Source of the DNA: Hydrogenophaga sp. PAMC20947
Lineage (GTDB): Bacteria > Pseudomonadota > Gammaproteobacteria > Burkholderiales > Burkholderiaceae_C
Direction of reading: 5' to 3'
Assembly: GCF_004795855.1 (NCBI RefSeq)
Contig: NZ_CP039252.1
Coordinates: forward strand, 2,170,001 to 2,234,000
DNA: 64,000 nucleotides
The position numbers and the translations under genes are program-made. Shown here in pieces: positions 1 to 64,000 of the stretch (its first letter is position 1; every line of letters starts with the position of its first letter). The notes under the pieces are model-generated. The model did no database searches. It was not told the DNA's origin and saw only the letters and a list, made by a program, of their open reading frames with translations.

Positions 1-471
1 GCCCACCACAAAACCCTGTGGGGTGGCGAAGAAGACGTTGCCGCCCACCTGGTTGTTCTTGATCGAGTTCAGTACCCCGTCAACCGTGACCGCCGATCCG
101 GTCACGAAATTGATCAGGTTGGCGCTTTGGGAAGGCACATGCAGGTTCACCACATCACCACTGCCGACACCAAAGGCAGAAAAGGAATTGAAGGCGTTCG
201 ATCCACTGGTTGTGGAGGTGCTCACATTGGTGGCACCGCCACTGGAGGACACCGAGGTCTGCGTCCGGCCGTCGGGCTGAATGTTGGGCCCCGCCATCGC
301 CGGCGGCATCACAAACATGCTGGCACTCATCGCCAACAAGGCCGCAGTACGGCGTTTGCCTGTACCCGATTTGCCTCGTCCCCTGGCGGTTTCTGCCACG
401 GCCACCCAAATCATCAGCGCCTCATTCCAAACCAGACGATAGAGGCGGTTGACTGAGGCGTGGCTGTACAT
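1..471 (-). CDS. Two-partner secretion exoprotein (filamentous haemagglutinin-like), N-terminal part, cut by window edge
   Basis: Reverse-strand reading from the ATG at 469-471 stays open for 157 codons to base 1, so the gene continues outside the window. Residues about 8-35 are a clear extended signal peptide region (ESPR) with RLVWNEALMIWVAVAETARG. A hydrophobic signal core follows (RTAALLAMSASMFVMPPAMA). After it comes the start of a TPS secretion domain, with VNLHVPSQSANLINFV, a VDGVLNSIKNNQVGGNVFF stretch and FATPQGFVVG. Family knowledge: such TpsA proteins are exported by Sec, cross the outer membrane through a TpsB pore and act as adhesins or contact-dependent toxins. A GGAG Shine-Dalgarno lies 8 bases upstream of the start. 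No TpsB gene is visible in the window. What the rest encodes cannot be seen. Confidence 0.85.
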   Translation of the reverse strand, partial: MYSHASVNRLYRLVWNEALMIWVAVAETARGRGKSGTGKRRTAALLAMSASMFVMPPAMAGPNIQPDGRTQTSVSSSGGATNVSTSTTSGSNAFNSFSAFGVGSGDVVNLHVPSQSANLINFVTGSAVTVDGVLNSIKNNQVGGNVFFATPQGFVVG

Positions 472-960
472 TTCGTGCTCCAAAAGGGTGTATGTGGTGG
501 CCGGATTGCTCGGCTTGTTGAGCAAAAAGTCACTACGTTGCTGACATCAGGTTACAGGTCCCGTTTGAATGTCACAAGCGAAGAGCGCACCGAAAAGTAG
601 ACTTTTTGGGTAGACCGTTTGGGCTACGACCTCCGGTTGCTCCTTTTTTTATAGCATTGATATCCCCGCATGGGGTTCATGCGGGAACTCAAATGCCTAA
701 TGGAAGGCGGCACAATTGGTGGGCAAAAAAATGCAAAAAAAACAGGTCAATTCCCCGCTTAAAGGGTGAATTCCCCCTATGAGCCCGCCCGGCGCAGGGG
801 CGCAAGCGGGCTCAGTGCGCTTTCACCGGCGAAACCGGCGGCACTTGAGCACCCCCATTGGCACCACAATGGCGCCTCAGACACAGCACACCCAAGCCAC
901 CGCGCTCGCACTGCACCTCTTGAGGTTGGGTGCCAGCCAAACTGACCAGGAAGACCGGCG
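472..960. other. Non-coding gap between tpsA-like gene and mutS
   Basis: No convincing gene on either strand. The stretch holds two perfect inverted repeats. One is an 8-bp stem CCCGCATG/CATGCGGG at 665-685 with a 5-base loop. The other is an 8-bp stem GAGCCCGC/GCGGGCTC at 781-813. A T-run lies just left of the first. Neither is followed by a T-run in a useful orientation, so I do not call them terminators. The promoter of the leftward exoprotein gene should lie in the left part. Confidence 0.5.
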
Positions 961-3705
961 TTGAATCGCGATACCAGCACCCGCACGACAGACAGCGAAT
1001 CGCTGGCCCGTCACACCCCCATGATGCAGCAGTACCTCGCCCTCAAGGCGGGGTATCCCAACACCCTGGTGTTCTACCGCATGGGGGATTTTTACGAGCT
1101 CTTCTTCGGTGATGCCGAAAAGGCGGCGCGCCTGCTCGACATCACGCTGACCCAGCGCGGCCAGTCGGCCGGGTCGCCCGTGGTCATGGCGGGCATCCCG
1201 TTTCACGCGCTCGACAACTACCTGGCCCGGCTGATCAAGCTGGGCGAGTCCGCGGCCATCTGTGAGCAAGTGGGCGATGTGGCCACATCCAAGGGCCCGG
1301 TCGAGCGCAAGGTCATGCGGGTCGTCACCCCGGGCACGCTGACCGACTCCGAGCTCCTGTCAGACAAATCCGAAGCCCTGCTGATGGCGGTGCACCCTGG
1401 TGCACGCACGGGTTGCGGCCTGGCCTGGATGTCGGTCACACAGGGCATCGTCTTCCTGGCCCAGTGCGCCAGCGACGAATTGGCCGACTGGATGGCCCGC
1501 ATCGCCCCTGGAGAAGTGCTTTACAGCGCCGAGGTCAGCCCCGCATTTGAAAAATCCGTCCAGTCCCTGGCCTCGCAGCAAGGCGTCGGTGGCACCCGCA
1601 TGGTGGCCGTGCTGCGCCCGGCCTGGGCCTTTGACAGCGGGCTGGGCGAGCGCAAACTGCTGGAGCAGTTGCAAACCGCCAGCCTCGCCGCCTGGGATGC
1701 CCAGGCCCTCACCGACGCCCACGCGGCGGCGGCTGCGTTGCTGGAATACGCCGAGCACACCCAGGGGCGCGCGCTCACACACGTCAAGAGCCTGCAAGTG
1801 GCGCACAACGACGAGCTGATCGACTTGCCTTCGACCACACGCCGCAACCTTGAACTCACGCAAACCCTGCGAGGCGAGAGCAGCCCCACCCTGCTGTCGC
1901 TGCTCGATGTCTGCCACACCGGCATGGGCAGCCGGCAGCTGCGCACCTGGCTGCTCGAGCCGGCGCGTGACCGGGGCCCGGCGCGTGCCCGCCTTGCGGC
2001 GCTCGGTGTGTTGCGTCAGGGGCTGGGTCAGCGCCTGCGCCAGTCACTCAAAGGCGCCAGCGATGTCGAACGCATCACGGCCCGCACCGCCCTGCGCCAG
2101 GTGCGCCCCCGCGAACTGGTGGGCCTGGGCCTGACCCTCGCGCGGGCCGCCGAGCTGGCCCAGGGCCTCGCCCAAGAGCTGTCCGCCGACACAGCACCCG
2201 TACTGCTCAGCAAGCTGGGCAACGACCTGATTCCTCCCGAGCGGTGTGCATCCCTGCTGCGCAGCGCCTTGCATGCCGAGCCAGCCGCCCTGGTGCGCGA
2301 CGGTGGCGTGATCGCCGATGGTTTCGACGCCGAACTCGATGAGCTGCGCGCCATCCAGAACAACTGCGACGGTTTTCTGATCGACCTCGAAACCCGCGAG
2401 CGCGAGCGCACCGGCATCACCAACCTGCGGGTGCAGTTCAACAAGGTCCATGGTTTCTACATCGAAGTCTCACAAGGCCAGGTCAGCAAGGTGCCCGACG
2501 ACTACCGCCGCCGGCAAACCCTCAAAAACGCCGAGCGCTTCATCACGCCCGAACTCAAAGCCTTCGAAGACAAAGCCCTGTCGGCCCAGGAACGCGCTTT
2601 GGCGCGGGAGAAATGGCTGTTTGAAAACCTGCTCGACGAACTGCAGGCCTTCATCCCCGACCTCACCCGTCTGGCGCGCGCCATCGCGGCGCTCGATGCC
2701 CTGTGTGCGCTGGCCGAGCGTTCGCTCACGCTGCAGTGGCACGAGCCCCAGTTCGTCAACGAACCCTGCATCGAAATTCGGGGCGGGCGCCACCCCGTGG
2801 TGGAAGCGCGGCTCAACGAAACCACCGGCGGCAGCTTCATCGCCAACGACACCCTCATGGGCGCCAAGCAACGCATGCAGGTCATCACCGGCCCCAACAT
2901 GGGCGGCAAGAGCACCTACATGCGCCAGGTCGCGGTGATCGTCTTGCTCGCCAGCATGGGCAGCTACGTCCCAGCCGAGAGCTGCCGACTCGGCCCCATC
3001 GACGCCATCCACACGCGCATTGGCGCCGCCGACGATCTGGCCAACGCCCAGTCGACCTTCATGGTGGAAATGACCGAAGCCGCGCAAATCCTCAACGCGG
3101 TCACGTCCAAGGAAGCGCCGGGCCGCCCCAAGCTTCCTGTCCTCCCTCGGGGGGAGGACCGGGCTCAGCCCGGTCCAGGGGGCGCCTATTCACTGGTGCT
3201 GATGGACGAAATTGGCCGCGGCACATCCACCTTTGACGGCCTGGCGCTGGCCGGCGGCATTGCGGCCCACCTGCACGACAAAGCCAAGGCCTTCACCCTG
3301 TTTGCCACCCACTATTTCGAGCTCACCGAATTCCCCGCGCAACACCACGCCGCCATCAATGTGCACGTGAGCGCGGTGGAGGGCAGCGGCAAGGCCAACA
3401 TCGTCTTCCTGCACCAGATCGAGCCCGGGCCCGCCAGCCGCAGCTACGGCATTCAGGTTGCCCGGCTGGCCGGCGTGCCCACATCGGTGGTGCAACACGC
3501 CCGCCACGCACTGGCCGCGCTGGAAAACCAGAGCAGCCAGAACCGCGATCAGGTCGACCTCTTTGCCCCGCCGCCGGTGAGCGAAGCGCCCGAAGCACAT
3601 CCCCTGCAGACCGCCCTGTCAGGCATCGATCCCGACGCCCTGTCACCGCGCGAAGCGCTGGAACAGCTCTACACCCTCAAAAAACTCGCCCAATCCACCA
3701 CATGA
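961..3705 (+). CDS. mutS: DNA mismatch repair protein MutS
   Basis: Recognises mismatches and small loops and starts methyl-independent or MutL-dependent repair. The mismatch-reading F-Y-E motif sits at residues 44-46 (GDFYELFF). The lever and clamp region holds [12 protein letters not shown]. The ATPase has Walker [10 protein letters not shown] from residue 644, Walker [17 protein letters not shown] around 745-758 and [10 protein letters not shown]. At 914 residues it is longer than the roughly 850-860 usual for the family. Most of the excess is an in-frame proline/glycine-rich insert (residues about 717-743) between Walker A and Walker B, encoded by a palindromic repeat (see separate entry). 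The start is TTG at 961 with AGGA 8 bases upstream; ATG at 1021, within HTPMMQQYL, is the alternative. It overlaps the next gene by four bases. Confidence 0.96.
3109..3189 (+). repeat. Palindromic repeat inserted in frame in mutS
   Basis: About 81 bases that interrupt the otherwise conserved ATPase core of mutS. They contain a 10-bp perfect inverted repeat around one central base (GGACCGGGCT at 3156-3165, AGCCCGGTCC at 3167-3176), preceded by CCTCCC/GGGAGG (3141-3146/3152-3157). The insert reads through without a stop and adds about 27 residues (starting [17 protein letters not shown]). It looks like a short REP/MITE-type element that spread into a coding sequence. I did not find a second copy in this window. 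Confidence 0.7.
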
Positions 3706-4529
3706 CTTATTGCGTCGCCGTCAAACTCAACGCCGGCATGGTGTTCCTCTCCGACTCGCGCACCAATGCCGGGCTCGACCAGATCAGCACGTTCCGGAAA
3801 ATGATCGTCTACGAAAAGACAGGCGATCGTTTCATGTGCCTGCTCTCGGCCGGCAACCTGTCGATCTCCCAGTCGGTGCGGGAAATCCTGCAGACCGAAG
3901 AACTCGCTGACCACAACGGTGGCGAACCCATCACCATCTGGAATGCCAAAAGCATGTTCGACGCTGTGCGGGTGCTCGGCGCCGCCGTTCGCCATGTGCA
4001 CGAACGCGACGGCGACGCGCTGCGAAGCGCCGGGCTGGACTTCAATGTGTCCATGGTTTTTGGTGGCCAGATCAAAGGCGAAGGCATGCGCCTGTTTCAG
4101 GTGTATTCAGCGGGCAACTTCATCGAAGCCACCGCCGAAACCCCTTTCTTCCAGCTGGGCGAATCCAAATACGGCAAGCCCGTGCTCGACCGCGTGATCA
4201 CCCCCCAGACACCGCTGGACGAGGCCGCCAAGTGTGTGCTGGTTTCCATGGACTCCACACTCAAATCCAACCTCTCGGTGGGCCTGCCGCTGGACATGGT
4301 GGTGTACGAAGCCAACCAGCTGCAAAGCGACAAAGTCACCTGCATCGACGAAAACAACCCCTACTTTCGCATGCTGCACAGCAGCTGGGGCCAAAAGCTG
4401 CGGGAAGTCTTTGACAGCATCGAAGACCCCACCTGGGACGCCAGCCCCACCGAAGTCCCCCTGATGGGCGGCGCCTCACGCCACCAGCCCCTGCGCAAAA
4501 TCACCAACGCGACAGAAAAACTGGTCTGA
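3702..4529 (+). CDS. Anbu-type proteasome-like Ntn hydrolase
   Basis: 275 residues starting MTYCVAVKL. Removing Met would expose Thr2 as the N-terminal nucleophile, as in Anbu (ancestral beta subunit, peptidase family T1). Further Anbu-like features are [17 protein letters not shown] (about 17-33) and the LLSAGNLS strand. Known family members form open rings and usually sit beside transglutaminase-like, alpha-E and ATP-grasp genes; none is present here. Instead the gene is translationally coupled to mutS through an ATGA overlap, and an alpha/beta hydrolase follows. The substrate is unknown. The family call is firm; a peptidase role is inferred. Confidence 0.88.
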
Positions 4530-4599
4530 GACCCTCATGCTCGGCGGCGACTGGTGCGAGCGTGCCCGTCAACGCGTGTTCGCTTCACCTTCTGCCTCC

Positions 4600-5427
4600 A
4601 TGTCCCTCGTTATTTTTTCCCACGCCAACAGCTTTCCGGCCAGCACCTACGGGGTGCTGTTCAAGTCGTTGCGTGCCCGCGGCTTTGCCGTGCGCGCGCC
4701 CGACATGCTGGGCCACGACCCCAACTACCCGGTCACCAGCAACTGGCCCCATGTCGTGCAGCAGGTGGCCGATTTCGCCAGTGCTGAAATCCAGCGCCAG
4801 GGCGAGCCCGCCTGGCTGGTGGGGCATTCGCTGGGCGGTTTCCTGAGCCTCATGTGCGCCGCGCGCCACCCCGAGCTGGGCGGGCGTGCGGTGCGCGGTG
4901 TGGTCTTGCTGGATTCGCCTGTGATTGGTGGCTGGCGCGCCCGCACGCTCGAACTCGCCAAACGCACCCAGCTCGTGGGCTCCATCTCACCGGGCAAGGT
5001 GAGCCGCCGGCGCCGCAACAGCTGGGCCGATACCGAAGCGGTTTTCCAGCATTTCTCCAGCAAGCCCGCCTTCGCGCGCTGGGACCCTCAGGTTTTGCGC
5101 GATTACATCGACCACGGCACCCACGATGTCGAAGGCAAACGCGTGCTTTGCTTTGACCGCGACGTGGAAACGCTGATCTACAACACCCTGCCCCACAACC
5201 TCGACCGGCTGCTGCGCCGCAAGCCCTTGCAATGCCCGGTGGGCTTCATTGGGGGCACGGCTTCGCTGGAGATGAAGCAGGTGGGCATGTCCATGACCCA
5301 CAAAGTGGTCGGTCGCCAACACCCCGAGCGCATGCTCATGGTTGAAGGCAGCCACCTGTTCCCCATGGAAAAACCCCAGGAAACAGCGGCGGCCATTGAA
5401 ACGCTGCTGAAAACCCTGGCCGGTTGA
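4600..5427 (+). CDS. Alpha/beta hydrolase
   Basis: 275 residues from the ATG at 4600 (MSLVIFSHANSFPASTYG), the start that aligns with the first beta strand and oxyanion region. An in-frame ATG at 4537 would add 21 unrelated-looking residues. The nucleophile elbow is GHSLGG with Ser77. A plausible late His is in EGSHLFPMEKP near the C terminus, and an acid may be in the VGFIGG strand region. No signal peptide, so it should be cytoplasmic. It may form a loose operon with mutS and the Anbu gene (about 70 bases after the latter). Substrate unknown; an esterase or lactonase-like role is only family-level inference. Confidence 0.85.
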   Translation: MSLVIFSHANSFPASTYGVLFKSLRARGFAVRAPDMLGHDPNYPVTSNWPHVVQQVADFASAEIQRQGEPAWLVGHSLGGFLSLMCAARHPELGGRAVRGVVLLDSPVIGGWRARTLELAKRTQLVGSISPGKVSRRRRNSWADTEAVFQHFSSKPAFARWDPQVLRDYIDHGTHDVEGKRVLCFDRDVETLIYNTLPHNLDRLLRRKPLQCPVGFIGGTASLEMKQVGMSMTHKVVGRQHPERMLMVEGSHLFPMEKPQETAAAIETLLKTLAG

Positions 5428-5588
5428 GTCGCCTGCCTCGCGCAGGCGACAAGGCCCGAATTTCCCCTGTTTCCCGACGCCAACAGCCCGCTTAAACGCG
5501 AATAAGCAGGAAAAATCCCGCCAATGGGCTTCAGGGACACCGGAGCAACCCACCAAAGGCCCCGTCCTAGGTAACATGTGCCCAACAC

Positions 5589-7535
5589 ATGAGTTCCTCT
5601 AACCGTCAGGCTCCTTCACGCTGGCAGTCCGCTTGGCGCCGGCTGCTGGACAACGAACCCCGCACGCACCCCCTCTGGCTGCGCTGGAGCGCGGCGGTGG
5701 CGTTGACCTTGCTTGCCGTCTGGTTGCGATTGCAGATCAGCTCACCCGAATCGGGCGCCCGTTTTGCGACCCTGTCATTGGCCGTGACCGTGTCTACCTT
5801 GTTTGGTGGCGTGTCGTCGGGCCTGATCAGCACCGCCCTCGCCATGCTGCTGGCGAATTTCGCCATGATCGCGCCGCTGGGCCAGATGGCGGTCAGCAAC
5901 CCGGTGGAGGCGTTCTGGCTCAACCTCACCTTCCTGATCACGCAGCTGGTGGTGATCGGTGCCATCTGGGTCATGCAACAGCGCAACCGCCGCATGCACG
6001 ACCTCAAGCGTGAACTCACGAGCAGCCAGAAAAAATTTCTGGACACCTTCGAACATGCGGCCGCCGGCATCACCCACGTGGGCCTGGGCGGCGAGCTGCT
6101 GGCCGTCAACCAGACCTTCTGCCAGCTGGTGGGCTACAGCGAAGCGGAGCTGCGCCAACTGACCTTCCAGGACATCACCCACCCAGACGATATCGCCGAT
6201 GACGTCGGGCTGCTGCACCAGGCCGTCCAGGGCTTGCGCACCCAATACACGCTCGAAAAACGCTACATCCACCGCCAGGGTCATCAGATCTGGGCGCAGG
6301 TCACCGTGGCCTTGATGCTCAAAGCCCAAGGCCAACCCGACTACTTCATCTCGGTGGTGCAAGACATCTCGGCCGTCAAAGCCACAGAAGAAGCGCTGCG
6401 CACCAGTGAACGGCTGATGCAGCGAGCACAAGCGGTGGGCGCGCTGCTCACCTGGGAATGCGACATCGCGGAGCAGCGCTTTCGCACCTTTGGCAAGATC
6501 TATCCTTGGCTGGACCCGTCCGCCAACCAGTTCGAGGCCGAAGGCATTCTGGCAAAAGTCCATCCCGACGACCATGTCCGCCTGAAGGCCGAATGGGCGC
6601 AGGCGATCAAGGGTCGCGGCAACTACCAGGGCCTGTACCGGGGGCGTCCGGGCAGCAGAATTCAGTGGTTCACGGTGACCGCCGACTTCGAGCGCGATGA
6701 ACGCGGCCGCGCCTTGCGCGCGCTGGGTGTGACGCAAGACGTGAGCAAGCAAAAACTCGCCGAGCTCGAGATTAAGCACCTCAACGCATCGCTGGAGCAG
6801 CGCATCCAGGATCGCACGCACGAGCTGAAAGACGCCTACAACGAACTCGAAAGCTATTCCTATGCGGTGGCCCATGACCTGCGCTCACCGCTGCGCATCA
6901 TCAATGGCTTTGCACAAGCGCTGCAAGAAGACAACCCCGCCTTGAACGAATCCAGCGTCACCCACCTTCAGCGCATCCGCAATGCCAGCCAGAAAATGGG
7001 GCAGCTGATCGACGGGCTGCTGACGCTGTCCCAATACGCGCGGGGCCAGGTGACCCGCCACCCGGTCAACTTGAGCGTGGTGGCCACGCGCTTGCTGGAA
7101 GAAATGGCCAGTGACGAACCTCACCGCAACGTTGACTGGCAGGTCGAACCCGGACTGCTGATCCAGGCCGACCCGCCTTTGATTGAAGCGCTGATGCAAA
7201 ACCTGCTGGGCAACGCCTGGAAATACACCATGCGCACAACCGAAGCCCGCATCCGTGTCTACAGCGAAGTGGATGCGCAGGGACAGCCCCGCTACTGCGT
7301 CAGCGACAACGGCGCCGGATTCGACATGGCGCATGCAGGCAAGCTGTTCCAGCCCTTTCAGCGTTTGCACATGCCCCACGAATTTGCCGGGCTGGGCGTG
7401 GGCCTGGCCACCGCCCGGCGCATCGTGGTGCGACACAGCGGTGAGCTGAGCGCCGTGGGTGAGCCCGGTCGAGGGGCCCAGTTCGGTTTCACCCTGCCCT
7501 CAGCGCCTTCAGCGGCCGACCATCCCGCCCCCTGA
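5589..7535 (+). CDS. Membrane sensor histidine kinase with PAS domains
   Basis: 648 residues. The N-terminal ~120 residues hold about four hydrophobic segments resembling the KdpD-like DUF4118 region, ending IWVMQQRNRR. Two PAS/PAC units follow: about 145-265, with FEHAAAGITHVGLGGELLAVN and an RQGHQIW region, and about 275-385. A short coiled segment leads to the HisKA dimerisation helix with the phospho-accepting His429 in AVAHDLRSPLR. The HATPase domain has N-box NLLGNAWKYT and G-boxes DNGAGFD and GLGVGLATARRIV. The domain order resembles phytochrome-type orphan kinases. No response regulator gene lies nearby, so the partner is elsewhere. The ligand is unknown. Confidence 0.9.
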   Translation: MSSSNRQAPSRWQSAWRRLLDNEPRTHPLWLRWSAAVALTLLAVWLRLQISSPESGARFATLSLAVTVSTLFGGVSSGLISTALAMLLANFAMIAPLGQMAVSNPVEAFWLNLTFLITQLVVIGAIWVMQQRNRRMHDLKRELTSSQKKFLDTFEHAAAGITHVGLGGELLAVNQTFCQLVGYSEAELRQLTFQDITHPDDIADDVGLLHQAVQGLRTQYTLEKRYIHRQGHQIWAQVTVALMLKAQGQPDYFISVVQDISAVKATEEALRTSERLMQRAQAVGALLTWECDIAEQRFRTFGKIYPWLDPSANQFEAEGILAKVHPDDHVRLKAEWAQAIKGRGNYQGLYRGRPGSRIQWFTVTADFERDERGRALRALGVTQDVSKQKLAELEIKHLNASLEQRIQDRTHELKDAYNELESYSYAVAHDLRSPLRIINGFAQALQEDNPALNESSVTHLQRIRNASQKMGQLIDGLLTLSQYARGQVTRHPVNLSVVATRLLEEMASDEPHRNVDWQVEPGLLIQADPPLIEALMQNLLGNAWKYTMRTTEARIRVYSEVDAQGQPRYCVSDNGAGFDMAHAGKLFQPFQRLHMPHEFAGLGVGLATARRIVVRHSGELSAVGEPGRGAQFGFTLPSAPSAADHPAP

Positions 7536-7568
7536 AGTCTGAAGTGGTCGGGCCTGTGCAGAAAAGGC

Positions 7569-8900
7569 TCAGGCTCCGTGCCCGGTTGGCGCTTCCGCCG
7601 GCGACGGCCCGTCTCCGCTGACCGGATCGGGCGACACCGTATCGGTCCGCGGATCCATGTGCAACACCGCTTGCGAACCACCGCCCATCAGCACGAAGTC
7701 TGCCTTCTCTTCGTTCGGCACCGCCGCTGGCGCCGCCCTGAAGCGCTTGATGGCATACAAGGCCAGCGAGGCCATCACCGCTGAATAAAACAGCATCAGG
7801 CTGGAAGGCCCGGCGATGTCCATCGCCACACCGGCCACCACCGGTCCGATGGCGGCACCGATGCCATGAATCAACAGCAAACCGCCGGTGAACTCCACCA
7901 GCCGTGCCGAGTCGATCTGGTCGTTCACGTGGGCCACGCACAAACCGTAAATGGCAAAAATCAACCCGCCCAAGACGACCGCCAAGGGAATCAGGGCGGC
8001 CGTCGAAATGCCGGTCAGCACGTAACCCAGGCCTGTGACCGCCGCGCCGAGAATGCAGACCCACATCAACACAATGCGCCGATCGTGGGTGTCCGAGTAG
8101 TGGCCCACTGGCCACTGAAACACCGCCCCACCCAAGATCGCCGCCGCGATGAACGAGGCGACCTCGGCGTCGGAGAAACCCACCGACTTGCCGAACACCG
8201 AACTCATGCCGTAAAAAGCCCCGGTGATCAGGCCTGAGGCCAGGGCCGCAGCCATGCCAATCGGCGAAGCCTCGTAGAGGTTGCGCAAACTGAGCGTGGG
8301 CGCGTCCACGGGCGGTGGCTCGTCCACCTCGGTCATGGTGATGGGCAGCAAGGCAAACGAAAACATCACCGACACCATGGCAAACGGGACAAAGCCCAGG
8401 CGGTCACCCACCAGGATCAACCACTGACCCAAAGCCAGCGCAACGAAATTGACCGCCATGTACACGGCGAACAAACGGCCACGCAAAGCGTTGGGCGCCA
8501 GGGCATTGAGCCAGCTCTCGAGCACGATGTAGAGACCCACCATGCACACGCCGGTGACAAAACGCAGCAGCCCCCAGAACCAGGGATCGATCCAGAGCGC
8601 ATGCAAGATGGGCATGGTCGAAGCCAGTGAGGCCATGGCGGCAAACGCCCGGATATGCCCCACCCGCCGGATCACCACCGGGCATGCGTAGGTGCCCGCC
8701 ACAAAGCCCACAAAGTAGGCCGAGGTGACCAGGCCCAGTGTGATGGTGGAGAAATCGGCCAGGCCAGCGCGCAAGCCCAGCACCGAAAACAGCAGGCCCA
8801 CCCCGACCACCAGCAAGCCCACACCCGACAACAAAGCCGACAGGCGCCACAGCAGCGGTCCCACCGAAGGGATGGCTTCGAGTTGTGCTCCCAATTTCAT
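7569..8900 (-). CDS. MFS transporter (YcaD-like)
   Basis: 443 residues starting [17 protein letters not shown] with about 12 hydrophobic segments. Family signs are the early [28 protein letters not shown] stretch, the R-x-G-x-x-R loop RRVGHIR and the [10 protein letters not shown] loop in the second half. This fits the YcaD/unknown-substrate MFS group. The start overlaps the uppP stop by four bases (ATGA), so translation is coupled to uppP. The substrate cannot be read from the sequence. It converges with the histidine kinase gene. Confidence 0.9.
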
Positions 8901-9721
8901 GCGGACCACTCTACCCAGCCCATGGAGGCTGTCAACAGAATCAGGCAGCCAAAGGCGATGCGGTACCAGGCGAAGGGCACAAAGCTGTGGTTGGCGATAT
9001 AGCGCAGCAACCAGCGGATGCACAGCCAGGCGCTCAGAAAGGCAAACAGCAAGCCCACGGCAAACACCGGAATATCGGCCGCCGAGAGCAGCGCCCGGTC
9101 TTTGTACAGGCTGTAAAAGCCCGCCCCGATCAGGGTGGGAATGGCGAGGTAAAAGCTGAAATCAATGGCGGCTTTGCGCGACAGGCCCAGCAGCATGCCG
9201 CCAATGATGGTCGAGCCGCTGCGGCTGGTGCCCGGCACCAGCGCCAGGCACTGCACCAGGCCCAGCTTGAGCGCATCCCAGGGCGTCATTTCATCCACCG
9301 ACTGGATGCGGGCGTCTACGGAATTGCGCCGCTCGGCCCACAAAATGATGAAGCCACCCACGATAAAAGTGGTGGCCACCACCATCGGTGTGAACAAATG
9401 CATTTTGATGGCCTTGCCCAGCAAGAGCCCGAGCACCACGGCAGGCACAAAGGCTATCGCCACATTGAGCGCAAAGCGCTGCGCCTGCCGCTCGGAAGGC
9501 AGGCCCGCGATCGTGTCGCGGATACGCTGCCAATAAACAATGATCACCGCCAGAATCGCCCCCGTCTGGATCGCGATCTCAAACACCTTGGCGCGGTCGC
9601 CGGTGAAATCCAGCAGGCTGCCCGCCAGAATCAGGTGTCCGGTGGACGAAATCGGCAAGAACTCGGTCAAGCCCTCCACCACACCCATGACGGCGGCCTT
9701 GATCAACAACACTGTATCCAT
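8897..9721 (-). CDS. uppP: Undecaprenyl-diphosphatase
   Basis: Dephosphorylates undecaprenyl diphosphate so that the lipid carrier can be reused for peptidoglycan and other envelope polymers; an integral membrane protein. Both family motifs are present: [15 protein letters not shown] (Glu16, Ser25-26, His29) and [13 protein letters not shown]. 274 residues from the ATG at 9721, normal for UppP/BacA. A GTG 12 bases upstream would add MRSG and is less likely. It is coupled to the downstream MFS gene. Members of this family confer bacitracin tolerance when abundant. Confidence 0.96.
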
Positions 9722-9830
9722 ACCTGACCGCACCAGGGCGGCTCACAAAAACGAACAGGCCACCACTGGCCTGATTCATACGCCTATGGTATCCGCAGCC
9801 TGAGCAGGCGCAGCCCCTTAAGCCCGCCGC

Positions 9831-10418
9831 TCAGCGTTTGACCGGATCCAGCTGCAGCCGCAGTCCGCCCGGCACCACCTTCAACACACCCGGCTGGTAA
9901 CCCAAACCATCAACCCGGCGCAGTTCTTCGGGTTTGAACTGGTGCACCACCAGATCTTGCAGCATCGTCTCCGCGATCTGGGTACCCGCCCCCCGAAGCT
10001 GCTGGGCATAGGAAACCGGCGCACCCGAGAGCTGGAAGCCCTCCATGCGAACCTGGTCCAGCCGCACCGTCTGGTCGCTCGCCTGGTAGCGCAAGCCGTA
10101 GCTCAGCTCCAGCTGCCCGCTCCAGGGGGCCCTGCTGCTCAGCACCGTGCTCGCCGCATAGTTCAGGCGGGTGCCGATCCGGTTTTCATCCGGCATCAGG
10201 CGCAGCTGGGGCTCTGACAGCGATACCTCGAACAGCTCCAGGTATTTTTTCTGCACCGGAAACTGCCTGGCCACCAGGGCCAGCAAACGGGCTTCTGAAA
10301 CATCCACCTCGCGCGGGCCCGAGCCCATGCCCGAGCAGGCCGACAACACCGACGACGCCGCCAATGCCCCAACCAGCGCCAGCGTCAACCCCAGCTTTCG
10401 ACGATGCCATTGCTTCAT
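9831..10418 (-). CDS. DUF1439 lipoprotein (YceB-like)
   Basis: 195 residues from MKQWHRRKLGL. The signal peptide ends in a lipobox, SSVLSACSG, so it should be lipidated and held in the envelope. The body matches the DUF1439/YceB pattern: an N-terminal VSEARLLALVARQFP, several amphipathic strands and a long helical C-terminal part. YceB-type proteins resemble lipid-binding folds, but no role is established. It stands alone, about 110 bases downstream of uppP on the same strand but reading away from it. Confidence 0.85.
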   Translation of the reverse strand: MKQWHRRKLGLTLALVGALAASSVLSACSGMGSGPREVDVSEARLLALVARQFPVQKKYLELFEVSLSEPQLRLMPDENRIGTRLNYAASTVLSSRAPWSGQLELSYGLRYQASDQTVRLDQVRMEGFQLSGAPVSYAQQLRGAGTQIAETMLQDLVVHQFKPEELRRVDGLGYQPGVLKVVPGGLRLQLDPVKR

Positions 10419-10704
10419 GAAAAAACCCGTTCTCTCTGAAATGCTTGAAACCCGGCGCGCGCAGCAGCGCCGGAACTGTGCCCATTGTAGAAACCGGCGC
10501 AACGCTTGAGTCCCCATTTTCTTCGGTCTGCGCACCTGTTCCTTGATCGCCGCTGCCGCCATTCGCGCCCACCGGCTGCCATTTCGCGCCACAGACCCGG
10601 CGATTCATCGCAAACCGCTGGCCCGCGCCAGCCGCTGCGGCCACAGTGACACCAACAAACGAAAGCCCAACCCCCTCTCAACACACCCCACGGAGCCCAC
10701 CCCC

Positions 10705-11136
10705 ATGCAAATGTCCCCCGTCATCGCCATCCACCTCAGCGCCGCGCTGGGCGCTCTGGTGCTTGGCCCCGTGGCCCTGTGGGCCCGCCGGGGCAACCAG
10801 GCCAAAGTCGCCGCCACCCAGCGCCCCCGCCTGCACCGCGCCGCCGGCTACGCCTGGGTCACCCTCATGCTCATGACCGCCGTCTCGGCCATCTTCATCC
10901 GCGATTTCAAGTTGCCCAATATTGCCGGCTACACGCCCATCCACATCCTGGTTCCGGTGGTGTTTGGCAGCCTGTTCATGGCGTTTCGCGCGCTGCTGCG
11001 CGGCCAGATCGACCAGCACCGCGGTTGGATGGTGCGCCTGTATGTCAGCGCCGGCATAGGCGCTGGGGTGTTCACCCTGTTGCCCACCCGCTTTCTCGGT
11101 CAACTGGTCTGGGGCCAGTGGCTGGGCTTGCTTTGA
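10705..11136 (+). CDS. DUF2306-type four-helix membrane protein
   Basis: 143 residues from MQMSPVIAIHLSAA. About four hydrophobic helices. His14 and the PRLHRAAGY and QIDQHRGWMVRLY motifs carry the conserved histidines typical of DUF2306 proteins. No function is established for the family. It is first of a rightward group (11162, 11754, 12185, 13321) that ends in a two-component pair. Spacing to the next gene is 25 bases. No clean Shine-Dalgarno precedes the start. Confidence 0.8.
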   Translation: MQMSPVIAIHLSAALGALVLGPVALWARRGNQAKVAATQRPRLHRAAGYAWVTLMLMTAVSAIFIRDFKLPNIAGYTPIHILVPVVFGSLFMAFRALLRGQIDQHRGWMVRLYVSAGIGAGVFTLLPTRFLGQLVWGQWLGLL

Positions 11137-11161
11137 AAGACCTGTTCCTGAGGAGCCCATC

Positions 11162-11719
11162 ATGTTGATTTCACTGCTCGTCCAACACCCCGAAGCCCTG
11201 CCGTCCATCCTGGGGCGCACCCCCGCCTGGGTGTGGGGCCTGCTGATCGGCCTGATCGCGCTGGGCGTGAGCCAGTGCTTCGAACGCCGGGCCAGCATCG
11301 CCCGGGTCGCACTGCTGCCGATTTCCATGGCCTGCCTGTCGGTCTTCAGTCTGGGCGCTGCACTCATGGCCTCGACCAGCGGCCTTGCCGCGCTGGTGGT
11401 CTGGTCGCTCGCCGCCGCCGTCAGCGCCGGTGTCGCCATGGCATGGCGCACCGCGCCGCCAGCAGGTACCCGCTACAACGCCAGCAGCCGCCAGTTCAAC
11501 CTGCCCGGCAGCCCCGTGCCCCTGTTGCTCATTCTGGCGATTTTCTTCACCAAATACACCGTCGCCATCGAGCTGGCCATGCAACCCGGCCTGATTCAAA
11601 ACGCCAGCTTCGCGCTCTCATTGGCCGCCGTCTACGGCGTTTTCAACGGCATCTTCGCCGCTCGGGCCCTGCGGCTGTGGCGAATGGCGCGCCCCACCAT
11701 GCAGGCCATCCCAGCCTGA
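11162..11719 (+). CDS. Five-helix membrane protein, possibly DUF6622
   Basis: 185 residues with about five hydrophobic segments (roughly 22-42, 50-72, 74-94, 121-142, 148-170). The mid region YNASSRQFNLPGSPVPL is a loop seen in proteins I recall as DUF6622; this is tentative. GAGGAG-like bases sit ahead of the ATG. It follows the DUF2306 gene by 25 bases and precedes the 2TM gene by 34, so the three are probably co-transcribed. No function is known. Confidence 0.75.
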   Translation: MLISLLVQHPEALPSILGRTPAWVWGLLIGLIALGVSQCFERRASIARVALLPISMACLSVFSLGAALMASTSGLAALVVWSLAAAVSAGVAMAWRTAPPAGTRYNASSRQFNLPGSPVPLLLILAIFFTKYTVAIELAMQPGLIQNASFALSLAAVYGVFNGIFAARALRLWRMARPTMQAIPA

Positions 11720-11753
11720 TCCTCCCAACCCCCTTCGACCCAGGAGCTTGACC

Positions 11754-12071
11754 ATGAACACCCAGCCCTCATTCGCCCAATCGGCCCCGCTCTCAGCCCC
11801 TCTCTCGGCCCACCACATCGAAGCCCTCGCCACCCGGCGCGTGAAAGCCAAGCTCGGCTGGTACCACCATGCCACCGTCTACGCCTGTGTGATCGGCGGC
11901 CTGGCTTTGATCGGCCTGTGGCAAGGCCGCGCCTGGCCGCTGGCCCCCGCCTTGGGCTGGGGTCTGGGCCTGGCGGTACATGCTTTCGTCGCTTTCGGCC
12001 CGCGCTTCGGCGAGTCCATGAAAGCGAAGATGCTGCAAACCGAGCGCGAGCGCCTGATGAACCGGCATTGA
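11754..12071 (+). CDS. 2TM-domain membrane protein
   Basis: 105 residues from the ATG at 11754, preceded by AGGAG at 11742-11746; this decides the start over the TTG at 11748. The pattern RRVKAKLGWYHHATVYACVI, then a second helix and a charged tail FGESMKAKMLQTERERLM fits the 2TM domain (PF13239). That domain is often found next to, or fused to, LytS/AlgZ-type histidine kinases, and one follows here at 12185. A role as a small membrane partner of that kinase is inference. Confidence 0.8.
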   Translation: MNTQPSFAQSAPLSAPLSAHHIEALATRRVKAKLGWYHHATVYACVIGGLALIGLWQGRAWPLAPALGWGLGLAVHAFVAFGPRFGESMKAKMLQTERERLMNRH

Positions 12072-12184
12072 ACCGCCGCCGCAAACCCGGGGACCCTCCG
12101 CAACACCTCCGCATCACCTCCGCCAGGCGCGCCACGGGTTGTGCAATGGGTGCCTAGAATCAACTGAAACGCGCTCCAGCCCCC

Positions 12185-13324
12185 ATGCACACCCCCAACT
12201 TCATCAACCGCTGGCTCCCGCCCGAAACCCACCGTGGTCTGCTGCGGCGCGGCCTGATCGTGTGGGCGGTGGCCCTGGGCATCGCGGTGATGAACTGGTT
12301 CAACAAACCCAGCTTCGGGTCCATGTCCGAAGCGCTGGTGTACAGCTACGCCATCAGCACCGCCATCTGGTTCTTCACCGATCCCCTGCGCATCGCCGCG
12401 CACGGTTGGCTGCGGCTGCCAGCCCCGAATTACTGGGCCCTGAACGCGCGCAGCACGACCTGGTTCTTTTGCAGTGCTGTGCTCGGCTATGCGTTGGGCA
12501 CCTGGATCGGTGACCTCTACGCCCATGTCTCAACCTTTTCCTTGCTCACCCAATCGCCCAGGCGTTTCTGGGGCTTCCTCGCCAGCTCCCTGGCCATCAG
12601 CGTGGGCTTCCTGTTCTTTTTCTACCAGCGTGAAAAAGCGCAATCGCTGCAGCGCCAGGCCACCGAAGCCCGCCTGCGGCTGCTGGAAACCCAGCTTGAA
12701 CCCCACATGCTGTTCAACACGCTGGCCAACCTGCGGGCGCTGATCACGGTCGATCAAGAAAAAGCCGTGGACATGCTGGACCGCCTCAACGGCTACCTGC
12801 GCGCCACCTTGCGCGCATCCCGCAGCGATCAAGCCCCGCAACGCCCCCACACCCTGCAAGACGAGTTCGAGCGACTGGACGACTACCTCGCGCTCATGTC
12901 GGTGCGCATGGGCGAGCGCCTGCGCCACACCCTCACACTCCCGCCCGAGCTCGCCCGCCACCCCCTGCCGCCGCTGCTGCTGCAACCCCTGGTCGAAAAC
13001 GCCATTCGCCACGGACTGGAGCCCCACGTGAACGGCGGCGAGATCCAGGTCTCCGCACAGGCCATCGGCAAAGAACTGGTGCTCACGGTGAATGACACCG
13101 GCGCCGGCTGCCTCGCCGTGCCCGGCGGCAATGGCAACGGTAGCGCCAACGGCCACAGCAACGGATCGGGATTCGGCCTTGCCCAGGTGCGCGAGCGGCT
13201 GCTCACCGCCTTTGGCCCGGCGCCCCAGCAGGCCGATCGCCTGGAATGGCACAGCGTGCCCCAGCAAGGCACCCGCATCACGCTCCACCTGCCCCTCGAC
13301 ACGTCGGCCCTGCTGCCCGTTTGA
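12185..13324 (+). CDS. LytS/AlgZ-family sensor histidine kinase
   Basis: 379 residues. Four to five hydrophobic segments fill residues 20-150. The His_kinase domain (PF06580) follows, with the phosphorylated His174 in QLEPHMLFNTLANLRALI; the usual family form is NPHFLFN. The ATPase part has PLLLQPLVENAIRHGLEP and VNDTGAGC. A Gly/Asn/Ser-rich loop (GGNGNGSANGHSNGSGFG) replaces the short loop before the second G box. It is followed directly by the LytTR regulator, whose start overlaps or abuts this stop codon, so the two form a two-component system. Confidence 0.92.
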   Translation: MHTPNFINRWLPPETHRGLLRRGLIVWAVALGIAVMNWFNKPSFGSMSEALVYSYAISTAIWFFTDPLRIAAHGWLRLPAPNYWALNARSTTWFFCSAVLGYALGTWIGDLYAHVSTFSLLTQSPRRFWGFLASSLAISVGFLFFFYQREKAQSLQRQATEARLRLLETQLEPHMLFNTLANLRALITVDQEKAVDMLDRLNGYLRATLRASRSDQAPQRPHTLQDEFERLDDYLALMSVRMGERLRHTLTLPPELARHPLPPLLLQPLVENAIRHGLEPHVNGGEIQVSAQAIGKELVLTVNDTGAGCLAVPGGNGNGSANGHSNGSGFGLAQVRERLLTAFGPAPQQADRLEWHSVPQQGTRITLHLPLDTSALLPV

Positions 13325-14199
13325 AGGCTTTGAACACCTTGAACACCTCAAGCACGTTGAACACCCCCTCCCACCCCACCGCCCTGATCGCCGAAGACGA
13401 GCCCCTGCTCGCCGCCGCGCTGCAAGCCGAGCTGAAAAAGGCATGGCCGACGCTCGATGTGATCGCCGTGGTGGGCAACGGCCAGGCCGCCGTGGACCAG
13501 GCGCTGGCCTTGAAGCCCGACGTGGTGTTTCTCGACATCCGCATGCCCGGCCTCACCGGCCTGGAAGCCGCCGCCGAGCTGGCCGACGAATGGCCGTCCG
13601 GCGAGGCGGGCGCCCCGCCCTTTCCTGCGCTGGTGTTTGTCACCGCCTACGACGAATACGCCTTGCAGGCGTTTGAAGCGCAGGCCATGGACTATGTGTT
13701 GAAGCCAGTGCAAGCCGAGCGCCTGGCGCGCACCGCGCAGCGGCTTCAGGCCGCGCTGGCCCAACGGCGGTCTGGCCCTTCGCCGGGGCGGCCCGAAGCC
13801 GCTGGCATGGACGCCACTCTGGCCCAGCTCCGCGCCCTGCTGGCCGGGCCCGAAACGCAGGCGGCGAGTGAACGCCTCCAAGTGATCCAGGCCAGCGTGG
13901 GCAACAGCATCCGCATGGTGCCGCTGGGCGAAGTCCTGGTGTTCGAGGCGGCCGACAAATACGTGCGTGTGCTCACCGAATCCAGCGAATACCTGATCCG
14001 CACCGCGCTCAAAGAGCTGTTGCCCCAGCTCGATCCGGCGGTGTTCTGGCAAGTGCACCGGGGCACCGTGGTGCGGGCCGACGCCATTGACAGCGTGCAG
14101 CGCGACGAAGCCGGCCGCACACGCCTGCGTTTGCGTGCCCGGGGCGGCGAGCAGTACGCCGTCAGCCGGGTCTACGCACAGCGCTTTCGCGCCATGTAG
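13321..14199 (+). CDS. LytTR-family response regulator
   Basis: Receiver domain with acidic pocket AEDEP, phospho-acceptor Asp in VVFLDIRMPGLTG, Thr in FVTAYDEYA and Lys in YVLKPVQ. A linker leads to a C-terminal LytTR DNA-binding domain (about 190-292) with IRMVPLGEVLVFEAADKYV, ESSEYLIRTALKELLPQL and FWQVHRGTVV. It is the partner of the upstream LytS-like kinase. The start is unclear: no ATG lies between the kinase stop and the receiver domain. In-frame TTG codons at 13321, 13330, 13339 and 13357 all fall in a TTGAACACC repeat, while an ATG at 13246 lies inside the kinase gene. I list the TTG at 13321, which overlaps the kinase stop. Confidence 0.9.
   Translation: MKALNTLNTSSTLNTPSHPTALIAEDEPLLAAALQAELKKAWPTLDVIAVVGNGQAAVDQALALKPDVVFLDIRMPGLTGLEAAAELADEWPSGEAGAPPFPALVFVTAYDEYALQAFEAQAMDYVLKPVQAERLARTAQRLQAALAQRRSGPSPGRPEAAGMDATLAQLRALLAGPETQAASERLQVIQASVGNSIRMVPLGEVLVFEAADKYVRVLTESSEYLIRTALKELLPQLDPAVFWQVHRGTVVRADAIDSVQRDEAGRTRLRLRARGGEQYAVSRVYAQRFRAM
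13330..13365 (+). repeat. 9-bp direct repeats at the regulator start
   Basis: TTGAACACC occurs at 13330, 13339 and 13357, with a degenerate copy between (TCAAGCACG). The unit is three codons long, so copy-number change would keep frame and add Leu-Asn-Thr triplets or alternative TTG starts. Confidence 0.7.
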
Positions 14200-14258
14200 C
14201 CGTATTCAACTGCGATCGACCACCATCGGTCTCAAGTCGGTCTGAAGTCGGCCATCAA

Positions 14259-14732
14259 TCAATCGTTGTCGCGGTGGCCCCGGTGGTTGCCCCGGTTGCC
14301 GTGGCGGCGATCCTCGCGGTCGTGCCTGCGCTCATGGCGCGCGCGGCGGCGCTCTTCCCAGCGGTTGTGTCGGTCGTGGCGGTAGTAGCGGTCGTCCCGG
14401 TACCCGTAGTCACCCACATAAACCACCGGCGCCTGCTCCACATACACCGGGCGCGGACGGCGATGGCCCGGGTACACCACCACCGGCGCTTGCTCGATAT
14501 ACACCGGGCGCGGATGCACCACCACGCGTGGTGGCGGGGCATTGGACACCCCCACCGATACGCCAGGGGAATCGACCCCCACCGACCAGTACACATCGCG
14601 GGCCTGTGCCGTGCTGGCGCCCGCCGACAGCGCCCAGCCGCCGGCGGCCAGAGCCGCCACCGCAAGGCCGCGCGCCAGGGCAGACGAGCGGCGCCAGGCA
14701 GAGAAAAAGGACATGGAATGTTGTGTCGTCAT
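14259..14732 (-). CDS. Secreted His/Arg-rich protein with PVYVEQAPVV repeats
   Basis: 157 residues from the ATG at 14732, chosen because AGGAGACCTTAC directly precedes it. A signal peptide covers about residues 1-45 (LAVAALAAGGWALSAGAS, AQA cleavage). The mature part has two near-identical blocks, PVYIEQAPVVVYPG and PVYVEQAPVVYVG. The tail is extremely rich in Arg, His, Asp and Tyr (RYYRHDRHNRWEERRR region). This type is common in beta-proteobacteria as small periplasmic or surface proteins of unknown role. The low-complexity tail could bind metal or anionic surfaces; that is speculation. Confidence 0.75.
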   Translation of the reverse strand: MTTQHSMSFFSAWRRSSALARGLAVAALAAGGWALSAGASTAQARDVYWSVGVDSPGVSVGVSNAPPPRVVVHPRPVYIEQAPVVVYPGHRRPRPVYVEQAPVVYVGDYGYRDDRYYRHDRHNRWEERRRARHERRHDREDRRHGNRGNHRGHRDND

Positions 14733-14863
14733 GTAAGGTCTCCTGTGATCGGCTTCCAAATCGGTCACCATGGGGCTATTACAGCCAAATTGTGTAAAGA
14801 CCGTGTGTTTCCCCGGTAAGGATCTCGTTGCCAAACGTAACGCCTCAAGGAGGGCCCCCCGCC

Positions 14864-15490
14864 ATGACCCATCCCGCATCCCACCTGCCACCCGTTGCCG
14901 CCGAAGTGCTCCACTACTGGCTGGCAGACGGCCTTGAAGGCGACTGGCCCAGTACCCCGCTGGACAAACGCTGGTTCGGCGGCGGTGTCGAACAAGACGT
15001 TGAAATCGACGCGCAGTTCGGCTCGCTGGTGGCCGCAGCCCTGGATGGCGATCTGGTCGACTGGGAGCACAGCCCGCTCACCCGGCTGGCCCTGGTGATC
15101 GTGCTCGACCAGTTCACGCGCAACGTCTACCGCGGCAAGGCCCAGGCTTTCAAAGGCGATGTGCGGGCGCAAAAGCTGGTGTTGCAGGCCCTGGCGTTGG
15201 AACAGGACCAGGAACTGCCCCGCGCGGGCCGTGTGTTTTTGTACATGCCGCTGATGCACGCCGAAAACCGGGCCTTGCAAGACGAATGCGTGAGCCGGTT
15301 TGAAGCCCTGGTCAACGGCAGTCCACCCGCGCTGAGCGAAACCCTGCAAGGCAATTTGCGCTTCGCCCGGGAACACCGCGAGATCATCCAGCGCTTTGGC
15401 CGCTTCCCTTACCGCAACGGGGTGCTGGGCCGCAAGAGCACCCCTGAGGAAATCGAGTTTTTGAAAAGCGGGCCGCGCTTCGGTCAGTGA
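14864..15490 (+). CDS. DUF924 family protein
   Basis: 208 residues. The ATG at 14864 follows AAGGAGG (14848-14854). Conserved family segments are VLHYWLADG with DKRWFGG, LALVIVLDQFTRNVYRG, FLYMPLMHAEN and a C-terminal FGRFPYRNGVLGR. DUF924 proteins are soluble and all-helical (TPR-like); their function is not established. Stands alone, divergent from the 14259-14732 gene. Confidence 0.88.
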   Translation: MTHPASHLPPVAAEVLHYWLADGLEGDWPSTPLDKRWFGGGVEQDVEIDAQFGSLVAAALDGDLVDWEHSPLTRLALVIVLDQFTRNVYRGKAQAFKGDVRAQKLVLQALALEQDQELPRAGRVFLYMPLMHAENRALQDECVSRFEALVNGSPPALSETLQGNLRFAREHREIIQRFGRFPYRNGVLGRKSTPEEIEFLKSGPRFGQ

Positions 15491-15538
15491 CGCTTTGAAG
15501 CAATGGGCCAGTGAACAAGCCCTGCGCCGGGCGGGTGG

Positions 15539-15952
15539 TCAGCCCAGCAGCGAAATGCCTCTGAGCAACGCAAAACCCCAGACCAGCGCCACACCCAGCA
15601 CCAGCCCGGCGGCAAACCACCGGCCCACCGGCTGGCGCGTTTGCGCCCGCACAGCGCGGGTGGGTGGCATGGGCCGGTTGGCCGCCCAGCTGCTCTCCAG
15701 CAACTGAGAGGGTGCCGGCGGCACAGGGGCCTCGCCTTCTGTGCCCAGGCGGGTGGGGCTGCCCGGCATGGCCCAGGTGGCCCACAGCGAGTGGGCCTGG
15801 GCGGCCACAATGCCGCCGTTTTCTACCGCCGACTCCACGTCGCGCCAATTGATCTGCACGCGCACCGAAGGCAAGAACACGTCTTCGGCGTGGGTCTCAA
15901 GCCAACGCGTGTGTTCCGTCTCGGGAAAGGTATCGGGATTGTCTTTTTTCAT
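15539..15952 (-). CDS. Small protein with C-terminal membrane anchor
   Basis: 137 residues from MKKDNPDTFPETEHTRWLE; a TTG 21 bases upstream is an alternative start. The N-terminal half is acidic and soluble. The middle is proline-rich (VPPAPSQ, PMPPTR). The end is a single hydrophobic helix (GRWFAAGLVLGVALVWGFALLRGI). A tail-anchored inner-membrane topology is likely. I do not recognise the family. Codon use matches the neighbours, and the coding signal is moderate. Confidence 0.6.
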   Translation of the reverse strand: MKKDNPDTFPETEHTRWLETHAEDVFLPSVRVQINWRDVESAVENGGIVAAQAHSLWATWAMPGSPTRLGTEGEAPVPPAPSQLLESSWAANRPMPPTRAVRAQTRQPVGRWFAAGLVLGVALVWGFALLRGISLLG

Positions 15953-16402
15953 GAAGAGCGTGCTTTCGGGCAAGAGTTTCCCACAGGCGATACCTTAATC
16001 GAAAGTGGACACCGCTGAAACACTTTCCAACACGGCCCAACAACAGGCCCATCAACAGCCAGGCAGTCCCCCGGGTCGCCAACACCGAACGCGCCCGCAA
16101 TCCGCCGGTGGCCACCATCAAGCCGCCGCAACGGGGCACCGCCTTTGCCGAGCGCAACGGCAAGGGCAACCCGGTCTTGGGCGCCTTTGGCCTTGTCTTT
16201 GTCCTTTTCCTTTGTGCTTGCGCGCCTGGTGCACCCCACCCTCTGGGGCCACAACACCTTCCGGGCCCAACCCGACTGAATCCATTCACAAACCAGTCGA
16301 TCGAATCCGGCGGCATCTGAAAATACGCCGATGGATCGCCACACTGATAGGGGTTTTGAATAAAATATCTATTCACAAAACCATTCAAACCAGCCTCACT
16401 CC
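15953..16402. other. Intergenic region ahead of the HipA-like gene
   Basis: No supported gene. A 70-codon open frame at 16108-16320 has a hydrophobic stretch but no Shine-Dalgarno or known features, so I do not call it. The last 60 bases are AT-rich and carry the inverted repeat listed separately. Confidence 0.5.
16352..16382. promoter_or_regulatory. AT-rich imperfect inverted repeat upstream of hipA-like gene
   Basis: GGTTTTGAATA (16352-16362) faces TATTCACAAAACC (16370-16382), identical arms except for a two-base gap, in the only AT-rich patch of the area. It lies 20 bases ahead of the start codon at 16403 and overlaps a possible -10 (TAAAAT). It could be an autoregulatory operator for the wHTH domain of the downstream protein. 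Confidence 0.5.
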
Positions 16403-17731
16403 ATGACGGAAACCCTGCTCACCGCCTTGCGCCAACTCGGGGGCCAGGCCAGCAGCCCACAGCTCCAGCAGCGCCTGGCCATCAGCCAGCCCACGCTCTC
16501 GCGCTGGCTCGCGCCCTTGCTGGCCAGCGGCGAGGTGGTCGCCGTGGGCGCGGCGCGGGCACGGCGGTATGTGTGGCCGCGCGAGGTCGAAGGCGTGGGC
16601 CGCCAGGTGAGCATTCATGAAATCACGCCCGACGGCCAGCTGCGCCCCTTTGGCCAGCTCTACCCGCTCCCGGGCGGCGGCTTCTGGATGGACGAAGCCG
16701 ACAAAGCCCACGGCAGCAGCGCCTTTCACGACAGCCTGCCCTGGTTTCTGTACGACATGCGGCCCCAGGGCTTTCTGGGCCGGGGCTTCGCCGCCGCCCA
16801 TCCCATGCTCAGGCTCCCCCCCAACCTGCAGCACTGGAGCGACGACCACATCCTGAAAGCGCTGGTCAACGCGGGCGAAGATTTGCCGGGCAACCTCATC
16901 GTGGGCGCCGCCGCCTTCGACCGCTACCTCAACCTGCCCGCGCCGCAGCGCTGCCAGGCCCCGGTGGTACACGACCCCGCCGCCACTTACCCCGCCCTCG
17001 CCGCCCAGGCGCTCGGCCAAATTTTTGCGGGCTCGGGCGCGGGCGGAGAGCAGCCCAAGTTCAGCGCCGTGCGCGAGGGGCACCCCGTGTTGGTGAAGTT
17101 TTCGGCTGCGGGCGACAGCCCGGCCGACCAGCGCTGGCGCGACCTGTTGATGTGCGAAGCCCTGGCGCTGCGCACGCTGGCCGAAGCCGGCATCGCCTCG
17201 GCCCCCACCGCGCTGCACCAGGCCCAGGGCCGCGTGTTTCTGGAAAGCCGCCGCTTCGACCGCACGCCCCAAGGGCGCGTGGGCATGGTGTCGCTCGATG
17301 TGTATGACCGCCAGTACATCGGCCAGGGCACCAACTGGGTCGACACCGCCCAGCGCGTCGACCGCGCCGGCGCCGAACGCCTGAGCCCGGCCGATGTCGA
17401 AACCCTGTGCCTGCTCGATGCCTACGGCGCACTGATCGCCAACACCGACCGCCACCACGGCAACATCTCGCTGTTGCTGCGCAACGACCGCTGGCAGCTC
17501 GCCCCCGCCTACGACATGCTGCCCATGTTTTACGCCCCCGTGGCCGGCGAAATCGTGCCCCGCGATTTCAGCGCCCAGCCACCGCGCCCCAACGTGCACA
17601 CCCTGGCCGTGTGGCCCCGCGCCCGCACGATGGCGCAAGCCTTCTGGCAAGCCGCCGCCGCCCATGAAGGCATCAGCAGCGGCTTTCGCGCCACAGCCCT
17701 CGCCAACGCCCAAGCATTGCCCTCGCTCTGA
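16403..17731 (+). CDS. yjjJ: HipA-family kinase with N-terminal winged helix (YjjJ-like)
   Basis: 442 residues, the length of E. coli YjjJ. Residues 1-60 form a winged-helix DNA-binding domain (LLTALRQLGGQASSPQLQQR, then QPTLSRWLAPLLASGEV). The HipA kinase fold follows with GGEQPKF (ATP loop), the catalytic Asp349 in ANTDRHHGN and the metal-binding APAYDMLPMFY. HipA kinases phosphorylate protein targets such as aminoacyl-tRNA synthetases; the fused HTH replaces a separate HipB antitoxin. The gene immediately precedes glnS, a tRNA synthetase, by about 30 bases. The target is unknown. Confidence 0.88.
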   Translation: MTETLLTALRQLGGQASSPQLQQRLAISQPTLSRWLAPLLASGEVVAVGAARARRYVWPREVEGVGRQVSIHEITPDGQLRPFGQLYPLPGGGFWMDEADKAHGSSAFHDSLPWFLYDMRPQGFLGRGFAAAHPMLRLPPNLQHWSDDHILKALVNAGEDLPGNLIVGAAAFDRYLNLPAPQRCQAPVVHDPAATYPALAAQALGQIFAGSGAGGEQPKFSAVREGHPVLVKFSAAGDSPADQRWRDLLMCEALALRTLAEAGIASAPTALHQAQGRVFLESRRFDRTPQGRVGMVSLDVYDRQYIGQGTNWVDTAQRVDRAGAERLSPADVETLCLLDAYGALIANTDRHHGNISLLLRNDRWQLAPAYDMLPMFYAPVAGEIVPRDFSAQPPRPNVHTLAVWPRARTMAQAFWQAAAAHEGISSGFRATALANAQALPSL

Positions 17732-17760
17732 ACACCCCCCCGCCCCCTAGAATGCTTCAC

Positions 17761-19635
17761 ATGAGCTCCAACACCCCCAGCCACACCGCCAACAACGGCC
17801 ACAAAAATAACGCTGCCGACGCCTCTGGCGACGGCGAGCACAAGGTCAGCAACTTCCTGCGCCAGATCATTGAAAAAGACCTCGCGCAAGGCACCTACGC
17901 CGAGCGCCGCTGGGCGGGCGTTCCCGGTGGGGCCGACATTCAAGGCAAGGGCCAGCCAGACCCCGCCAAGATCCGCACCCGCTTCCCCCCCGAGCCCAAC
18001 GGCTACCTGCACATTGGCCACGCCAAAAGCATCTGCATCAACTTCGGCCTGGCCGAGGAATACGGCGGCGTGTGCCACCTGCGCTTTGACGACACCAACC
18101 CCGAAAAAGAAGACACCGAATACGTCAACAGCATCATCGATGCCGTGAAGTGGCTGGGCTTCAGCTGGAACGGCGAGCCGGGCAAAGCGAACACCGAAGC
18201 CCTGCCCTACCAGGCCAGCGACTATTTCGATTTCATGTTTGAGTGCGCGCTGTATTTGATCGGCGCCGGCCTGGCCTATGTGGACGAGCAAACCAGCGAA
18301 GAAATGCGCCTCAACCGCGGCGACTTCAACACCCCCGGCAAAGACAGCCCCTTCCGCGCCCGCACCCCCGCCGAAAACCTCACCCGTTTTCAGGAAATGC
18401 GCGATGGCAAGCACGAAGACGGCTCCATGGTCTTGCGCGCAAGAATAGACATGGCCTCGCCCAACATCAACCTGCGCGACCCCGCCATCTACCGCGTGCG
18501 CCGCGCCACCCACCACAACACCGGCGACAAATGGTGCATCTACCCGATGTACACCTTTGCCCACCCGATTGAAGACGCGCTCGAGCAAATCACCCACAGC
18601 CTGTGCACGCTCGAATTCGAAGACCAGCGCCCGTTTTACGACTGGTTGTTGGAAAAATTGTGCGAAGGCGGCCTCTTCGCCAGCCCGCCCCCGCGCCAAT
18701 ACGAATTCGCCCGCCTCAACCTCACCTATGTGATCACCAGCAAGCGCAAGCTCGCCCAGCTCGTGTACGACAACAAGGTCAACGGCTGGGACGACCCGCG
18801 TTTGCCCACCATCGTGGGCCTGCGCCGCCGCGGCTACACGCCCGAGAGCCTGAAGCTCTTTGCCGAGCGCATTGGCGTGACCAAGAGCGATTCGTGGATC
18901 GACTACGCCACGCTGGAAGGCTGCCTGCGCGAAGACCTGGAAAACAAAGCCCACCGCGGCATGGCCGTGCTCGACCCGGTCAAGTTGGTGCTCACCAACT
19001 GGGCAGAAGTCTTCGGCAGTGACGATTACACCGAAACCTGCGAACAACCCGCCCTGCCCCACAGTGCCATTGCGGAGGGCACCGAGCCGCCACCCGCCCG
19101 CCAATTCCAGATTGGCAAAGAAGTGTGGATCGAGCGCGAAGACTTTGAAGAAGTGCCGCCCAAGGGCTACAAACGCCTCTTTCCAGGCAATGTCGTTCGC
19201 CTCAAAGGCGGCTACGTGATCGAGTGCATTGGCGCTGGCGCCAAGACCGAGGAAGGCCAAGTGATCGAGGTACACGCCAAAGTGATCGCCAACACCAAGA
19301 GCGGTACAGCTGGCGCCGACAGCGTGAAAGCCAAAGCCGCCATCACCTGGGTGAGCGTGGCCGACGGCGTGCAAGCCGAAGTGCGCCTGTACGACCGCCT
19401 GTTCTCAGACCCGAATCCCGATGCGGGCGGGAAGGATTTCATTGAAGCGCTGAACCCTGACAGCTTGAAGGTCGTCACCGCGTTCGTGGAGCCTTCGCTG
19501 GCTTTGGCCCAGCCCGATCAGAAGTTCCAGTTTGAGCGGTTTGGGTATTTTGTGGCCGACCGGGTGGACCATGTGGCGGGTAGCAAGCCTGTTTTTAATC
19601 GGGTGACGGGGTTGAAAGACAGCTGGGGAAAGTGA
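17761..19635 (+). CDS. glnS: Glutaminyl-tRNA synthetase
   Basis: Charges tRNA-Gln with glutamine in the cytoplasm. Class I motif HIGH is at residues 84-87 (PNGYLHIGHAKS) and the KMSKS equivalent is VITSKRKLAQL. The C-terminal anticodon-binding beta barrels run from about residue 350 on. 624 residues, longer than the ~554 of E. coli, partly through an insert ahead of the Rossmann fold (WAGVPGGADIQGKGQPDPAK, residues about 51-70). Start at ATG 17761 (MSSNTPS); the ATG at 17752 is possible. Its stop overlaps the start of the next, unrelated AT-rich gene by one base. Confidence 0.96.
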   Translation: MSSNTPSHTANNGHKNNAADASGDGEHKVSNFLRQIIEKDLAQGTYAERRWAGVPGGADIQGKGQPDPAKIRTRFPPEPNGYLHIGHAKSICINFGLAEEYGGVCHLRFDDTNPEKEDTEYVNSIIDAVKWLGFSWNGEPGKANTEALPYQASDYFDFMFECALYLIGAGLAYVDEQTSEEMRLNRGDFNTPGKDSPFRARTPAENLTRFQEMRDGKHEDGSMVLRARIDMASPNINLRDPAIYRVRRATHHNTGDKWCIYPMYTFAHPIEDALEQITHSLCTLEFEDQRPFYDWLLEKLCEGGLFASPPPRQYEFARLNLTYVITSKRKLAQLVYDNKVNGWDDPRLPTIVGLRRRGYTPESLKLFAERIGVTKSDSWIDYATLEGCLREDLENKAHRGMAVLDPVKLVLTNWAEVFGSDDYTETCEQPALPHSAIAEGTEPPPARQFQIGKEVWIEREDFEEVPPKGYKRLFPGNVVRLKGGYVIECIGAGAKTEEGQVIEVHAKVIANTKSGTAGADSVKAKAAITWVSVADGVQAEVRLYDRLFSDPNPDAGGKDFIEALNPDSLKVVTAFVEPSLALAQPDQKFQFERFGYFVADRVDHVAGSKPVFNRVTGLKDSWGK

Positions 19636-20696
19636 TGGCAACCAAACCACGACTGAACAGCAGCTCCAAGCGAGAGAGAAGCTATTGGGATCCCGTCTAT
19701 AACCCAGGAAAAATCACTTCAAATTTTATTGAATTCGACTGGAATACACAAAACTTCCCATCAATTAGCAAAGCCGTTTGCCATTCAGATCAGCTAAAAA
19801 CAAAGGTTGGCCAGTACGCATGGCACACAATCATCAACACAATCTTTGAAACTTGCGATTTCGAGGGCACCTTCGACTTCATAAATCTAACCTTCAGAAA
19901 TTGCACATTCAAGAATTGCGACTTCAAGACAGCGATATGGAATGATGTGAAATTTTCTCAATGCACATTTGACGTAGCCTCCATATCCACATCAAAATTC
20001 ATTGACTGTCAGTTTAATCAGTGTGCCTGGAAGAAAATTGGCATCTCATCAAATGAAATGCGATTTACAAAAACAATAATAACTAATCCGCATAGTTTTA
20101 TTAGAGCCGCATCTACAAACATGGACAAGGATCTCCTAAGTCAATTTAGTACATCCCCCGACTACCAAAGATATCGCCTCGAAGGCACAAAATCGAAGGT
20201 TGCTCGAATGTTGCTCACCAGCATTCAAGATCAAGGTGATGACGATGCATACTTTGAAGCTGTAAAAGCGCACACCACCCAAGCACTAAAAGCAAAAATA
20301 TCAAATCAAGAATTCCAACGAAAGCAGTCAAAATCCGTTTCACGGAAATTGCTTCATGGTGGAATTGAAATTGCACTTCAACTCGAGCGCGCAGTAACAC
20401 AAATATCAGGGTCAATAAATGGATGGGGAGGAAAGCTTGGTAGAGCGATTGTCGCGGGAATAATATTGATGTCGATTTTTGGAATAATCTACTCAATTAC
20501 TGGCACCTTCCAAGGCATTCCTCAATCTATTCTAGCAGCGATAGAGATCACTCTCTTAGTTGGGTATACAAAATATGCATCATTGACCAGCTCTCTACCT
20601 ATGCAATCACTAATTGCTGTCAATATGCTTCTTGGCTTATGGTGGTACACAATATTCGTGCCAACAATAATAAACCAAGTAAATAGAATAAAATGA
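19635..20696 (+). CDS. Pentapeptide-repeat protein with channel-like membrane domain
   Basis: 353 residues, strikingly AT-rich compared with glnS. Residues about 70-135 are pentapeptide repeats (series such as TFRNC TFKNC DFKTA, KFIDC QFNQC), which fold as a right-handed beta helix. A charged helical linker follows. The C-terminal ~90 residues have two hydrophobic helices (GRAIVAGIILMSIFGIIYSI and IAVNMLLGLWWYTIFVPTII). Between them the segment ILAAIEITLLVGYTKYASL resembles the pore loop of two-TM K+ channels (T-x-x-V-G-Y). The start ATG overlaps the glnS stop by one base; the stop overlaps the next gene by four. Probable membrane effector of a two-gene module; the function is inferred. Confidence 0.75.
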   Translation: MATKPRLNSSSKRERSYWDPVYNPGKITSNFIEFDWNTQNFPSISKAVCHSDQLKTKVGQYAWHTIINTIFETCDFEGTFDFINLTFRNCTFKNCDFKTAIWNDVKFSQCTFDVASISTSKFIDCQFNQCAWKKIGISSNEMRFTKTIITNPHSFIRAASTNMDKDLLSQFSTSPDYQRYRLEGTKSKVARMLLTSIQDQGDDDAYFEAVKAHTTQALKAKISNQEFQRKQSKSVSRKLLHGGIEIALQLERAVTQISGSINGWGGKLGRAIVAGIILMSIFGIIYSITGTFQGIPQSILAAIEITLLVGYTKYASLTSSLPMQSLIAVNMLLGLWWYTIFVPTIINQVNRIK

Positions 20697-21382
20697 TTAA
20701 CATTTCATCCCTCATCATTTACGGCAGTTGCGCAAGAGGCACCAATACATCCACGTCAGATGTTGATCTATTATCGATCACATCGGAAGGGGAGTACCGA
20801 ATGGTTGTGCAAAACAAGATTAATCTTGCCCTTTACCCAAGAAGTCTAGCTATAAAGATGGCAAAGAACGGTGAGCTCTTCATGCTACATATTGTCCGAG
20901 AGGGTCGCCCATTAATTGACTTCAACAACGATTTTGAGTTTTTACAAAGTAATTTCGAGTTCAAAAAATCCTATAGCAAAGAAATTGAGGACGCTACGAA
21001 TCTCGGCGGTGCGATTCTCCAGTTCGGCTCAAATGTAAAAAATAAATCATTGGTCAACAAAAGACTGGCTTGGTGCGTCAGAACCATCACTATCGCCAAG
21101 GCAGCCGAACAAAAACTTTCCATATTTTCGGCCGTTGGTCTGAGTGAGTTCCTTCATGACAAATCGATATTAGATCTCATTGAGAACAAGAACAACCTCT
21201 CTGAAACTCCAAAAATTATGAAGAAGTTCGAAAAATTTCTTCATACTCATGGAAGCTCTACCAGAATCCTCTCAGCCAATTCCCTACTAGAGTATAAGTC
21301 GCTATTCAACACAAATTCGAACATCGTCGGATCGAAGACAATTGATGCATTCATCAGCGATAGAGAGTTTGACACCTACTAA
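20693..21382 (+). CDS. Pol-beta-type nucleotidyltransferase
   Basis: 229 residues, AT-rich. The N terminus carries the nucleotidyltransferase motif: Gly11-Ser12 in IYGSCARG, then Asp23 and Asp25 in SDVDLL. The third acidic residue, usually on a following strand, is not obvious; that stretch reads INLALYPRSL. A motif FMLHIVREGRPLID follows. The C-terminal two thirds are helical and unfamiliar. Soluble, no signal peptide. It is coupled by ATGA to the channel-like gene, so the two should act together. Members of this superfamily make nucleotide signals or modify RNA or protein; which applies here is unknown. 195 AT-rich bases follow. Confidence 0.8.
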   Translation: MINISSLIIYGSCARGTNTSTSDVDLLSITSEGEYRMVVQNKINLALYPRSLAIKMAKNGELFMLHIVREGRPLIDFNNDFEFLQSNFEFKKSYSKEIEDATNLGGAILQFGSNVKNKSLVNKRLAWCVRTITIAKAAEQKLSIFSAVGLSEFLHDKSILDLIENKNNLSETPKIMKKFEKFLHTHGSSTRILSANSLLEYKSLFNTNSNIVGSKTIDAFISDREFDTY

Positions 21383-21577
21383 TCACATTTCATCCAGAAT
21401 CCGCGGCTTCATAATTTATGAAGCCAGAAGCATTATTGAAAAAATTAGATTATTAATATGAGTGAATTTTTGCATTTTGCCTCTTGAATATTATTTAAAA
21501 TAAAACTCAAGGTAGATACATGGGGAACTAATAAAGGTTAGTTTGATTTAATTTTCAGATAAGGAGGAAACCAATAA

Positions 21578-22306
21578 ATGGCAAAATTCTTAACGACCAC
21601 TGGCACCAACTACCAACTGGAAGAGTTGATCAAAGGTGCATCTGAAAGGCTGATTCTGATCAGCCCGTTTCTCAAGCTCAACGACCGCATGAAGGAGTTG
21701 CTGGAGGACAAGAACCGCCTGAAGATTGATGTGCGCATCGTCTACGGCAAAAGCGAGTTGCAGCCACAGGAAATTGAATGGCTGCGCGGGCTCAGCTTCG
21801 TGCGCACCAGTTTCTGCAAGAACCTGCACGCCAAGTGCTACATGAGCGAAGAGCTCTGCATCATCACCAGCCTGAACCTGTATGAGTTCAGCCAGGTGAA
21901 CAACAACGAGATGGGCGTGCTGATCCAGCGCAGCGAAGACGGCCAGCTCTACAAAGACGCCTACGAAGAAGCCCAGCGCATCATCCGCATCAGCGATGAA
22001 GTGCGCATTTCGCTGGAGCGCGTCTCTGCAACCGCTGCCGCGACCACTGCGCCGACCGCTACAGAGTCCGAGAAGGACAGCGAAACAGAAAGCAGCGGCG
22101 ACAAGCTCACCTCATCAAAAATCGCCGCCAAGCTGGGCATGAAAACCGCCCAGTTTCTGGATCGCGCAGCATCGCAAGGCTTCTTGGCACAGGAAGGCGA
22201 CAAACACGTGATGACCCCCAAGGGCGAACAAGCAGGCGTCGAGTTCGTGGCCAAGTCCCGCTTCGGCCCCTACTTCCTCTGGCCGCAGGATTTTCATCCG
22301 GTTTGA
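21578..22306 (+). CDS. PLD/HKD phosphodiesterase-like protein with C-terminal winged-helix-like domain
   Basis: 242 residues with normal GC. Residues 1-135 are a single phospholipase-D-type domain: ERLILISPFLKLND, then the HKD motif in NLHAKCYMSEELCIITS and NLYEFSQVNNNEMGVLI. A low-complexity Ala/Thr/Glu linker (about 148-172) joins a C-terminal part, SSKIAAKLGMKTAQFLDRA to RFGPYFLWPQDF, which looks like a small DNA-binding or adaptor domain. A strong AAGGAGG stands 10 bases before the ATG. Such HKD proteins can be nucleases (Nuc or restriction type). Found inside the accessory island next to the NTase pair; participation in defence is inference. Confidence 0.82.
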   Translation: MAKFLTTTGTNYQLEELIKGASERLILISPFLKLNDRMKELLEDKNRLKIDVRIVYGKSELQPQEIEWLRGLSFVRTSFCKNLHAKCYMSEELCIITSLNLYEFSQVNNNEMGVLIQRSEDGQLYKDAYEEAQRIIRISDEVRISLERVSATAAATTAPTATESEKDSETESSGDKLTSSKIAAKLGMKTAQFLDRAASQGFLAQEGDKHVMTPKGEQAGVEFVAKSRFGPYFLWPQDFHPV

Positions 22307-22347
22307 CATCATTCATCAATATCAAATGCACGACTGAAGGTTCTACG

Positions 22348-22587
22348 ATGGAAGTTGCGGAGATAGAGGATCAAGATTGGCAGCGACTCCCTGCACCTTG
22401 GGTTTCAGAAAAAAGCAATATTACAAACCTAGTCGTCCGGGTACGTCCTTCGCAGAGATGGCGACGGGTGTATCTGTATTCAGGAGAGCAGGGATCAACA
22501 ATAAATGGGAAGAAAATGTTCTGCTACGTAAAGACCAAGGACGACATTTGGACTGAGGTTGTTCTTCCTAGTGGGGTTTATCCATAG
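22348..22587 (+). CDS. Small hypothetical protein
   Basis: 79 residues from the ATG at 22348 (MEVAEIEDQDWQRL), with GAAGG 8 bases ahead. A TTG at 22303 overlapping the previous stop would add 15 residues. It is beta-rich with a WRRVYLYSG and KMFCYVKTKDDIW core. I do not recognise it. It follows the HKD gene by about 40 bases and may be co-transcribed. It ends 10 bases before a decayed transposase remnant. Confidence 0.5.
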   Translation: MEVAEIEDQDWQRLPAPWVSEKSNITNLVVRVRPSQRWRRVYLYSGEQGSTINGKKMFCYVKTKDDIWTEVVLPSGVYP

Positions 22588-22596
22588 AAAGTCCTT

Positions 22597-22810
22597 GGGG
22601 TCAGATACCGTCTTGAAAGTCAAGCCGATTCCCCAAGAAAGTGGCATCAAACACGGTGCGTGACTTGAGCACCCCGTAGATCTGGCGGATCAACTTGTGC
22701 ATGCAAGCCGCGATCACCGCCTTGGGTGCCAGGCCATCGGCTTTGAGGCGCTCGGCGAACACTTTCATCAACGGGTTGTATTTCAGCGCCACCATCGCGG
22801 GCTCGAAGTG
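22597..22810 (-). mobile_element. Decayed IS110-type transposase 3' end (copy A)
   Basis: Reverse-strand reading gives NPLMKVFAERLKADGL, APKAVIAACMHKLIRQIYGV and LKSRTVFDATF. This matches the C-terminal helical part of IS110/IS1111 transposases. The N-terminal DEDD catalytic part is absent. The end toward 22597 carries GGGGTCAGATACCGTCTTGA, shared by the other copies. It is the longest remnant in the window. An open frame runs to 22885 but its first ~25 codons do not look transposase-like. Confidence 0.75.
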
Positions 22811-22986
22811 CGCGTAATAATTGAGGTTAGACTCGAATTGTTCTACAACAAACTTTACCTTCGATATAGGGGCAATTTTCATCAAAGATACCTATAGACC
22901 CGACATTCTCAGCATGAACTTTTCCAAATCTGATACGGGAAAAAATTTATGATAAAAAACCTCTTCAGCTGCTACCTCGCAAGAGC

Positions 22987-23502
22987 ATGAAATCCAATAG
23001 CTCATTGAAACTATATTTCGGCTTGTTTTGCTGCTTGACGCTGCTGGGAATTTTTACCAAACAGTGGATGGGCGAAGGTGATATCCCGAATCTTGATGAG
23101 CTTCACCAAATTGAGGGAAAGATTGAAACCGTCTGGGCTTCTGGAAAATATGGCAATACGATCAGAATCAAGCTGGAAAATGATCCCAGATATTTCGTGT
23201 ACGGTTCAATTTCGGGAGAGATTGGATTGGTAAAGAGGCTAGCTCTAGTCGGATCAACTGCAAAACTGAATTTTCGCCCTTCAAATACACACACTCCCAT
23301 ATTTGACGACAATACATACCACACAATATATCAACTCACGATCGACGAAAAGCTCGTACGGGCTTACAGCCAAATAGCTCGTAAATATAGAGAAAACGCA
23401 TCAGGCAGTGGAAGATTCGCCATCATTTTGGCGATCCTCGCATTTTCCATTTTTAGATCAATCGTTAAAGAAACGCGCACTCGGGGTCGGATACCGTCTT
23501 AA
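22987..23502 (+). CDS. Hypothetical membrane-anchored protein, C terminus altered by a transposon remnant
   Basis: 171 residues, AT-rich. An N-terminal hydrophobic helix (LYFGLFCCLTLLGIF) is followed by an extracytoplasmic beta-rich part (IEGKIETVWASGKYGNTIRI) and a second helix near the end (GRFAIILAILAFSIF). No family recognised. The last seven residues, TRGRIPS, and the stop codon are encoded by the transposase-remnant sequence starting at 23483, so the native C terminus has probably been replaced. Possible small envelope protein; expression not certain. Confidence 0.6.
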   Translation: MKSNSSLKLYFGLFCCLTLLGIFTKQWMGEGDIPNLDELHQIEGKIETVWASGKYGNTIRIKLENDPRYFVYGSISGEIGLVKRLALVGSTAKLNFRPSNTHTPIFDDNTYHTIYQLTIDEKLVRAYSQIARKYRENASGSGRFAIILAILAFSIFRSIVKETRTRGRIPS

Positions 23503-23570
23503 AAGTCAAACCGATTACTTGAGAAAGTGATATCAAACGCGGTGTGAGATCTGAGCACACCGCAGAAAAT
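23483..23570 (-). mobile_element. IS110-type remnant (copy C)
   Basis: About 88 bases matching the outer end of copies A and B: GGGGTCGGATACCGTCTTAA, then ATCAAACGCGGTGTGAGATC and GAGCACACCGCAGA. It contains the stop codon of the 22987 gene. Too short to code for anything. Confidence 0.7.
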
Positions 23571-23592
23571 TGGGTGCAGATTCTAATTGAAT

Positions 23593-23613
23593 AATTGAGG
23601 TCAGACTCTAATT
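23593..23613. repeat. GGTCAGACTC motif, left copy
   Basis: AATTGAGGTCAGACTCTAATT, an imperfect inverted repeat. The near-identical AATTGGGGTCAGACTCCAATT lies at 23952-23972. The two flank the small membrane-protein gene at 23686-23928, as cassette boundaries might. Confidence 0.55.
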
Positions 23614-23685
23614 AATTTGCATGATGTACACCCCAACTTAAAACTGACAACGGCCGCCCTCGCACAACACTCAATTCCTTAGATC

Positions 23686-23928
23686 ATGAATACGCAAAAG
23701 CTGCTCTATGGCATTGCAGGAGGTCTGATTGCTTTCCCCTTTGGACTTGCCGTTGGCGGTTACATGGTAGAAGCTGAGTTCTGGGTGTCTCTGATGGGAA
23801 TAGAATGGGTAGCCTACAAGTCAGCCGTTTCGGGCGTTGTAATGATTGGTTTTGCCCTCGGCATTTCTCTCTGTTCTCAAACAGGAAAAGCTCCAACTAA
23901 GGAGGACCAAGTAGACTCTTTTTACTAG
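23686..23928 (+). CDS. Small two-helix membrane protein
   Basis: 80 residues. Two hydrophobic segments (LLYGIAGGLIAFPFGLAVGG and YKSAVSGVVMIGFALGISLC) and a short polar tail ending VDSFY. Glycine-rich helices suggest packing into oligomers. No family recognised. It is bracketed by direct copies of a GGTCAGACTC motif and has lower GC than the core genome, so it is probably acquired. Confidence 0.6.
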   Translation: MNTQKLLYGIAGGLIAFPFGLAVGGYMVEAEFWVSLMGIEWVAYKSAVSGVVMIGFALGISLCSQTGKAPTKEDQVDSFY

Positions 23929-23951
23929 GGAATCAGAAAATCCAAGCAGAG

Positions 23952-23972
23952 AATTGGGGTCAGACTCCAATT
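23952..23972. repeat. GGTCAGACTC motif, right copy
   Basis: AATTGGGGTCAGACTCCAATT with perfect AATTGG/CCAATT arms. Pairs with the copy at 23593-23613 in the same orientation. Confidence 0.55.
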
Positions 23973-23981
23973 GCCTGAAGT

Positions 23982-24310
23982 TCACGCTACAAATCGCGTC
24001 GCAAACTGCCCATCCCCACTCAAGCCAATGATCAGCCGCTGCGTGGCCCGGGTCGCCCCCACATAAAACAGCCGCGCTTCATCTTTCTCGCTCTGGTTCG
24101 CCGCAGGCATGTGGCCCACGCCCACCAGCGCCACCACCGGAAACTCCAGCCCTTTGCTCACGTGCATGGTCAAGACCTTGATGGTGTCGGCGGCGGGGTA
24201 GAAGGTGCCTGAGCCTTTGCGCACATGGTGCGGCAGGCCGTGCTGTTTCAGCGCCCTGCCGCAGGCTTCCATCTCGCTCCATGTGCGGCAGATCATGGCC
24301 TTTTCGCCCA
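23982..24310 (-). pseudogene. Truncated duplicate of the NERD-helicase 3' end
   Basis: About 105 codons nearly identical to the last codons of the helicase at 25419-27239 (MICRTWSEMEACGRALKQ, HVSKGLEFPVVALVGVG, GATRATQRLIIGLSGDG). By eye about 14 of about 308 bases differ, roughly 95% identity. Homology stops at 24303-24310, just inside the frame. Upstream, unrelated codons and then the small gene at 24332 take over. The helicase core (Walker A, DExx) is missing, so it cannot be active. A short open frame runs to 24350 but has no convincing start. Confidence 0.85.
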
Positions 24311-24331
24311 CTAATTGGCTTCCCGGTGCGC

Positions 24332-24571
24332 TCAATCCACCTTCTCCCATTTGTTATTCGGATTGCTGTAGAGAAACGGTGCGCCGCCTTCACGACTGGT
24401 TGGTTTAACCAAGAGTCGAAATCGTGAGCCGACAGGAGCCGATTCGCGCATAGCCCGCGAGCATTCGACACGCATGCCCGTAGGAAACTCCTGACCATCG
24501 ACCGGGCGCACGCGAACCTTCGCCGATGACGATTCGCCGCCCGAATAGAACGTCTCAACAATCACGTACAC
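24332..24571 (-). CDS. Small hypothetical protein
   Basis: 79 residues, GTG start at 24571 with GGAGG close upstream. A second GTG at 24565 gives a more usual spacing. The sequence (VIVETFYSGGESSSAKVRVR, SRFRLLVKPTSREGGAPFLY) looks like a compact beta-rich protein. I do not recognise it. It lies between the NYN-LOTUS gene and the helicase fragment on the same strand, so the three could be read as one transcript. Confidence 0.6.
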   Translation of the reverse strand: MYVIVETFYSGGESSSAKVRVRPVDGQEFPTGMRVECSRAMRESAPVGSRFRLLVKPTSREGGAPFLYSNPNNKWEKVD

Positions 24572-24630
24572 AAGGCCTCCTTCGAGATCAAATAGCTAGA
24601 GTCATCGCAAAGAAACGTCTTCGCAAGGGG

Positions 24631-25383
24631 TCAGCGAACAACTCGCTTCATTCGAATCTGCATGTTGTTCAGCACAACCCCGTCGGGTCGACTGAACGGC
24701 ACATCTTTTGTCTCAACGTAGCCCAAAGCCCGCACCAGATCGCTCAGTTTCTTGAATCCAAAGTTGCGGGCATCGAAAGATGGGTCAATTTTTCCGATGT
24801 AACTACCCACGCCTCCCAGCGGCGCCCAACCGTCTTCTCTCGCATTCGCATCTATCGCAGCGATCACCAGTGGTTGAAGCTCCGCAAGCTCAGTTGTGGG
24901 CTCTGCACTGGGCTCGGCCTCAGGTGTTTCCACAGGCTTTTGTTTAAGAATTTCCGTATAGATGAACTTGTCGCAGGCTGCCACAAAAGGCTCTGGCGTG
25001 TGGCGCTCCCCGAATCCATATACAGCCAAGCCGGCCTCACGAATTCGAGTGGCCAGGCGCGTGAAGTCGCTGTCAGATGACACCAAGCAGAAACCATCAA
25101 CGAGACCCGCGTGCAGCACGTCCATTGCGTCGATGATGAGCGCCGAGTCCGTCGCGTTCTTGCCTGTCGTGTAGCGGAACTGCTGCATCGGCTGGATCGC
25201 GTTGGCGTGGAGCACGTTCTTCCACTGCTGCAAATTGGGCGTTGTCCAGTCGCCATAAGCCCGCTTGATGGTGGCGGTGCCGTAGCGCGACACTTCCGAC
25301 ATGAGCTCGTGGACCAGCGATGCCTGCGCGTTGTCGGCGTCGATCATCACCGCCAGCCGCTCGTTGTTTGGCTTTGTTGCCAT
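24631..25383 (-). CDS. NYN-domain ribonuclease-like protein with LOTUS/OST-HTH domain
   Basis: 250 residues. The NYN (PIN-like) domain spans about 8-150: first acidic pair in VMIDADNAQ, TDSALIIDAMD and the SSDSDFTRLA strand, all keeping the expected Asp residues. A short acidic linker leads to a C-terminal OST-HTH/LOTUS domain (GWAPLGGVGSYIGKIDPSF, FKKLSDLVRALGYVE), an RNA-binding fold. The pair of domains matches bacterial limkain-b1-type proteins, probable metal-dependent RNases. It is read after the NERD helicase with a 35-base gap. A link to phage or plasmid defence is inferred only from context. Confidence 0.88.
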   Translation of the reverse strand: MATKPNNERLAVMIDADNAQASLVHELMSEVSRYGTATIKRAYGDWTTPNLQQWKNVLHANAIQPMQQFRYTTGKNATDSALIIDAMDVLHAGLVDGFCLVSSDSDFTRLATRIREAGLAVYGFGERHTPEPFVAACDKFIYTEILKQKPVETPEAEPSAEPTTELAELQPLVIAAIDANAREDGWAPLGGVGSYIGKIDPSFDARNFGFKKLSDLVRALGYVETKDVPFSRPDGVVLNNMQIRMKRVVR

Positions 25384-25418
25384 CTGCGTTTTCTCCCCTT
25401 TTGTATTTTTCGAATCGA

Positions 25419-27239
25419 TCAGGCCGCGAAGCGGTTCGCAAACTGCCCATCCCCACTCAAGCCAATGATCAGCCGCTGCGTGGCCCGGGTCGCCCCCACG
25501 TAAAACAGCCGCGCTTCGTCTTTTTCATTCTGGTTCGCCGCCGGCATGTGGCCCACGCCCACCAGCGCCACCACCGGAAACTCCAGCCCTTTGCTCACGT
25601 GCATGGTCAACACCTTGATGGTGTCGGCGGCGGGGTTGAAGGTGCCTGAGCCTTTGCGCACCTGGTGCGGCAGGCCGCGCTGCTTCAGCGCCCGGCCGCA
25701 GGCCTCCATCTCGCTCCACGTGCGGCAGATCATGGCCATGTCGCCCCAGGCGTGGCCTTCCTGGTGGGCGGCGCTGAGCTGGTCCACCATTTGCGCCACT
25801 TCTTCGTGCAGGCTGGGCAGGCGAATGATGATGGGCGCTTCGCCATCGCGCCCGCCGCTCACGGGCTTGAGCAGCGGAATGCCGTCTTCGTCTTTATCTT
25901 CGGCGGTCAACAGCTCAGCGGCGATCAAGTTGGCCGTTTGCAAAATCTGCCGGGTGTTGCGGTAGTTGATCTTGAGGATGGTGGTGCGCCCCTGAGCCTG
26001 TATGCCCACGCTCTTGAAGCTGAACTGTTTGCTGCGGCTTCGCTCGTAAATGCTTTGCGCATCGTCGTAGAGCACGAGCAGGCTGTTGGTCGTGGGGTCA
26101 ACCATTTGCGTCACGAGCTTGAGCCATTCGGGCGCGAAATCGTGGCCTTCGTCGATGAGCACGGCCTGGTATTGCCCGCTGGGGATCTGCTTGCGGTCCA
26201 CGCCTTCGATCACGCGCTGCACCATGTCGTCGAAGAAGACATTCTTCGGCAGGTTGTTCGCCGGCAGGGTCTGCCCAAACGCCACCAGTTGATCGCGGCA
26301 CCATTTGTGGAAATGCCGGGCGTGCACCTGGGCTGCCAGGCCTTTGGCCTCCATCACGCTCGCCAGCTTCACGGCCAGCGGCTCGTTGTAGCAAAGAATG
26401 AGAATGGGCTTGCTTGCCGCCGTGTGCGCCTTGGCCAGGTATTCGGCGCGGTAGCCCAGCACCATGGTTTTGCCCGACCCCGCCACGCCATGGATCACCC
26501 GGTGTCCATCGCCCAGACTGCGTGCCAGCTGCTCTTGCTGCAGGTCCATCACGCGCATGATGCTGGGCATTTCGGCTTCGGGGTCGTTGTCATCAAACAG
26601 GCTGCCCTGATCTGGCACCCGCACTTCAGGAAACATGTTCCAGCGGGCGCGGTCAATCTGCGGCAATGACATCACGCTGCCAAACGCATGGGGAAACATG
26701 TTCCACAGGCGCTGCTGGAAGGCTTCAACGTCGACCGATTCCGTCATCTCGTCGGAACAGATCACGTAATGCGGCTCAATGGCCTCACCCAGGCCCGCCA
26801 TCTCGAATTGCTTGCGGGTGATGCGCGTGAACACCACGCCATGGCCCCAAGGGAAGGCCAGCTTGCCTTGGTGGGCGCCGCGGGGCTGAACCAGCTGGGG
26901 GTCGCGCTCCAGCGCGTTGACCACCTGAATCGCGCAATGGCGGGCCTGCGCCAAGGGGTTGATCACCACCTTGGCCTGGCCATCGGGCGTTATCTCCCAC
27001 ATCTGCCGCGTGGCCCGCTGCACCGTCTCCAGGCGCCAGTCTTTGGTTTCCAGAATCAGCAAGCCGCGGCGCGGATGCAAAACCACAAAATCGGGGTGCG
27101 TTTGTTTGGGACCAATGGGCACGTCGTACCAAAGCAGATAGTCGTCATCCAGCTTTTGTTCCAGCCGCTCGGCCAAGCGCCGCTCCCCGCTGGTCATGCG
27201 AGAAACACAACTGCCCAATGCCGGTATCAGCGTCGCCAT
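25419..27239 (-). CDS. NERD-domain SF1 (UvrD-like) helicase
   Basis: 606 residues. The N-terminal NERD nuclease-like domain has Asp50, Glu64 and Lys66 in HPDFVVL and LILETKDW, an intact PD-(D/E)xK set. The SF1 motor follows: Walker A GVAGSGKT at 251-258, Walker B Asp363-Glu364 in LIDEGHDF, QSIYE, then KINYRNT. Motifs V/VI are TMHVSKGLEFPVVAL and YVGATRATQRL. Predicted ATP-driven DNA translocase with nuclease activity. It heads a leftward cluster with the NYN-LOTUS gene; its own 3' end is duplicated beyond that gene. NERD helicases occur in mobile and defence loci, but its role here is not proven. Confidence 0.92.
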   Translation of the reverse strand: MATLIPALGSCVSRMTSGERRLAERLEQKLDDDYLLWYDVPIGPKQTHPDFVVLHPRRGLLILETKDWRLETVQRATRQMWEITPDGQAKVVINPLAQARHCAIQVVNALERDPQLVQPRGAHQGKLAFPWGHGVVFTRITRKQFEMAGLGEAIEPHYVICSDEMTESVDVEAFQQRLWNMFPHAFGSVMSLPQIDRARWNMFPEVRVPDQGSLFDDNDPEAEMPSIMRVMDLQQEQLARSLGDGHRVIHGVAGSGKTMVLGYRAEYLAKAHTAASKPILILCYNEPLAVKLASVMEAKGLAAQVHARHFHKWCRDQLVAFGQTLPANNLPKNVFFDDMVQRVIEGVDRKQIPSGQYQAVLIDEGHDFAPEWLKLVTQMVDPTTNSLLVLYDDAQSIYERSRSKQFSFKSVGIQAQGRTTILKINYRNTRQILQTANLIAAELLTAEDKDEDGIPLLKPVSGGRDGEAPIIIRLPSLHEEVAQMVDQLSAAHQEGHAWGDMAMICRTWSEMEACGRALKQRGLPHQVRKGSGTFNPAADTIKVLTMHVSKGLEFPVVALVGVGHMPAANQNEKDEARLFYVGATRATQRLIIGLSGDGQFANRFAA

Positions 27240-27360
27240 CCCTTGAGAATCCCTGTAACGAGAAGTTATCAGCGCAGTTTGCCAAAGAAACGCCCACGAT
27301 AGTGCAGCACCCTGTCACATCTGGCAACATTTTGACGACGTGACGCTGAAACTCAAGGTT

Positions 27361-27374
27361 CATCGGGCTCAGAT
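27361..27374. repeat. 14-bp direct repeat CATCGGGCTCAGAT
   Basis: The same 14 bases occur at 28491-28504, where they open transposase remnant B. The two copies bracket the dienelactone hydrolase gene. This may be a minimal end of the same IS-derived repeat. Confidence 0.45.
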
Positions 27375-27500
27375 TCCAGGTTGGCATCGGAACCTTGTGC
27401 CCCACCGAGGCTCAACAGCTAAGCCTGTGCAGCTGGGTGCGTTATTTTCCTTGCGGCATGCTGTGTGGCTCGATCATCAACCCGTTGTGAAGGAATCCCC

Positions 27501-28391
27501 ATGCCCCGACTCACCGCTGCCGATTTCGACCAGGAACTGCTCATCTTGTTTGACGCCTATGTGCATGGCGACCTGTCCCGCCGGGGGTTTCTGGACCGCG
27601 CGGGCAAGTTCGCGGTGGGCGGCATGACGGCGGCTGGCTTGCTGGCCGCGCTCAGCCCCAACTTTGCCGCCGCGCAAGTGGTGCCCAAAGACGACGCACG
27701 GATCTCCACCGAGGTGGTGGACGTGCCCTCACCGTCGGGCTATGGCAGCTTGAAGGCCTATGTGGCCAAGCCCGCTGGCGCCACGGGCAAGCTGCCCAGC
27801 GTATTGGTGATCCATGAAAACCGGGGCCTGAACCCGCACATTGAAGACATCACGAGGCGCATTGCGCTCGAAGGCTACCTGGCACTCGCGCCCGATGCGC
27901 TGGCGCCCCTGGGCGGCTACCCTGGCGACGAAGACAAGGCCCGAGCCCTGTTTGCCACGCTCGACCAGAGCAAGACCCGGCAAGACATGCTGGCTTCGGC
28001 CAAGGCGCTCATGGGCCGCGCCGACAGCACCGGTCGCGTGGGCGTGGTGGGGTTCTGCTATGGCGGTGGCATTGCCCACATGCTGTCCACCCAGATACCC
28101 GATCTGGCCGCGGCCGTGCCTTACTACGGCAACCATCCACCAGCCGAAGACGCGGCCAAGGTGAAGGCGCCGTTGCAGATTCACTTTGCCGGTGTGGACG
28201 ACCGCATCAACAACGCCTGGCCCCCCTACGAGGCTGCCCTGAAGGCGGCGGGTGTGCGCCATGAGGCGCACCAGTATCCGGGCACCCAGCACGGCTTCAA
28301 CAACGACACCACCCCCCGTTTTGACGCCGCCGCCGCCGAACTGTCATGGGGACGGACCATGGGGTTTTTCAAAGAACATTTGAAGGGGTGA
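27501..28391 (+). CDS. Dienelactone hydrolase family protein, Tat-exported
   Basis: 296 residues from the ATG at 27501. The N terminus has a Tat-like motif SRRGFLDRAGKFAVGG, followed by a hydrophobic stretch and AAA cleavage region. The alpha/beta-hydrolase body has HENRGLNPHIEDITRR (family hallmark), the nucleophile elbow with Cys in GVVGFCYGGG, a conserved acid in FAGVDDRIN and His in YPGTQHGFNND. This Cys-Asp-His triad is typical for DLH enzymes acting on lactones or esters. A folded periplasmic enzyme is predicted. Stands alone; the substrate is unknown. Confidence 0.9.
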   Translation: MPRLTAADFDQELLILFDAYVHGDLSRRGFLDRAGKFAVGGMTAAGLLAALSPNFAAAQVVPKDDARISTEVVDVPSPSGYGSLKAYVAKPAGATGKLPSVLVIHENRGLNPHIEDITRRIALEGYLALAPDALAPLGGYPGDEDKARALFATLDQSKTRQDMLASAKALMGRADSTGRVGVVGFCYGGGIAHMLSTQIPDLAAAVPYYGNHPPAEDAAKVKAPLQIHFAGVDDRINNAWPPYEAALKAAGVRHEAHQYPGTQHGFNNDTTPRFDAAAAELSWGRTMGFFKEHLKG

Positions 28392-28490
28392 AGGCAGCAG
28401 GGGTTTCGGTGTCGGGTCCCCGGGTTTCCAACCAGCCACTGAGCGAGCCGCGCAACAGAGCGGCAAGCTTGGGCTGACGCGGGTTTTGGC

Positions 28491-28671
28491 CATCGGGCTC
28501 AGATACCGTCTTGAAAGTCAAGGCGAGCTCTCGATAGATGCGCATCAAACGCGGTGCGTGACTTGAGCACACCGCAGATCTGGCGGATCCGCTTGTGCAT
28601 GCAAGCGGCAGTCACCGCCTTGGGTGCCAGCCCGTCGGCTTTGAGCCGTTCTGCGAACACTTTCATCAGTG
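28491..28671 (-). mobile_element. IS110-type transposase remnant (copy B)
   Basis: Reverse reading gives SLMKVFAERLKADGLAPKAV, TAACMHKRIRQICGVLKSRT and a frame ending LDFQDGI, nearly the same as copy A. Homology starts at the CTCAGATACCGTCTTGAAAG terminus and stops near 28671, where unrelated sequence begins. No catalytic domain. Confidence 0.75.
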
Positions 28672-28777
28672 ACTTCGCGCGGCGAACAGCGGGAGCCAAC
28701 TTTGGTGGACGATGTGGACCGGCGGGCTTTGCTGGATGTGTTGGGCTCGGGCCTGGAGCGCTTCAATAGCTTCAGGC

Positions 28778-29002
28778 TTATTCCTCTCCAGGCTCATCCA
28801 GCTCGATTTTTCCTTCGTCCACGTAACGCTGGAAGTCGGCAACGGGAATGGCTGTGGAGCCATGTGTATCGCCCTCCACCCAGCTCAAGGTGACGTCGAG
28901 TTCTGTGATCGCCACCTCCACAGGCCCTTCGCGAATCTCCATGGCTTGGCCGTCGCCCTCGCGGTATTCGATGGTTCCCACAATGCGTGCAGTTTGAGTC
29001 AT
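28778..29002 (-). CDS. Small acidic protein, paralogue of the 37837-38067 gene
   Basis: 74 residues (MTQTARIVGTIEYREGDGQA). About two thirds identical to the gene at 37837: the shared core is GPVEV-(A/S)-ITE and LSWV-x-GD-(T/S)-HGS, with a DFRRYV/DFQRYV helix and acidic tail. Probably a compact beta-sheet cytoplasmic protein. Family unknown to me. An AAGGGAACACCG precedes the start. Confidence 0.7.
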   Translation of the reverse strand: MTQTARIVGTIEYREGDGQAMEIREGPVEVAITELDVTLSWVEGDTHGSTAIPVADFQRYVDEGKIELDEPGEE

Positions 29003-29675
29003 CGGTGTTCCCTTGAATGGTTCGTGAACCGTGCATTTCAGTATGCCCCGGTTGCCCATCCCATGCAAACCAGCACCAGCTCCCTGCGCCAGGCCTTGGG
29101 TCCCGGGACCGGGGTCATCGGGATCGGGGCAGGTCTTGGTGTTCAGCCCGAAACTTCTCACCGGTCGAAAAAAACTTACCCCCACCGCCTGTGGGTGGAC
29201 TTGTGGATAAGCTTGTTCACAAGCCGTCAAACCCTTGCGCCTGCTGGCTTTGCGAGCGGTGCTTAAATATTGAGCAGTGCCACGCCAACCCAACCTGGGG
29301 CCTTGGGGGTGTGGTAAGCGTAATGGAGCCGGCTTTCGCTCCACCCCATCTTTCAAGGCACGGTGTGCATCACAGGGAAGTCGGAGTGCGTCCGCTCAAG
29401 CTTTTCGTGCCCGCACGCCGGCTCTCCCGCTTGAAGGGCTGACCATGAACGTCAGACTCCAACGTTCACCGTCACCCGATGGCGAGACAGTTGCGCCGCC
29501 TAGGTCTCCAGCCACATGGCACGGCGCCTTTGAAACGGCCTCCGCGCTCAAGGTTCGACAAACCCTGTCGTCCGACACAAAGGTGCAGTTGAAGCTTTTT
29601 GCCAGAAAGCACATAATTTCGTCCGGGCCAACGCCAGGGTTTTGTCTGGCGCTCTCAGCGCAAGGTGCAACTGTC
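29003..29675. other. Gap ahead of the cytochrome gene
   Basis: 673 bases with no supported gene. Open frames run through it on the + strand, including an upstream extension of the cytochrome frame to 29277, but they lack a credible start or conserved content. It contains the first copy of the DnaA-box repeat (29163-29280). Confidence 0.5.
29163..29280 (+). repeat. 118-bp dispersed repeat with DnaA box, copy 1
   Basis: Nearly identical to 32079-32196. Contains TGTGGATAA at 29202-29210, the exact complement of the DnaA box TTATCCACA. That box sits inside CTTGTG...CACAAG arms. A small hairpin (CCACC...GGTGG) lies just before it. Confidence 0.8.
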
Positions 29676-30539
29676 ATGAAGCTCCTGAAATGGATCCTGC
29701 CGACCCTGCTGGTTTGCCACGGTGGCGCCCTTTGGGCGCAGCAAAACACCGCCTTGGTGGAACGCGGGAAATACCTGGTCAACGGCGTGGTGGCTTGCGG
29801 CAACTGCCACTTTCCCCGCGGCGACAAAGGGCAGCCGCTGTTTGAAAAGGGCCTATCGGGCGGCATGCCCTTCGACGAGCCCGGGTTCAACGCCATTGCC
29901 GCCAACATCACGCCAGATCCGGAAACGGGCATTGGCCGGTGGACCGATGCCGAACTGGCCAAGGCGATTCGCGAAGGCGTTCGGCCTGATAAAACCATCA
30001 TTGGCCCGCCGATGCCGATGGGTTTTTACCGCAACATCTCAGACGACGATCTCGCGGCGATCATTGCCTATTTGCGTGCGCAACCACCGGTCAAACATGC
30101 GGTGGCCAAGTCCACCTACCGCATGCCCTTGCCGCCCAGTTACGGCCCCCCCGTCATGCATGTGAAAGCGCCGCCGCTGGCGAACAAGCAAAAGTACGGT
30201 GAGTACCTGGCCAATGTGGGTCACTGCATGGAGTGCCACACGCCGCGCAACGACAACGGCATGCTGGAACTCAACCAGCTGGGGGCTGGCGGACAGGTGT
30301 TCCCCGGGCCATGGGGCGAAAGCGTTTCACGCAACCTCACCCCGCATGCCACCGGCCTGAAGGGCTGGACCGACGTCCAGATTGCCACGGCCATTCGCGA
30401 CGGCATGGACAAGAGTGGCCACCCCCTCAGGCCGCCCATGGGCTATGGCTTCTACAAGAGCATCAACGACGCCGATATGGGCGCGCTCATCGCTTACTTG
30501 CGTTCGCTGCCGCCGCAGGCCACGGTGGCGAAGAAATAG
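29676..30539 (+). CDS. Secreted diheme cytochrome c
   Basis: 287 residues from MKLLKWILPTLLVCHGGALWA, a Sec signal peptide. Two class I cytochrome c domains follow, each with a haem-binding CxxCH: CGNCH near residue 46 and CMECH near 185. Distal methionines are probably in GPPMPMGFYRNIS and the RPPMGYGFYKSI stretch. Two-haem proteins of this form serve as electron-transfer subunits of periplasmic dehydrogenases or as oxidase donors. No dehydrogenase gene is adjacent. A longer in-frame N-terminal extension exists but lacks signal-peptide logic. Confidence 0.92.
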   Translation: MKLLKWILPTLLVCHGGALWAQQNTALVERGKYLVNGVVACGNCHFPRGDKGQPLFEKGLSGGMPFDEPGFNAIAANITPDPETGIGRWTDAELAKAIREGVRPDKTIIGPPMPMGFYRNISDDDLAAIIAYLRAQPPVKHAVAKSTYRMPLPPSYGPPVMHVKAPPLANKQKYGEYLANVGHCMECHTPRNDNGMLELNQLGAGGQVFPGPWGESVSRNLTPHATGLKGWTDVQIATAIRDGMDKSGHPLRPPMGYGFYKSINDADMGALIAYLRSLPPQATVAKK

Positions 30540-31034
30540 TGGGGTGGTGGCTGCGAGCACGGTACGCCAAAATCGACCCCCCATAAGCGGAACCTGACGG
30601 GTGATCCCGACCCGGATTGAACAGCCGGGAGAAAGACCACCGCGCGCAGACTCCGTCTTGAAGGGCCATCCGGGTTTCCAAGCCATGGGCATCTAACGCG
30701 CGGGCTGATACGAATACGCTGCAGATCTGGCGCACCAGGTGGTTCTTGCATGCAGGTATGCGATCACAGCCTTGGGCCTCAACCCCCCTCCCATGGGTCG
30801 CTTCGCCAGGACCTTCATTTAAAAGCTCGGGGTCCGTGGTATTCAGGGTCCGCTATTGGGGGTCAGACACCACAGAAATCGCTGCCCGATCCATCTGCCC
30901 TTTCGCCGATGGGTTGCCCCCGGTGGGCTCCAAAAATGCCATCAAGCGATCTATACTGCCTTTGATTCAACAAGTCGGCAAATGGGCTCGGTACACATTT
31001 GTTCAATCCGTCGGGTTCAATTTGGGGAGTTTTT
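30540..31034. other. Gap with transposase remnant
   Basis: 495 bases without a supported gene. It contains remnant D (30645-30820) and a GGGGGTCAGACACCACAG motif near 30856, similar in sequence to the ends of the other remnants. Confidence 0.5.
30645..30820 (-). mobile_element. IS110-type remnant (copy D), strongly decayed
   Basis: Aligns by eye with copies A and B: CAGACTCCGTCTTGAAGGGC, GCAGATCTGGCGCACCAGGT, TTGCATGCAGGTATGCGATC, then AGCCTTGGGC. Many frameshifts; no reading frame survives. Confidence 0.6.
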
Positions 31035-31415
31035 ATGAGAGTTTCACTGGCGCTCACTTCTTTCCTTTTTTGCCTGTGCAGTGCATCTGCCCAGACCACC
31101 TTTCCCACGGAATACCCCGCCGAAGCCACTGCCATCGCGGGCACCGACCTCACAGCCCGACTGGCTGGGAAGGTGTTCACGGTGAAGTCGGCAACCAATG
31201 GCAACTGGCGCCTTGAATTCGACAACAGGGGCTACGTATTTGTTGATACCGACCAGGGTTTTCGCGACAACGGGCCGTGGCTGGTCGAGGGCGAAAAGTG
31301 GTGCACCAAATTGCCCAAAGCTGGAGACAACTGCTCAGAACTGTATGCGGTGGGCAATGTGCTGTACTACAAACGCGCCAGGAATGGAGAAGTGGTCCCG
31401 ATGACCCTTCGCTGA
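31035..31415 (+). CDS. Small secreted protein of unknown function
   Basis: 126 residues. Signal peptide MRVSLALTSFLFCLCSASAQ, then a beta-rich body (LTARLAGKVFTVKSATNGNW, RLEFDNRGYVFVDTDQGF) with two cysteines (Cys91, Cys100 region, WCTKLPKAGDNCSEL) that could form a disulfide. GGGGAG stands 6 bases before the ATG. Resembles small periplasmic lipocalin-like or DUF995-type proteins, but I cannot name the family. Stands alone. Confidence 0.75.
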   Translation: MRVSLALTSFLFCLCSASAQTTFPTEYPAEATAIAGTDLTARLAGKVFTVKSATNGNWRLEFDNRGYVFVDTDQGFRDNGPWLVEGEKWCTKLPKAGDNCSELYAVGNVLYYKRARNGEVVPMTLR

Positions 31416-31522
31416 CTCGGGGGCCAGCCCCCGAGGCCAAGGCCTCCAACTTCGCAGGGCTGCGACGACCCTGCCGATGGGGTCAGATTCAAAGCCTTCG
31501 GCTTCAAGCCAGGGTTGACCGG

Positions 31523-31948
31523 TCAGGGGCAGTCGACCGTCAAGTCAACGTCGTAGGCCGTGAGTTCGGGCTTGTCTCGCGAAGGCTTGAAGTTTGCTTT
31601 GAGGGCCAGTCCGGTGGGCGTCAGCTTGATGGCCTTGGTGGTGCCGAATTTGTAGACCCTGCCACCGGCGAGCACGTTGAAAGCACCCCCGAGTTGGGTC
31701 ATGTCAGCGGAAACCGAGACGGCGATGCCATCGCCGTTGCGGTCTTTGGCATCGGCCTCCATGCCCGGGTCAGACATGGCCTTGAGTCTGTCCGACGTTC
31801 CGAGCTTGCTCCGCTCGCAGACGGCCTTCACGTCGATCGGTTTCCCGTCGACGGTCCCCTTGATCGTGCCGTTGTAGCTGGGCGCCGCGTTGGCGAACCC
31901 GCTCAACAACAGACAGCATGCTGCCGCGAGGGTCTGAATGGCTTTCAT
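31523..31948 (-). CDS. Small secreted protein
   Basis: 141 residues from the ATG at 31948 with AGGAAG upstream. Signal peptide MKAIQTLAAACCLLLSGFANA. The mature part, beginning APSYNGTIKGTVDGKPIDVK, is lysine- and threonine-rich with many predicted strands, a DRNGDGIAVSVSAD loop and a final cysteine. No family recognised. Likely periplasmic. Confidence 0.75.
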   Translation of the reverse strand: MKAIQTLAAACCLLLSGFANAAPSYNGTIKGTVDGKPIDVKAVCERSKLGTSDRLKAMSDPGMEADAKDRNGDGIAVSVSADMTQLGGAFNVLAGGRVYKFGTTKAIKLTPTGLALKANFKPSRDKPELTAYDVDLTVDCP

Positions 31949-32383
31949 TTGTCGGCTTCCTGGTGAGTGAACGACATTCACTCTACTACCACCGCAAGAC
32001 CTGGGCAATGGGCCAAATCGCCACCCGTCGAAGCCATCTGGGGCTGGTCTCGCCCTTTTTTGCCTGAAAACGCTCACTGGTCAAAAAAGACTTACCCCCG
32101 CCGCCTGTGGGCGAACTTGTGGATAAGCTTGTTCACAAGCCGTCAAACCCTTGCGCCTGCTGGCTTTGCGAGGAGCGCCTAAATATTAAGCAGTGGCAAG
32201 CCAGCCGAATGCGGTGGCTGGGGTGTGTGGTATGGGCTGCTCAAAGGCCGCTGAGGCCCATTTGACACGCAGAATCAAGCAAAAGAAGCGCTGCATTGAC
32301 CGGTACAGGCTGGCGCGGGGCCCACCCCGGTCGCACCACCACGGCAAGAGGCGCCGCGGGTGGTGATGGCTCAAAACCGGGCG
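31949..32383. other. Gap with second DnaA-box repeat
   Basis: 435 bases without a supported gene between two leftward genes. Its centre is the second copy of the DnaA-box repeat (32079-32196). Confidence 0.5.
32079..32196 (+). repeat. 118-bp dispersed repeat with DnaA box, copy 2
   Basis: Nearly identical to 29163-29280. The DnaA-box complement TGTGGATAA is at 32118-32126. In the adjoining hairpin the pair A-T of copy 1 is G-C here (CCGCC...GGCG), a compensating change that hints at a structured element. Confidence 0.8.
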
Positions 32384-33010
32384 TTATTTTTTACCGCCTC
32401 CGTTGCCATTGCCATTGCCCTTTCCCCCGCCGTTGCTGTTGCCATTGTTGCCATTGCCGCTACTGCCGCCTCCGTCGCCCTTGCCGCTGCCGCTGCTGCC
32501 GCCTCCGTCGCTGTTGCCCTTGCTGTTGCTGCTCCCGTTCCCGCGTTCGTTGCCTCTTTTATCGCTCTGGGTTTCGCTGCCTTTGCGGCCGTCGCTTTTG
32601 CTTGTGCTTTTACTCTTGCGGCTGTCAGCAACTTCGGTGCGTTTGGGGTCGTCAGCGCGCTTGGCGCGATTGGCCGCGCTCACGACCGGACCCAGCTTAA
32701 GACCCAGTGAGTGGGCAATTTCGCCCCAGCCCATGCCGCTGGTTCGTTGCGCCTGAATGGATTGGACTGCTGCGTTCACCTCAGCCGGGGTGGGGTTGGT
32801 GATGCCTTGTTTGCTCAAGTCCGCCAGGGCGAGGTGGGTGGCGAAGTCTTGCTTGGGTGCAGTTGCCTGCCTGATTGGCGCTTCTGGCGCTTCTGGCACG
32901 GCCGGCGTTGTCACCGTTACCTGCACGGTGGTGGCCGCATGGGCCCCCAGACTGGCGAGCAGGGCCGCGGATACAAGGACCTTGAGCATTGAATGGGGAG
33001 CGAGGCGCAT
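32384..33010 (-). CDS. Secreted protein with Gly/Asn/Ser low-complexity tail
   Basis: 208 residues; starts at 33010 (MRLAPHSM) or 32989 (MLKVLVSA). Signal peptide VLVSAALLASLGAHA. The middle, KQGITNPTPAEVNAAVQSIQ and GMGWGEIAHSLGLKLG, is a conserved helical segment found in small beta-proteobacterial exported proteins. The last ~85 residues are Lys/Ser- and then Gly/Asn-rich (GNGNNGNSNGGGKGNGNGNG). The tail is encoded by near-repetitive triplets, so it may vary in length between strains. Function unknown. Confidence 0.75.
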   Translation of the reverse strand: MRLAPHSMLKVLVSAALLASLGAHAATTVQVTVTTPAVPEAPEAPIRQATAPKQDFATHLALADLSKQGITNPTPAEVNAAVQSIQAQRTSGMGWGEIAHSLGLKLGPVVSAANRAKRADDPKRTEVADSRKSKSTSKSDGRKGSETQSDKRGNERGNGSSNSKGNSDGGGSSGSGKGDGGGSSGNGNNGNSNGGGKGNGNGNGGGKK

Positions 33011-33215
33011 GGTGTCTCCGTGTCGTTTTGAGATAAAACGTTGTCGAAGGGCAGTGTAGGGCCGGGACCGTCAGCACCAGCAACCAACGTGTAACAAATC
33101 AACGTGGCCCCAGGGACGCCCCACCCCGGACTCAGGTTTCGCCTTTTGCCTCTCCGGGCGGATACCGGGTAGAGGTCGCTGCGAGGTGTCGACCCCTTCG
33201 CCGTGTCTGCCGCGC

Positions 33216-33842
33216 TCAGTTGCCAAAGAACCCATTGCACAGTTGCTGCTCACAAGGCACACCGTCCCCATCGCCGTCCATTTTGGGATCGGGACAATTT
33301 TGCAGAAAAAACTTGGCCTCTTCGCAAGAGCTCATCTGCGAGCAATGCTGCCGCCCATCGCATTGGAAGGCGGGTTGTTGCGGCTGCCGCGTCACCGATA
33401 CGGCTCCACCCATGAGCGACTGCGGCACGCCCCTCACCCCTTCGGACACACCTGCATAGCGGGAATACACATACCAACCCAAACCGGCGAGAAGCGCGAT
33501 GGCCACCAGCACCGAGCCAAGGGAAGTGGACTGAGAGCTTGAATGGGTGCGCCGATGCGCGCGCAAGTCTTGCGCCTGAGGCGAGTGGTTGGGGCGGGCA
33601 GCTCTTGCCGCCCGTTTTGCCCCGGGTCGCTGAAGGCGCACGGCCCGTTTGCGCTGGTCGCGGTCCAGTTCGATCTCAAAGGTCAGCGCCTCGCCCACGG
33701 TGGGTGGCCGTCCGTCGCGTGGAAAAGCCGACACGTGCACAAACAACTCCTGGTCGCCATGCTCGGCCACCAGGAAGCCAAAGCCTCGCTCAACGTTCCA
33801 TTTTTTGAGCGTGCCGTTGAATCGGGGCGTGGGGGTGTTCAT
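33216..33842 (-). CDS. Cold-shock domain protein with membrane helix and excalibur domain
   Basis: 208 residues from MNTPTPRFNGTLKKW. Residues 5-70 are a cold-shock/OB domain with the nucleic-acid-binding motifs GFGFL and LFVHVSAF. A basic linker (RPGAKRAARAARPN) follows, then one helix (LGSVLVAIALLAGLGWYVY). The C-terminal excalibur calcium-binding motif is CSQMSSCEEAKFFLQNCP with DGDGDGVPCE. CSD plus DUF1294-like fusions are common; CSD plus excalibur is less so. The helix would put RNA binding in the cytoplasm and calcium binding in the periplasm. Confidence 0.87.
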   Translation of the reverse strand: MNTPTPRFNGTLKKWNVERGFGFLVAEHGDQELFVHVSAFPRDGRPPTVGEALTFEIELDRDQRKRAVRLQRPGAKRAARAARPNHSPQAQDLRAHRRTHSSSQSTSLGSVLVAIALLAGLGWYVYSRYAGVSEGVRGVPQSLMGGAVSVTRQPQQPAFQCDGRQHCSQMSSCEEAKFFLQNCPDPKMDGDGDGVPCEQQLCNGFFGN

Positions 33843-33927
33843 GGCCAAGGGCAAGGGTAAGGGGTCATTGAGGAAAAAAAGGGTGCGCTGCTAGACGCTT
33901 GACCAGAGCGAGCGGTGGCAGGCCGCA

Positions 33928-34113
33928 TCAACCTCCGCCTTGGGCATCCACGGCCAGTTCGATCAGCCAGCGGTCACCCCAGTTGGAAAACACCTGCGCC
34001 TGGTTGAATGTAGGGATCAGTTCTGACGCCAACGCGGGCTTGCGCTGTTTCGAGCCCAATGCTTCAACGTCTTTCGCCGAATGGGTTTCTTCGCTAACTG
34101 CGTCTTCTCCCAT
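33928..34113 (-). CDS. Possible small protein
   Basis: 61 residues (MGEDAVSEETHSAKDVEALG), ending QVFSNWGDRWLIELAVDAQG. No clear Shine-Dalgarno and no family recognised. Codon pattern is weakly in favour. It could be a small real gene or chance. Confidence 0.35.
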   Translation of the reverse strand: MGEDAVSEETHSAKDVEALGSKQRKPALASELIPTFNQAQVFSNWGDRWLIELAVDAQGGG

Positions 34114-34454
34114 AATTGGGCGATTCTAAGGAGTTGAAACGGCGACACCGCCATCACCACTGACAAGGCTGCTGGGTACAGTTCGCGGGATTCAAATGTG
34201 GATTTCTGGGGGCAGCCTCCTATTTGAAGACCGCAAGTCTTCGCTGCGGGCCACGGCCGCCCAGGCTTCTGGTTGATACAGCCTTTTCCCGAGGCATGCT
34301 GGACGCCAAAAAACCTGCATTTTTTTGGGCGCGGCAGCACCTGGGTGTGCCCTTGACACCTTGCGATCCACGGCGTTGGCGCAAGGCCCTGCGGTGGGCG
34401 CAGGCATCTGTGACACGCCAGCCATGGCACGTTGCGCGGGTACAAAATGCGTCC
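34114..34454. other. Gap upstream of glutathione peroxidase gene
   Basis: 341 bases. The peroxidase frame stays open upstream to 34224 but shows no signal peptide or family match before the ATG at 34455, so I treat this as non-coding. No regulatory site recognised. Confidence 0.45.
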
Positions 34455-35024
34455 ATGCCAATACGCCGCCTCATGCTTTCGCTGGGGGTCTTGCTGACCC
34501 CTTTTGCTGCCATGCCCGCGCTGGCCCAAGTGCCGCCCTGCCCTGGCCTGCTTTCACACAGTTTTGCCCGCTTGCAAGACGGCGCACCGCAAAACCTTTG
34601 TCAGTACGCCGGCAAACTGGTGCTGGTGGTGAACACCGCAAGCTATTGCGGCTTCACCCCACAGTACGAGGGGCTGGAGGCGCTGTACGCGAAGTACGGG
34701 CCGCGCGGTTTGGTGGTGCTGGGTTTCCCGTCGAACAACTTCGGCCAGCAAGAGCCAGGCAACGCCAAGCAGATTGCCGATTTGTGCTTCAACACCTATG
34801 GCGTGAAGTTCCCGATGTTCAACAAATCCGACGTGGTGGGCGCGCAGCGCAACGCCTTCTACACCCAGCTGTTTCAGGCCACGAAGGCCGCACCGCAGTG
34901 GAACTTCCACAAATACCTGATCAGCCGCGACGGCCAGCGCGTCGCCAGCTTTGCCAGCGAAGTCGAGCCGGGCAGCGCGGCGATGGTGACGGCGGTTGAG
35001 GCGGGCTTAAGCCAGAAACCTTGA
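34455..35024 (+). CDS. Periplasmic glutathione peroxidase-like protein
   Basis: 189 residues. Signal peptide MPIRRLMLSLGVLLTPFAAM...ALA. Thioredoxin-fold peroxidase body with the peroxidatic Cys in NTASYCGFTPQYEGLE (Cys replaces selenocysteine), FPSNNFGQQEPG with the catalytic Gln, and the WNFHKYLISRDG motif supplying Trp/Asn. Reduces peroxides with thioredoxin or glutathione; export suggests a periplasmic role against peroxide stress. The signal is the main departure from typical cytoplasmic BtuE. Converges with the Crp/Fnr-type gene. Confidence 0.93.
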   Translation: MPIRRLMLSLGVLLTPFAAMPALAQVPPCPGLLSHSFARLQDGAPQNLCQYAGKLVLVVNTASYCGFTPQYEGLEALYAKYGPRGLVVLGFPSNNFGQQEPGNAKQIADLCFNTYGVKFPMFNKSDVVGAQRNAFYTQLFQATKAAPQWNFHKYLISRDGQRVASFASEVEPGSAAMVTAVEAGLSQKP

Positions 35025-35056
35025 AGCGGCTCGAGCGCGTGGGCGCACGCTGTCAC

Positions 35057-35689
35057 TCACGCACGCGCGGGGTCCGGTTCGGCACAGGCCAACGTTATAT
35101 AGCCCGTCTCGCGGAACACCACGCCGCCTTTCTCCAGCGCGGCCAAGGTGCGGTAGAGCGCTTCGTGGGTCACGGCCAGCTCGGTGGCCAAAGACTTCAG
35201 GCCAGTCCCGATGCGAAGGCGGCCATCCACACCTTCGGTTTCAATCATGTGCAGCAGCCGTTGGTCCACACCCTTGAGCGACATGCGCTCACACTGCGCC
35301 CGCAGCCGGCGCACCTCTGCGTTGAGCATGGCGATCCAGCGCAAGGCGAAGGCCGGGTCTGACGCCAGCGCTGCCCTGAGCGGCTCGATGGGCAGCGACA
35401 CCGCCTGACCCGCGGCGATCACCACCGCGTCGCAGTGGTAGCTGCCCGATTGCAGGCTGGCCTCGGCCACAAAACCCTCGCGAACCCGCTGAAGCACCAC
35501 GGTATTGCCCTGTTCACCCAGGCGCTCCAGCGCGATCTCGCCGCAGACCACGAAGACCATGCGGCGGGGTCTCTGGCGTTGCAGAAACAGGCGCTCTCCC
35601 TTGCGCAGTTCAACGCCAGATGCAAGGGCGGTGAGGCTGGCTGGGAGCAACTTGCGCAGCGTGTCGGGTAGCTGAAACGGTGGGCTCAT
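35057..35689 (-). CDS. Crp/Fnr-family transcription regulator
   Basis: 210 residues. Cyclic-nucleotide-binding fold (about 20-125: GVELRKGERLFLQRQRPRRM, FVVCGEIALERLGEQGN). It lacks the Fnr cysteine cluster, and the cAMP pocket is not conserved. The long dimer helix is followed by a winged HTH (GTGLKSLATELAVTHEALYRTLAALEKGGVV). Divergent from the 35804 gene, with a perfect FNR-box-like palindrome between them. It probably controls that neighbour and itself. The signal sensed is unknown. Confidence 0.88.
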   Translation of the reverse strand: MSPPFQLPDTLRKLLPASLTALASGVELRKGERLFLQRQRPRRMVFVVCGEIALERLGEQGNTVVLQRVREGFVAEASLQSGSYHCDAVVIAAGQAVSLPIEPLRAALASDPAFALRWIAMLNAEVRRLRAQCERMSLKGVDQRLLHMIETEGVDGRLRIGTGLKSLATELAVTHEALYRTLAALEKGGVVFRETGYITLACAEPDPARA

Positions 35690-35724
35690 AGGAACGTTGA
35701 TGAATGCCGATGAAAGTTGGGCCG

Positions 35725-35740
35725 TATGATTCGAATCATA
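35725..35740. promoter_or_regulatory. 16-bp perfect palindrome, FNR-box-like
   Basis: TATGATTCGAATCATA. The core TGAT-N4-ATCA matches the spacing of Crp/Fnr sites (TTGAT-N4-ATCAA). It is 36 bases upstream of the Crp/Fnr-type regulator start and 64 bases upstream of the divergent gene, so it is a likely operator for both. Confidence 0.7.
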
Positions 35741-35803
35741 TGTGAGCGGCCGCTTCGTACCGATAATCAAGCGCATCGGCACACGTTCAACCGGGGAAAC
35801 CAC

Positions 35804-36370
35804 ATGCACATGTTCAAAACCACCCTCGCATCGCTTGGGCTTTTTCTGATGGGAACAGGCGCCGCGCATGCCCAGGCCATGGACCATTCCCAGATGGACC
35901 ACAGCGCCCACATGGCCACTGCGGCTTCAGAGCAGCGTCAGGCAGGCGTTGCGCAGCGTGGCACAGACGTGATGCCCTTCAACCTGGCTGCGACCACCCA
36001 TATCTTCACCAAGACGGCGCAAGGCGGTGTTCAACAGGTGGTGGTCAAGCAAGCCGACAACGCTGAGCAAGTCAAGCTGACGCGCCTGCACCTGCATGAG
36101 ATTCGCGATCAATTCCTCAAGGGGGATTTTTCAGGGCCGGAGCGCATTCATGGACAGGACATGCCCGGCCTGGCCGCATTGAAGGCGGCCCGCCCGGGGC
36201 AGATCGCCATCACCTACAGGGAACTCAAGGACGGCGCCGAACTGAGCTACACCACAACCCAGGCCGCCCTCGTGGTGGCGCTGCACGCTTGGTTTGACGC
36301 ACAGCTGTCCGACCACGGCAAGGACGCCATGGCGGGCCATGCCGCTCACGGTGCCATGCACAAACCGTGA
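35804..36370 (+). CDS. Secreted His/Met-rich protein under divergent Crp/Fnr control
   Basis: 188 residues. Signal peptide to AHAQA, then MDHSQMDHSAHM, a Met/His motif of the kind that binds Cu or Ag. The body has MPFNLAATTHIFTKTAQGGV, RLHLHEIRDQFLKGDFSGP, HGQDMPGLAALKAARPG. The tail is again His-rich (GHAAHGAMHK). I recall homologues labelled aspartate carbamoyltransferase, but no ATCase motif is present and I regard that label as an error. A role in periplasmic metal handling is inference. GGGGAAA is 5-11 bases before the ATG. Confidence 0.75.
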   Translation: MHMFKTTLASLGLFLMGTGAAHAQAMDHSQMDHSAHMATAASEQRQAGVAQRGTDVMPFNLAATTHIFTKTAQGGVQQVVVKQADNAEQVKLTRLHLHEIRDQFLKGDFSGPERIHGQDMPGLAALKAARPGQIAITYRELKDGAELSYTTTQAALVVALHAWFDAQLSDHGKDAMAGHAAHGAMHKP

Positions 36371-36415
36371 GGGCGCTTTGAGGGAAGATACGAGGCTTGG
36401 CCTGGCCAAACCCCT

Positions 36416-36440
36416 GGACCGCGAAACCATGGCGCGGTCC
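36416..36440. terminator. Hairpin between convergent genes
   Basis: Perfect 8-bp stem GGACCGCG/CGCGGTCC with a 9-base loop, lying between the 35804 gene (+) and the 36451 gene (-). No strong T-run on either side, so a terminator role is likely from position only. Confidence 0.45.
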
Positions 36441-36450
36441 GAGACGGTCT

Positions 36451-36738
36451 TCAGATCTGGGACTTGAAGTACTTGAATGAGTGAGAGAACGCGTCACGGA
36501 CTTTTTCCATCTCAGCGACCGTTTTGTCCCAGGCATCGTCCCCAGCCGCCTGAAATTCCTTGAAATTGTCCATGGCCAGCTTGGACTGGGCCCGCAGCTT
36601 GACCATCTCAGCCTTGTAGGCGTCGCGGGCATCCTGCTTCGCCTCATCGGCCTTGGCCTCCAGCTCGTCCATCTTTTTGTTGAGGTCATCAAGCTGTTGC
36701 TTCATGCTGGCGGTGTATTCGTCGCGTTTCGTGGACAT
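36451..36738 (-). CDS. Small coiled-coil protein
   Basis: 95 residues, almost entirely charged amphipathic helix (MKQQLDDLNKKMDELEAKAD, EAKQDARDAYKAEMVKLRAQ), ending FSHSFKYFKSQI. Cytoplasmic, no signal. AAGGA upstream of the ATG. Small helical proteins of this sort are common in beta-proteobacteria with no assigned role. Confidence 0.75.
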   Translation of the reverse strand: MSTKRDEYTASMKQQLDDLNKKMDELEAKADEAKQDARDAYKAEMVKLRAQSKLAMDNFKEFQAAGDDAWDKTVAEMEKVRDAFSHSFKYFKSQI

Positions 36739-36981
36739 GTCGTGGTTCCTTGAAGTTGTTTGAGTGGGGATCGAAAGCGTCTTGCTTGCGACCGCAACGA
36801 ACAACCAGCATAGGCCCTCGCGACCGGTCGAGGTTGCGCTAGGTCAATGGCCGCTCATGCGTGGTGTCGAATACGCCCAGCAGTGCTTTGATTCAAGTTG
36901 AACCCCGCGCCCAAGGCGCCGCCTGCCTCGGCAATCTTCGCGGACAAAAGCGCCAAGGGTGCGGCGCACCGGGTGTCGCAC

Positions 36982-37410
36982 TCAGTGCAGCGTATTCGCC
37001 AAGATCTGGTGCATTTCCTGCTCAAGGCTCTTGGAGGGAATGATCACCATCTGCTTGCCGCCCACTTCTGTCGAGTAGCGCGGCGTCTCGCTGGCGTGTT
37101 GATAGGCCTCGCCGAGCCGGGCAATCAATCGCCCGACTTCGATTTGCGACAGCTTGTGTTCTTCGGCGAACTCCTTGAGGCCGGTGACCTCGCCATCGTG
37201 AATCCAGGCGATGCCAAAGTTTTTGGGCGGCTTGCCGAGGAACACAAAGGCTTCGTGCTCTGCCGGAACCACCTCCAGGTGGTCAGACACCTTGTGCGCC
37301 AGTTCCTCCAGCGGCATTTTGAGTTCATCGAGTATGACCATGGCCTCGTTGCCGGCCGGCAGCGGCGGATACTCAACCTTGCTGCCAAAAATCTTGTTCA
37401 GTAGTCCCAT
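36982..37410 (-). CDS. Hypothetical soluble protein
   Basis: 142 residues (MGLLNKIFGSKVEYPPLPAG). GGAGAACAAC precedes the ATG. Mixed alpha/beta with EHEAFVFLGKPPKNFGIAWI in the middle and a final helix (EQEMHQILANTLH). Cytoplasmic. I do not recognise the family; codon use and the ribosome site support a real gene. Confidence 0.75.
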   Translation of the reverse strand: MGLLNKIFGSKVEYPPLPAGNEAMVILDELKMPLEELAHKVSDHLEVVPAEHEAFVFLGKPPKNFGIAWIHDGEVTGLKEFAEEHKLSQIEVGRLIARLGEAYQHASETPRYSTEVGGKQMVIIPSKSLEQEMHQILANTLH

Positions 37411-37836
37411 GTTGTTCTCCTTACGGAAGAATAAAAGAGAGCCTGACAACGGCCTACGCGCTCGGAGCGTGTGAGGGGCAAATGCGTCGCCAGACGCTTC
37501 AACCTTAGACCAACAGCGATCATTTTTCAAATCGGACCGACGAAATGCGATCACTGCCTCAGGGCATTCGAGATCGGGTCATGCCTTTTGCCTTCAACCC
37601 CCTTGCCCATGCCGCCATGTCACGCCCTTCTGGCATTGAATGCCTTGGCGCGATTCTTCACGTGACTTCGCGCGAGAACCGGCAGGCAACACGCTTGGTA
37701 GACGGTATTGACCACAGGTCTGGATCGATAGGTGTTTGTGTGTCAGCGCCGACCCCGTTTTGACCACCCGTGGCAGATCAGTGGTTCACCAAGCGCAGGG
37801 CAAAGGCTCGCTCGCCTGGCTGCCACTGCGCGCCGC
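37411..37836. other. Intergenic gap
   Basis: 426 bases between two leftward genes. I see no gene, repeat or clear regulatory site. Confidence 0.5.
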
Positions 37837-38067
37837 TCAAACTTCGACCTGCTCCGGGCCATCCAGCTTGACTTCTCCTTCTTCGACATAGCGGCGGAAA
37901 TCATCGACGGGCAAGGCCGCAGAGCCATGCGAATCGCCACTCACCCAGCTCAGGGTGGCGTCGGTTTCCGTGATCGACACCTCAACCGGACCTTCAGGAA
38001 TCTCAACGGCAGGGCCGTCGCCTATGCGGTATTCAACCTTGCCCACAATGCTTGCTGTTTGAACCAT
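37837..38067 (-). CDS. Small acidic protein, paralogue of the 28778-29002 gene
   Basis: 76 residues (MVQTASIVGKVEYRIGDGPA), with AAAGGAA ahead of the ATG. Aligns over its full length with the 28778 protein, including IPEGPVEVSITETDATLSWV and SGDSHGS. The conservation between copies argues that both are translated. Function unknown. Confidence 0.72.
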   Translation of the reverse strand: MVQTASIVGKVEYRIGDGPAVEIPEGPVEVSITETDATLSWVSGDSHGSAALPVDDFRRYVEEGEVKLDGPEQVEV

Positions 38068-38366
38068 CTGTATTCCTTTCAACGAACCACGAACTTTGCA
38101 CACCAGTATGCGCCCGCAAGGTTTGCCAAGCACACCGCCACCCGCGCCACATGCAAGGTCTTACACCTGCGAACGGGGCATGGGCTGGCTGGCAAACAGA
38201 ATCGCATGTGTTTGGAACCCGGTGTTTGAAGGCAACAGTCCATCCGGGCAATGTGCATTCGCGCAGCAAATTGATGGCCGGGTGCCGGCTGTAAGACTTC
38301 CCGCCTTCGTTTGACCAAAAGATGTACACCGCTACACACCATTTTTCGAATGCAACGGATCCCCCC

Positions 38367-38840
38367 ATGTTCTTGATAAAAACCCTCTCTGTTTTTGCAC
38401 TGGGCTTGGCCCTGTTCGCTCCGGCCTTTGCCGCTGAGCCCGTGAGCACCAGTTATTTTGGCAACACCGCGATTGGCGGGAAAGACACGGTGTCTTACTT
38501 CAGCGTCAAGGCGCGCTCAAGCCATCAGGTGGTCGAAGGCCTCGACCGCTTTGAGGTCGAGCACCTGGGCGCGACTTGGCGATTTGCATCGCAAGCGAGT
38601 GCCGACAAATTTACCGCCAACCCCGCCGCTTACGTGCCCGAATACAACGGCTATTGCTCCAACGCACTGGCAAGCGGCGAAGGTTTGATCAAAACCGATG
38701 GCTCTGTTTGGGAGTTTTTTGGCGACAAGCTGCACCTGTTCTACGCAGAGGCCGGCCGCCAGCGCTGGATCACCGGCGACTGGAAGGCCTACAACCAGGA
38801 GGCCGCCAAGGCTTGGGCTGCCATTCTCAAGAAGCACTGA
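38367..38840 (+). CDS. Exported YHS-domain protein
   Basis: 157 residues from MFLIKTLSVFALGLALFAPA, a signal peptide. The mature part has a YHS-type core: GNTAIGGKDTVSYFSVKARS, WRFASQASADKFTANPAAYV and PEYNGYCSNALASGEGL. YHS domains bind metals such as copper or occur beside them. The C-terminal WKAYNQEAAKAWAAILKKH is helical. Periplasmic location is likely. Several neighbours are also small exported proteins. Confidence 0.85.
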   Translation: MFLIKTLSVFALGLALFAPAFAAEPVSTSYFGNTAIGGKDTVSYFSVKARSSHQVVEGLDRFEVEHLGATWRFASQASADKFTANPAAYVPEYNGYCSNALASGEGLIKTDGSVWEFFGDKLHLFYAEAGRQRWITGDWKAYNQEAAKAWAAILKKH

Positions 38841-38889
38841 CAGCACGCCGGCGTTGGGTGCGCAGGCGCTGTCGAATCTTTTGACGTTG

Positions 38890-39843
38890 TTACTGCCTGA
38901 GCACCTGCCGGATGGTGGCGGCCAGTTCGCTGGCCACAAATTTGGCCACGTATGCGTCGGCCCCTACGGAGCTCACGTGTGCTTCGTTGGCCGTTCCGGT
39001 CAGGGACGAATGGATCACAACCGGGATCGACTTGAAGCGCTGGTCTTGCTTGATGTTGCGCGTCAGCGTGAATCCATCCATCACCGGCATTTCCAGATCG
39101 GTCAGCACAAGCGCCACTTTGTCCTGTGCGGACTTGCCTTCGGCATTGGCCTCAACTTCAATGGATTGCAAGCGCTCCCAGGCCTCTTGCCCGGTCTTGG
39201 TCATGATGTAGGGCGTGCCCATGGCGGCGAGCCCTTGTTCGATCATCATGCGCGCCACCGGCGAGTCGTCCGCGGCGAGGATGATGGATCCCTCGGGCAG
39301 GTTGACCGCCGCGCCAACCGACTGCGGGGTGATGGCTTCTTCTGCCGTGTGCATGACGTTGCGCAGGATCTGCTCCACGTCCAGCACCTGGACCAGGCGG
39401 CTCTTTTCAGCATCGCCGTCCAGCTTGGCGATGCTGGTCACCAGATCGCCGCCATTGCCTTCGGCGGCCAGGACGTTGCTCCACTCCAGCCGCACGATTT
39501 CGTCCACTTCTTCAACGGCAAAGGCCTGGGTTGTCCGGGCGTATTCGGTCACCATCAGAATCGTGAGCCCGCGCTTGGGAACACAGCCCACCACAGCGGG
39601 CAGGTCGATCACGGGGATGATCTGGCCGCGGATGTTGGCAATACCGAGCACGTTGGCCGGGGCGTTCGCCATGGCAGTGATGGTGGGCATGACCAGGATC
39701 TCGCGCACCTTGAAAACGTTGATGCCATACAGTTCGCGGCGTTCCGTTCCAGGGGCTTCTCCCAGGCGGAACAACAGCAGTTCAAACTGGTTGTTGCCCG
39801 TGAGGTTGGTGCGCTCGTCGGCGTCGTGCAACGGGGTTGTCAT
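38890..39843 (-). CDS. cheV: Chemotaxis coupling protein CheV
   Basis: 317 residues. N-terminal CheW domain (about 15-165: YGINVFKVREILVMPTITAM, GIANIRGQIIPVIDLP) links receptors to CheA. The C-terminal receiver domain has DDSP, phospho-acceptor Asp in ALVLTDLEMPVMDG, Ser/Thr in VVIHSSL and Lys in DAYVAKF. Acts at the inner-membrane chemoreceptor array as a coupling and phosphate-sink protein. No other che genes are nearby. Confidence 0.93.
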   Translation of the reverse strand: MTTPLHDADERTNLTGNNQFELLLFRLGEAPGTERRELYGINVFKVREILVMPTITAMANAPANVLGIANIRGQIIPVIDLPAVVGCVPKRGLTILMVTEYARTTQAFAVEEVDEIVRLEWSNVLAAEGNGGDLVTSIAKLDGDAEKSRLVQVLDVEQILRNVMHTAEEAITPQSVGAAVNLPEGSIILAADDSPVARMMIEQGLAAMGTPYIMTKTGQEAWERLQSIEVEANAEGKSAQDKVALVLTDLEMPVMDGFTLTRNIKQDQRFKSIPVVIHSSLTGTANEAHVSSVGADAYVAKFVASELAATIRQVLRQ

Positions 39844-40250
39844 GCGGGAAAGCTCCGGTTTTTGGGTTCACACAGGATAGGGGCCGAAGCCACAAACCGA
39901 ACCGCACAAGAGCCCCCCAAACGCGTCGCTGTTCGGGTTTTAGCCCCGCGGTGGTGGGAGAACAGCGCTGCCAGAATCCCCGGCCGCAGGGGTCTGGCGA
40001 GGGATGTACGCCAACTTTGGCTGGCAACCGCCCCCTCGACAGCCCCAGCGTGTTGCATTCCCGCATAAGACGCACACCACACAACACGGGGGCATTGGAA
40101 AATATCGGGTTAAATTATTCCCTTTTGCCTTCGATTGCGCAATCTGGTTCAAAGGCCTGCCCTCTTCCCATTGGATTTCCCCGCGCGGTTGATCGCGGCT
40201 GTTTGGGGTCGGGCTCCGGCATTTGATTTCACTCTCTAACATTCTTCAAC
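39844..40250. other. Intergenic gap between divergent genes
   Basis: 407 bases holding the promoters of cheV (left) and the 40251 gene (right). An AT-richer patch around 40100-40135 (GGTTAAATTATTCCC) is the most promoter-like part. No gene seen. Confidence 0.45.
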
Positions 40251-40688
40251 ATGAGCGCTTTTCGCTGGCTGTTTTTAACATTTGCCTTCGCGCTGGTTTT
40301 GGGCGGCGGCGGCAATGCGCTTTCTGAGGTGTACCGTTGGAAGGACAGCAACGGAACCGTTCACTTTAGCGATCAACCGGTGTCCACTGACCCGCAGGTG
40401 GTCAAAGAAGTGGTTGTTCCAGGCCCCAACCTGGTGGGAACCTTCAAAGCCAGCCCACCCCCACCCGAGGCCGAGCCGACCGCGCCCGATACGGGCGGCG
40501 TGATCTATCTTCCAGCCAAGAAGCCCGGCATCACCGCAACAAGCCAAGACAGTTGCCAGGCAATGGCCGCGGCTTTCGCAGCCAGTCGGGCTTGCTTCAA
40601 TGCTTGCGGCCGAGACAACCGCTTCGGGAATGGCAGAAACAACACCGCTTGCGGCCACTGCACCGATCTGCCCATGCCGCGTTGTTGA
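40251..40688 (+). CDS. DUF4124-domain secreted protein
   Basis: 145 residues. Signal peptide MSAFRWLFLTFAFALVLGGG. The DUF4124 hallmark follows: EVYRWKDSNGTVHFSDQPV. After a proline-rich spacer (SPPPPEAEPTAP) comes a cysteine-rich C terminus (DSCQAMAAAFAASRACFNAC, CGHCTDLPMPRC) with six Cys, probably disulfide-bonded. Periplasmic. Biological role unknown. Confidence 0.82.
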   Translation: MSAFRWLFLTFAFALVLGGGGNALSEVYRWKDSNGTVHFSDQPVSTDPQVVKEVVVPGPNLVGTFKASPPPPEAEPTAPDTGGVIYLPAKKPGITATSQDSCQAMAAAFAASRACFNACGRDNRFGNGRNNTACGHCTDLPMPRC

Positions 40689-40850
40689 TGATCCAAACAT
40701 GGCGCATGTTCGTGCCCGTCAAGGCTTTCGCGGGATGAAGCGCGAAACGCGATTGTTGGTGTGAATTCAAGGGGGCGCAGTCTCCTTGCCTTTGGGCTGG
40801 CGCTCAGGGGCAGTGCAACCGGCGTTGTCGCCTTGCGCAGCGCCCCGCGC

Positions 40851-41345
40851 TCAAAGATTCACCGGCCGGCTCGGTATGTTGGCGGCGTAGATCAACTCCA
40901 CCGTCTTGCCATCGACCATCTGGAGCTGCACCGTCATGCGCCGAAACGACCACTTCAGGTCAACCGCTCCAAGCGCCGCGCCCGGCCGTGTCTTGGTGCT
41001 GATGGGCAGTCCGTAGCGCGCGCGCAGCGAAGCCTGCAAGGTTTTCAGCAACGCCTGGATGCGCTCGCGGGTGGCGGGTTGGGCCTGCAGGCGGATCCGC
41101 TGCAGGCGCTCAGACTCGAAGTGGAAAGTCACGGCGAAGGTCTCATCCGCAATCGAGGTGCTGGGGATTTCCAGCAACGCGCTGGGGTCCACTGAACGCT
41201 GGGTGGGCGAGGTTTCGCGGGCGTCGGGCATCAGGGCGCGGATCTCGGCCGGACTGGCTTGCATCGGTGCGTCGCGCCACAAGGTCTGGGCCGAGGCAGT
41301 CAATGCCATGCAGGTCAGCACAAGGCAGGTGAGGAAATGCTTCAT
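40851..41345 (-). CDS. Exported hypothetical protein
   Basis: 164 residues from the ATG at 41345. Signal peptide MKHFLTCLVLTCMALTASAQ. Body with SPAEIRALMPDARETSPTQR, an amphipathic long helix (RERIQALLKTLQASLRARYG) and strands at the end (LKWSFRRMTVQLQMVDGKTV). Resembles small periplasmic proteins of Burkholderiales without a named domain. Confidence 0.75.
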   Translation of the reverse strand: MKHFLTCLVLTCMALTASAQTLWRDAPMQASPAEIRALMPDARETSPTQRSVDPSALLEIPSTSIADETFAVTFHFESERLQRIRLQAQPATRERIQALLKTLQASLRARYGLPISTKTRPGAALGAVDLKWSFRRMTVQLQMVDGKTVELIYAANIPSRPVNL

Positions 41346-41439
41346 GGTGCCAAGTGTGACGCAAGTGCCCGGTTCCGGCACATTTGGGGTTGGAAGCCCA
41401 GAGCCGTGGGCCCATCCGACTCGCTCGATCATCAGAAAA

Positions 41440-41471
41440 GCCCACGTTCAAAGCGCGTGGGCGTTTTCTTT
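41440..41471. terminator. Bidirectional rho-independent terminator
   Basis: Stem GCCCACG (41440-41446) / CGTGGGC (41456-41462), with T-rich GTTTTCTTT on the + strand and TTTTCTGAT on the - strand. It lies downstream of the leftward fasciclin gene (stop at 41558), whose transcript it should end. Confidence 0.8.
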
Positions 41472-41557
41472 GATGGCGCTCAGACCATGCGGGCTGGAGA
41501 GACCTCTGCCCTGGAGCGACAGGTTGCGAAGCGCTCGCGATGGCCTCTGACTGGGGG

Positions 41558-42115
41558 TTACTTGGGCAGCAACACTTTGTCGATCACGTGGATCACGCCG
41601 TTGGACTGAACCACGTCGGCAATCGTGACCGTGGCGGCACCGCCCTTTTCGTCGGTCAGCACGACTTTGCCGCCTGCGGATTTGGCCGTCAGGGTGCCGC
41701 CACTCACGGTTTTGATCATGGCCGAGCCTTTGCCGTCCATGATCATCTTGCGGACGGCAGCGGCGTCCCATTGGCCCGCGACCACGTGGTACGTCAAAAC
41801 GTTGGTCAGCATGGCCTTGTTTTCGGGCTTGAGCAGGGCGTCAACCGTGCCGGCTGGCAAAGCAGCGAATGCAGCGTTGGTGGGCGCGAAGACGGTGAAA
41901 GGACCGGGGCCTTTCAGCGTGTCAACCAGACCCGCAGCCTTGACGGCGGCAACGAGCGTGGTGTGGTCTTTGGAATTGACGGCGTTGTCGATGATGTCTT
42001 TGGATGGCAGCATGGCTGCGCCACCGACCATGACATCGGCCATGGCAGCGACGGAGGCAGCCGACAAGACGGCGGCCAGGCCGACGGAGGTGAGTTTGCG
42101 GGAAACGACGGTCAT
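41558..42115 (-). CDS. Fasciclin-domain secreted protein
   Basis: 185 residues. Signal peptide to MADVMVGG. One FAS1 domain with the H1 motif FTVFAPTNAAFAALPAGTVD, H2-like YHVVAGQW and the final IADVVQSNGVIHVIDKVLLP. FAS1 proteins mediate adhesion or bind small ligands; in proteobacteria they are often induced by oxidative stress. AGGAGATC precedes the ATG, and a perfect inverted repeat lies about 80-120 bases upstream (42199-42236). Confidence 0.93.
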   Translation of the reverse strand: MTVVSRKLTSVGLAAVLSAASVAAMADVMVGGAAMLPSKDIIDNAVNSKDHTTLVAAVKAAGLVDTLKGPGPFTVFAPTNAAFAALPAGTVDALLKPENKAMLTNVLTYHVVAGQWDAAAVRKMIMDGKGSAMIKTVSGGTLTAKSAGGKVVLTDEKGGAATVTIADVVQSNGVIHVIDKVLLPK

Positions 42116-42198
42116 GGAAAGATCTCCTGATGGGTTGAATGTTCACCGCTGTTGTGTGCGGCTTATCTGGATACGCAGCAGGTGCGGCGCTGGATTCA

Positions 42199-42236
42199 GG
42201 TGTTTCCCAAAAACTTTCACCCCCTCCTGAAACACC
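42199..42236. promoter_or_regulatory. Inverted repeat GGTGTTTC/GAAACACC upstream of fasciclin gene
   Basis: Perfect 8-bp arms at 42199-42206 and 42229-42236, centred about 100 bases upstream of the fasciclin start. Could be an operator or hairpin; no known regulator assigned. Confidence 0.4.
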
Positions 42237-42379
42237 CGCAAACCGGCTTTGCCCCCTCGCGCGGAGGCCCGCCTGTCTGTTGAGACTGAAGCTTTGCTCA
42301 GGGCTCCGGTTTCATGGCGGGTTGAGGCAACACCGCATTGGATGAGGCTGGCGACCCGCACTGCGGCGGGGCGCGAGCG

Positions 42380-43411
42380 TCATTTCAGTGCGGCGTCCAG
42401 CATCAGCATGAACACGAAACCCGCCATGAGCATGGCCGAGGCCAGGCCCTCGAACCCGTTGCGGTGGGTTTCAGGAATGATCTCGTGGCTCACCACGAAG
42501 ATCATGGCGCCCGCCGCCACCGCCAGCCCCACCGGGTAAAACGCCGGCATGCTGCCCAGCGCCCACAGGCCCAGAATGGCGCCCAGAGGCTCAGCCAAAC
42601 CCGAGAGCGCCGCCACGCCCCACGACAAGGCAGCCCCCTTGCCCAGCGAACGCAGCGCCATGGCCACGATCAGCCCCTCGGGCATGTTCTGCAGCCCAAT
42701 GGCCAACGCCACCGAAGCCCCTGCGGCCTGCGCGGCGCCGTCGGCCCCTGCCCCCAGGGCAGTGCCCGAGTACGCAGCACCCACGGCCAGGCCTTCGGGC
42801 ACGTTGTGAATCAAGATGGCGAGCACCATCATCCAGGCGCGTTGGGTCTGCCCCAAGTCCCCAGCCGCCGCCCATTGCGTGGCATGGCCCTGCGCGGCCG
42901 GCGGCAACACCGGGTGTTCGTGCGGCATGGCCTTGTCAATGGCCAGCATCAAGCCCATGCCCAGCAACAGGCCCAAGGCCGTGAGCCCAGCCGAGCCCGT
43001 TTGCACCGCACCCGTGTTGGCCAGCATGGCCCGACCGGCTTCCAGCGAAGGCAACAGCAAGGCAAAGATGGCCGCCGACAGCATCACCCCGGCCGAAAAT
43101 GCCATCAACGCCGATTCCTGCCGCTTGCTCACCCGCTGCACCAGAAACACCGGCAAGGCCCCCACCGCCGTGGCCAACGCTGCGAGCAGCGAAGCCTGCA
43201 CCCCCGCCGTCATGGCGCTGCTGGCACCCGTGGCGTCCCACCACAACCGGGTTGGCGCCCAGAACGTGCTGCCCGCCATCAACCCCGCCATCAACAGCAG
43301 GCCCGCGCCCAAGGCCAGCAAGGCATTGCGCAAGGCAAACGGCGGCAATGGCCGTTCCAGCTGTTGAAGCTGGAACCACACGGGCTGGATCTGGCGGATA
43401 AAGGCGGTCAT
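42380..43411 (-). CDS. ZIP-family metal transporter
   Basis: 343 residues with about eight hydrophobic helices. Helix IV/V metal-site motifs: ILIHNVPEGLAVG and GLQNMPEGLIVAM, plus a SHEIIPETH ending. An additional N-terminal helix pair precedes the usual ZIP core. It would import Zn2+, Fe2+ or Mn2+. A Fur-box-like site is 32 bases upstream of the start, so iron-dependent repression is likely and Fe2+ is a plausible substrate. Start at ATG 43411; TTG at 43417 is an alternative. Confidence 0.92.
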   Translation of the reverse strand: MTAFIRQIQPVWFQLQQLERPLPPFALRNALLALGAGLLLMAGLMAGSTFWAPTRLWWDATGASSAMTAGVQASLLAALATAVGALPVFLVQRVSKRQESALMAFSAGVMLSAAIFALLLPSLEAGRAMLANTGAVQTGSAGLTALGLLLGMGLMLAIDKAMPHEHPVLPPAAQGHATQWAAAGDLGQTQRAWMMVLAILIHNVPEGLAVGAAYSGTALGAGADGAAQAAGASVALAIGLQNMPEGLIVAMALRSLGKGAALSWGVAALSGLAEPLGAILGLWALGSMPAFYPVGLAVAAGAMIFVVSHEIIPETHRNGFEGLASAMLMAGFVFMLMLDAALK

Positions 43412-43440
43412 GAGCAAAGCGCTTGGAAGCGAAGTTCTTT

Positions 43441-43459
43441 ATTGAGAATGATTCTCATT
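43441..43459. promoter_or_regulatory. Fur-box-like operator
   Basis: ATTGAGAATGATTCTCATT, with a perfect 15-bp interrupted palindrome (TGAGAAT-G-ATTCTCA, 43443-43457). It matches the GATAATGATAATCATTATC consensus well and lies just upstream of the ZIP transporter gene. Confidence 0.8.
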
Positions 43460-43725
43460 CTATTCAAACCATGGCGCTTGTCCATTTGAAAGTGGCAATG
43501 GGGGCGATAGCGGGCACAAGGTGGCGCGCTGGCCAGCGCTCGACACCGGTTCTGCGTGGCGGCATCGCGGACTGATGGCGGGTTGGGGGTTGGGTTCCGC
43601 AGGCGCTTTGGATGGGGCGTGCAGGGGGCGCAGGTCAAAAATGGGCCGCTTCAGCCCATGCCTGGGCGCACATTGTGCAGCCCTACCCAGTCTGAAGGCA
43701 TTCCACATGCCTACAATCGCGCCCA
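43460..43725. other. Short gap
   Basis: No gene seen between the ZIP operator and the small membrane-protein gene at 43726. Confidence 0.4.
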
Positions 43726-43863
43726 ATGAAAATCATCAACTCCATCATGGTCGTTATTGGCTGGGTCTTCGCCATTTGTGCGGTGCTGTCTGCCCTCGGT
43801 CTGGGCTCGGTGCACCTGCATTTTGGCCCGTTCGATTTCCATTTGCCGACGCATTTCCGCTGA
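43726..43863 (+). CDS. Small membrane protein (45 aa)
   Basis: MKIINSIMVVIGWVFAICAV is one long hydrophobic helix. The tail GSVHLHFGPFDFHLPTHFR carries four histidines. No recognisable family. The hydrophobic helix, proper ATG and stop, and codon use support a real small ORF. No good Shine-Dalgarno is visible, so expression is uncertain. A transposase remnant begins 28 bases after its stop. Confidence 0.5.
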   Translation: MKIINSIMVVIGWVFAICAVLSALGLGSVHLHFGPFDFHLPTHFR

Positions 43864-43890
43864 ACCTGCCCAACCCGGTCCACGCCCTCG

Positions 43891-44025
43891 GGGCCAGATA
43901 CGGTCTTGAACGGCACGGAAATTTATCGAAAAATGGGCATCAAGCAGGATGGGTAACTTGAGTGCACCCTAGTTCTGGCGCCCCAGCTTGCGCATGCAGC
44001 CGGCAATTGCCGCAGTGGGCGCCAA
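43891..44025 (-). mobile_element. IS110-type remnant (copy E), decayed
   Basis: GGGCCAGATACGGTCTTGAA, GGGCATCAAGCAGGATGGGT, AACTTGAGTGCACCCTAGTT, TTGCGCATGCAGCCGGCAAT and TGGGCGCCAAAG follow the order seen in copy A. No open frame. Confidence 0.65.
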
Positions 44026-44118
44026 AGACCGATAACGGGAACATGTACAGCACAGGTCGATACAACCACTTCAGGCCACTACCCTGAAGAGCGCGGCCGA
44101 GGCCTTTGGCTCAAAAGG

Positions 44119-44457
44119 TCACGGCTTGACAGTCAGCTCATCGTGAATCGTGTGGGCGCCCTCTGCGACCCGAGCGGCGCTGAGGGCTGTATCGATATCC
44201 CTTTGGCTTTGCATCTCACCCGTGAGCCGAACGTCGCCCTTGGTGGTAACGACTGTGATGTCCAGTCCCGCCAAGCTGGGTTCGCTGTTAAGCGCGGACT
44301 TGACGTGGGCGGTGACGTCAATGTCCGAGACGTTGTCGGCTGCGCCTTCACTTGCAGTCGGCGCGTGAAGGGACATCCTGGCCTCAGGCTTGCTGCATGC
44401 GGTCAGCAGCATCGTGCAGCAGGCAGTCAACAAAAGCAATTGGGTGGTGGATTTCAT
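44119..44457 (-). CDS. BON-domain lipoprotein
   Basis: 112 residues. Signal peptide with lipobox TMLLTACSKP, so probably an envelope lipoprotein. The BON domain (VSDIDVTAHVKSALNSEPSL, LDITVVTTKGDVRLTGEMQS, AARVAEGAHTIHDELTV) is a small phospholipid-binding or structural fold related to OsmY, often induced by osmotic stress. No partner gene nearby. Confidence 0.88.
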   Translation of the reverse strand: MKSTTQLLLLTACCTMLLTACSKPEARMSLHAPTASEGAADNVSDIDVTAHVKSALNSEPSLAGLDITVVTTKGDVRLTGEMQSQRDIDTALSAARVAEGAHTIHDELTVKP

Positions 44458-45081
44458 GGGTGACTTTCGTGGGGTTTGGGTGTGAATCCGTTCGCACAGT
44501 GGATCTACTCGGAAGGAGTGAAGGTGCGGGCTGTCACAGTGCAGTGTTCGTCGCAGCGCACCAGGAGACGTGAACGCAAACTGGCGTGCTGGCGTGCTGG
44601 CATTGTTGAGGTTGCGCGGCAGCTGCTCCAACCACTGCGGGCTTTTCTATTTCCATCGCGCGCATGCAGGTCGGGGCCGCCAGGGCAGCAATGGAGTCAA
44701 CAGAGTTGATGAACGTCCATTCGACGGCCACCGAGACGACGCGCACGGGGTCTTGCAGGACCTGAGTTGGTGCCTGGGCCCACAACCCTCCGAACTGGAC
44801 AGCTGCAAAAGGACCATCAGGCGGCGAGCCAATCGGGTGATCACGGGGCGTCCTCGTGGAAAGGTCGAAAGCACCGGATTCTGCAAGGGGTATGTGCGCT
44901 GTCGAACGAAGTCAGGGAATGCATGTCGGTCAACCCAAAGGGGGGTTTCATTTTTTCTCGAGCCTGAAATCAGCTCGCAAACCGCCAACGGAAGCGCCTG
45001 GGGTCAAGTCGTCGCTCTGTAGACCTGCTCGGCTGTTGTGGTACGCACCTGCATGCCCGACGGCACTGCGTGCCTGAGGGT
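44458..45081. other. Gap without a supported gene
   Basis: 624 bases. Several open frames overlap on both strands but none has a known domain, a credible start or consistent codon use. No repeat recognised except a GGGGTCAAGTCG near 45000 that may be chance. Confidence 0.45.
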
Positions 45082-45249
45082 TCAGGTCATGTGGCGCGGC
45101 CCGGATTGCTGCGCATCCACCAGCGTGTCGCCCGGGTGCTGGCCCAGCACGTACGGCACCGACACAAAGGCCACGGTACAGACGGCAAACAGTGTGGCCG
45201 CAACGACCCGGACAATGGGTTGGAGGAAATTCTTGAGATCGGTGTTCAT
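45082..45249 (-). CDS. Small membrane protein (55 aa)
   Basis: MNTDLKNFLQPIVRVVAATL with one transmembrane helix (VRVVAATLFAVCTVAFVSVP) and a short polar tail (HPGDTLVDAQQSGP). AGGAT lies 5 bases upstream of the ATG. Resembles small single-helix proteins I recall in Comamonadaceae. Function unknown. Confidence 0.65.
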   Translation of the reverse strand: MNTDLKNFLQPIVRVVAATLFAVCTVAFVSVPYVLGQHPGDTLVDAQQSGPRHMT

Positions 45250-45801
45250 GTTAAATCCTGTAATCGCTGAAGGGGTTGAAGGGGATGAAGTGCAATGGTC
45301 CACGCTGGACCTTGGGACCCATATTGCGGGCGTGCTGCTGAACAGAAGCTGAACGACCCATGCAAGCAATGTTCAGGCACGGGCAGTCAGGTCCTTGAGG
45401 GAGGTGACATTCCGTCTTGTGGGTCAAGCCGGTGGGCCTGAAACAGAGGAGCAAACGCGGCGCGCAACTTGCGCATACAGCCAATCGCAAGTACACCGTT
45501 TGAGTGCAAGAGATTCGGGATCAATGATGGGGAGGCAAGATTGCTTGCCAGACACCCATTTGCCGAATCATCCTGTCCAGCCTGAGCCACGGGACTCAGC
45601 GACAACCACCTCAAAACCAGAACGCGATGGACGCCCGCAGCGGCTAACGGATTCCTTTTGATGGATATGAGGCATCAACAGCCCATTCTGGAAACCTCGG
45701 AGCAGAAGCCAGGAAATGCCCACATCGACGCTGGTAGCGCGCTGCAGTCCCACAAGACGACAGAGCGGGAAGAGATAAGCGGGCCTTAATGCTGGCGCTC
45801 T
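45250..45801. other. Gap with possible sixth transposase remnant
   Basis: 552 bases without a supported gene. Positions about 45410-45500 resemble the transposase remnants (see copy F). The rest shows nothing I can name. Confidence 0.45.
45410..45500 (-). mobile_element. Possible IS110-type remnant (copy F)
   Basis: CCGTCTTGTGGGTCAAGCCG and GCGCAACTTGCGCATACAGC, then ATCGCAAGTACACCG, follow the order of copy A with an internal loss. Weaker than the other copies. Confidence 0.4.
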
Positions 45802-45816
45802 ATGCTCTCGCGCCAT

Positions 45817-46275
45817 ATGCAAACACCGCTTTCAAAACGCCCGCCCGCAGCCCGCAGCCCTTCGTGGCTTCTCTTTGGCGTCCTTTGCGCGACCACAGCC
45901 GGATGCGATCAAGTCGAACGCTGGGACACCGAGTTCGAATGCAAGGGTCAGGAGCAGTCCATCGCGACGTTCGCAGGCGATGCGCCCGACAAGGCCGCGC
46001 GCAAGACCTACCCGTTCAACATCGATTTTCATCTGCGCGGCCAAACGGGCATGGTCCGGAGTTCACTTGTTACAGTCGGCCCCGGGCCAGGCGACATGGT
46101 GCGTTTCGAAGCGAAGGGACAGGATGTGTGGGTCAGCGGCCAGTTTGACAAACGCTCTAATACGTTGTCGCTGGTAGAAAACCGCACGCTGGACATCGAG
46201 GGCCGCCCGCAACAGGTGCGCCTCACCGGCCAATACATTTGCGAAGCCGTAAGCGCCCGCAGTCCTTCTGCATGA
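45817..46275 (+). CDS. Predicted lipoprotein
   Basis: 152 residues from MQTPLSKRPP; an ATG at 45802 is an alternative. Signal peptide with lipobox CATTAGCDQ. The mature part is beta-rich (RTYPFNIDFHLRGQ-like, DVWVSGQFDKRSNTLSLVEN, VRLTGQYICEAV). It overlaps the ZIP gene by an ATGA, so the two are translated together. Could be a metal-sensing or periplasmic companion, which is inference. Confidence 0.75.
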   Translation: MQTPLSKRPPAARSPSWLLFGVLCATTAGCDQVERWDTEFECKGQEQSIATFAGDAPDKAARKTYPFNIDFHLRGQTGMVRSSLVTVGPGPGDMVRFEAKGQDVWVSGQFDKRSNTLSLVENRTLDIEGRPQQVRLTGQYICEAVSARSPSA

Positions 46276-46991
46276 ACAAACACCAGTTGCTCATCATGGC
46301 CATCCCCACGATGGTCGCCACCGCTGGAGGGGTGATCGCCGCGCTCTGGAATCCTTCCCACCAGTTTCGAAGCCTGGTGCAGCATTTCGCCGCGGGTGTG
46401 ATCCTGGCGGCGCTGGCCGTGGAGTTGCTGCCCGAAATCGCCAATGAACACGCGACACCGGCAGTGATCATCGGCTCGTTCGCCTTGGGCAGCCTCTTCA
46501 TGTATGGCTTGAAGCTCTGGACGATGCGGCTGGAGCAAAGGGCAGCAGCAAGTCCGGCTGTGCCAACCTTGGGCGTAGGGCTGCTGGTGGCGACGTTCAT
46601 TGATGTCGCTGTTGACGGGTTCATCATCGGTGCGGGTTTCGCAGCCAATGGCGAAGCGGGCACGATCCTGGCGCTGGGCCTGTCGGTCGAGCTTCTGTTT
46701 CTGGGGATGGCGCTGACATCGGAACTCGTCAAGGGCTGGCGCGTGGTGGCCTTGTCGACCGCGCTGGGCCTCACGGTGCTGCTGTTTGCTGTGTTGGGCA
46801 GTCTGCTGCTCGCAGGTGCTTCTGGGCAACTCATCGGCGGCGTGTTGGCGTTCAGCGCGGCCGCGCTGTTGTATCTGGTGACCGAGGAGCTGTTGATCGA
46901 AGCGCACACCGTCGAAGAAAAACCGATTTCCACCCTGGTGCTTTTTTCGGGCTTTCTGGTGTTCTGGAGCATCCAGCTGCTGGCCAGCTAG
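46272..46991 (+). CDS. ZIP-family metal permease
   Basis: 239 residues with about seven or eight hydrophobic helices. Motifs are HFAAGVILAALAVELLPEI, FIDVAVDGFIIGAGFA and a late YLVTEELLIEA. Asp and Glu residues take the place of some histidines of classical ZIP sites. Likely an inner-membrane divalent cation transporter. Coupled to the upstream lipoprotein gene. Second ZIP-type gene in the window (the other is at 42380). Confidence 0.85.
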   Translation: MNKHQLLIMAIPTMVATAGGVIAALWNPSHQFRSLVQHFAAGVILAALAVELLPEIANEHATPAVIIGSFALGSLFMYGLKLWTMRLEQRAAASPAVPTLGVGLLVATFIDVAVDGFIIGAGFAANGEAGTILALGLSVELLFLGMALTSELVKGWRVVALSTALGLTVLLFAVLGSLLLAGASGQLIGGVLAFSAAALLYLVTEELLIEAHTVEEKPISTLVLFSGFLVFWSIQLLAS

Positions 46992-47091
46992 GGCCATCGC
47001 CACAGCGACTGGGCTGAGGGTCTTTGAGGTGATGCGTTTGGGGCCAGCCTCCGATTCGCTCACGCTTCAAACGGCAGTTCGGCCGGTATCT

Positions 47092-47943
47092 CTAGCCCTG
47101 CAACAAGATGTACCGCACCTGGTTGGGCTGTTTGGCAGGCTTGAGCTCAAAGGACTCGGCATGTTTGCCAAAAAACCGACTGGATGTCGCGCTCTTGCCC
47201 ATCAGCTTTTTGTCGTGCAGCGCTTTGACAATATCGCCAAGAGGCTGCCAATCACCCGGTTTTAGCGAGGGCGCGGCCGCCAATATTTGCGCCACCGTCA
47301 CACCGCGGCCAGATGTGGAAGCGCCAGACGCAGTAGCGGCCTTCATGGCCACCTTCTTGGCGGCTACCGCTTTCTTCGCGGGCTTGGGCGCAGCAGGCGC
47401 CGCTGATTTGACTGCCGTCGTTGCATGGGTCACAGAGCCGGCCGCGTTTGGGGTTGTTTTCTTGGCCGCACCGGCCGTTGAGCCCAATGGCGCCCCACGG
47501 GTCGGGGCTCTGGACGCACGCGCACTTTTCCCCTTGCCCACGTAGATCACCGCGTCGTACGCGCGCACCGCCTCTTGAGCCATCTTGCTGTACTCCGACA
47601 CACAGACGACTTTGATGCCGCGTTCACGCAGGCGAACAACAAGTGGCACGAAATCGGCATCCCCTGAACCGAGCACGATCATGGAAGGCGCTGGTTTCTG
47701 GCACGCCAGCTCCATGGCATCGGCGGCCAAGGCAATGTCGGTGGTGTTTTTGGTCAACGAAAGGTTCACAAACGGGCGGATGGCCCAGGTGCGAAGCGTC
47801 TCGGCCAGGCCCTTCAGATTCTCCGCACTGCCATAGGCCCTTCGGACAGCAATGGGTCCGCTGGAGGCCTCAAGCGATTTGAACGCCTCATCAACCCACG
47901 CCGGGGCAGACAAATTGTCTGCATCCACAAGAAATACGATCAT
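47092..47943 (-). CDS. NYN-domain protein with Ala/Lys linker and C-terminal OST-HTH-like domain
   Basis: 283 residues. NYN domain: VFLVDADNLSAP (Asp7, Asp9), TDIALAADAMELAC, GSGDADFVPLVVRLRERG. A low-complexity linker about 145-215 (AAPKPAKKAVAAKKVAMKAA) joins a C-terminal domain (VTVAQILAAAPSLKPGDWQP...LMGKSATSSRFFGKHAESFE) that resembles OST-HTH/LOTUS. Probable RNA-binding RNase. GGAGG precedes the ATG. Paralogous in architecture to the gene at 24631. Confidence 0.85.
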   Translation of the reverse strand: MIVFLVDADNLSAPAWVDEAFKSLEASSGPIAVRRAYGSAENLKGLAETLRTWAIRPFVNLSLTKNTTDIALAADAMELACQKPAPSMIVLGSGDADFVPLVVRLRERGIKVVCVSEYSKMAQEAVRAYDAVIYVGKGKSARASRAPTRGAPLGSTAGAAKKTTPNAAGSVTHATTAVKSAAPAAPKPAKKAVAAKKVAMKAATASGASTSGRGVTVAQILAAAPSLKPGDWQPLGDIVKALHDKKLMGKSATSSRFFGKHAESFELKPAKQPNQVRYILLQG

Positions 47944-48135
47944 GTTTGACCTCCTGATGTTGTCGCCACTTTACACAAGCTTGTGGCCAAAGCGATGCAG
48001 CACCAGACACCGCCCAGGCAGCCGGCAGGGCATGGCGCGCCGGTGTCGTCGCTCGGCAAGGCGCCGCCGGCCATGAATGGGTGCTCATTCCAAGCCCGCG
48101 GCCCATCCCGAGGCGCGAGCGCCTTCGAACCGGCT

Positions 48136-49299
48136 TTAAGCTGCCAAGGGCAGCTCGGCCATGGGCTCATGGGGATAGGCCAGCGACCGCCCCTGGAACA
48201 ACAAGATGTGGGGCTTTTGCACCACGCCTGCGTCAATGTTGATGGCGCGCCGAATGGTTTCGCTGGCATTCCATTGGGTGGGCCCGCCCAGCACCACGTC
48301 CATGTACACAACCATCGCCGCCGAGATCGAGCGCGATGCGCTTTCCCACAAGAAGTTGGGGGTGTGGTCCACTGCGTAGTAGTCGACCTTGCCCACCTTG
48401 AACATGGGCTCGCGAAAGGTGGTGGGCTTCGCAAAGTAGAAGCCCATGCCCTCGTCGCAACTCACGTCGATCACCAGGCTGCCGGGCTGGAGGCAACTGA
48501 ATTCACTCTCGTTGACGTACATGAACGGGTTGGCGGTGTCCTGGTAGGTGCCATTGATGATGATCTCTGACTCGGCGATCAGCTCGGTGAGCGGGCGGGA
48601 TGTGCCGTCGTGCTCGACCACCAGCATGCGCGCTTCACCTGGCCCGCCTTTCTGAATCCGCACATAGTGGCAGTCGAGCACCTCTTCACGCACTTCATGG
48701 TCAGGCCGCTGGATGCAGATCGTGATGTCACGAAAGCCGTGCGCCTTCAACGCGTAGATGGCGCCACGGCTCACCGCGCCAAAACTGAAGATGATGGCTT
48801 TGCGCTGGTTGCCATAGTGGCCGTCAATGCCCTTGAGTTGCAGCGCGTGCAACACGGCGCAGTAGCCCGCCATTTCGTTGTTCTTGTAAAAGGTGTGGCG
48901 GCCCTCTTGCCCGGCGGGGCCCCAGACGTACATGTCTTCAAACGCGATCAGCGTTTGTTTGCGGTCGATGCCGGCCTGGGTGATGGCGCGCTGCTGGGCG
49001 CAATGCACGTAGCCCCACATCACACCGCCCACTTTGAGCTCTTCCAGGTCAGCGAGCACGGGCTTGGCCACGATGACGTTGCCCAGATCGGCCAACAGCG
49101 AATGGCGGCTTGCCGTGCCTCCGGCCAGGGAAGCCAGCTCGGCATCTGACACATCAAACGGCTCGCCGTAGCCGGCCTCAAACACGAGGCGTTTTCGAAT
49201 CGCTTCTGGCAGGCGCGACAAATGGGCTGGGTGCAGCGGGACGCGCTGCTCGTCGGTTTTTCTGGATGTACCGATCACACCAAATGACAAAGGTTTCAT
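48136..49299 (-). CDS. N5-(carboxyethyl)ornithine synthase-like dehydrogenase
   Basis: 387 residues of the alanine dehydrogenase/PNT superfamily. N-terminal domain FGVIGTSRKTDEQRVPLHPA; nucleotide-binding fold GKAIIFSFGAVSRGAIYALK-like (YGNQRKAIIFSFGAVSRGAI, GFRDITICIQ); conserved IINGTYQDTANP and DVSCDEGMGFYFAKPTTF. Best match in memory is CEOS, which reductively joins pyruvate and ornithine with NADPH. Alanine or saccharopine dehydrogenase relatives remain possible. A TPP enzyme related to carboxyethylarginine synthase lies 3 kb downstream in reading direction. Confidence 0.8.
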   Translation of the reverse strand: MKPLSFGVIGTSRKTDEQRVPLHPAHLSRLPEAIRKRLVFEAGYGEPFDVSDAELASLAGGTASRHSLLADLGNVIVAKPVLADLEELKVGGVMWGYVHCAQQRAITQAGIDRKQTLIAFEDMYVWGPAGQEGRHTFYKNNEMAGYCAVLHALQLKGIDGHYGNQRKAIIFSFGAVSRGAIYALKAHGFRDITICIQRPDHEVREEVLDCHYVRIQKGGPGEARMLVVEHDGTSRPLTELIAESEIIINGTYQDTANPFMYVNESEFSCLQPGSLVIDVSCDEGMGFYFAKPTTFREPMFKVGKVDYYAVDHTPNFLWESASRSISAAMVVYMDVVLGGPTQWNASETIRRAINIDAGVVQKPHILLFQGRSLAYPHEPMAELPLAA

Positions 49300-49857
49300 G
49301 GGTTTTCCTGGTTGAATGCGTCCACAGCGATCCGCTGCGAACGGCAAAGCGCAGCACCCAGACACGGTGTCTGGCGCCAAAACCACTTTGCGAAAGATGA
49401 ATGGGGATTCGTGAGCCGCGCCAAGCACCGCCCTGCACGTCGCGCAGAGCGACAGCATGGGCGGAAGACCTCGCGGTGCGCGAGCGAAGCAGACACTCCA
49501 CGGAGGCGGTATGTCGGCGATCTGAAGGGAGGCGATACAGGGGTGGTGCGCAACGGCCGAATGGCCGAGAAGCGACGATGGCAGCACTGCCTATGGGCTG
49601 CCAAGCCTTTGCCCGTTGCATGTGAACGGACCAGTGAGGCCATGACCCACTATACGCCCCCGGGTTTTGGGCACTCTATGGGTTGAGGCGTGTTCGCAGT
49701 CCGGCCCCAAGCTCGCGTTGGCCTGTGTCGGGGAAAGAGATGGTTTCCATGCCCCACCGCGCACGCACGTCAGAAGGGAGAAGTTCATGCGAATCACGCA
49801 CTGAACGCACAGGGTGTGCATTTGGCTCTAGGATCGAGCGGCCCGCTACCGAAGCCA
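49300..49857. other. Intergenic gap between divergent genes
   Basis: 558 bases. No supported gene. Holds the promoters of the CEOS-like gene and the MipA-like gene. An extended open frame upstream of the porin start lacks a signal peptide and is not called. Confidence 0.45.
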
Positions 49858-49869
49858 ATGCACATTCCC

Positions 49870-50676
49870 ATGAACAGCTGCCTCGACCACTCTGACAAAC
49901 CCGATTCGCCCTTGGCCTGGTGTGCAAGCGGCGCCATTCTTTTCGGTGCAACTTTGCTCGGTGCCTCTGCCACCTGGGCACAGGAACGCCCTGCTGAGCC
50001 CCCCGCGTCCAGCTGGTCCGCGGGCGCCTTTGCCAGCACCGAAACCTCACCCTACCGGGGCGCAGATGACACGCGCCGATGGCTCCCGCTGGTCGCATTT
50101 GAAAACGCCTATGTGCGCTGGGCCGGACCCATGCTCGACATCAAGCTGCCATCCACAGGCGCGGTGTCTTTCGCTCTGCGCGCCCGCTACACCGATGCCG
50201 GGTACAAGGCTTCTGACTCGGTTTCGCTGGCCGGCATGGTCGAGCGCAAGAGCAGCATTTGGCTCGGCGCGAAGGCCGAATGGCAACACGATTTCGGGCA
50301 ACTCTCGGCCGAGTGGCTGGCCGATGCCGCCAACCACAGCGGCGGTCAGCAGATCAAGCTGACCGCTGAAAAGCCCATGGGGTTTGGCCGCTTGCGGCTG
50401 GCGCCGCGTGTGGCGCTGCTCTGGCAAGACAGCGACCAGGTCGACTACTACTTCGGTGTGAGGAGCAGCGAGGCCAGGACCGGGCGCTCGGCCTATGCGG
50501 GCCAATCAACCGTGAACACCGAGCTGGGATTGCGCGCCTTTTATGGCCTGGACCGGCAGCAATCGCTTTTCATGGATCTGCATGCCACTGCGCTGGGGGC
50601 CGCCATCAAGGACAGCCCGCTGGTGGATCGCAGCTGGGTATCGGGGTTGCGCCTGGGCTACGCCTACCGCTTCTAA
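49870..50676 (+). CDS. MipA/OmpV-family outer-membrane protein
   Basis: 268 residues from ATG 49870; an ATG at 49858 is possible. Signal peptide ILFGATLLGASATWAQ. The beta-barrel body contains TETSPYRGADDTRRWLPLVA, YVRWAGPMLDIKL and a C-terminal aromatic strand, WVSGLRLGYAYRF, ending in Phe as outer-membrane proteins do. Family members scaffold murein hydrolase complexes or act as porins. The partner is not visible. Confidence 0.9.
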   Translation: MNSCLDHSDKPDSPLAWCASGAILFGATLLGASATWAQERPAEPPASSWSAGAFASTETSPYRGADDTRRWLPLVAFENAYVRWAGPMLDIKLPSTGAVSFALRARYTDAGYKASDSVSLAGMVERKSSIWLGAKAEWQHDFGQLSAEWLADAANHSGGQQIKLTAEKPMGFGRLRLAPRVALLWQDSDQVDYYFGVRSSEARTGRSAYAGQSTVNTELGLRAFYGLDRQQSLFMDLHATALGAAIKDSPLVDRSWVSGLRLGYAYRF

Positions 50677-50756
50677 AACCAGCCTTCAAGCCTGTACGCC
50701 CGGTCTGGCGTACCAGCTCTCCGCGCGGAAAGCCTGCCGACAGCACCGAGCCGCCA

Positions 50757-51159
50757 TCAACGGATGGTTTTTCTCACCAGCACCAGATTGTCGAGCACCA
50801 GGTTGGACGACCAGGTGAGCTGGGCATCGGCTCCAGGGGTGTCAAAAACACCGGCGAATTTCGTGTAGGCGGGCTGGTTGTCTACGCCCTCGGTTTGGTT
50901 GGTGAAGGTGGCCGCCATGGGCCAGGCGGAACCGTCAAAGCTCGGGGGTTCCCGGTGGTCTGGCAGAGCCCACTGCGCGCCCGAAAAAGTGGATGCCTCG
51001 TCGCAGCCGGAGATATCGCAAGCAGCGCTGTCCCGGACTTGCCCGACGACCTTCAGGCCAGAACGGTCTTTGAGCGGGGCGGGGTAGAACGCTTGGGCGT
51101 GCCAGCTGCCGTCGGCAAGCAAGGCGCTGCTTCCTGCGGCGTCTTTGATGTGCATCACC
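50757..51159 (-). pseudogene. Fragment of a secreted beta-sandwich (YHYH/galactose-binding-like) protein
   Basis: About 134 codons starting near MVMHIKDAAGSSALLADGSW. The end, WSSNLVLDNLVLVRKTIR, matches the C-terminal strand of YHYH/ferroxidase-type or DOMON-like secreted domains, and AACDISGCDEASTF suggests a disulfide. No signal peptide: upstream codons to 51302 are in frame but look random. I read it as a truncated 3' part, or a short gene with a lost start. Confidence 0.45.
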
Positions 51160-51331
51160 ATGCCACCATCACCGGGTAAGTTACAAGCAGAAAATTGAAC
51201 ACAACAAGTCCCCGAACATGTACTCACACTGAAGGCTGAAAGTCGCGCACCGCTTGTTTGATAGATACTCCCCAGTGTAATGACACGTGGGCTCGCTTCC
51301 ACCTCACCGTTTCACCACCACAAGGAGTTGT

Positions 51332-51688
51332 ATGGATTTCGAAGGTTTCTTTCAGCAGTATTGGCCGCTCATGGCTTTGGTGCTGTGGTTTGGCTATAAA
51401 TGGTGGAACGCACGAAGAGTCAAAGCGATGCTGCCTGCGCTCAAACAGCAAGGCGCGCTCTTGGTCGATGTGCGGTCCGCTGCGGAGTTCGCGAGCGGGA
51501 ACGCCCCGGGCACGGTCAACATCCCTCTCGGGGAGCTGGGCAGCCGGCTCAAAGAGATTCCGAACTCAGCGCCCGTGGTGCTTTGCTGCGCCAGCGGAAC
51601 GCGCAGCGGCATGGCCAAGTTGGTGCTGAAGAAGAACGGCTACCAGCAAGTTTTCAATGTGGGCAAGTGGGGCAATTTGCTGGACTGA
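51332..51688 (+). CDS. Membrane-anchored rhodanese-like protein
   Basis: 118 residues. N-terminal helix (QYWPLMALVLWFGYKWW). Rhodanese domain with the active-site loop CCASGTRSGMA (second Cys of the pair as persulfide carrier) and LLVDVRSAAEFASGNAPG. CAAGGAGTTGT directly precedes the ATG. Membrane tethering with a cytoplasmic rhodanese domain is likely, for sulfur transfer or thiol relay. Stands alone. Confidence 0.9.
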   Translation: MDFEGFFQQYWPLMALVLWFGYKWWNARRVKAMLPALKQQGALLVDVRSAAEFASGNAPGTVNIPLGELGSRLKEIPNSAPVVLCCASGTRSGMAKLVLKKNGYQQVFNVGKWGNLLD

Positions 51689-52439
51689 ATGCGCGTGCGG
51701 GGGAATCGCTGGAGCACACCTCAAACCCGCTCAGCTCATGGTGACCCAGTGCCATGCAAGGCGGTTATTGCCCGTGTGATCGCAGGTTTCGATCTGCGAT
51801 CAAACACGCCAATCCTGGGCATCAAATGTTCTATGACCGCCAGATCAAAGGTTTTCTGTTTTTGATCTAACTGGCTGGCTATGTAGTGCCCGAATTCTCT
51901 TTGGTCCCTCTTTTTTTGGGAAGGGGGTAAGGCCAGCCTATTTGACGGGGAGTTCGAACGTGTGGTTGCTCGTCTTTACGCCGGTTTCCCGTCAATGTCC
52001 AGATGGGTTTTGAAGGGAAGTTCTGATGCACGGCATTGACAGCGTCCAGCACCTTTCCATCAGCATAGGACTCGGTAACACCGATTTCGGCGCCGGGATC
52101 GTGAAAGAGATGGCCGTGCAAATCCCCATTGGGGCTCTGGCAACTCTGGCGAGCAAGGTGCGCGCAAGCGAACAATGAAAAACGCAAAGCCAAACGCTGC
52201 AGCCATGGGGCGGCCCTGCGCATCTCGCCGCTCAGGCACCCCCAACCAGACAGGGACTTGCGAGAGCGAACAAATGCCTCATTTTTAGGCACACCCTGCC
52301 AAGCCAGTGGTGGCGCGGGTTTCGGCGCTTGTCCCCATGCTTATCCACACCGTGGTGCACATGCAGCGGGGACAAGTATGGACCCCTGCAATGTCGGAAA
52401 TATCTACCCTCTCCCCTGCTGCGATACCAGGCCTGGCGC
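51689..52439. other. Gap with hairpins
   Basis: 751 bases. No supported gene. Contains a perfect 9-bp inverted repeat TGATCGCAG/CTGCGATCA (51777-51802) and a second structure near 51840-51868. These may terminate the rhodanese transcript. A reverse frame 51879-52292 has no recognised domain or ribosome site. Confidence 0.45.
51777..51802. terminator. Hairpin downstream of the rhodanese gene
   Basis: 9-bp arms TGATCGCAG/CTGCGATCA with an 8-base loop, 90 bases after the rhodanese stop. No long T-run. Confidence 0.35.
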
Positions 52440-54233
52440 TCACACCTGGCACACCTGCTTCCATTGCTCGATGGCGGCAGGGTCGCCATTGCGGCACTGG
52501 ATGAACAGGTTGAGCAACGCCATCTCGGGGCATTGGAACTCCTGCGTGGGTGAGCATGGCACTTCGATCAGGCGAATGCCGCTGTTGGCTTGCAGGCATT
52601 CCTGGTAGTAGCTGGAAAACGCTTCGACTGTGGTGCAGCGTTTGCCTTCGCCACCATAGGCGCGCACCAGGCCGAGCACATCGAATTCCTGGCTGGAGCA
52701 ATGGTACACAGGCCCGTCGCCGCTCTTGCCGAGGTGAAAAATGTCGTTGCGCATGTAGACAATGGTCAGTGGCAGGCCCTGCTTCTGGAAATGGATCAGT
52801 TCGTTGAGCTGAAAGTGAAAACCACCGTCACCGGTGATGACCACCACGCGATCACTGAGATCCTGGCGAACAATGTTTTCGGCGACGACGCGGGCATAGG
52901 GCAATGAAGTGCCCATGGCGGCGTACCAGGGGTTGGTCAGCCAGTTGATGCCCAGTTCCGTGGCCTTGGGCCTGAGGCCGTAGCTGGCAAAAAACGAGTT
53001 GCCCACCTCAGGCACGAACACACTGCCAAAGGCTTGCCTGGCTTGGCACGCGTTGAGCGTGGCGGCCAGGGTGTGGAAATCCATCTTACCGGTGGGCGCC
53101 GGGGCCACCGGAACGAAAGGCGCCGGCGCAAACGGGAAGGGGCGGCGCTCGCTGCCGAGCAGTTGTTCAAAAATGGTGCAGAGATCGGCCTCGTGGGGCA
53201 CGGTGGACTTGACCACCGTTTTGTTGTCGATGGTGGCCACCCGGTGGGTGCCGGTGTGAAAGGCGCTGGCGGTGTCTTGGGCAAAGACGCTGGTGCCGAT
53301 GTCGAGCACATAGTCCACCTGATTTTCCACATACTGCCGCACCTCAGTGGCGCTGAAGACGCCGTTGTAGGCGCCCAGGCACAGCGGGTGGGTTTCGTCG
53401 AAAACCCCTTTGGAGAACCAGGTGCTGATCAGCGGGATCTGGTATTTCTGGCAGAAGTCCCACACCAGTTTTTTCAAAGCCGGGTTGCGCTTGACCTGTT
53501 CGCCTGCATAGACCAGCGGGGCCCTGGCGGAGCCGAGCTTTTGCTCAATGGTGTGCACGATGTGTTCGAGCCCTGTGAACACCAGGTCGGTGCTGTTCAG
53601 GCGATCCAGGGGTGGCAACGCCAGGGGCTGGGTGAGAGAGAAAACGAGGTTGCGCGGCACCTCGATGAACACCGGCTCGCGGTGCAGCCAGGCGTGTTTG
53701 ACCAGCTCAAAGAAGCGGTAACCCGCGATGTTGGGTTGGCCGCTGGCGCGGTCGCCTTGCAGGCGCTCGCTGCGCAGCCCCAAGGCGGCAAACGCTTGCA
53801 AGGCGGCATCGTAGTTGGCTCGCCAGGCGTGCGCGGGTTGCACCATGTGGTGAATGCTGTGCTGGTGCACTTCGTCTTCGCCGGGCGCGCCCGAGATGAA
53901 CACCACCGGCAAGCCTTCGGTCTTGGCCAGCGCGGCTGCCGACATGCAAGGCAGCGAGCCCACGGTGTAGGTGGTCAGAGCGAAACCCACACCTTCAACT
54001 TCGGCCTGCGCGCAGGCGCAAAAGCCGGCGTGCATTTCATTGCTGGCCGGTGACACGGTGAGGCCTTCCACGTCCAGCGCACGGATCAGGTTGGCTGCGA
54101 AGTCACCGCCCACGCTGTAGATGCGTTGGGCACCGAAATGCCCGATGGTCTGGCGCATGCTTTCGCCCAGTGTGCTCAAGGTGCTTTCGTAAGCAGGGCC
54201 GAAGTTGTGCTCGTAAGTCGTCGTGGTGGTCAT
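52440..54233 (-). CDS. Thiamine-pyrophosphate enzyme, carboxyethylarginine-synthase/decarboxylase type
   Basis: 597 residues of the acetolactate synthase/pyruvate decarboxylase superfamily. The PYR domain keeps the activating Glu in ASNEMHAGFCACAQAEVEGVG. A central domain follows, then the PP domain with the TPP motif GDGGFHFQLNELIHF...VYMRND. Relatives include N2-(2-carboxyethyl)arginine synthase and indolepyruvate or other 2-keto-acid decarboxylases; which one cannot be decided. Its proximity to the CEOS-like gene at 48136 suggests carboxyethyl amino-acid metabolism, which is inference only. Confidence 0.85.
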   Translation of the reverse strand: MTTTTTYEHNFGPAYESTLSTLGESMRQTIGHFGAQRIYSVGGDFAANLIRALDVEGLTVSPASNEMHAGFCACAQAEVEGVGFALTTYTVGSLPCMSAAALAKTEGLPVVFISGAPGEDEVHQHSIHHMVQPAHAWRANYDAALQAFAALGLRSERLQGDRASGQPNIAGYRFFELVKHAWLHREPVFIEVPRNLVFSLTQPLALPPLDRLNSTDLVFTGLEHIVHTIEQKLGSARAPLVYAGEQVKRNPALKKLVWDFCQKYQIPLISTWFSKGVFDETHPLCLGAYNGVFSATEVRQYVENQVDYVLDIGTSVFAQDTASAFHTGTHRVATIDNKTVVKSTVPHEADLCTIFEQLLGSERRPFPFAPAPFVPVAPAPTGKMDFHTLAATLNACQARQAFGSVFVPEVGNSFFASYGLRPKATELGINWLTNPWYAAMGTSLPYARVVAENIVRQDLSDRVVVITGDGGFHFQLNELIHFQKQGLPLTIVYMRNDIFHLGKSGDGPVYHCSSQEFDVLGLVRAYGGEGKRCTTVEAFSSYYQECLQANSGIRLIEVPCSPTQEFQCPEMALLNLFIQCRNGDPAAIEQWKQVCQV

Positions 54234-54466
54234 CTGTCGCGCTCAGTAGGTTGAGGATGCGGCAGTGTTCCAGCTTGGAGACTCACTGTGGTTGACCTCG
54301 GTCAAGTGAAGTGAAGTCAATCCCAGTCAGCCCGTCCCCCCCGGAGCCGGCGACGCTTCTGCTAGCATGCACGCGATTTCTTTTTCAGAGCAAGAAGACC
54401 AACCGCTTCGAGGCTTTGCGAAGGAATGAAGCAAGCAATCTACCAATCAAATCAGGGAGTTTTTTT

Positions 54467-55027
54467 ATGTTCCGTCCTATTCGTTCAACGCTGGCCGTTT
54501 TGTTGTTGCCTGCATTCCTGGTGGCTTGCGCCTCCAGCCCATCGGTGAAAACCACCGCTGAACAGGCACCGGTGGCGCGCATGTACACCACCGCGTACAT
54601 CGGAAAGATCAGCACCACCCTCGTTGACGACACCAATCCCGATGAAAGTCGGTTGACCGACAAAAAGAAACTCGATGCCAAGATTCCGGCTGTTTTGAAA
54701 GAAGAGCTCGAAGACAACGGCTTTGCTGTGCCCGCGGCCATGCCCGCCAACAAAGCTGGCGCGGTTGTGATCAACCTTGAATTCCAATACAACCCTGGCA
54801 ATCGGGCGCTGCGTTGGACAGCGGGGATCTTTGGTGCTGGAAAAGGCATCTTGAATGGCAAGATCGAAGCGCTTGACGTCACAACAGGTGCCTTGATCGC
54901 CACCCGCTCGGGCAGTGACGCCACCCGCATGGGGGCTTTCGGCGGCGATTTTTACGGCAGCGTGGAAGACATGGTGGAAGAGCTGGCTGAAGAGCTGGCC
55001 GAAGAGCTGAACGCCAAAGGCAAATAA
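54467..55027 (+). CDS. DUF4410 lipoprotein
   Basis: 186 residues. Signal peptide with lipobox PAFLVACASS. DUF4410 body (YTTAYIGKISTTLVDDTNPD, PAVLKEELEDNGFAV, GAVVINLEFQYNPGNRALRW, GKIEALDVTTGALIA). The C terminus is a repeated acidic helix (EELAEELAEEL). GGGAG stands upstream. An envelope lipoprotein of unknown role. Confidence 0.85.
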   Translation: MFRPIRSTLAVLLLPAFLVACASSPSVKTTAEQAPVARMYTTAYIGKISTTLVDDTNPDESRLTDKKKLDAKIPAVLKEELEDNGFAVPAAMPANKAGAVVINLEFQYNPGNRALRWTAGIFGAGKGILNGKIEALDVTTGALIATRSGSDATRMGAFGGDFYGSVEDMVEELAEELAEELNAKGK

Positions 55028-55347
55028 GCTCCCCCAACGGCGCCCACCCCAACGAGGGGGCGCCACTTCCAAGACCGGGTTCACTCCATGCGCAGCGGGT
55101 GAACCCGGGTTCAAGTTCCGACCCGATATCCAGCGCCCTTTCCCTTTTTTCCAGGCTGTTGTCACAGTGCCGGTGCACAGCACTCGTCCATCAAAACGCT
55201 GACCCATCAGGCATTGGTCAAAGAAGTCACTTGCTCGATCAACGCCGGCGATATCGACCGGCCCGACAAGCCGGTACGCTGCGTTCGGACGGCGCGCTGA
55301 CAGTTTGCGCTCGGCGCTTTGGCGCGCAAATTGCTTACCCCCAAAGC
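55028..55347. other. Short gap
   Basis: 320 bases. The frame of the 55348 gene stays open here, but its codons do not resemble a domain. Nothing else seen. Confidence 0.4.
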
Positions 55348-56301
55348 ATGAAAACCTTTATCCGCATTGCCGAGGTGTGGACACCCACCGAGGACGGCCG
55401 CTCTCTGGAGCTGTCCAGTGGCCTGTTCCCCGAGGCGCCGGCGTTTGAAGCCATTACCCGCGAGATGGTGTTTGCGAAAGGCGAAGGGCTGCCAGGCCGG
55501 GCCTGGGAGAAAGGCCACCCACTGATGATGCGCGAGCTGGTGGGCAGCTATTTCAAGCGTGCGGCGGCGGCCCGGGCCATCGACCTGACGTGCGCCGTGG
55601 CCTGCCCCGTGTTTCAGGGGCAGCAGCTGCGCTGCGTGGTGGTGTTGCTCATGGGCGGCGCGCCTTCGACCATGGGTTCGGTAGAGTTGTGGCGCAACGA
55701 TTCACGGCTGTCCTCTGACATGACCCTGGTAGACGGGTATTTCGGCACATCCGGACGGGCCGAAGAGCTGGAGGCGCTCACCCGGGAAGGCTGGCTGCCA
55801 CGCGGTGCAGGCGCACCAGGCCTCGCCTGGCAAAAGGAAGAAACGATCTGCATCCCCGACATCGCCAGTTCAAAACACTTTTTGCGCACGGAAGCGGCAG
55901 TGGCGCTGGGCATCGGGCGGGCGCTGGCGACGCCTTGCACTGTGAGAGACAACAGCACCTGGGTGCTCGGTTTGCTTTCGGCGCCCGTCGCGCCCATCGC
56001 CTTGCGTGTCGAGGTTTGGCGGGACCACGAAACCCAGCCTGGCACACTGTTCCGCACCGCAGGCTTTTGCGAGTCCATGGGCGAGCTGCCTTGCGGCGGC
56101 GGCCAGGCACGAAAAGTGGAGGCCTTGGGCCCCATCGGTGAGGCTTGGCGCTCCGCCGTGGCACAGGCCGACGAGCAACTGCCCGCCTGGAACACCCCAA
56201 CCGACCTGCAATCCCTGCGGGGAGCGGGCATCGGTTCGGTGCTCACGCTGCCGGTGGTGGTGGACGATGAAGTGCACGAGGTGGTGGCCCTGTACTTCTA
56301 A
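55348..56301 (+). CDS. Tandem GAF-like domain protein
   Basis: 317 residues from MKTFIRIAEVWTPTEDGRSL. Two GAF-like units, about 5-140 and 150-305, share signs such as KGEGLPGRAWEKGHPL, PGLAWQKEETICIPD and VACPVFQGQQLRCVVVLL. No output domain (kinase, cyclase) is attached, so it may regulate another protein by ligand binding. Cytoplasmic. Unusual as a stand-alone pair of GAF domains. Confidence 0.72.
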   Translation: MKTFIRIAEVWTPTEDGRSLELSSGLFPEAPAFEAITREMVFAKGEGLPGRAWEKGHPLMMRELVGSYFKRAAAARAIDLTCAVACPVFQGQQLRCVVVLLMGGAPSTMGSVELWRNDSRLSSDMTLVDGYFGTSGRAEELEALTREGWLPRGAGAPGLAWQKEETICIPDIASSKHFLRTEAAVALGIGRALATPCTVRDNSTWVLGLLSAPVAPIALRVEVWRDHETQPGTLFRTAGFCESMGELPCGGGQARKVEALGPIGEAWRSAVAQADEQLPAWNTPTDLQSLRGAGIGSVLTLPVVVDDEVHEVVALYF

Positions 56302-56584
56302 AGCGGGGCGCCTCACAAAGACCGCCCATCTGCCCCGATTGCCTGCACCACACAAAATACGGGAAAATCACCGGTTGTCTGCGCAAACGCAGAGCGAGGC
56401 GATCTGGCTTGGGAACACCAACGGACCAGGGCCTCACACCGCACAAGGCGCCAGGGCCCGGTCTGTCAAAAGCGCCGTGTTCGGTGTTTCTTGGATCGCG
56501 CCAGGCGCCCTGTCAGTGCCTGTGACGGCACGCCCCCACCCGCTCAACCGACTCACCGCCCCTTGAGGGCCATGGCCTCCCATC

Positions 56585-57220
56585 GTGACCTACGCTGTCA
56601 AAGAAATCTTCTATACCCTGCAAGGCGAAGGCGCCAATGCAGGCTGCCCGGCCGTGTTTTGCCGTTTCGCAGGCTGCAACCTCTGGAGCGGGCGCGAGGA
56701 AGACCGCGCTTCCGCCATTTGCCGGTTTTGCGACACCGAATTCGTGGGAACGGATGGCACAGGCGGCGGAAAATTTGCCACCGCTGAGGCCTTGGCAGAA
56801 GCCATCGCCCGCTTCTGGCCCACAAATGACACCCGCAACCGCCTGATCGTCATGACCGGCGGGGAGCCCTTGCTGCAAATCGACTCCGCCCTGCTCGATG
56901 CGGTGCACGCACAGGGCTTTAAAGTGGCGGTGGAAACCAATGGGACAATCGCGGCCCCCGAGGGCATTGACTGGCTGTGTGTCAGCCCCAAGGCGGGCGC
57001 CGAATGGGTGCAGCGGCGCGGCGACGAGCTCAAAGTGGTCTGGCCACAACCTGGCACCGATCTGGCCGCCATGGAAGCTGCCGATTTCAAGAACCGCTTC
57101 CTGCAGCCCATGGACAACGCCCACCAGGCCGACAATATTCAGACGTGCATCGAACTCTGCAAGGCTCGCCCTGCCTGGCGTCTGAGCCTGCAAACCCACA
57201 AGATCACGGGCATCCGATGA
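56585..57220 (+). CDS. queE: 7-carboxy-7-deazaguanine synthase
   Basis: Radical-SAM enzyme that converts carboxytetrahydropterin to 7-carboxy-7-deazaguanine in queuosine synthesis. The SAM/Fe-S motif is split: CRFAGCNLW, then a spacer and ICRFCDTEF, the extended spacing known from proteobacterial QueE. GGEPLL and a VSPKAGAEW motif are present. 211 residues. GTG start at 56585 (a non-AUG start). It overlaps queD by ATGA. Confidence 0.93.
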   Translation: MTYAVKEIFYTLQGEGANAGCPAVFCRFAGCNLWSGREEDRASAICRFCDTEFVGTDGTGGGKFATAEALAEAIARFWPTNDTRNRLIVMTGGEPLLQIDSALLDAVHAQGFKVAVETNGTIAAPEGIDWLCVSPKAGAEWVQRRGDELKVVWPQPGTDLAAMEAADFKNRFLQPMDNAHQADNIQTCIELCKARPAWRLSLQTHKITGIR

Positions 57221-57597
57221 AATTTCAATTGAGCCAGCGTTTTTACTTCGACGCCGCCCATACCCTGCAGCGCGCGCTGGAGACCGAATCGAGCCGCCGC
57301 ATCCACGGCCACACCTACTCGGCTGAAATCACCGTGATTGGCACACCCGATCCCCAGACCGGCATGGTGCTCGACCTGGGGCTGGTGCGCATCGCGATCG
57401 CAAAGCTGCGTGAAACCCTGGACCACCACTTGCTCGACGAAGTGCCCGGCCTCGGCATTCCCACCCTGGAAAACCTCTGCCTGTTCATTCTTGAAACTGT
57501 CGAGCTGCCGCGCGACCTGATTCAAAGTGTGCGGGTGTGGCGCGAAGGCCAGGGCGATGGCTGCCTTCTGCTGGCCCACGATGCGGCTGGTGCCTGA
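57217..57597 (+). CDS. queD: 6-carboxytetrahydropterin synthase family protein
   Basis: 126 residues. Zn-binding histidines in FYFDAAHTLQRA and RRIHGHTYSAEI; LDHHLLDEV and PTLENLCLFI complete the QueD pattern. E. coli QueD has a catalytic Cys just before the HGH motif (HKCGRLHGH); here the equivalent segment reads ESSRRIHGH with Ser. This looks like the Cys-less subfamily found in beta-proteobacteria. Coupled to queE. The step of the queuosine pathway served is inferred from context. Confidence 0.88.
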   Translation: MKFQLSQRFYFDAAHTLQRALETESSRRIHGHTYSAEITVIGTPDPQTGMVLDLGLVRIAIAKLRETLDHHLLDEVPGLGIPTLENLCLFILETVELPRDLIQSVRVWREGQGDGCLLLAHDAAGA

Positions 57598-57693
57598 ACA
57601 GCATCCCGCAACACCGCCGGTTCCGCGCAAGGCCGACGACCGCCAAACCGCAGCGCCTCAGACCGTACAGGACATCGATGGGTCGGTTCGGGA

Positions 57694-58098
57694 TCAGGAA
57701 GGATCGACGGGGACCACCATTTCCTTGAACACGCCCCCGCCTTCCACCGAGCCTTGGGACGCGCCTTTGCCCTGAGCCATGCCTTCACAAGACGCGCGAT
57801 CGACCGCATCTTTGTGGACCGCACAGCGGGCCAGCGCATTGCGCCGCAGGTCACTTGGCGAGGCAGACCCGGCCAAGGTTCCGCGCAAGGCCGCCTGACG
57901 GGCAGCGCCCGCTTCTTTCAGGCACACCTTTCGTGCGGCTGGATCGTATTTTTCATCCATGCAGAGCTTTCGGTCTGTTTGGTACTGCGCCTGAATAGCG
58001 TCGCGGTCGGGCGCTGCCAAGGCATGGCCGACCGGGGCGGCCAGCAACACGGCACACAACAAGCTGTGAAGGGGTTTCAAATTTGAGGTCAACGTCAT
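57694..58098 (-). CDS. Small exported protein
   Basis: 134 residues from the ATG at 58098 preceded by AGGAGATATGCC. Signal peptide LHSLLCAVLLAAPVGHALA. The mature part is helical with Cys residues (RKLCMDEKYDPAARKVCLKE and ARCAVHKDAVDRASCEGM) that could pair. Periplasmic. Family not recognised; the sequence type is frequent in Burkholderiales. Confidence 0.75.
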   Translation of the reverse strand: MTLTSNLKPLHSLLCAVLLAAPVGHALAAPDRDAIQAQYQTDRKLCMDEKYDPAARKVCLKEAGAARQAALRGTLAGSASPSDLRRNALARCAVHKDAVDRASCEGMAQGKGASQGSVEGGGVFKEMVVPVDPS

Positions 58099-58315
58099 GG
58101 CATATCTCCTGGGGTTGGGTGGTGCACACAAAGGCGCTCGCGGTTTAGGTGCCAGATCTGGCCCAAGCGTCATAGAGCTCATCTTAGGCACACCGTCGCC
58201 CCCGGCAAGTCCGACAATACCGATGGCACGTGTAGGACAGCGCCGCCCCCCGGGGTGCTCCACTGGCGAAAAAATCCACCCGGCGCGTCCGCTCCGATCT
58301 ATTTCAATTCAATCC

Positions 58316-58648
58316 ATGCCCCGCCGCAAACGCCTGCACCACAGCGTCTATGTGATCGAACTGCACACCGATGTGCTGCACGAAAGCAAATTCCGCAAAT
58401 GCAACCCCGGCTACCTCGACGGCAAGCCCTGCGTCTATGTGGGCATGACCGGCCTGGACCCGGATCTGCGCTTTGACAAACACAAGGCAGGCATCCAGTC
58501 CAACGCCTATGTGATGAAGTACGGCCTTCGCCTGTTGCCCGACCTCTACGAAGGATTCAACCCCATGGACTACGAGGCTGCCCAGCTGATGGAAGTCAAC
58601 ATCGGCATCGATTTGCGTTCAGCGGGTTTTGGCGTCTGGCAGGCATGA
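58316..58648 (+). CDS. GIY-YIG-like small protein
   Basis: 110 residues. The pattern SVYVIELHT...PCVYVGMTGLDPDLRFDKHKAG matches the start of GIY-YIG nuclease-like domains, with Tyr and Arg in place. The usual catalytic Glu may be the one in DYEAAQLME. It is shorter than UvrC or homing enzymes. Could be a DNA- or RNA-processing nuclease; no substrate is known. Confidence 0.7.
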   Translation: MPRRKRLHHSVYVIELHTDVLHESKFRKCNPGYLDGKPCVYVGMTGLDPDLRFDKHKAGIQSNAYVMKYGLRLLPDLYEGFNPMDYEAAQLMEVNIGIDLRSAGFGVWQA

Positions 58649-58757
58649 AGTTCACCTGGCTCTTCACGGCATGGATGGCCAGCGCCGTTCTCGTCAATTT
58701 GACAGCGCCCAACGCAGCAAGTGTTTCAGGGGCAAGGCACAGGGCAAAGAGACCCCA

Positions 58758-59300
58758 TCAACCTCGCCAATTCCCTGGCGCCAGACCTTCCAGCGCATAA
58801 GGCCCAATGGCCGCTCGGATCAGGCGCAAGGTGGGGAACCCCACCGCGGCCGTCATGCGGCGCACCTGCCGGTTGCGCCCTTCCCGGATCACCAGCTCCA
58901 GCCAGCTCGTCGGGATCGATTGCCGAAAACGCACCGGCGGGTCTCGCTCCCAAAGCTGGGCTGGCACAGGGATTCGCTGCGCGCGTGCGGGGCGGGTGGG
59001 ACCATCGTTCAGCGTGACGCCAGCGCACAAAGCAGCCAAGGCTGCGTCGTCGGGTTCGCCCTCCACCTGCACCCAATAGGTCTTTTCCATTTTGTGGCGC
59101 GGGTCGCTGATACGGGCTTGCAGCTGCCCGTCGTTGGTGAGCAGCAGCAATCCCTCGCTATCGGCATCCAGCCGCCCGGCCACATACACGCCAGGCACAT
59201 CGATGAAATCTTTCAGCCCGCGCCAGCGCCCTTCGGGCGTGAATTGGCTCAAGACGCCATAGGGCTTGTTGAAACAGATCAGGCGGGAAGCATCGCTCAC
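58758..59300 (-). CDS. Pseudouridine synthase (RluE/RsuA type)
   Basis: 180 residues from GTG 59300 (preceded by GGGGG); a GTG at 59324 would add eight residues. Catalytic Asp in [18 protein letters not shown]; start of the domain [15 protein letters not shown]; late [20 protein letters not shown]. No N-terminal S4 domain, as in RluE, which modifies 23S rRNA at U2457. The exact target cannot be told. Isolated gene. Confidence 0.9.
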
Positions 59301-59371
59301 AAAAGCCCCCAAGGCACAGTACACACACTCATGGCGCGCAGCATATCAGCGGCATGAGACGCGCCACCAAA

Positions 59372-60301
59372 TCAGCTTTGAGCCACGGCGTATTCAATGG
59401 CCGAACACACCGCTGCGACCTGAGCGGCCACACACTGCTCCGGCGTGGCGCGCGGGCTGTCGGGGTAGACCTCGGTGGTGGTCGTGTAGCGTGCGCCGGT
59501 GATGCCCGCGCACAGGCCCCAGGCCTGGAAGGCATACCGGATGACACCGCGCCCAAACAGGGGCGAACCAATGATGGCGCCCTGCGCGTCGGGCGGCGCG
59601 ATGTGCGTTACACCCTCGACGGCCTGGATGATCGCTTGCTGAAAATCGGGCTGGGGGTTCTCCGTGTCATCGACCAGGTAGAAACCATCCGGAATGGAGC
59701 CCGGTTCAAACGGCAGGCCGTCGCGCGCGGCCAACGCGGGACGGTACTCGGACTCGTCGGTGTCGGTGGTTTCGTGCAGATCGATGTGCGCAAGGAACTG
59801 ACCTTTGAGCGGCGCCACCAGCCGCATCAGCGCTGCCGATTCCAGTGCAGGGCTGGCTTCCTGAAAGGATCGGTTGGGGTCGATGGCATCAAAATTCCAG
59901 CGGTGAATGCGCTCATAGGCCCAAGGGCTCACACACGGTACCACCAGCAAATTGACCCGGTCCACGAACGCAGCTTCATTCTTATCCAGAAACCTCAACG
60001 CACCATGAACACCGCTGGTTTCATAGCCATGCACCCCGCCCGTCACCAGCACGGTGGGCCGACCCGACACCCAGCCCTGGCTCCGCAAAGCCACCAGGCG
60101 AAAAGTTTCACCGGCGTAGGCGATCTCGCCGTAAGGCACGGCATCAAAGCGCGAAGCCAGGCGTTGAATCTCGCTCAGCACATCGTCGGCATAACTGCGC
60201 TGGCGCGTTTGAAGGGCCCGCCATTGATCGACCTCCTGGCCGCCCCAGCGCTGGCCAGGTGTTCCGATGGGATAGAAAGACAAGGCAGGAGAGGCGCTCA
60301 T
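59372..60301 (-). CDS. M14-family zinc carboxypeptidase-like protein
   Basis: 309 residues. Zn ligands in LVTGGVHGYETSG (His-x-x-Glu) and AHIDLHETTDTDES (His). The AstE/aspartoacylase-like M14 branch fits. Catalytic Glu probably in TEVYPDSP near the end. A soluble enzyme that removes C-terminal residues or deacylates amino acids. It is followed leftward by the RluE-type gene; no operon partner gives a substrate. Confidence 0.85.
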   Translation of the reverse strand: MSASPALSFYPIGTPGQRWGGQEVDQWRALQTRQRSYADDVLSEIQRLASRFDAVPYGEIAYAGETFRLVALRSQGWVSGRPTVLVTGGVHGYETSGVHGALRFLDKNEAAFVDRVNLLVVPCVSPWAYERIHRWNFDAIDPNRSFQEASPALESAALMRLVAPLKGQFLAHIDLHETTDTDESEYRPALAARDGLPFEPGSIPDGFYLVDDTENPQPDFQQAIIQAVEGVTHIAPPDAQGAIIGSPLFGRGVIRYAFQAWGLCAGITGARYTTTTEVYPDSPRATPEQCVAAQVAAVCSAIEYAVAQS

Positions 60302-60315
60302 GAAAGAAAAAAAGG

Positions 60316-61221
60316 TTAGGGTTTGGCCACAAGCAGGCGAATTTCGCTGAGCTTGGCCTGCAAGCGGCGCTGCTGCGCAGGCCCCATGCGCATCAGCATC
60401 TTGCGCCCAGCCGACATCGACTCCAACGCGGGATCGGCCAGCTCGTAACGCACCCAGGGGCGCAAGGACGTCACCGAGCCTTTCACCTCCACCAGCGTCA
60501 CGGCCAGAGACCCTGCCGGCACCGGTGTGGCAATCAGGTGGTCCAGCACCTGAACCAGCCGGTCGTTGAAGTAGCGACCGGGAAACCCCAGCTCTTCATA
60601 AGACTGCTGAAACAGCGGATACAGCTGGCGGTACAGCGCCACCGCCTGTTCGGTATTGACCGCTTCCACCATCGTCACAAAGGGTGCATAGCGGCGGCTG
60701 TTGTCGGGGTGGATACGTTCAACACCGTCAGGCCCTTTGAGGGTGCTGAAACGCTGCGGGGTCGGGACCACGGGCCAGCGGGTGGTCGAAGCCTGCGACC
60801 GGGCGAGGTTGTCCACGGTGGCCACCGCTCGCCGCACAAAGCCGTCGAGCTGCAAAAAAGTGAGCACGTTCTTGCGGCTGATGAGCTGCGACAGCCGCTC
60901 CGTTACCACCGCATCGGAGTCGCCGAGCACGGGCAGGGCCACAGGCGCTGCCTGAGCGTCAGCGCTGTCCAGCGCCTCCACGGGGTTTTCGATGGCCGGC
61001 GGCTCAGACAGGGCCGCGTCAGCCGCAGCCACTGGCGCAGCTGGCTCTCCCGGTGGGGCATCGGTTGCGACCGACGCCGGCATGTCAACCGTTGCCGGCG
61101 TCTGGCGGCCATCAAAATAACGCCAGCCGAAATACCCCAGCAAGGCCAGCACCACCGCAATGGCCAGGGCGGAGAAACGATCAAACGAACGGGTTTCGGG
61201 CTTCGGTAGCGGACGGTTCAT
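60316..61221 (-). CDS. DUF3014 membrane protein
   Basis: 301 residues. One N-terminal helix (SALAIAVVLALLGYFGWRYF), then a Pro/Ala-rich linker, then a DUF3014 body: ISRKNVLTFLQLDGFVRRAV, DPALES-type ending and YRQLYPLFQQSYEELGFPGR. Topology is inner membrane with a periplasmic domain. Function unknown. It reads into the M14 gene after a 14-base gap, so the two may share a transcript. Confidence 0.87.
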   Translation of the reverse strand: MNRPLPKPETRSFDRFSALAIAVVLALLGYFGWRYFDGRQTPATVDMPASVATDAPPGEPAAPVAAADAALSEPPAIENPVEALDSADAQAAPVALPVLGDSDAVVTERLSQLISRKNVLTFLQLDGFVRRAVATVDNLARSQASTTRWPVVPTPQRFSTLKGPDGVERIHPDNSRRYAPFVTMVEAVNTEQAVALYRQLYPLFQQSYEELGFPGRYFNDRLVQVLDHLIATPVPAGSLAVTLVEVKGSVTSLRPWVRYELADPALESMSAGRKMLMRMGPAQQRRLQAKLSEIRLLVAKP

Positions 61222-61446
61222 GGTCTCATGGCCTTGGTCGGAATACAGAGGCTTTCCATCCTACACCGCCGCTTTCCCCGCTCTGTCGCCCCAGCCAGCC
61301 AAGACCCGAAGGGCGAGGTGGCGCCCCTCGGCCCGTGCAGCCACATTGGGTGCACCACTCCACCCGGGTCACCCGGAGCGGCCTACACTGAATAATGACA
61401 GAAAGAACAAACGACAGTCCTCACGCCCATTCTGAAAGGCATCGCC

Positions 61447-62088
61447 GTGTCAACCAAGTCCACTGCCAAGAAGCCAAGCCCTGCCGAGGCAGACAAACCC
61501 TCCTCCAGGATGGGTGTGCTGATCGCTGAAGCTATTCTGCCTTTCATGGGCCAGGTCCCCAATTCAGACGAACGCAAAAGCCAGAAACCCGAAGAAGCCT
61601 CGCGCAAGCTGGCCAATGCCGCGGCTTCAAAGGCCGCCATGGCGGCCGGCGCGCTCGCTCTGCCGCCGGGCGCCATCGGCTGGCTCACCATCCTGCCGGA
61701 GATGATGGGGGTCTGGAACATCCAGAAGCAGATGGTCGCCGACATTGCTGCGGTGTACGGCAAACAGAAGACGCTGACGCCCGAGCAGGTGGTGTATTGC
61801 CTGTTCCAGCACACAGCGGCTCAGGGTGTGCGCGATTTGGTGGTGCGCGTGGGCCAACGCACCCTGGTGCGGCGCGCATCCCCGCGCCTGATCGGCGCCA
61901 TCACCCGGCGCATCGGCGCCAAGCTGGCACAACGCGCGCTGGGCAAGGGCATGGCCCGCTGGCTGCCCATCGTGGGCGCAGTGGGCGTTGGGGCTTACGC
62001 TTACTACGACACCGCCCAGGTGGCCGCCACCGCCATCGACCTGTTTGAAGGCGTGATCGAAGTCGAAGCCATCGAAACCGACCTCTGA
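61447..62088 (+). CDS. EcsC-family-like membrane-associated protein
   Basis: 213 residues; GTG start at 61447. An alanine-rich amphipathic stretch (KLANAAASKAAMAAGALALP) and GAIGWLTILPEMMGVWNIQK, then VADIAAVYGKQ. The final part GKGMARWLPIVGAVGVGAYAYYD and AATAIDLFEG follow the EcsC pattern. EcsC proteins accompany ABC transporters in some bacteria; none is here. Call is tentative. Confidence 0.6.
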   Translation: MSTKSTAKKPSPAEADKPSSRMGVLIAEAILPFMGQVPNSDERKSQKPEEASRKLANAAASKAAMAAGALALPPGAIGWLTILPEMMGVWNIQKQMVADIAAVYGKQKTLTPEQVVYCLFQHTAAQGVRDLVVRVGQRTLVRRASPRLIGAITRRIGAKLAQRALGKGMARWLPIVGAVGVGAYAYYDTAQVAATAIDLFEGVIEVEAIETDL

Positions 62089-62127
62089 GCGGACCCTGCT
62101 TCGCATCCCTTTTAATGACCGATTTTG

Positions 62128-62808
62128 ATGGCTGAAACAACGACCATGACTGCTGCACCCTCTGCCGACCCCACCGGAACCCTCACATCGGTCGCGGCTT
62201 TGCGCGCCCTCTATGGCCCCAAGCGCGGCCGCTCGGCACGCAAAGCGATGCCCCGTCTGGACAGCCATGCCACGCGCCTCATCGGCCTCTCGCCCTTTGT
62301 GGTGATTGCCAGCGGCCACGCCGATCTCGGCGAGATGGATGCCTCGCCCCGGGGTGGTGAACCCGGTTTTGTGAAAGCGCCCGATGCCCACACACTGCTG
62401 ATCCCCGATGCGCCCGGCAACAACCTGCTAGACACCCTGGAAAACATCGCCAGCCACGGACCCAACGGGGCCCCGGTGGGCTTGGTCTTTCTCTTGCCTG
62501 GCATGGACGAAACCCTGCGGGTCAACGGCCTGGCCCGGCTCTCCACCCAGGCGCCCGACCGGCAGCGGTGCGCCGAAGCCCAGCGCCTGCCGCCCCTGGC
62601 GATCCGCATTGAGGTGCAATCCTGCTATGTGCATTGCGCCAAGGCCTTGATGCGCGCCCAGCTGTGGGATCCAGGCCGCCATATCCAGCGATCCGAGCTG
62701 CCCAGCTTGGGCGAAATGCTGCGGGACCAATTGCGCGAGTTCCACGGGGAAGACGTCGCCGCAGAGTCACAGGCCGAGATGGAAGAACGCTACCGCCAGA
62801 CCCTCTAG
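62128..62808 (+). CDS. PPOX-type flavoprotein (MSMEG_1061-like)
   Basis: 226 residues. FMN-binding split-barrel pattern: HATRLIGLSPFVVIASGHAD, LLIPDAPGNNLLDTLENIAS, VGLVFLLPGMDETLRVNG and VQSCYVHCAKALMRAQLWDP. It matches pyridoxamine 5'-phosphate oxidase-fold proteins of the MSMEG_1061 type. Flavin-dependent reduction of an unknown substrate is likely. Stands 39 bases after the EcsC-like gene. Confidence 0.85.
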   Translation: MAETTTMTAAPSADPTGTLTSVAALRALYGPKRGRSARKAMPRLDSHATRLIGLSPFVVIASGHADLGEMDASPRGGEPGFVKAPDAHTLLIPDAPGNNLLDTLENIASHGPNGAPVGLVFLLPGMDETLRVNGLARLSTQAPDRQRCAEAQRLPPLAIRIEVQSCYVHCAKALMRAQLWDPGRHIQRSELPSLGEMLRDQLREFHGEDVAAESQAEMEERYRQTL

Positions 62809-62972
62809 AGAAGCGCTGCAAAACCCGAATATGCAACAGGGTGTATCGAAAAAATCGGCGTCCCACACGCGAAGGACTCTGTCCGCATATCCCGGACGTT
62901 ACACAGACCCGTCTTAGGTCTTTCGACTTAAGGCAAAATCCCTCCTGCACCGGATTTTGGGGAGGAATACGA

Positions 62973-63791
62973 ATGGCACAGCCATCGAGGCGCCAGCGCG
63001 GCCGCAAGGCCGGAAAACAATTGTGGAAAAACGGACTGATCGTCACGGTTACGGGTGCCGGTTTACTGATGCTTGCGTTCGCCGTGAGCGGACGACATCC
63101 GTTCGTCGCCACGGCGGTCAGCATGCCTGCCTGGTGGGCCCTGGGCTTTGGTGCGCTCATGATGCTGCTGCACCTCGCGACTCGGCTGGCGGGCAAACGC
63201 CGCACCTCACGTATCGAAGAACCCGCGCCAGCACCCGGGCGCAAGCCCACCCAACCCGCAGCAACCGCCATCAAGGCTTTGATTGACCAGATTGAACGGG
63301 AAACCCTGGGCACTGACACACCGCCATCACCATCGCCGGCACCAGAGCACGGACTGACCCAGCCGGTCATTTGGCGCGAAGAGATGCTGACAGGTCTCGA
63401 CAACAACCGCTTTGTGGCCTTGTGCGAGACGATTTTTTCACAAGCGGGTTTTGCAACCCGCCTGTCTGAACAGGACCACGGCAGCGGCGTGGACATCTGG
63501 CTGGAAGTCCCGACCATCCCCGACGCCGTGGCGGTTGTGCAATGCCTGACTGAAAAGGATTCACCGGTCGACGTTGCAAGCATCCGTGCTCTGCAAAAAA
63601 GGATCAGTACCCTTGGGTTGCGATGGGGTGCCTGCATCACTTTGGCCGACTACACGACACCCGCCTTGACTTTGGCCGCCAGCTTCGGCATCCACGTGCT
63701 GGAAGCCCAGGATCTGCTGCTTTTGATCAGCCGACGCTCCCTTGAGCAACAAGCCTTGTTGCTCAAGGTCTTGCAAGGAGAGCCGCGTTGA
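62973..63791 (+). CDS. Membrane-anchored Mrr-like protein, catalytic Lys apparently lost
   Basis: 272 residues; GGGGAGGAA stands 8 bases upstream. Two hydrophobic segments (NGLIVTVTGAGLLMLAFAV and WALGFGALMMLLHLATRLAG), a linker, then an Mrr-type restriction fold: NNRFVALCETIFSQAGFATR, the Asp in HGSGVDIWLE, and VAVVQCLTEK where active enzymes have Q-C-K. Without that Lys, nuclease activity is doubtful. Members of this class sense or bind DNA; membrane attachment is unusual. Confidence 0.78.
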   Translation: MAQPSRRQRGRKAGKQLWKNGLIVTVTGAGLLMLAFAVSGRHPFVATAVSMPAWWALGFGALMMLLHLATRLAGKRRTSRIEEPAPAPGRKPTQPAATAIKALIDQIERETLGTDTPPSPSPAPEHGLTQPVIWREEMLTGLDNNRFVALCETIFSQAGFATRLSEQDHGSGVDIWLEVPTIPDAVAVVQCLTEKDSPVDVASIRALQKRISTLGLRWGACITLADYTTPALTLAASFGIHVLEAQDLLLLISRRSLEQQALLLKVLQGEPR

Positions 63792-64000
63792 GTGCAACTG
63801 AATCAACACCAGCTCGCCAGCCATCCCGTTCTGGATCCGAACGCGCTTCGCAGGGGTTGTGCAGCGCTTACCCCTGTGTTCTATTTCAATAGGTTCATCA
63901 CCCGGAAAGCGCTGGGAGACTGGCATTGGCTCGCGGCTGCACAATCCGCATCTTCATGGGGCACTGATGCTGAGGGCCCTATTCCAAGAAATGACCCTTG
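63792..64000. other. Right window edge, no gene seen
   Basis: 209 bases with no supported gene. Open frames here are short, on the opposite strand of the Mrr-like gene or without features. Confidence 0.4.

Follow-up and report, generated by a model that had tools for sequence, protein, structure and literature searches.

The anti-phage system Hailong, formed by HalA and HalB, reportedly goes back to Tan et al. (Nature 2025). Its signal is single-stranded DNA, in contrast to the cyclic nucleotide of Panoptes/MISS (mCpol plus a 2TM-beta effector), and we know of no relationship between the enzyme and effector families of these two systems. As described in passages of three papers, DNA oligomers made by HalB keep HalA off, and phage exonuclease activity frees HalA (PMC12657230, PMC12265719, PMC13275509); one such passage also mentions 'poly-dA adducts of HalB'. 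Panoptes/MISS shares this inverted logic, in that, according to the passages concerned, a nucleotide signal restrains a membrane effector (PMC12657230, PMC12657218). CBASS likewise combines a nucleotidyltransferase with an effector, although its signalling runs in the opposite direction, the Hailong nucleotide being a brake, and the type VII toxin-antitoxin MntA/HepT is also a pair of genes, one of them for a minimal Pol-beta transferase.

Here, we compare with these systems a gene pair from a stretch of 64,000 nucleotides, the whole of which is referred to as the window. We consider, with a probability of about 0.93, that the two genes make up an intact Hailong system, in which oligomers made by HalB hold HalA shut and an exonuclease releases it. 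It is a known system, well preserved, and what is new is its position behind glnS.

Identity of the gene pair

The pair and the genes that surround it in the window are the following:

17752..19635, + strand, glnS (glutamine--tRNA ligase), of the YqeY-fusion type according to the names of relatives; left border of a variable site
19635..20696, + strand, halA, 353 aa (NF051894, PDB 9nyi, structural model)
20693..21382, + strand, halB, 229 aa (NF051895, PDB HalB structures 9dbh/9dbj/9dbi, motif)
21578..22306, + strand, PLD-like (HKD) protein (PLDc_2, 32.5 bits), a neighbour outside Hailong
23982..24281, - strand, duplicate of the NERD-UvrD helicase 3' end, 93% identical to 25419-25718
24631..25383, - strand, NYN-OST-HTH protein between both helicase copies (NYN 133 bits, OST-HTH 55.5 bits)
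25419..27239, - strand, NERD-UvrD helicase (NERD and UvrD domains), convergent with glnS; delimits the variable site on the right

The ATG of halA overlaps the stop codon of glnS as TGATG, and halA and halB are joined by a 4-base ATGA overlap. With a GC content of 0.399 for halA and 0.407 for halB, compared with 0.611 in glnS and 0.61 over the whole window, this agrees with the original prediction of an AT-rich, overlapping pair touching glnS. Its place directly behind glnS, with stop and start overlapping, distinguishes the pair from the published Hailong, and halA, whose start lies within the stop codon of glnS, is probably read together with glnS as a constitutive transcript.

The first protein matched the NCBIfam family NF051894 with 346.7 bits (cut-off 250, E 1.4e-103), its residues 13-351 being aligned to positions 1-338 of the 338 of the profile, and its nearest solved structure by sequence was PDB 9nyi (E 3.4e-50), entitled 'HalA in complex with oligodeoxyadenylate'. 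Similarly, the second protein reached 221.9 bits with NF051895 (cut-off 190, E 6.5e-66; residues 6-216 to positions 1-211 of 211), exceeded the cut-off of 26.9 for Pfam Polbeta with 31.8 bits, and matched the HalB structures 9dbh (9.2e-31), 9dbj (1.9e-30) and 9dbi (1.4e-28), the last of which carries Ala at both Asp positions aligned with D23 and D25. These two residues, along with G11 and S12, belong to a GS-x9-SDVD motif and are invariant in 24 aligned HalB sequences, which bears out the predicted Pol-beta nucleotidyltransferase with intact GS and DxD. The remark that no named system with such a pair was known is, by contrast, not supported, as the two proteins are HalA and HalB of Hailong. 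PADLOC-DB 2.0.0 (2023) contains no HalA model and offers for HalB only the candidate NTase models PDC-M05A and PDC-S09, so that a PADLOC annotation of that date would miss the pair.

The same prediction had proposed a CBASS-type logic. In a CBASS-like system, the nucleotidyltransferase would make a cyclic nucleotide upon infection and this would open the membrane effector. The enzyme does adjoin a membrane effector in surroundings rich in defence; however, it scores as HalB over the family cut-off, no CBASS enzyme model (CD-NTase) was matched by it in PADLOC up to E 1, and the effector matches a HalA structure with bound oligo-dA. Furthermore, the published Hailong nucleotide signal, in the passages that describe it, inhibits the effector rather than activating it (PMC12657230, PMC12265719, PMC13275509), and we regard a CBASS-like mode of action as very improbable.

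With regard to the structure of HalA, an AlphaFold2 model (pLDDT 91.3, pTM 0.87) showed a helix at residues 268-289, a short helix at 295-306 and a helix at 321-352, with membrane-length hydrophobic stretches at 271-289 and 327-345. The model matched 9nyi_A over its length (E 3.2e-26, TM 0.88/0.93, rmsd 1.9 over 341 columns) at an identity of 29% by structure alignment, and the next match stood at E 7e-5 and TM 0.12/0.18. The T-x-x-VGY stretch corresponds to T306-L-L-V-G-Y311, and in 35 aligned HalA sequences, conservation reaches 90% or more at T306, L308, G310, T312 and K313. The anticipated pentapeptide protein with a two-helix membrane end and a T-x-x-VGY stretch was hence recovered in the model, whose predicted fold comprises a pentapeptide beta-solenoid, a helical linker and a two-helix, pore-like membrane segment. 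Channel ancestry is only hinted at by weak matches of the model to Kv3.1 channels (E 5.6e-3 and 1.2e-2, TM about 0.2). The pentapeptide-like region spans residues 69-133 (Pfam Pentapeptide_4, E 8.3e-8, 32.6 bits, under the cut-off of 38); all pentapeptide matches of HalA were under the Pfam cut-offs.

Membership in Hailong was judged on the family cut-offs, the gene order, the HalA fold and the GS...DxD of HalB, and in each of these the pair is like Hailong: both proteins lie over the curated cut-off, the order of the genes is the same, the HalA fold is matched over its length and the HalB motif is present. As an alternative, the transferase could silence the pentapeptide protein by direct nucleotide addition, following the type VII toxin-antitoxin logic of MntA/HepT. 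The 'poly-dA adducts of HalB' mentioned in the one paper passage would suit this reading, as would a weak match of HalB to MntA, but the 26.7 bits of the latter are far under the MntA cut-off of 60, the partner is not HepT-like and the solved HalA, according to the title of 9nyi, has oligodeoxyadenylate bound; we therefore give direct modification hardly any chance.

In the Hailong mechanism, as taken from the papers, HalB would make single-stranded deoxyadenylate oligomers in the absence of infection, and these would bind to HalA, so that the membrane pore stays shut. Phage exonuclease activity, the trigger given in the papers, would strip the oligomers, whereupon HalA would open and the resulting ion leak would halt the infected cell. 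The window keeps what such a mechanism needs, namely the GS/DxD motif, the solenoid, the two-helix membrane end and the coupling of the genes, and its copy of Hailong is probably functional in the host that carries it. Given that its HalA is only 29% identical to that of 9nyi, however, this copy might differ in the use of dA and in the trigger.

Pairing and distribution of HalA and HalB

At all eight other loci in which both sides of the junction were visible, halB was found directly 3' of halA on the same strand. These comprised six viral contigs, of which L147 and L148 are near-copies, one genome (G940) and one Sulfitobacter plasmid; a ninth, viral contig L188, has halB at the contig end and was left out of this count. 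The co-occurrence expected for the two genes was thus observed, and their pairing is not due to chance.

The PLD-like gene of the window starts 195 bases 3' of halB on the identical strand, and in PADLOC the protein gave PDC-S69 for its C-terminal part (1.1e-10) and DrmC (7.3e-7). This position and a certain DrmC likeness speak for a three-part system with the PLD-like protein as its nuclease, yet a PLD homologue was absent at six of six other HalAB loci, and the GC content of 0.561 departs from the 0.40 of the pair, with a value of 0.38-0.39 in the gap between halB and the PLD-like gene. Such a system is accordingly scarcely credible to us, and the HKD/PLD-like neighbour is outside Hailong; of the HKD phosphodiesterase noted earlier beside the pair, the PLD-like neighbour itself stands, but not its conservation with the pair.

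Within the samples drawn from a genome collection of 84,980 species (up to 400 genomes each), HalA over the cut-off was present in one of 299 family genomes and one of 398 phylum genomes, in each case the window's own. The HalA of G940 scored 230 bits, slightly under the cut-off, and is encoded in a halA-halB arrangement with an ATGA overlap. A halB-like protein occurred in one of the 67 genomes of the genus sample, again that of the window, so halB is not a fixed part of the lineage. Among 72,556 plasmid records, one HalA match (Sulfitobacter) and 19 records with HalB were found, and the HalA-HalB pair was present on six distinct IMG/VR contigs. A protein search returned 25 HalB and 36 HalA entries, including those of the window, the closest other proteins being 90% identical for HalB and 57-58% for HalA. 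Taken by itself, the pair is one more, betaproteobacterial, copy of a published system; the glnS site and two relatives, a three-gene cassette and a HalB-WYL module, deserve the greater attention.

A variable site behind glnS

The tail of glnS was found in 54 of the 67 genus genomes, and the site was compared in 44 genomes (DNA downstream of glnS from 43 relatives plus the window). In 24 of these 44, the GC content of the first kb behind glnS was below 0.50, and the DNA 8-14 kb further on had a mean of 0.66 and a lowest value of 0.61 (37 genomes). The glnS tails of the 24 AT-rich genomes could be aligned in 276 of 276 pairs, and the DNA 20-1000 bases behind glnS was without a tblastx or blastn match in all 276.

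In 24 of the 44 genomes, glnS is followed on its right by a NERD-UvrD helicase gene in convergent orientation, either whole or as a fragment. This gene ends 18 bp from glnS in G1036 and 50 bp in G1041, which we read as empty sites. In five genomes (G1042, G1076, G1034, G1053 and G000, that of the window), a fragment of the helicase 3' end lies ahead of the complete gene; in the window, it matches helicase residues 499-606 at 92.6% (tblastn). Near-full second glnS tails were located nearby in G208, G1049 and G1043. These end-duplicates suggest that cargo was captured together with the flanking gene ends by recombination; no integrase was come across at the glnS site in an unsystematic look.

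In order to characterize the cargo, PADLOC was run on 30 proteins taken from 24 genomes, of which 29 came from a list of 53 and one from L065; they had been selected by size, after their first residues had been viewed, and the selection was not blind. In three of these 24 genomes (L063, L108 and L120), the AT-rich part lies further from glnS. Matches at E 1e-5 or better were obtained for 20 of the 30 proteins and in 16 of the 24 genomes, and included AbiL, Thoeris/SIR2-like, TIR-NLR-like, GajA/AriA/OLD-like, PD-Lambda-2, type II methyltransferases, NsnA, HEC-01, PDC-S06, PDC-S15, PDC-S49, PDC-M60 and others. Some were weak or generic, such as GajB (2.9e-6) as the only match of L063 and DpdB (3.1e-6) for the second L108 protein. 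Control proteins 8-14.5 kb away gave no PADLOC match (0/10, from 11 listed genes), a thin control of about four gene families. In this genus, apparently Hydrogenophaga to go by the names of the nearest glnS proteins, the DNA behind glnS is a hotspot and swap-in site for defence genes. The view of a horizontally acquired defence pair in defence-rich surroundings is upheld. An essential tRNA synthetase gene marks a place at which unrelated small defence cassettes are exchanged, and offers a cheap route to unnamed systems.

Relatives of Hailong with other partners

At the glnS site of G1078, the gene for a pentapeptide protein of 301 aa overlaps by ATGA with that for a transferase of 205 aa. The two proteins scored 35.3 bits to HalA and 40.1 bits to HalB, both far under the cut-offs; profile comparison aligned them to HalA (E 2.9e-12) and HalB (E 8.3e-8). 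It was because this pair occupies the same glnS site that a three-gene branch was found. Its relatives occur on plasmids, on IMG/VR contigs and in three genomes of the class sample (G407, G506 and G621). Effector and transferase are adjacent at 21 distinct loci, and a third gene of about 100 aa comes after them at 20 of these (16 of 17 as the independent count, the third-gene profile having been seeded by four of the loci); the single locus without a match, in Priestia, has an annotated 139-aa ORF in that place. Several effectors are broken, by IS4 in Salinivibrio and as an 84-aa remnant behind IS30 in Piscirickettsia; that of L164 is a fragment at a contig end, and those of G506 and G621 have a TAG inside the matched stretch.

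Conservation in the third protein centres on GLSxxAIxxW, with F4, R12, N19, W38 and S68 invariant in 14, and neither Pfam nor NCBIfam gave a match for it at E 0.01. Like HalA, the effector has a two-helix membrane segment at its end; its model and the match of this to HalA were middling. In Priestia, the segment reads TTVGYGQ, which we take to be close to the potassium-channel filter motif. When 40 transferases were placed in a tree, a branch with a support of 100/100 separated the 15 of the three-gene kind from the rest. The three-gene proteins had no NCBIfam name of their own (June 2026), the pair of G1078 has none in PADLOC, and a limited literature search yielded no paper naming the cassette. 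Judging from these sequences, it appears to be a divergent relative of Hailong for which we found no name, and which may have one elsewhere.

A further association emerged from the 19 plasmid records with HalB. Eight were inspected, of which one was the HalA-HalB of Sulfitobacter and seven were WYL-associated; of the other 11, nine are again from Klebsiella, with one each from Bradyrhizobium and Yersinia, and the independent number is small. The seven had no HalA match and a WYL-domain gene near halB, in the order WYL then halB on one strand in five rhizobial or Bradyrhizobium records, and divergent from halB in the Yersinia ruckeri and Klebsiella records. Pfam WYL was matched by seven of the seven neighbours, and over the cut-off by six. 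In the 398-genome phylum sample, which is unrelated to the plasmid set, HalB relatives were present in five genomes, together with HalA in G000 and G940, with WYL in G698 and G814, and with a pentapeptide protein in G965.

DriD is described as binding ssDNA in its WYL domain (PMC12340889), and the WYL regulator PafBC likewise binds ssDNA according to a paper title. CapW and BrxR repress defence operons, and the passages of their papers leave the ligand open; in none of the corresponding passages is a HalB-type enzyme reported beside DriD, PafBC, CapW or BrxR. Based on these analogies, our guess is that the DNA product of HalB is a putative WYL ligand and may also control transcription; a limited literature search found no paper on the HalB-WYL pairing. 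This pairing makes testable what WYL regulators of defence islands sense and, if the guess were true, the guard signal of one enzyme would serve a pore as well as a switch of transcription.

We tentatively propose, at clearly less than even odds, that HalB-type enzymes act as a tripwire of general use, built on DNA oligomers and having three or more outputs. The first would be HalA, as in the window, and the second the three-gene branch, with its divergent HalA-like pentapeptide/two-helix channel protein, HalB-like enzyme and conserved protein of about 100 aa. In the third, the HalB-WYL module, the DNA product of the enzyme would be the long-sought ligand of a WYL regulator, be it a repressor or an activator, and stripping of the oligomer by the phage would cause this regulator to switch defence operons nearby, whether CBASS, ubiquitin-like or other. 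The operons beside the WYL-halB unit differ, with multiubiquitin/ThiF genes in L048, genes annotated as CBASS-type phospholipase and transferase in L051 and L052, and, as read by eye, patatin-like and transferase genes in L180 and L181.

The interval between glnS and the helicase gene

The gap between glnS and the convergent NERD-UvrD helicase gene is a place where small AT-rich defence cassettes are swapped across the genus, the Hailong pair halA/halB being the cargo directly behind glnS in the window.

Window 19635-25418, with loci L063-L065 and L098-L137 from other genomes: exchange site, between convergent glnS and NERD-UvrD helicase
Window 22595, 23481 and 28493: repeat family
Window 22816, 23590 and 23949: further repeat family

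To the right of halAB, the repeat families around 22595-23972 suggest remnants of mobile elements. In genome G1051, the first cargo ORF (L100:329-2554), which is NsnA-like, begins right at the glnS stop, as does halA in the window. This shared position indicates that cargo is possibly wired to glnS read-through, an arrangement that may have occurred more than once. Genomes G208 (L063:11931-12416) and G1049 (L108) share a 161-aa DUF6036/AbiEii-like transferase gene, which has glnS on one side and a duplicate of the glnS 3' end on the other.

Relatives of HalA and HalB

In protein searches, the HalB entry P0002, from a public contig of 2,700 bases, was 90% identical to the HalB of the window, whereas the nearest other HalA reached only 57–58%; possibly, the HalA gene on that short contig is cut. 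At loci L048-L054, L180 and L181, WYL-domain regulators adjoined HalB relatives and HalA was absent, with several of these loci bordering other defence operons.

A divergent three-gene cassette

L099:397-2226 and 20 further loci: three-gene cassette of a HalA-like pentapeptide/two-helix protein, a HalB-like transferase and a conserved protein of ~100 aa

These 21 loci were located on chromosomes, plasmids and phage-like contigs, with hosts including Bacillota. Another pentapeptide protein with a HalB-like transferase, in genome G965 (L182:6818-8585), weakly resembled both the Hailong and the three-gene kinds.
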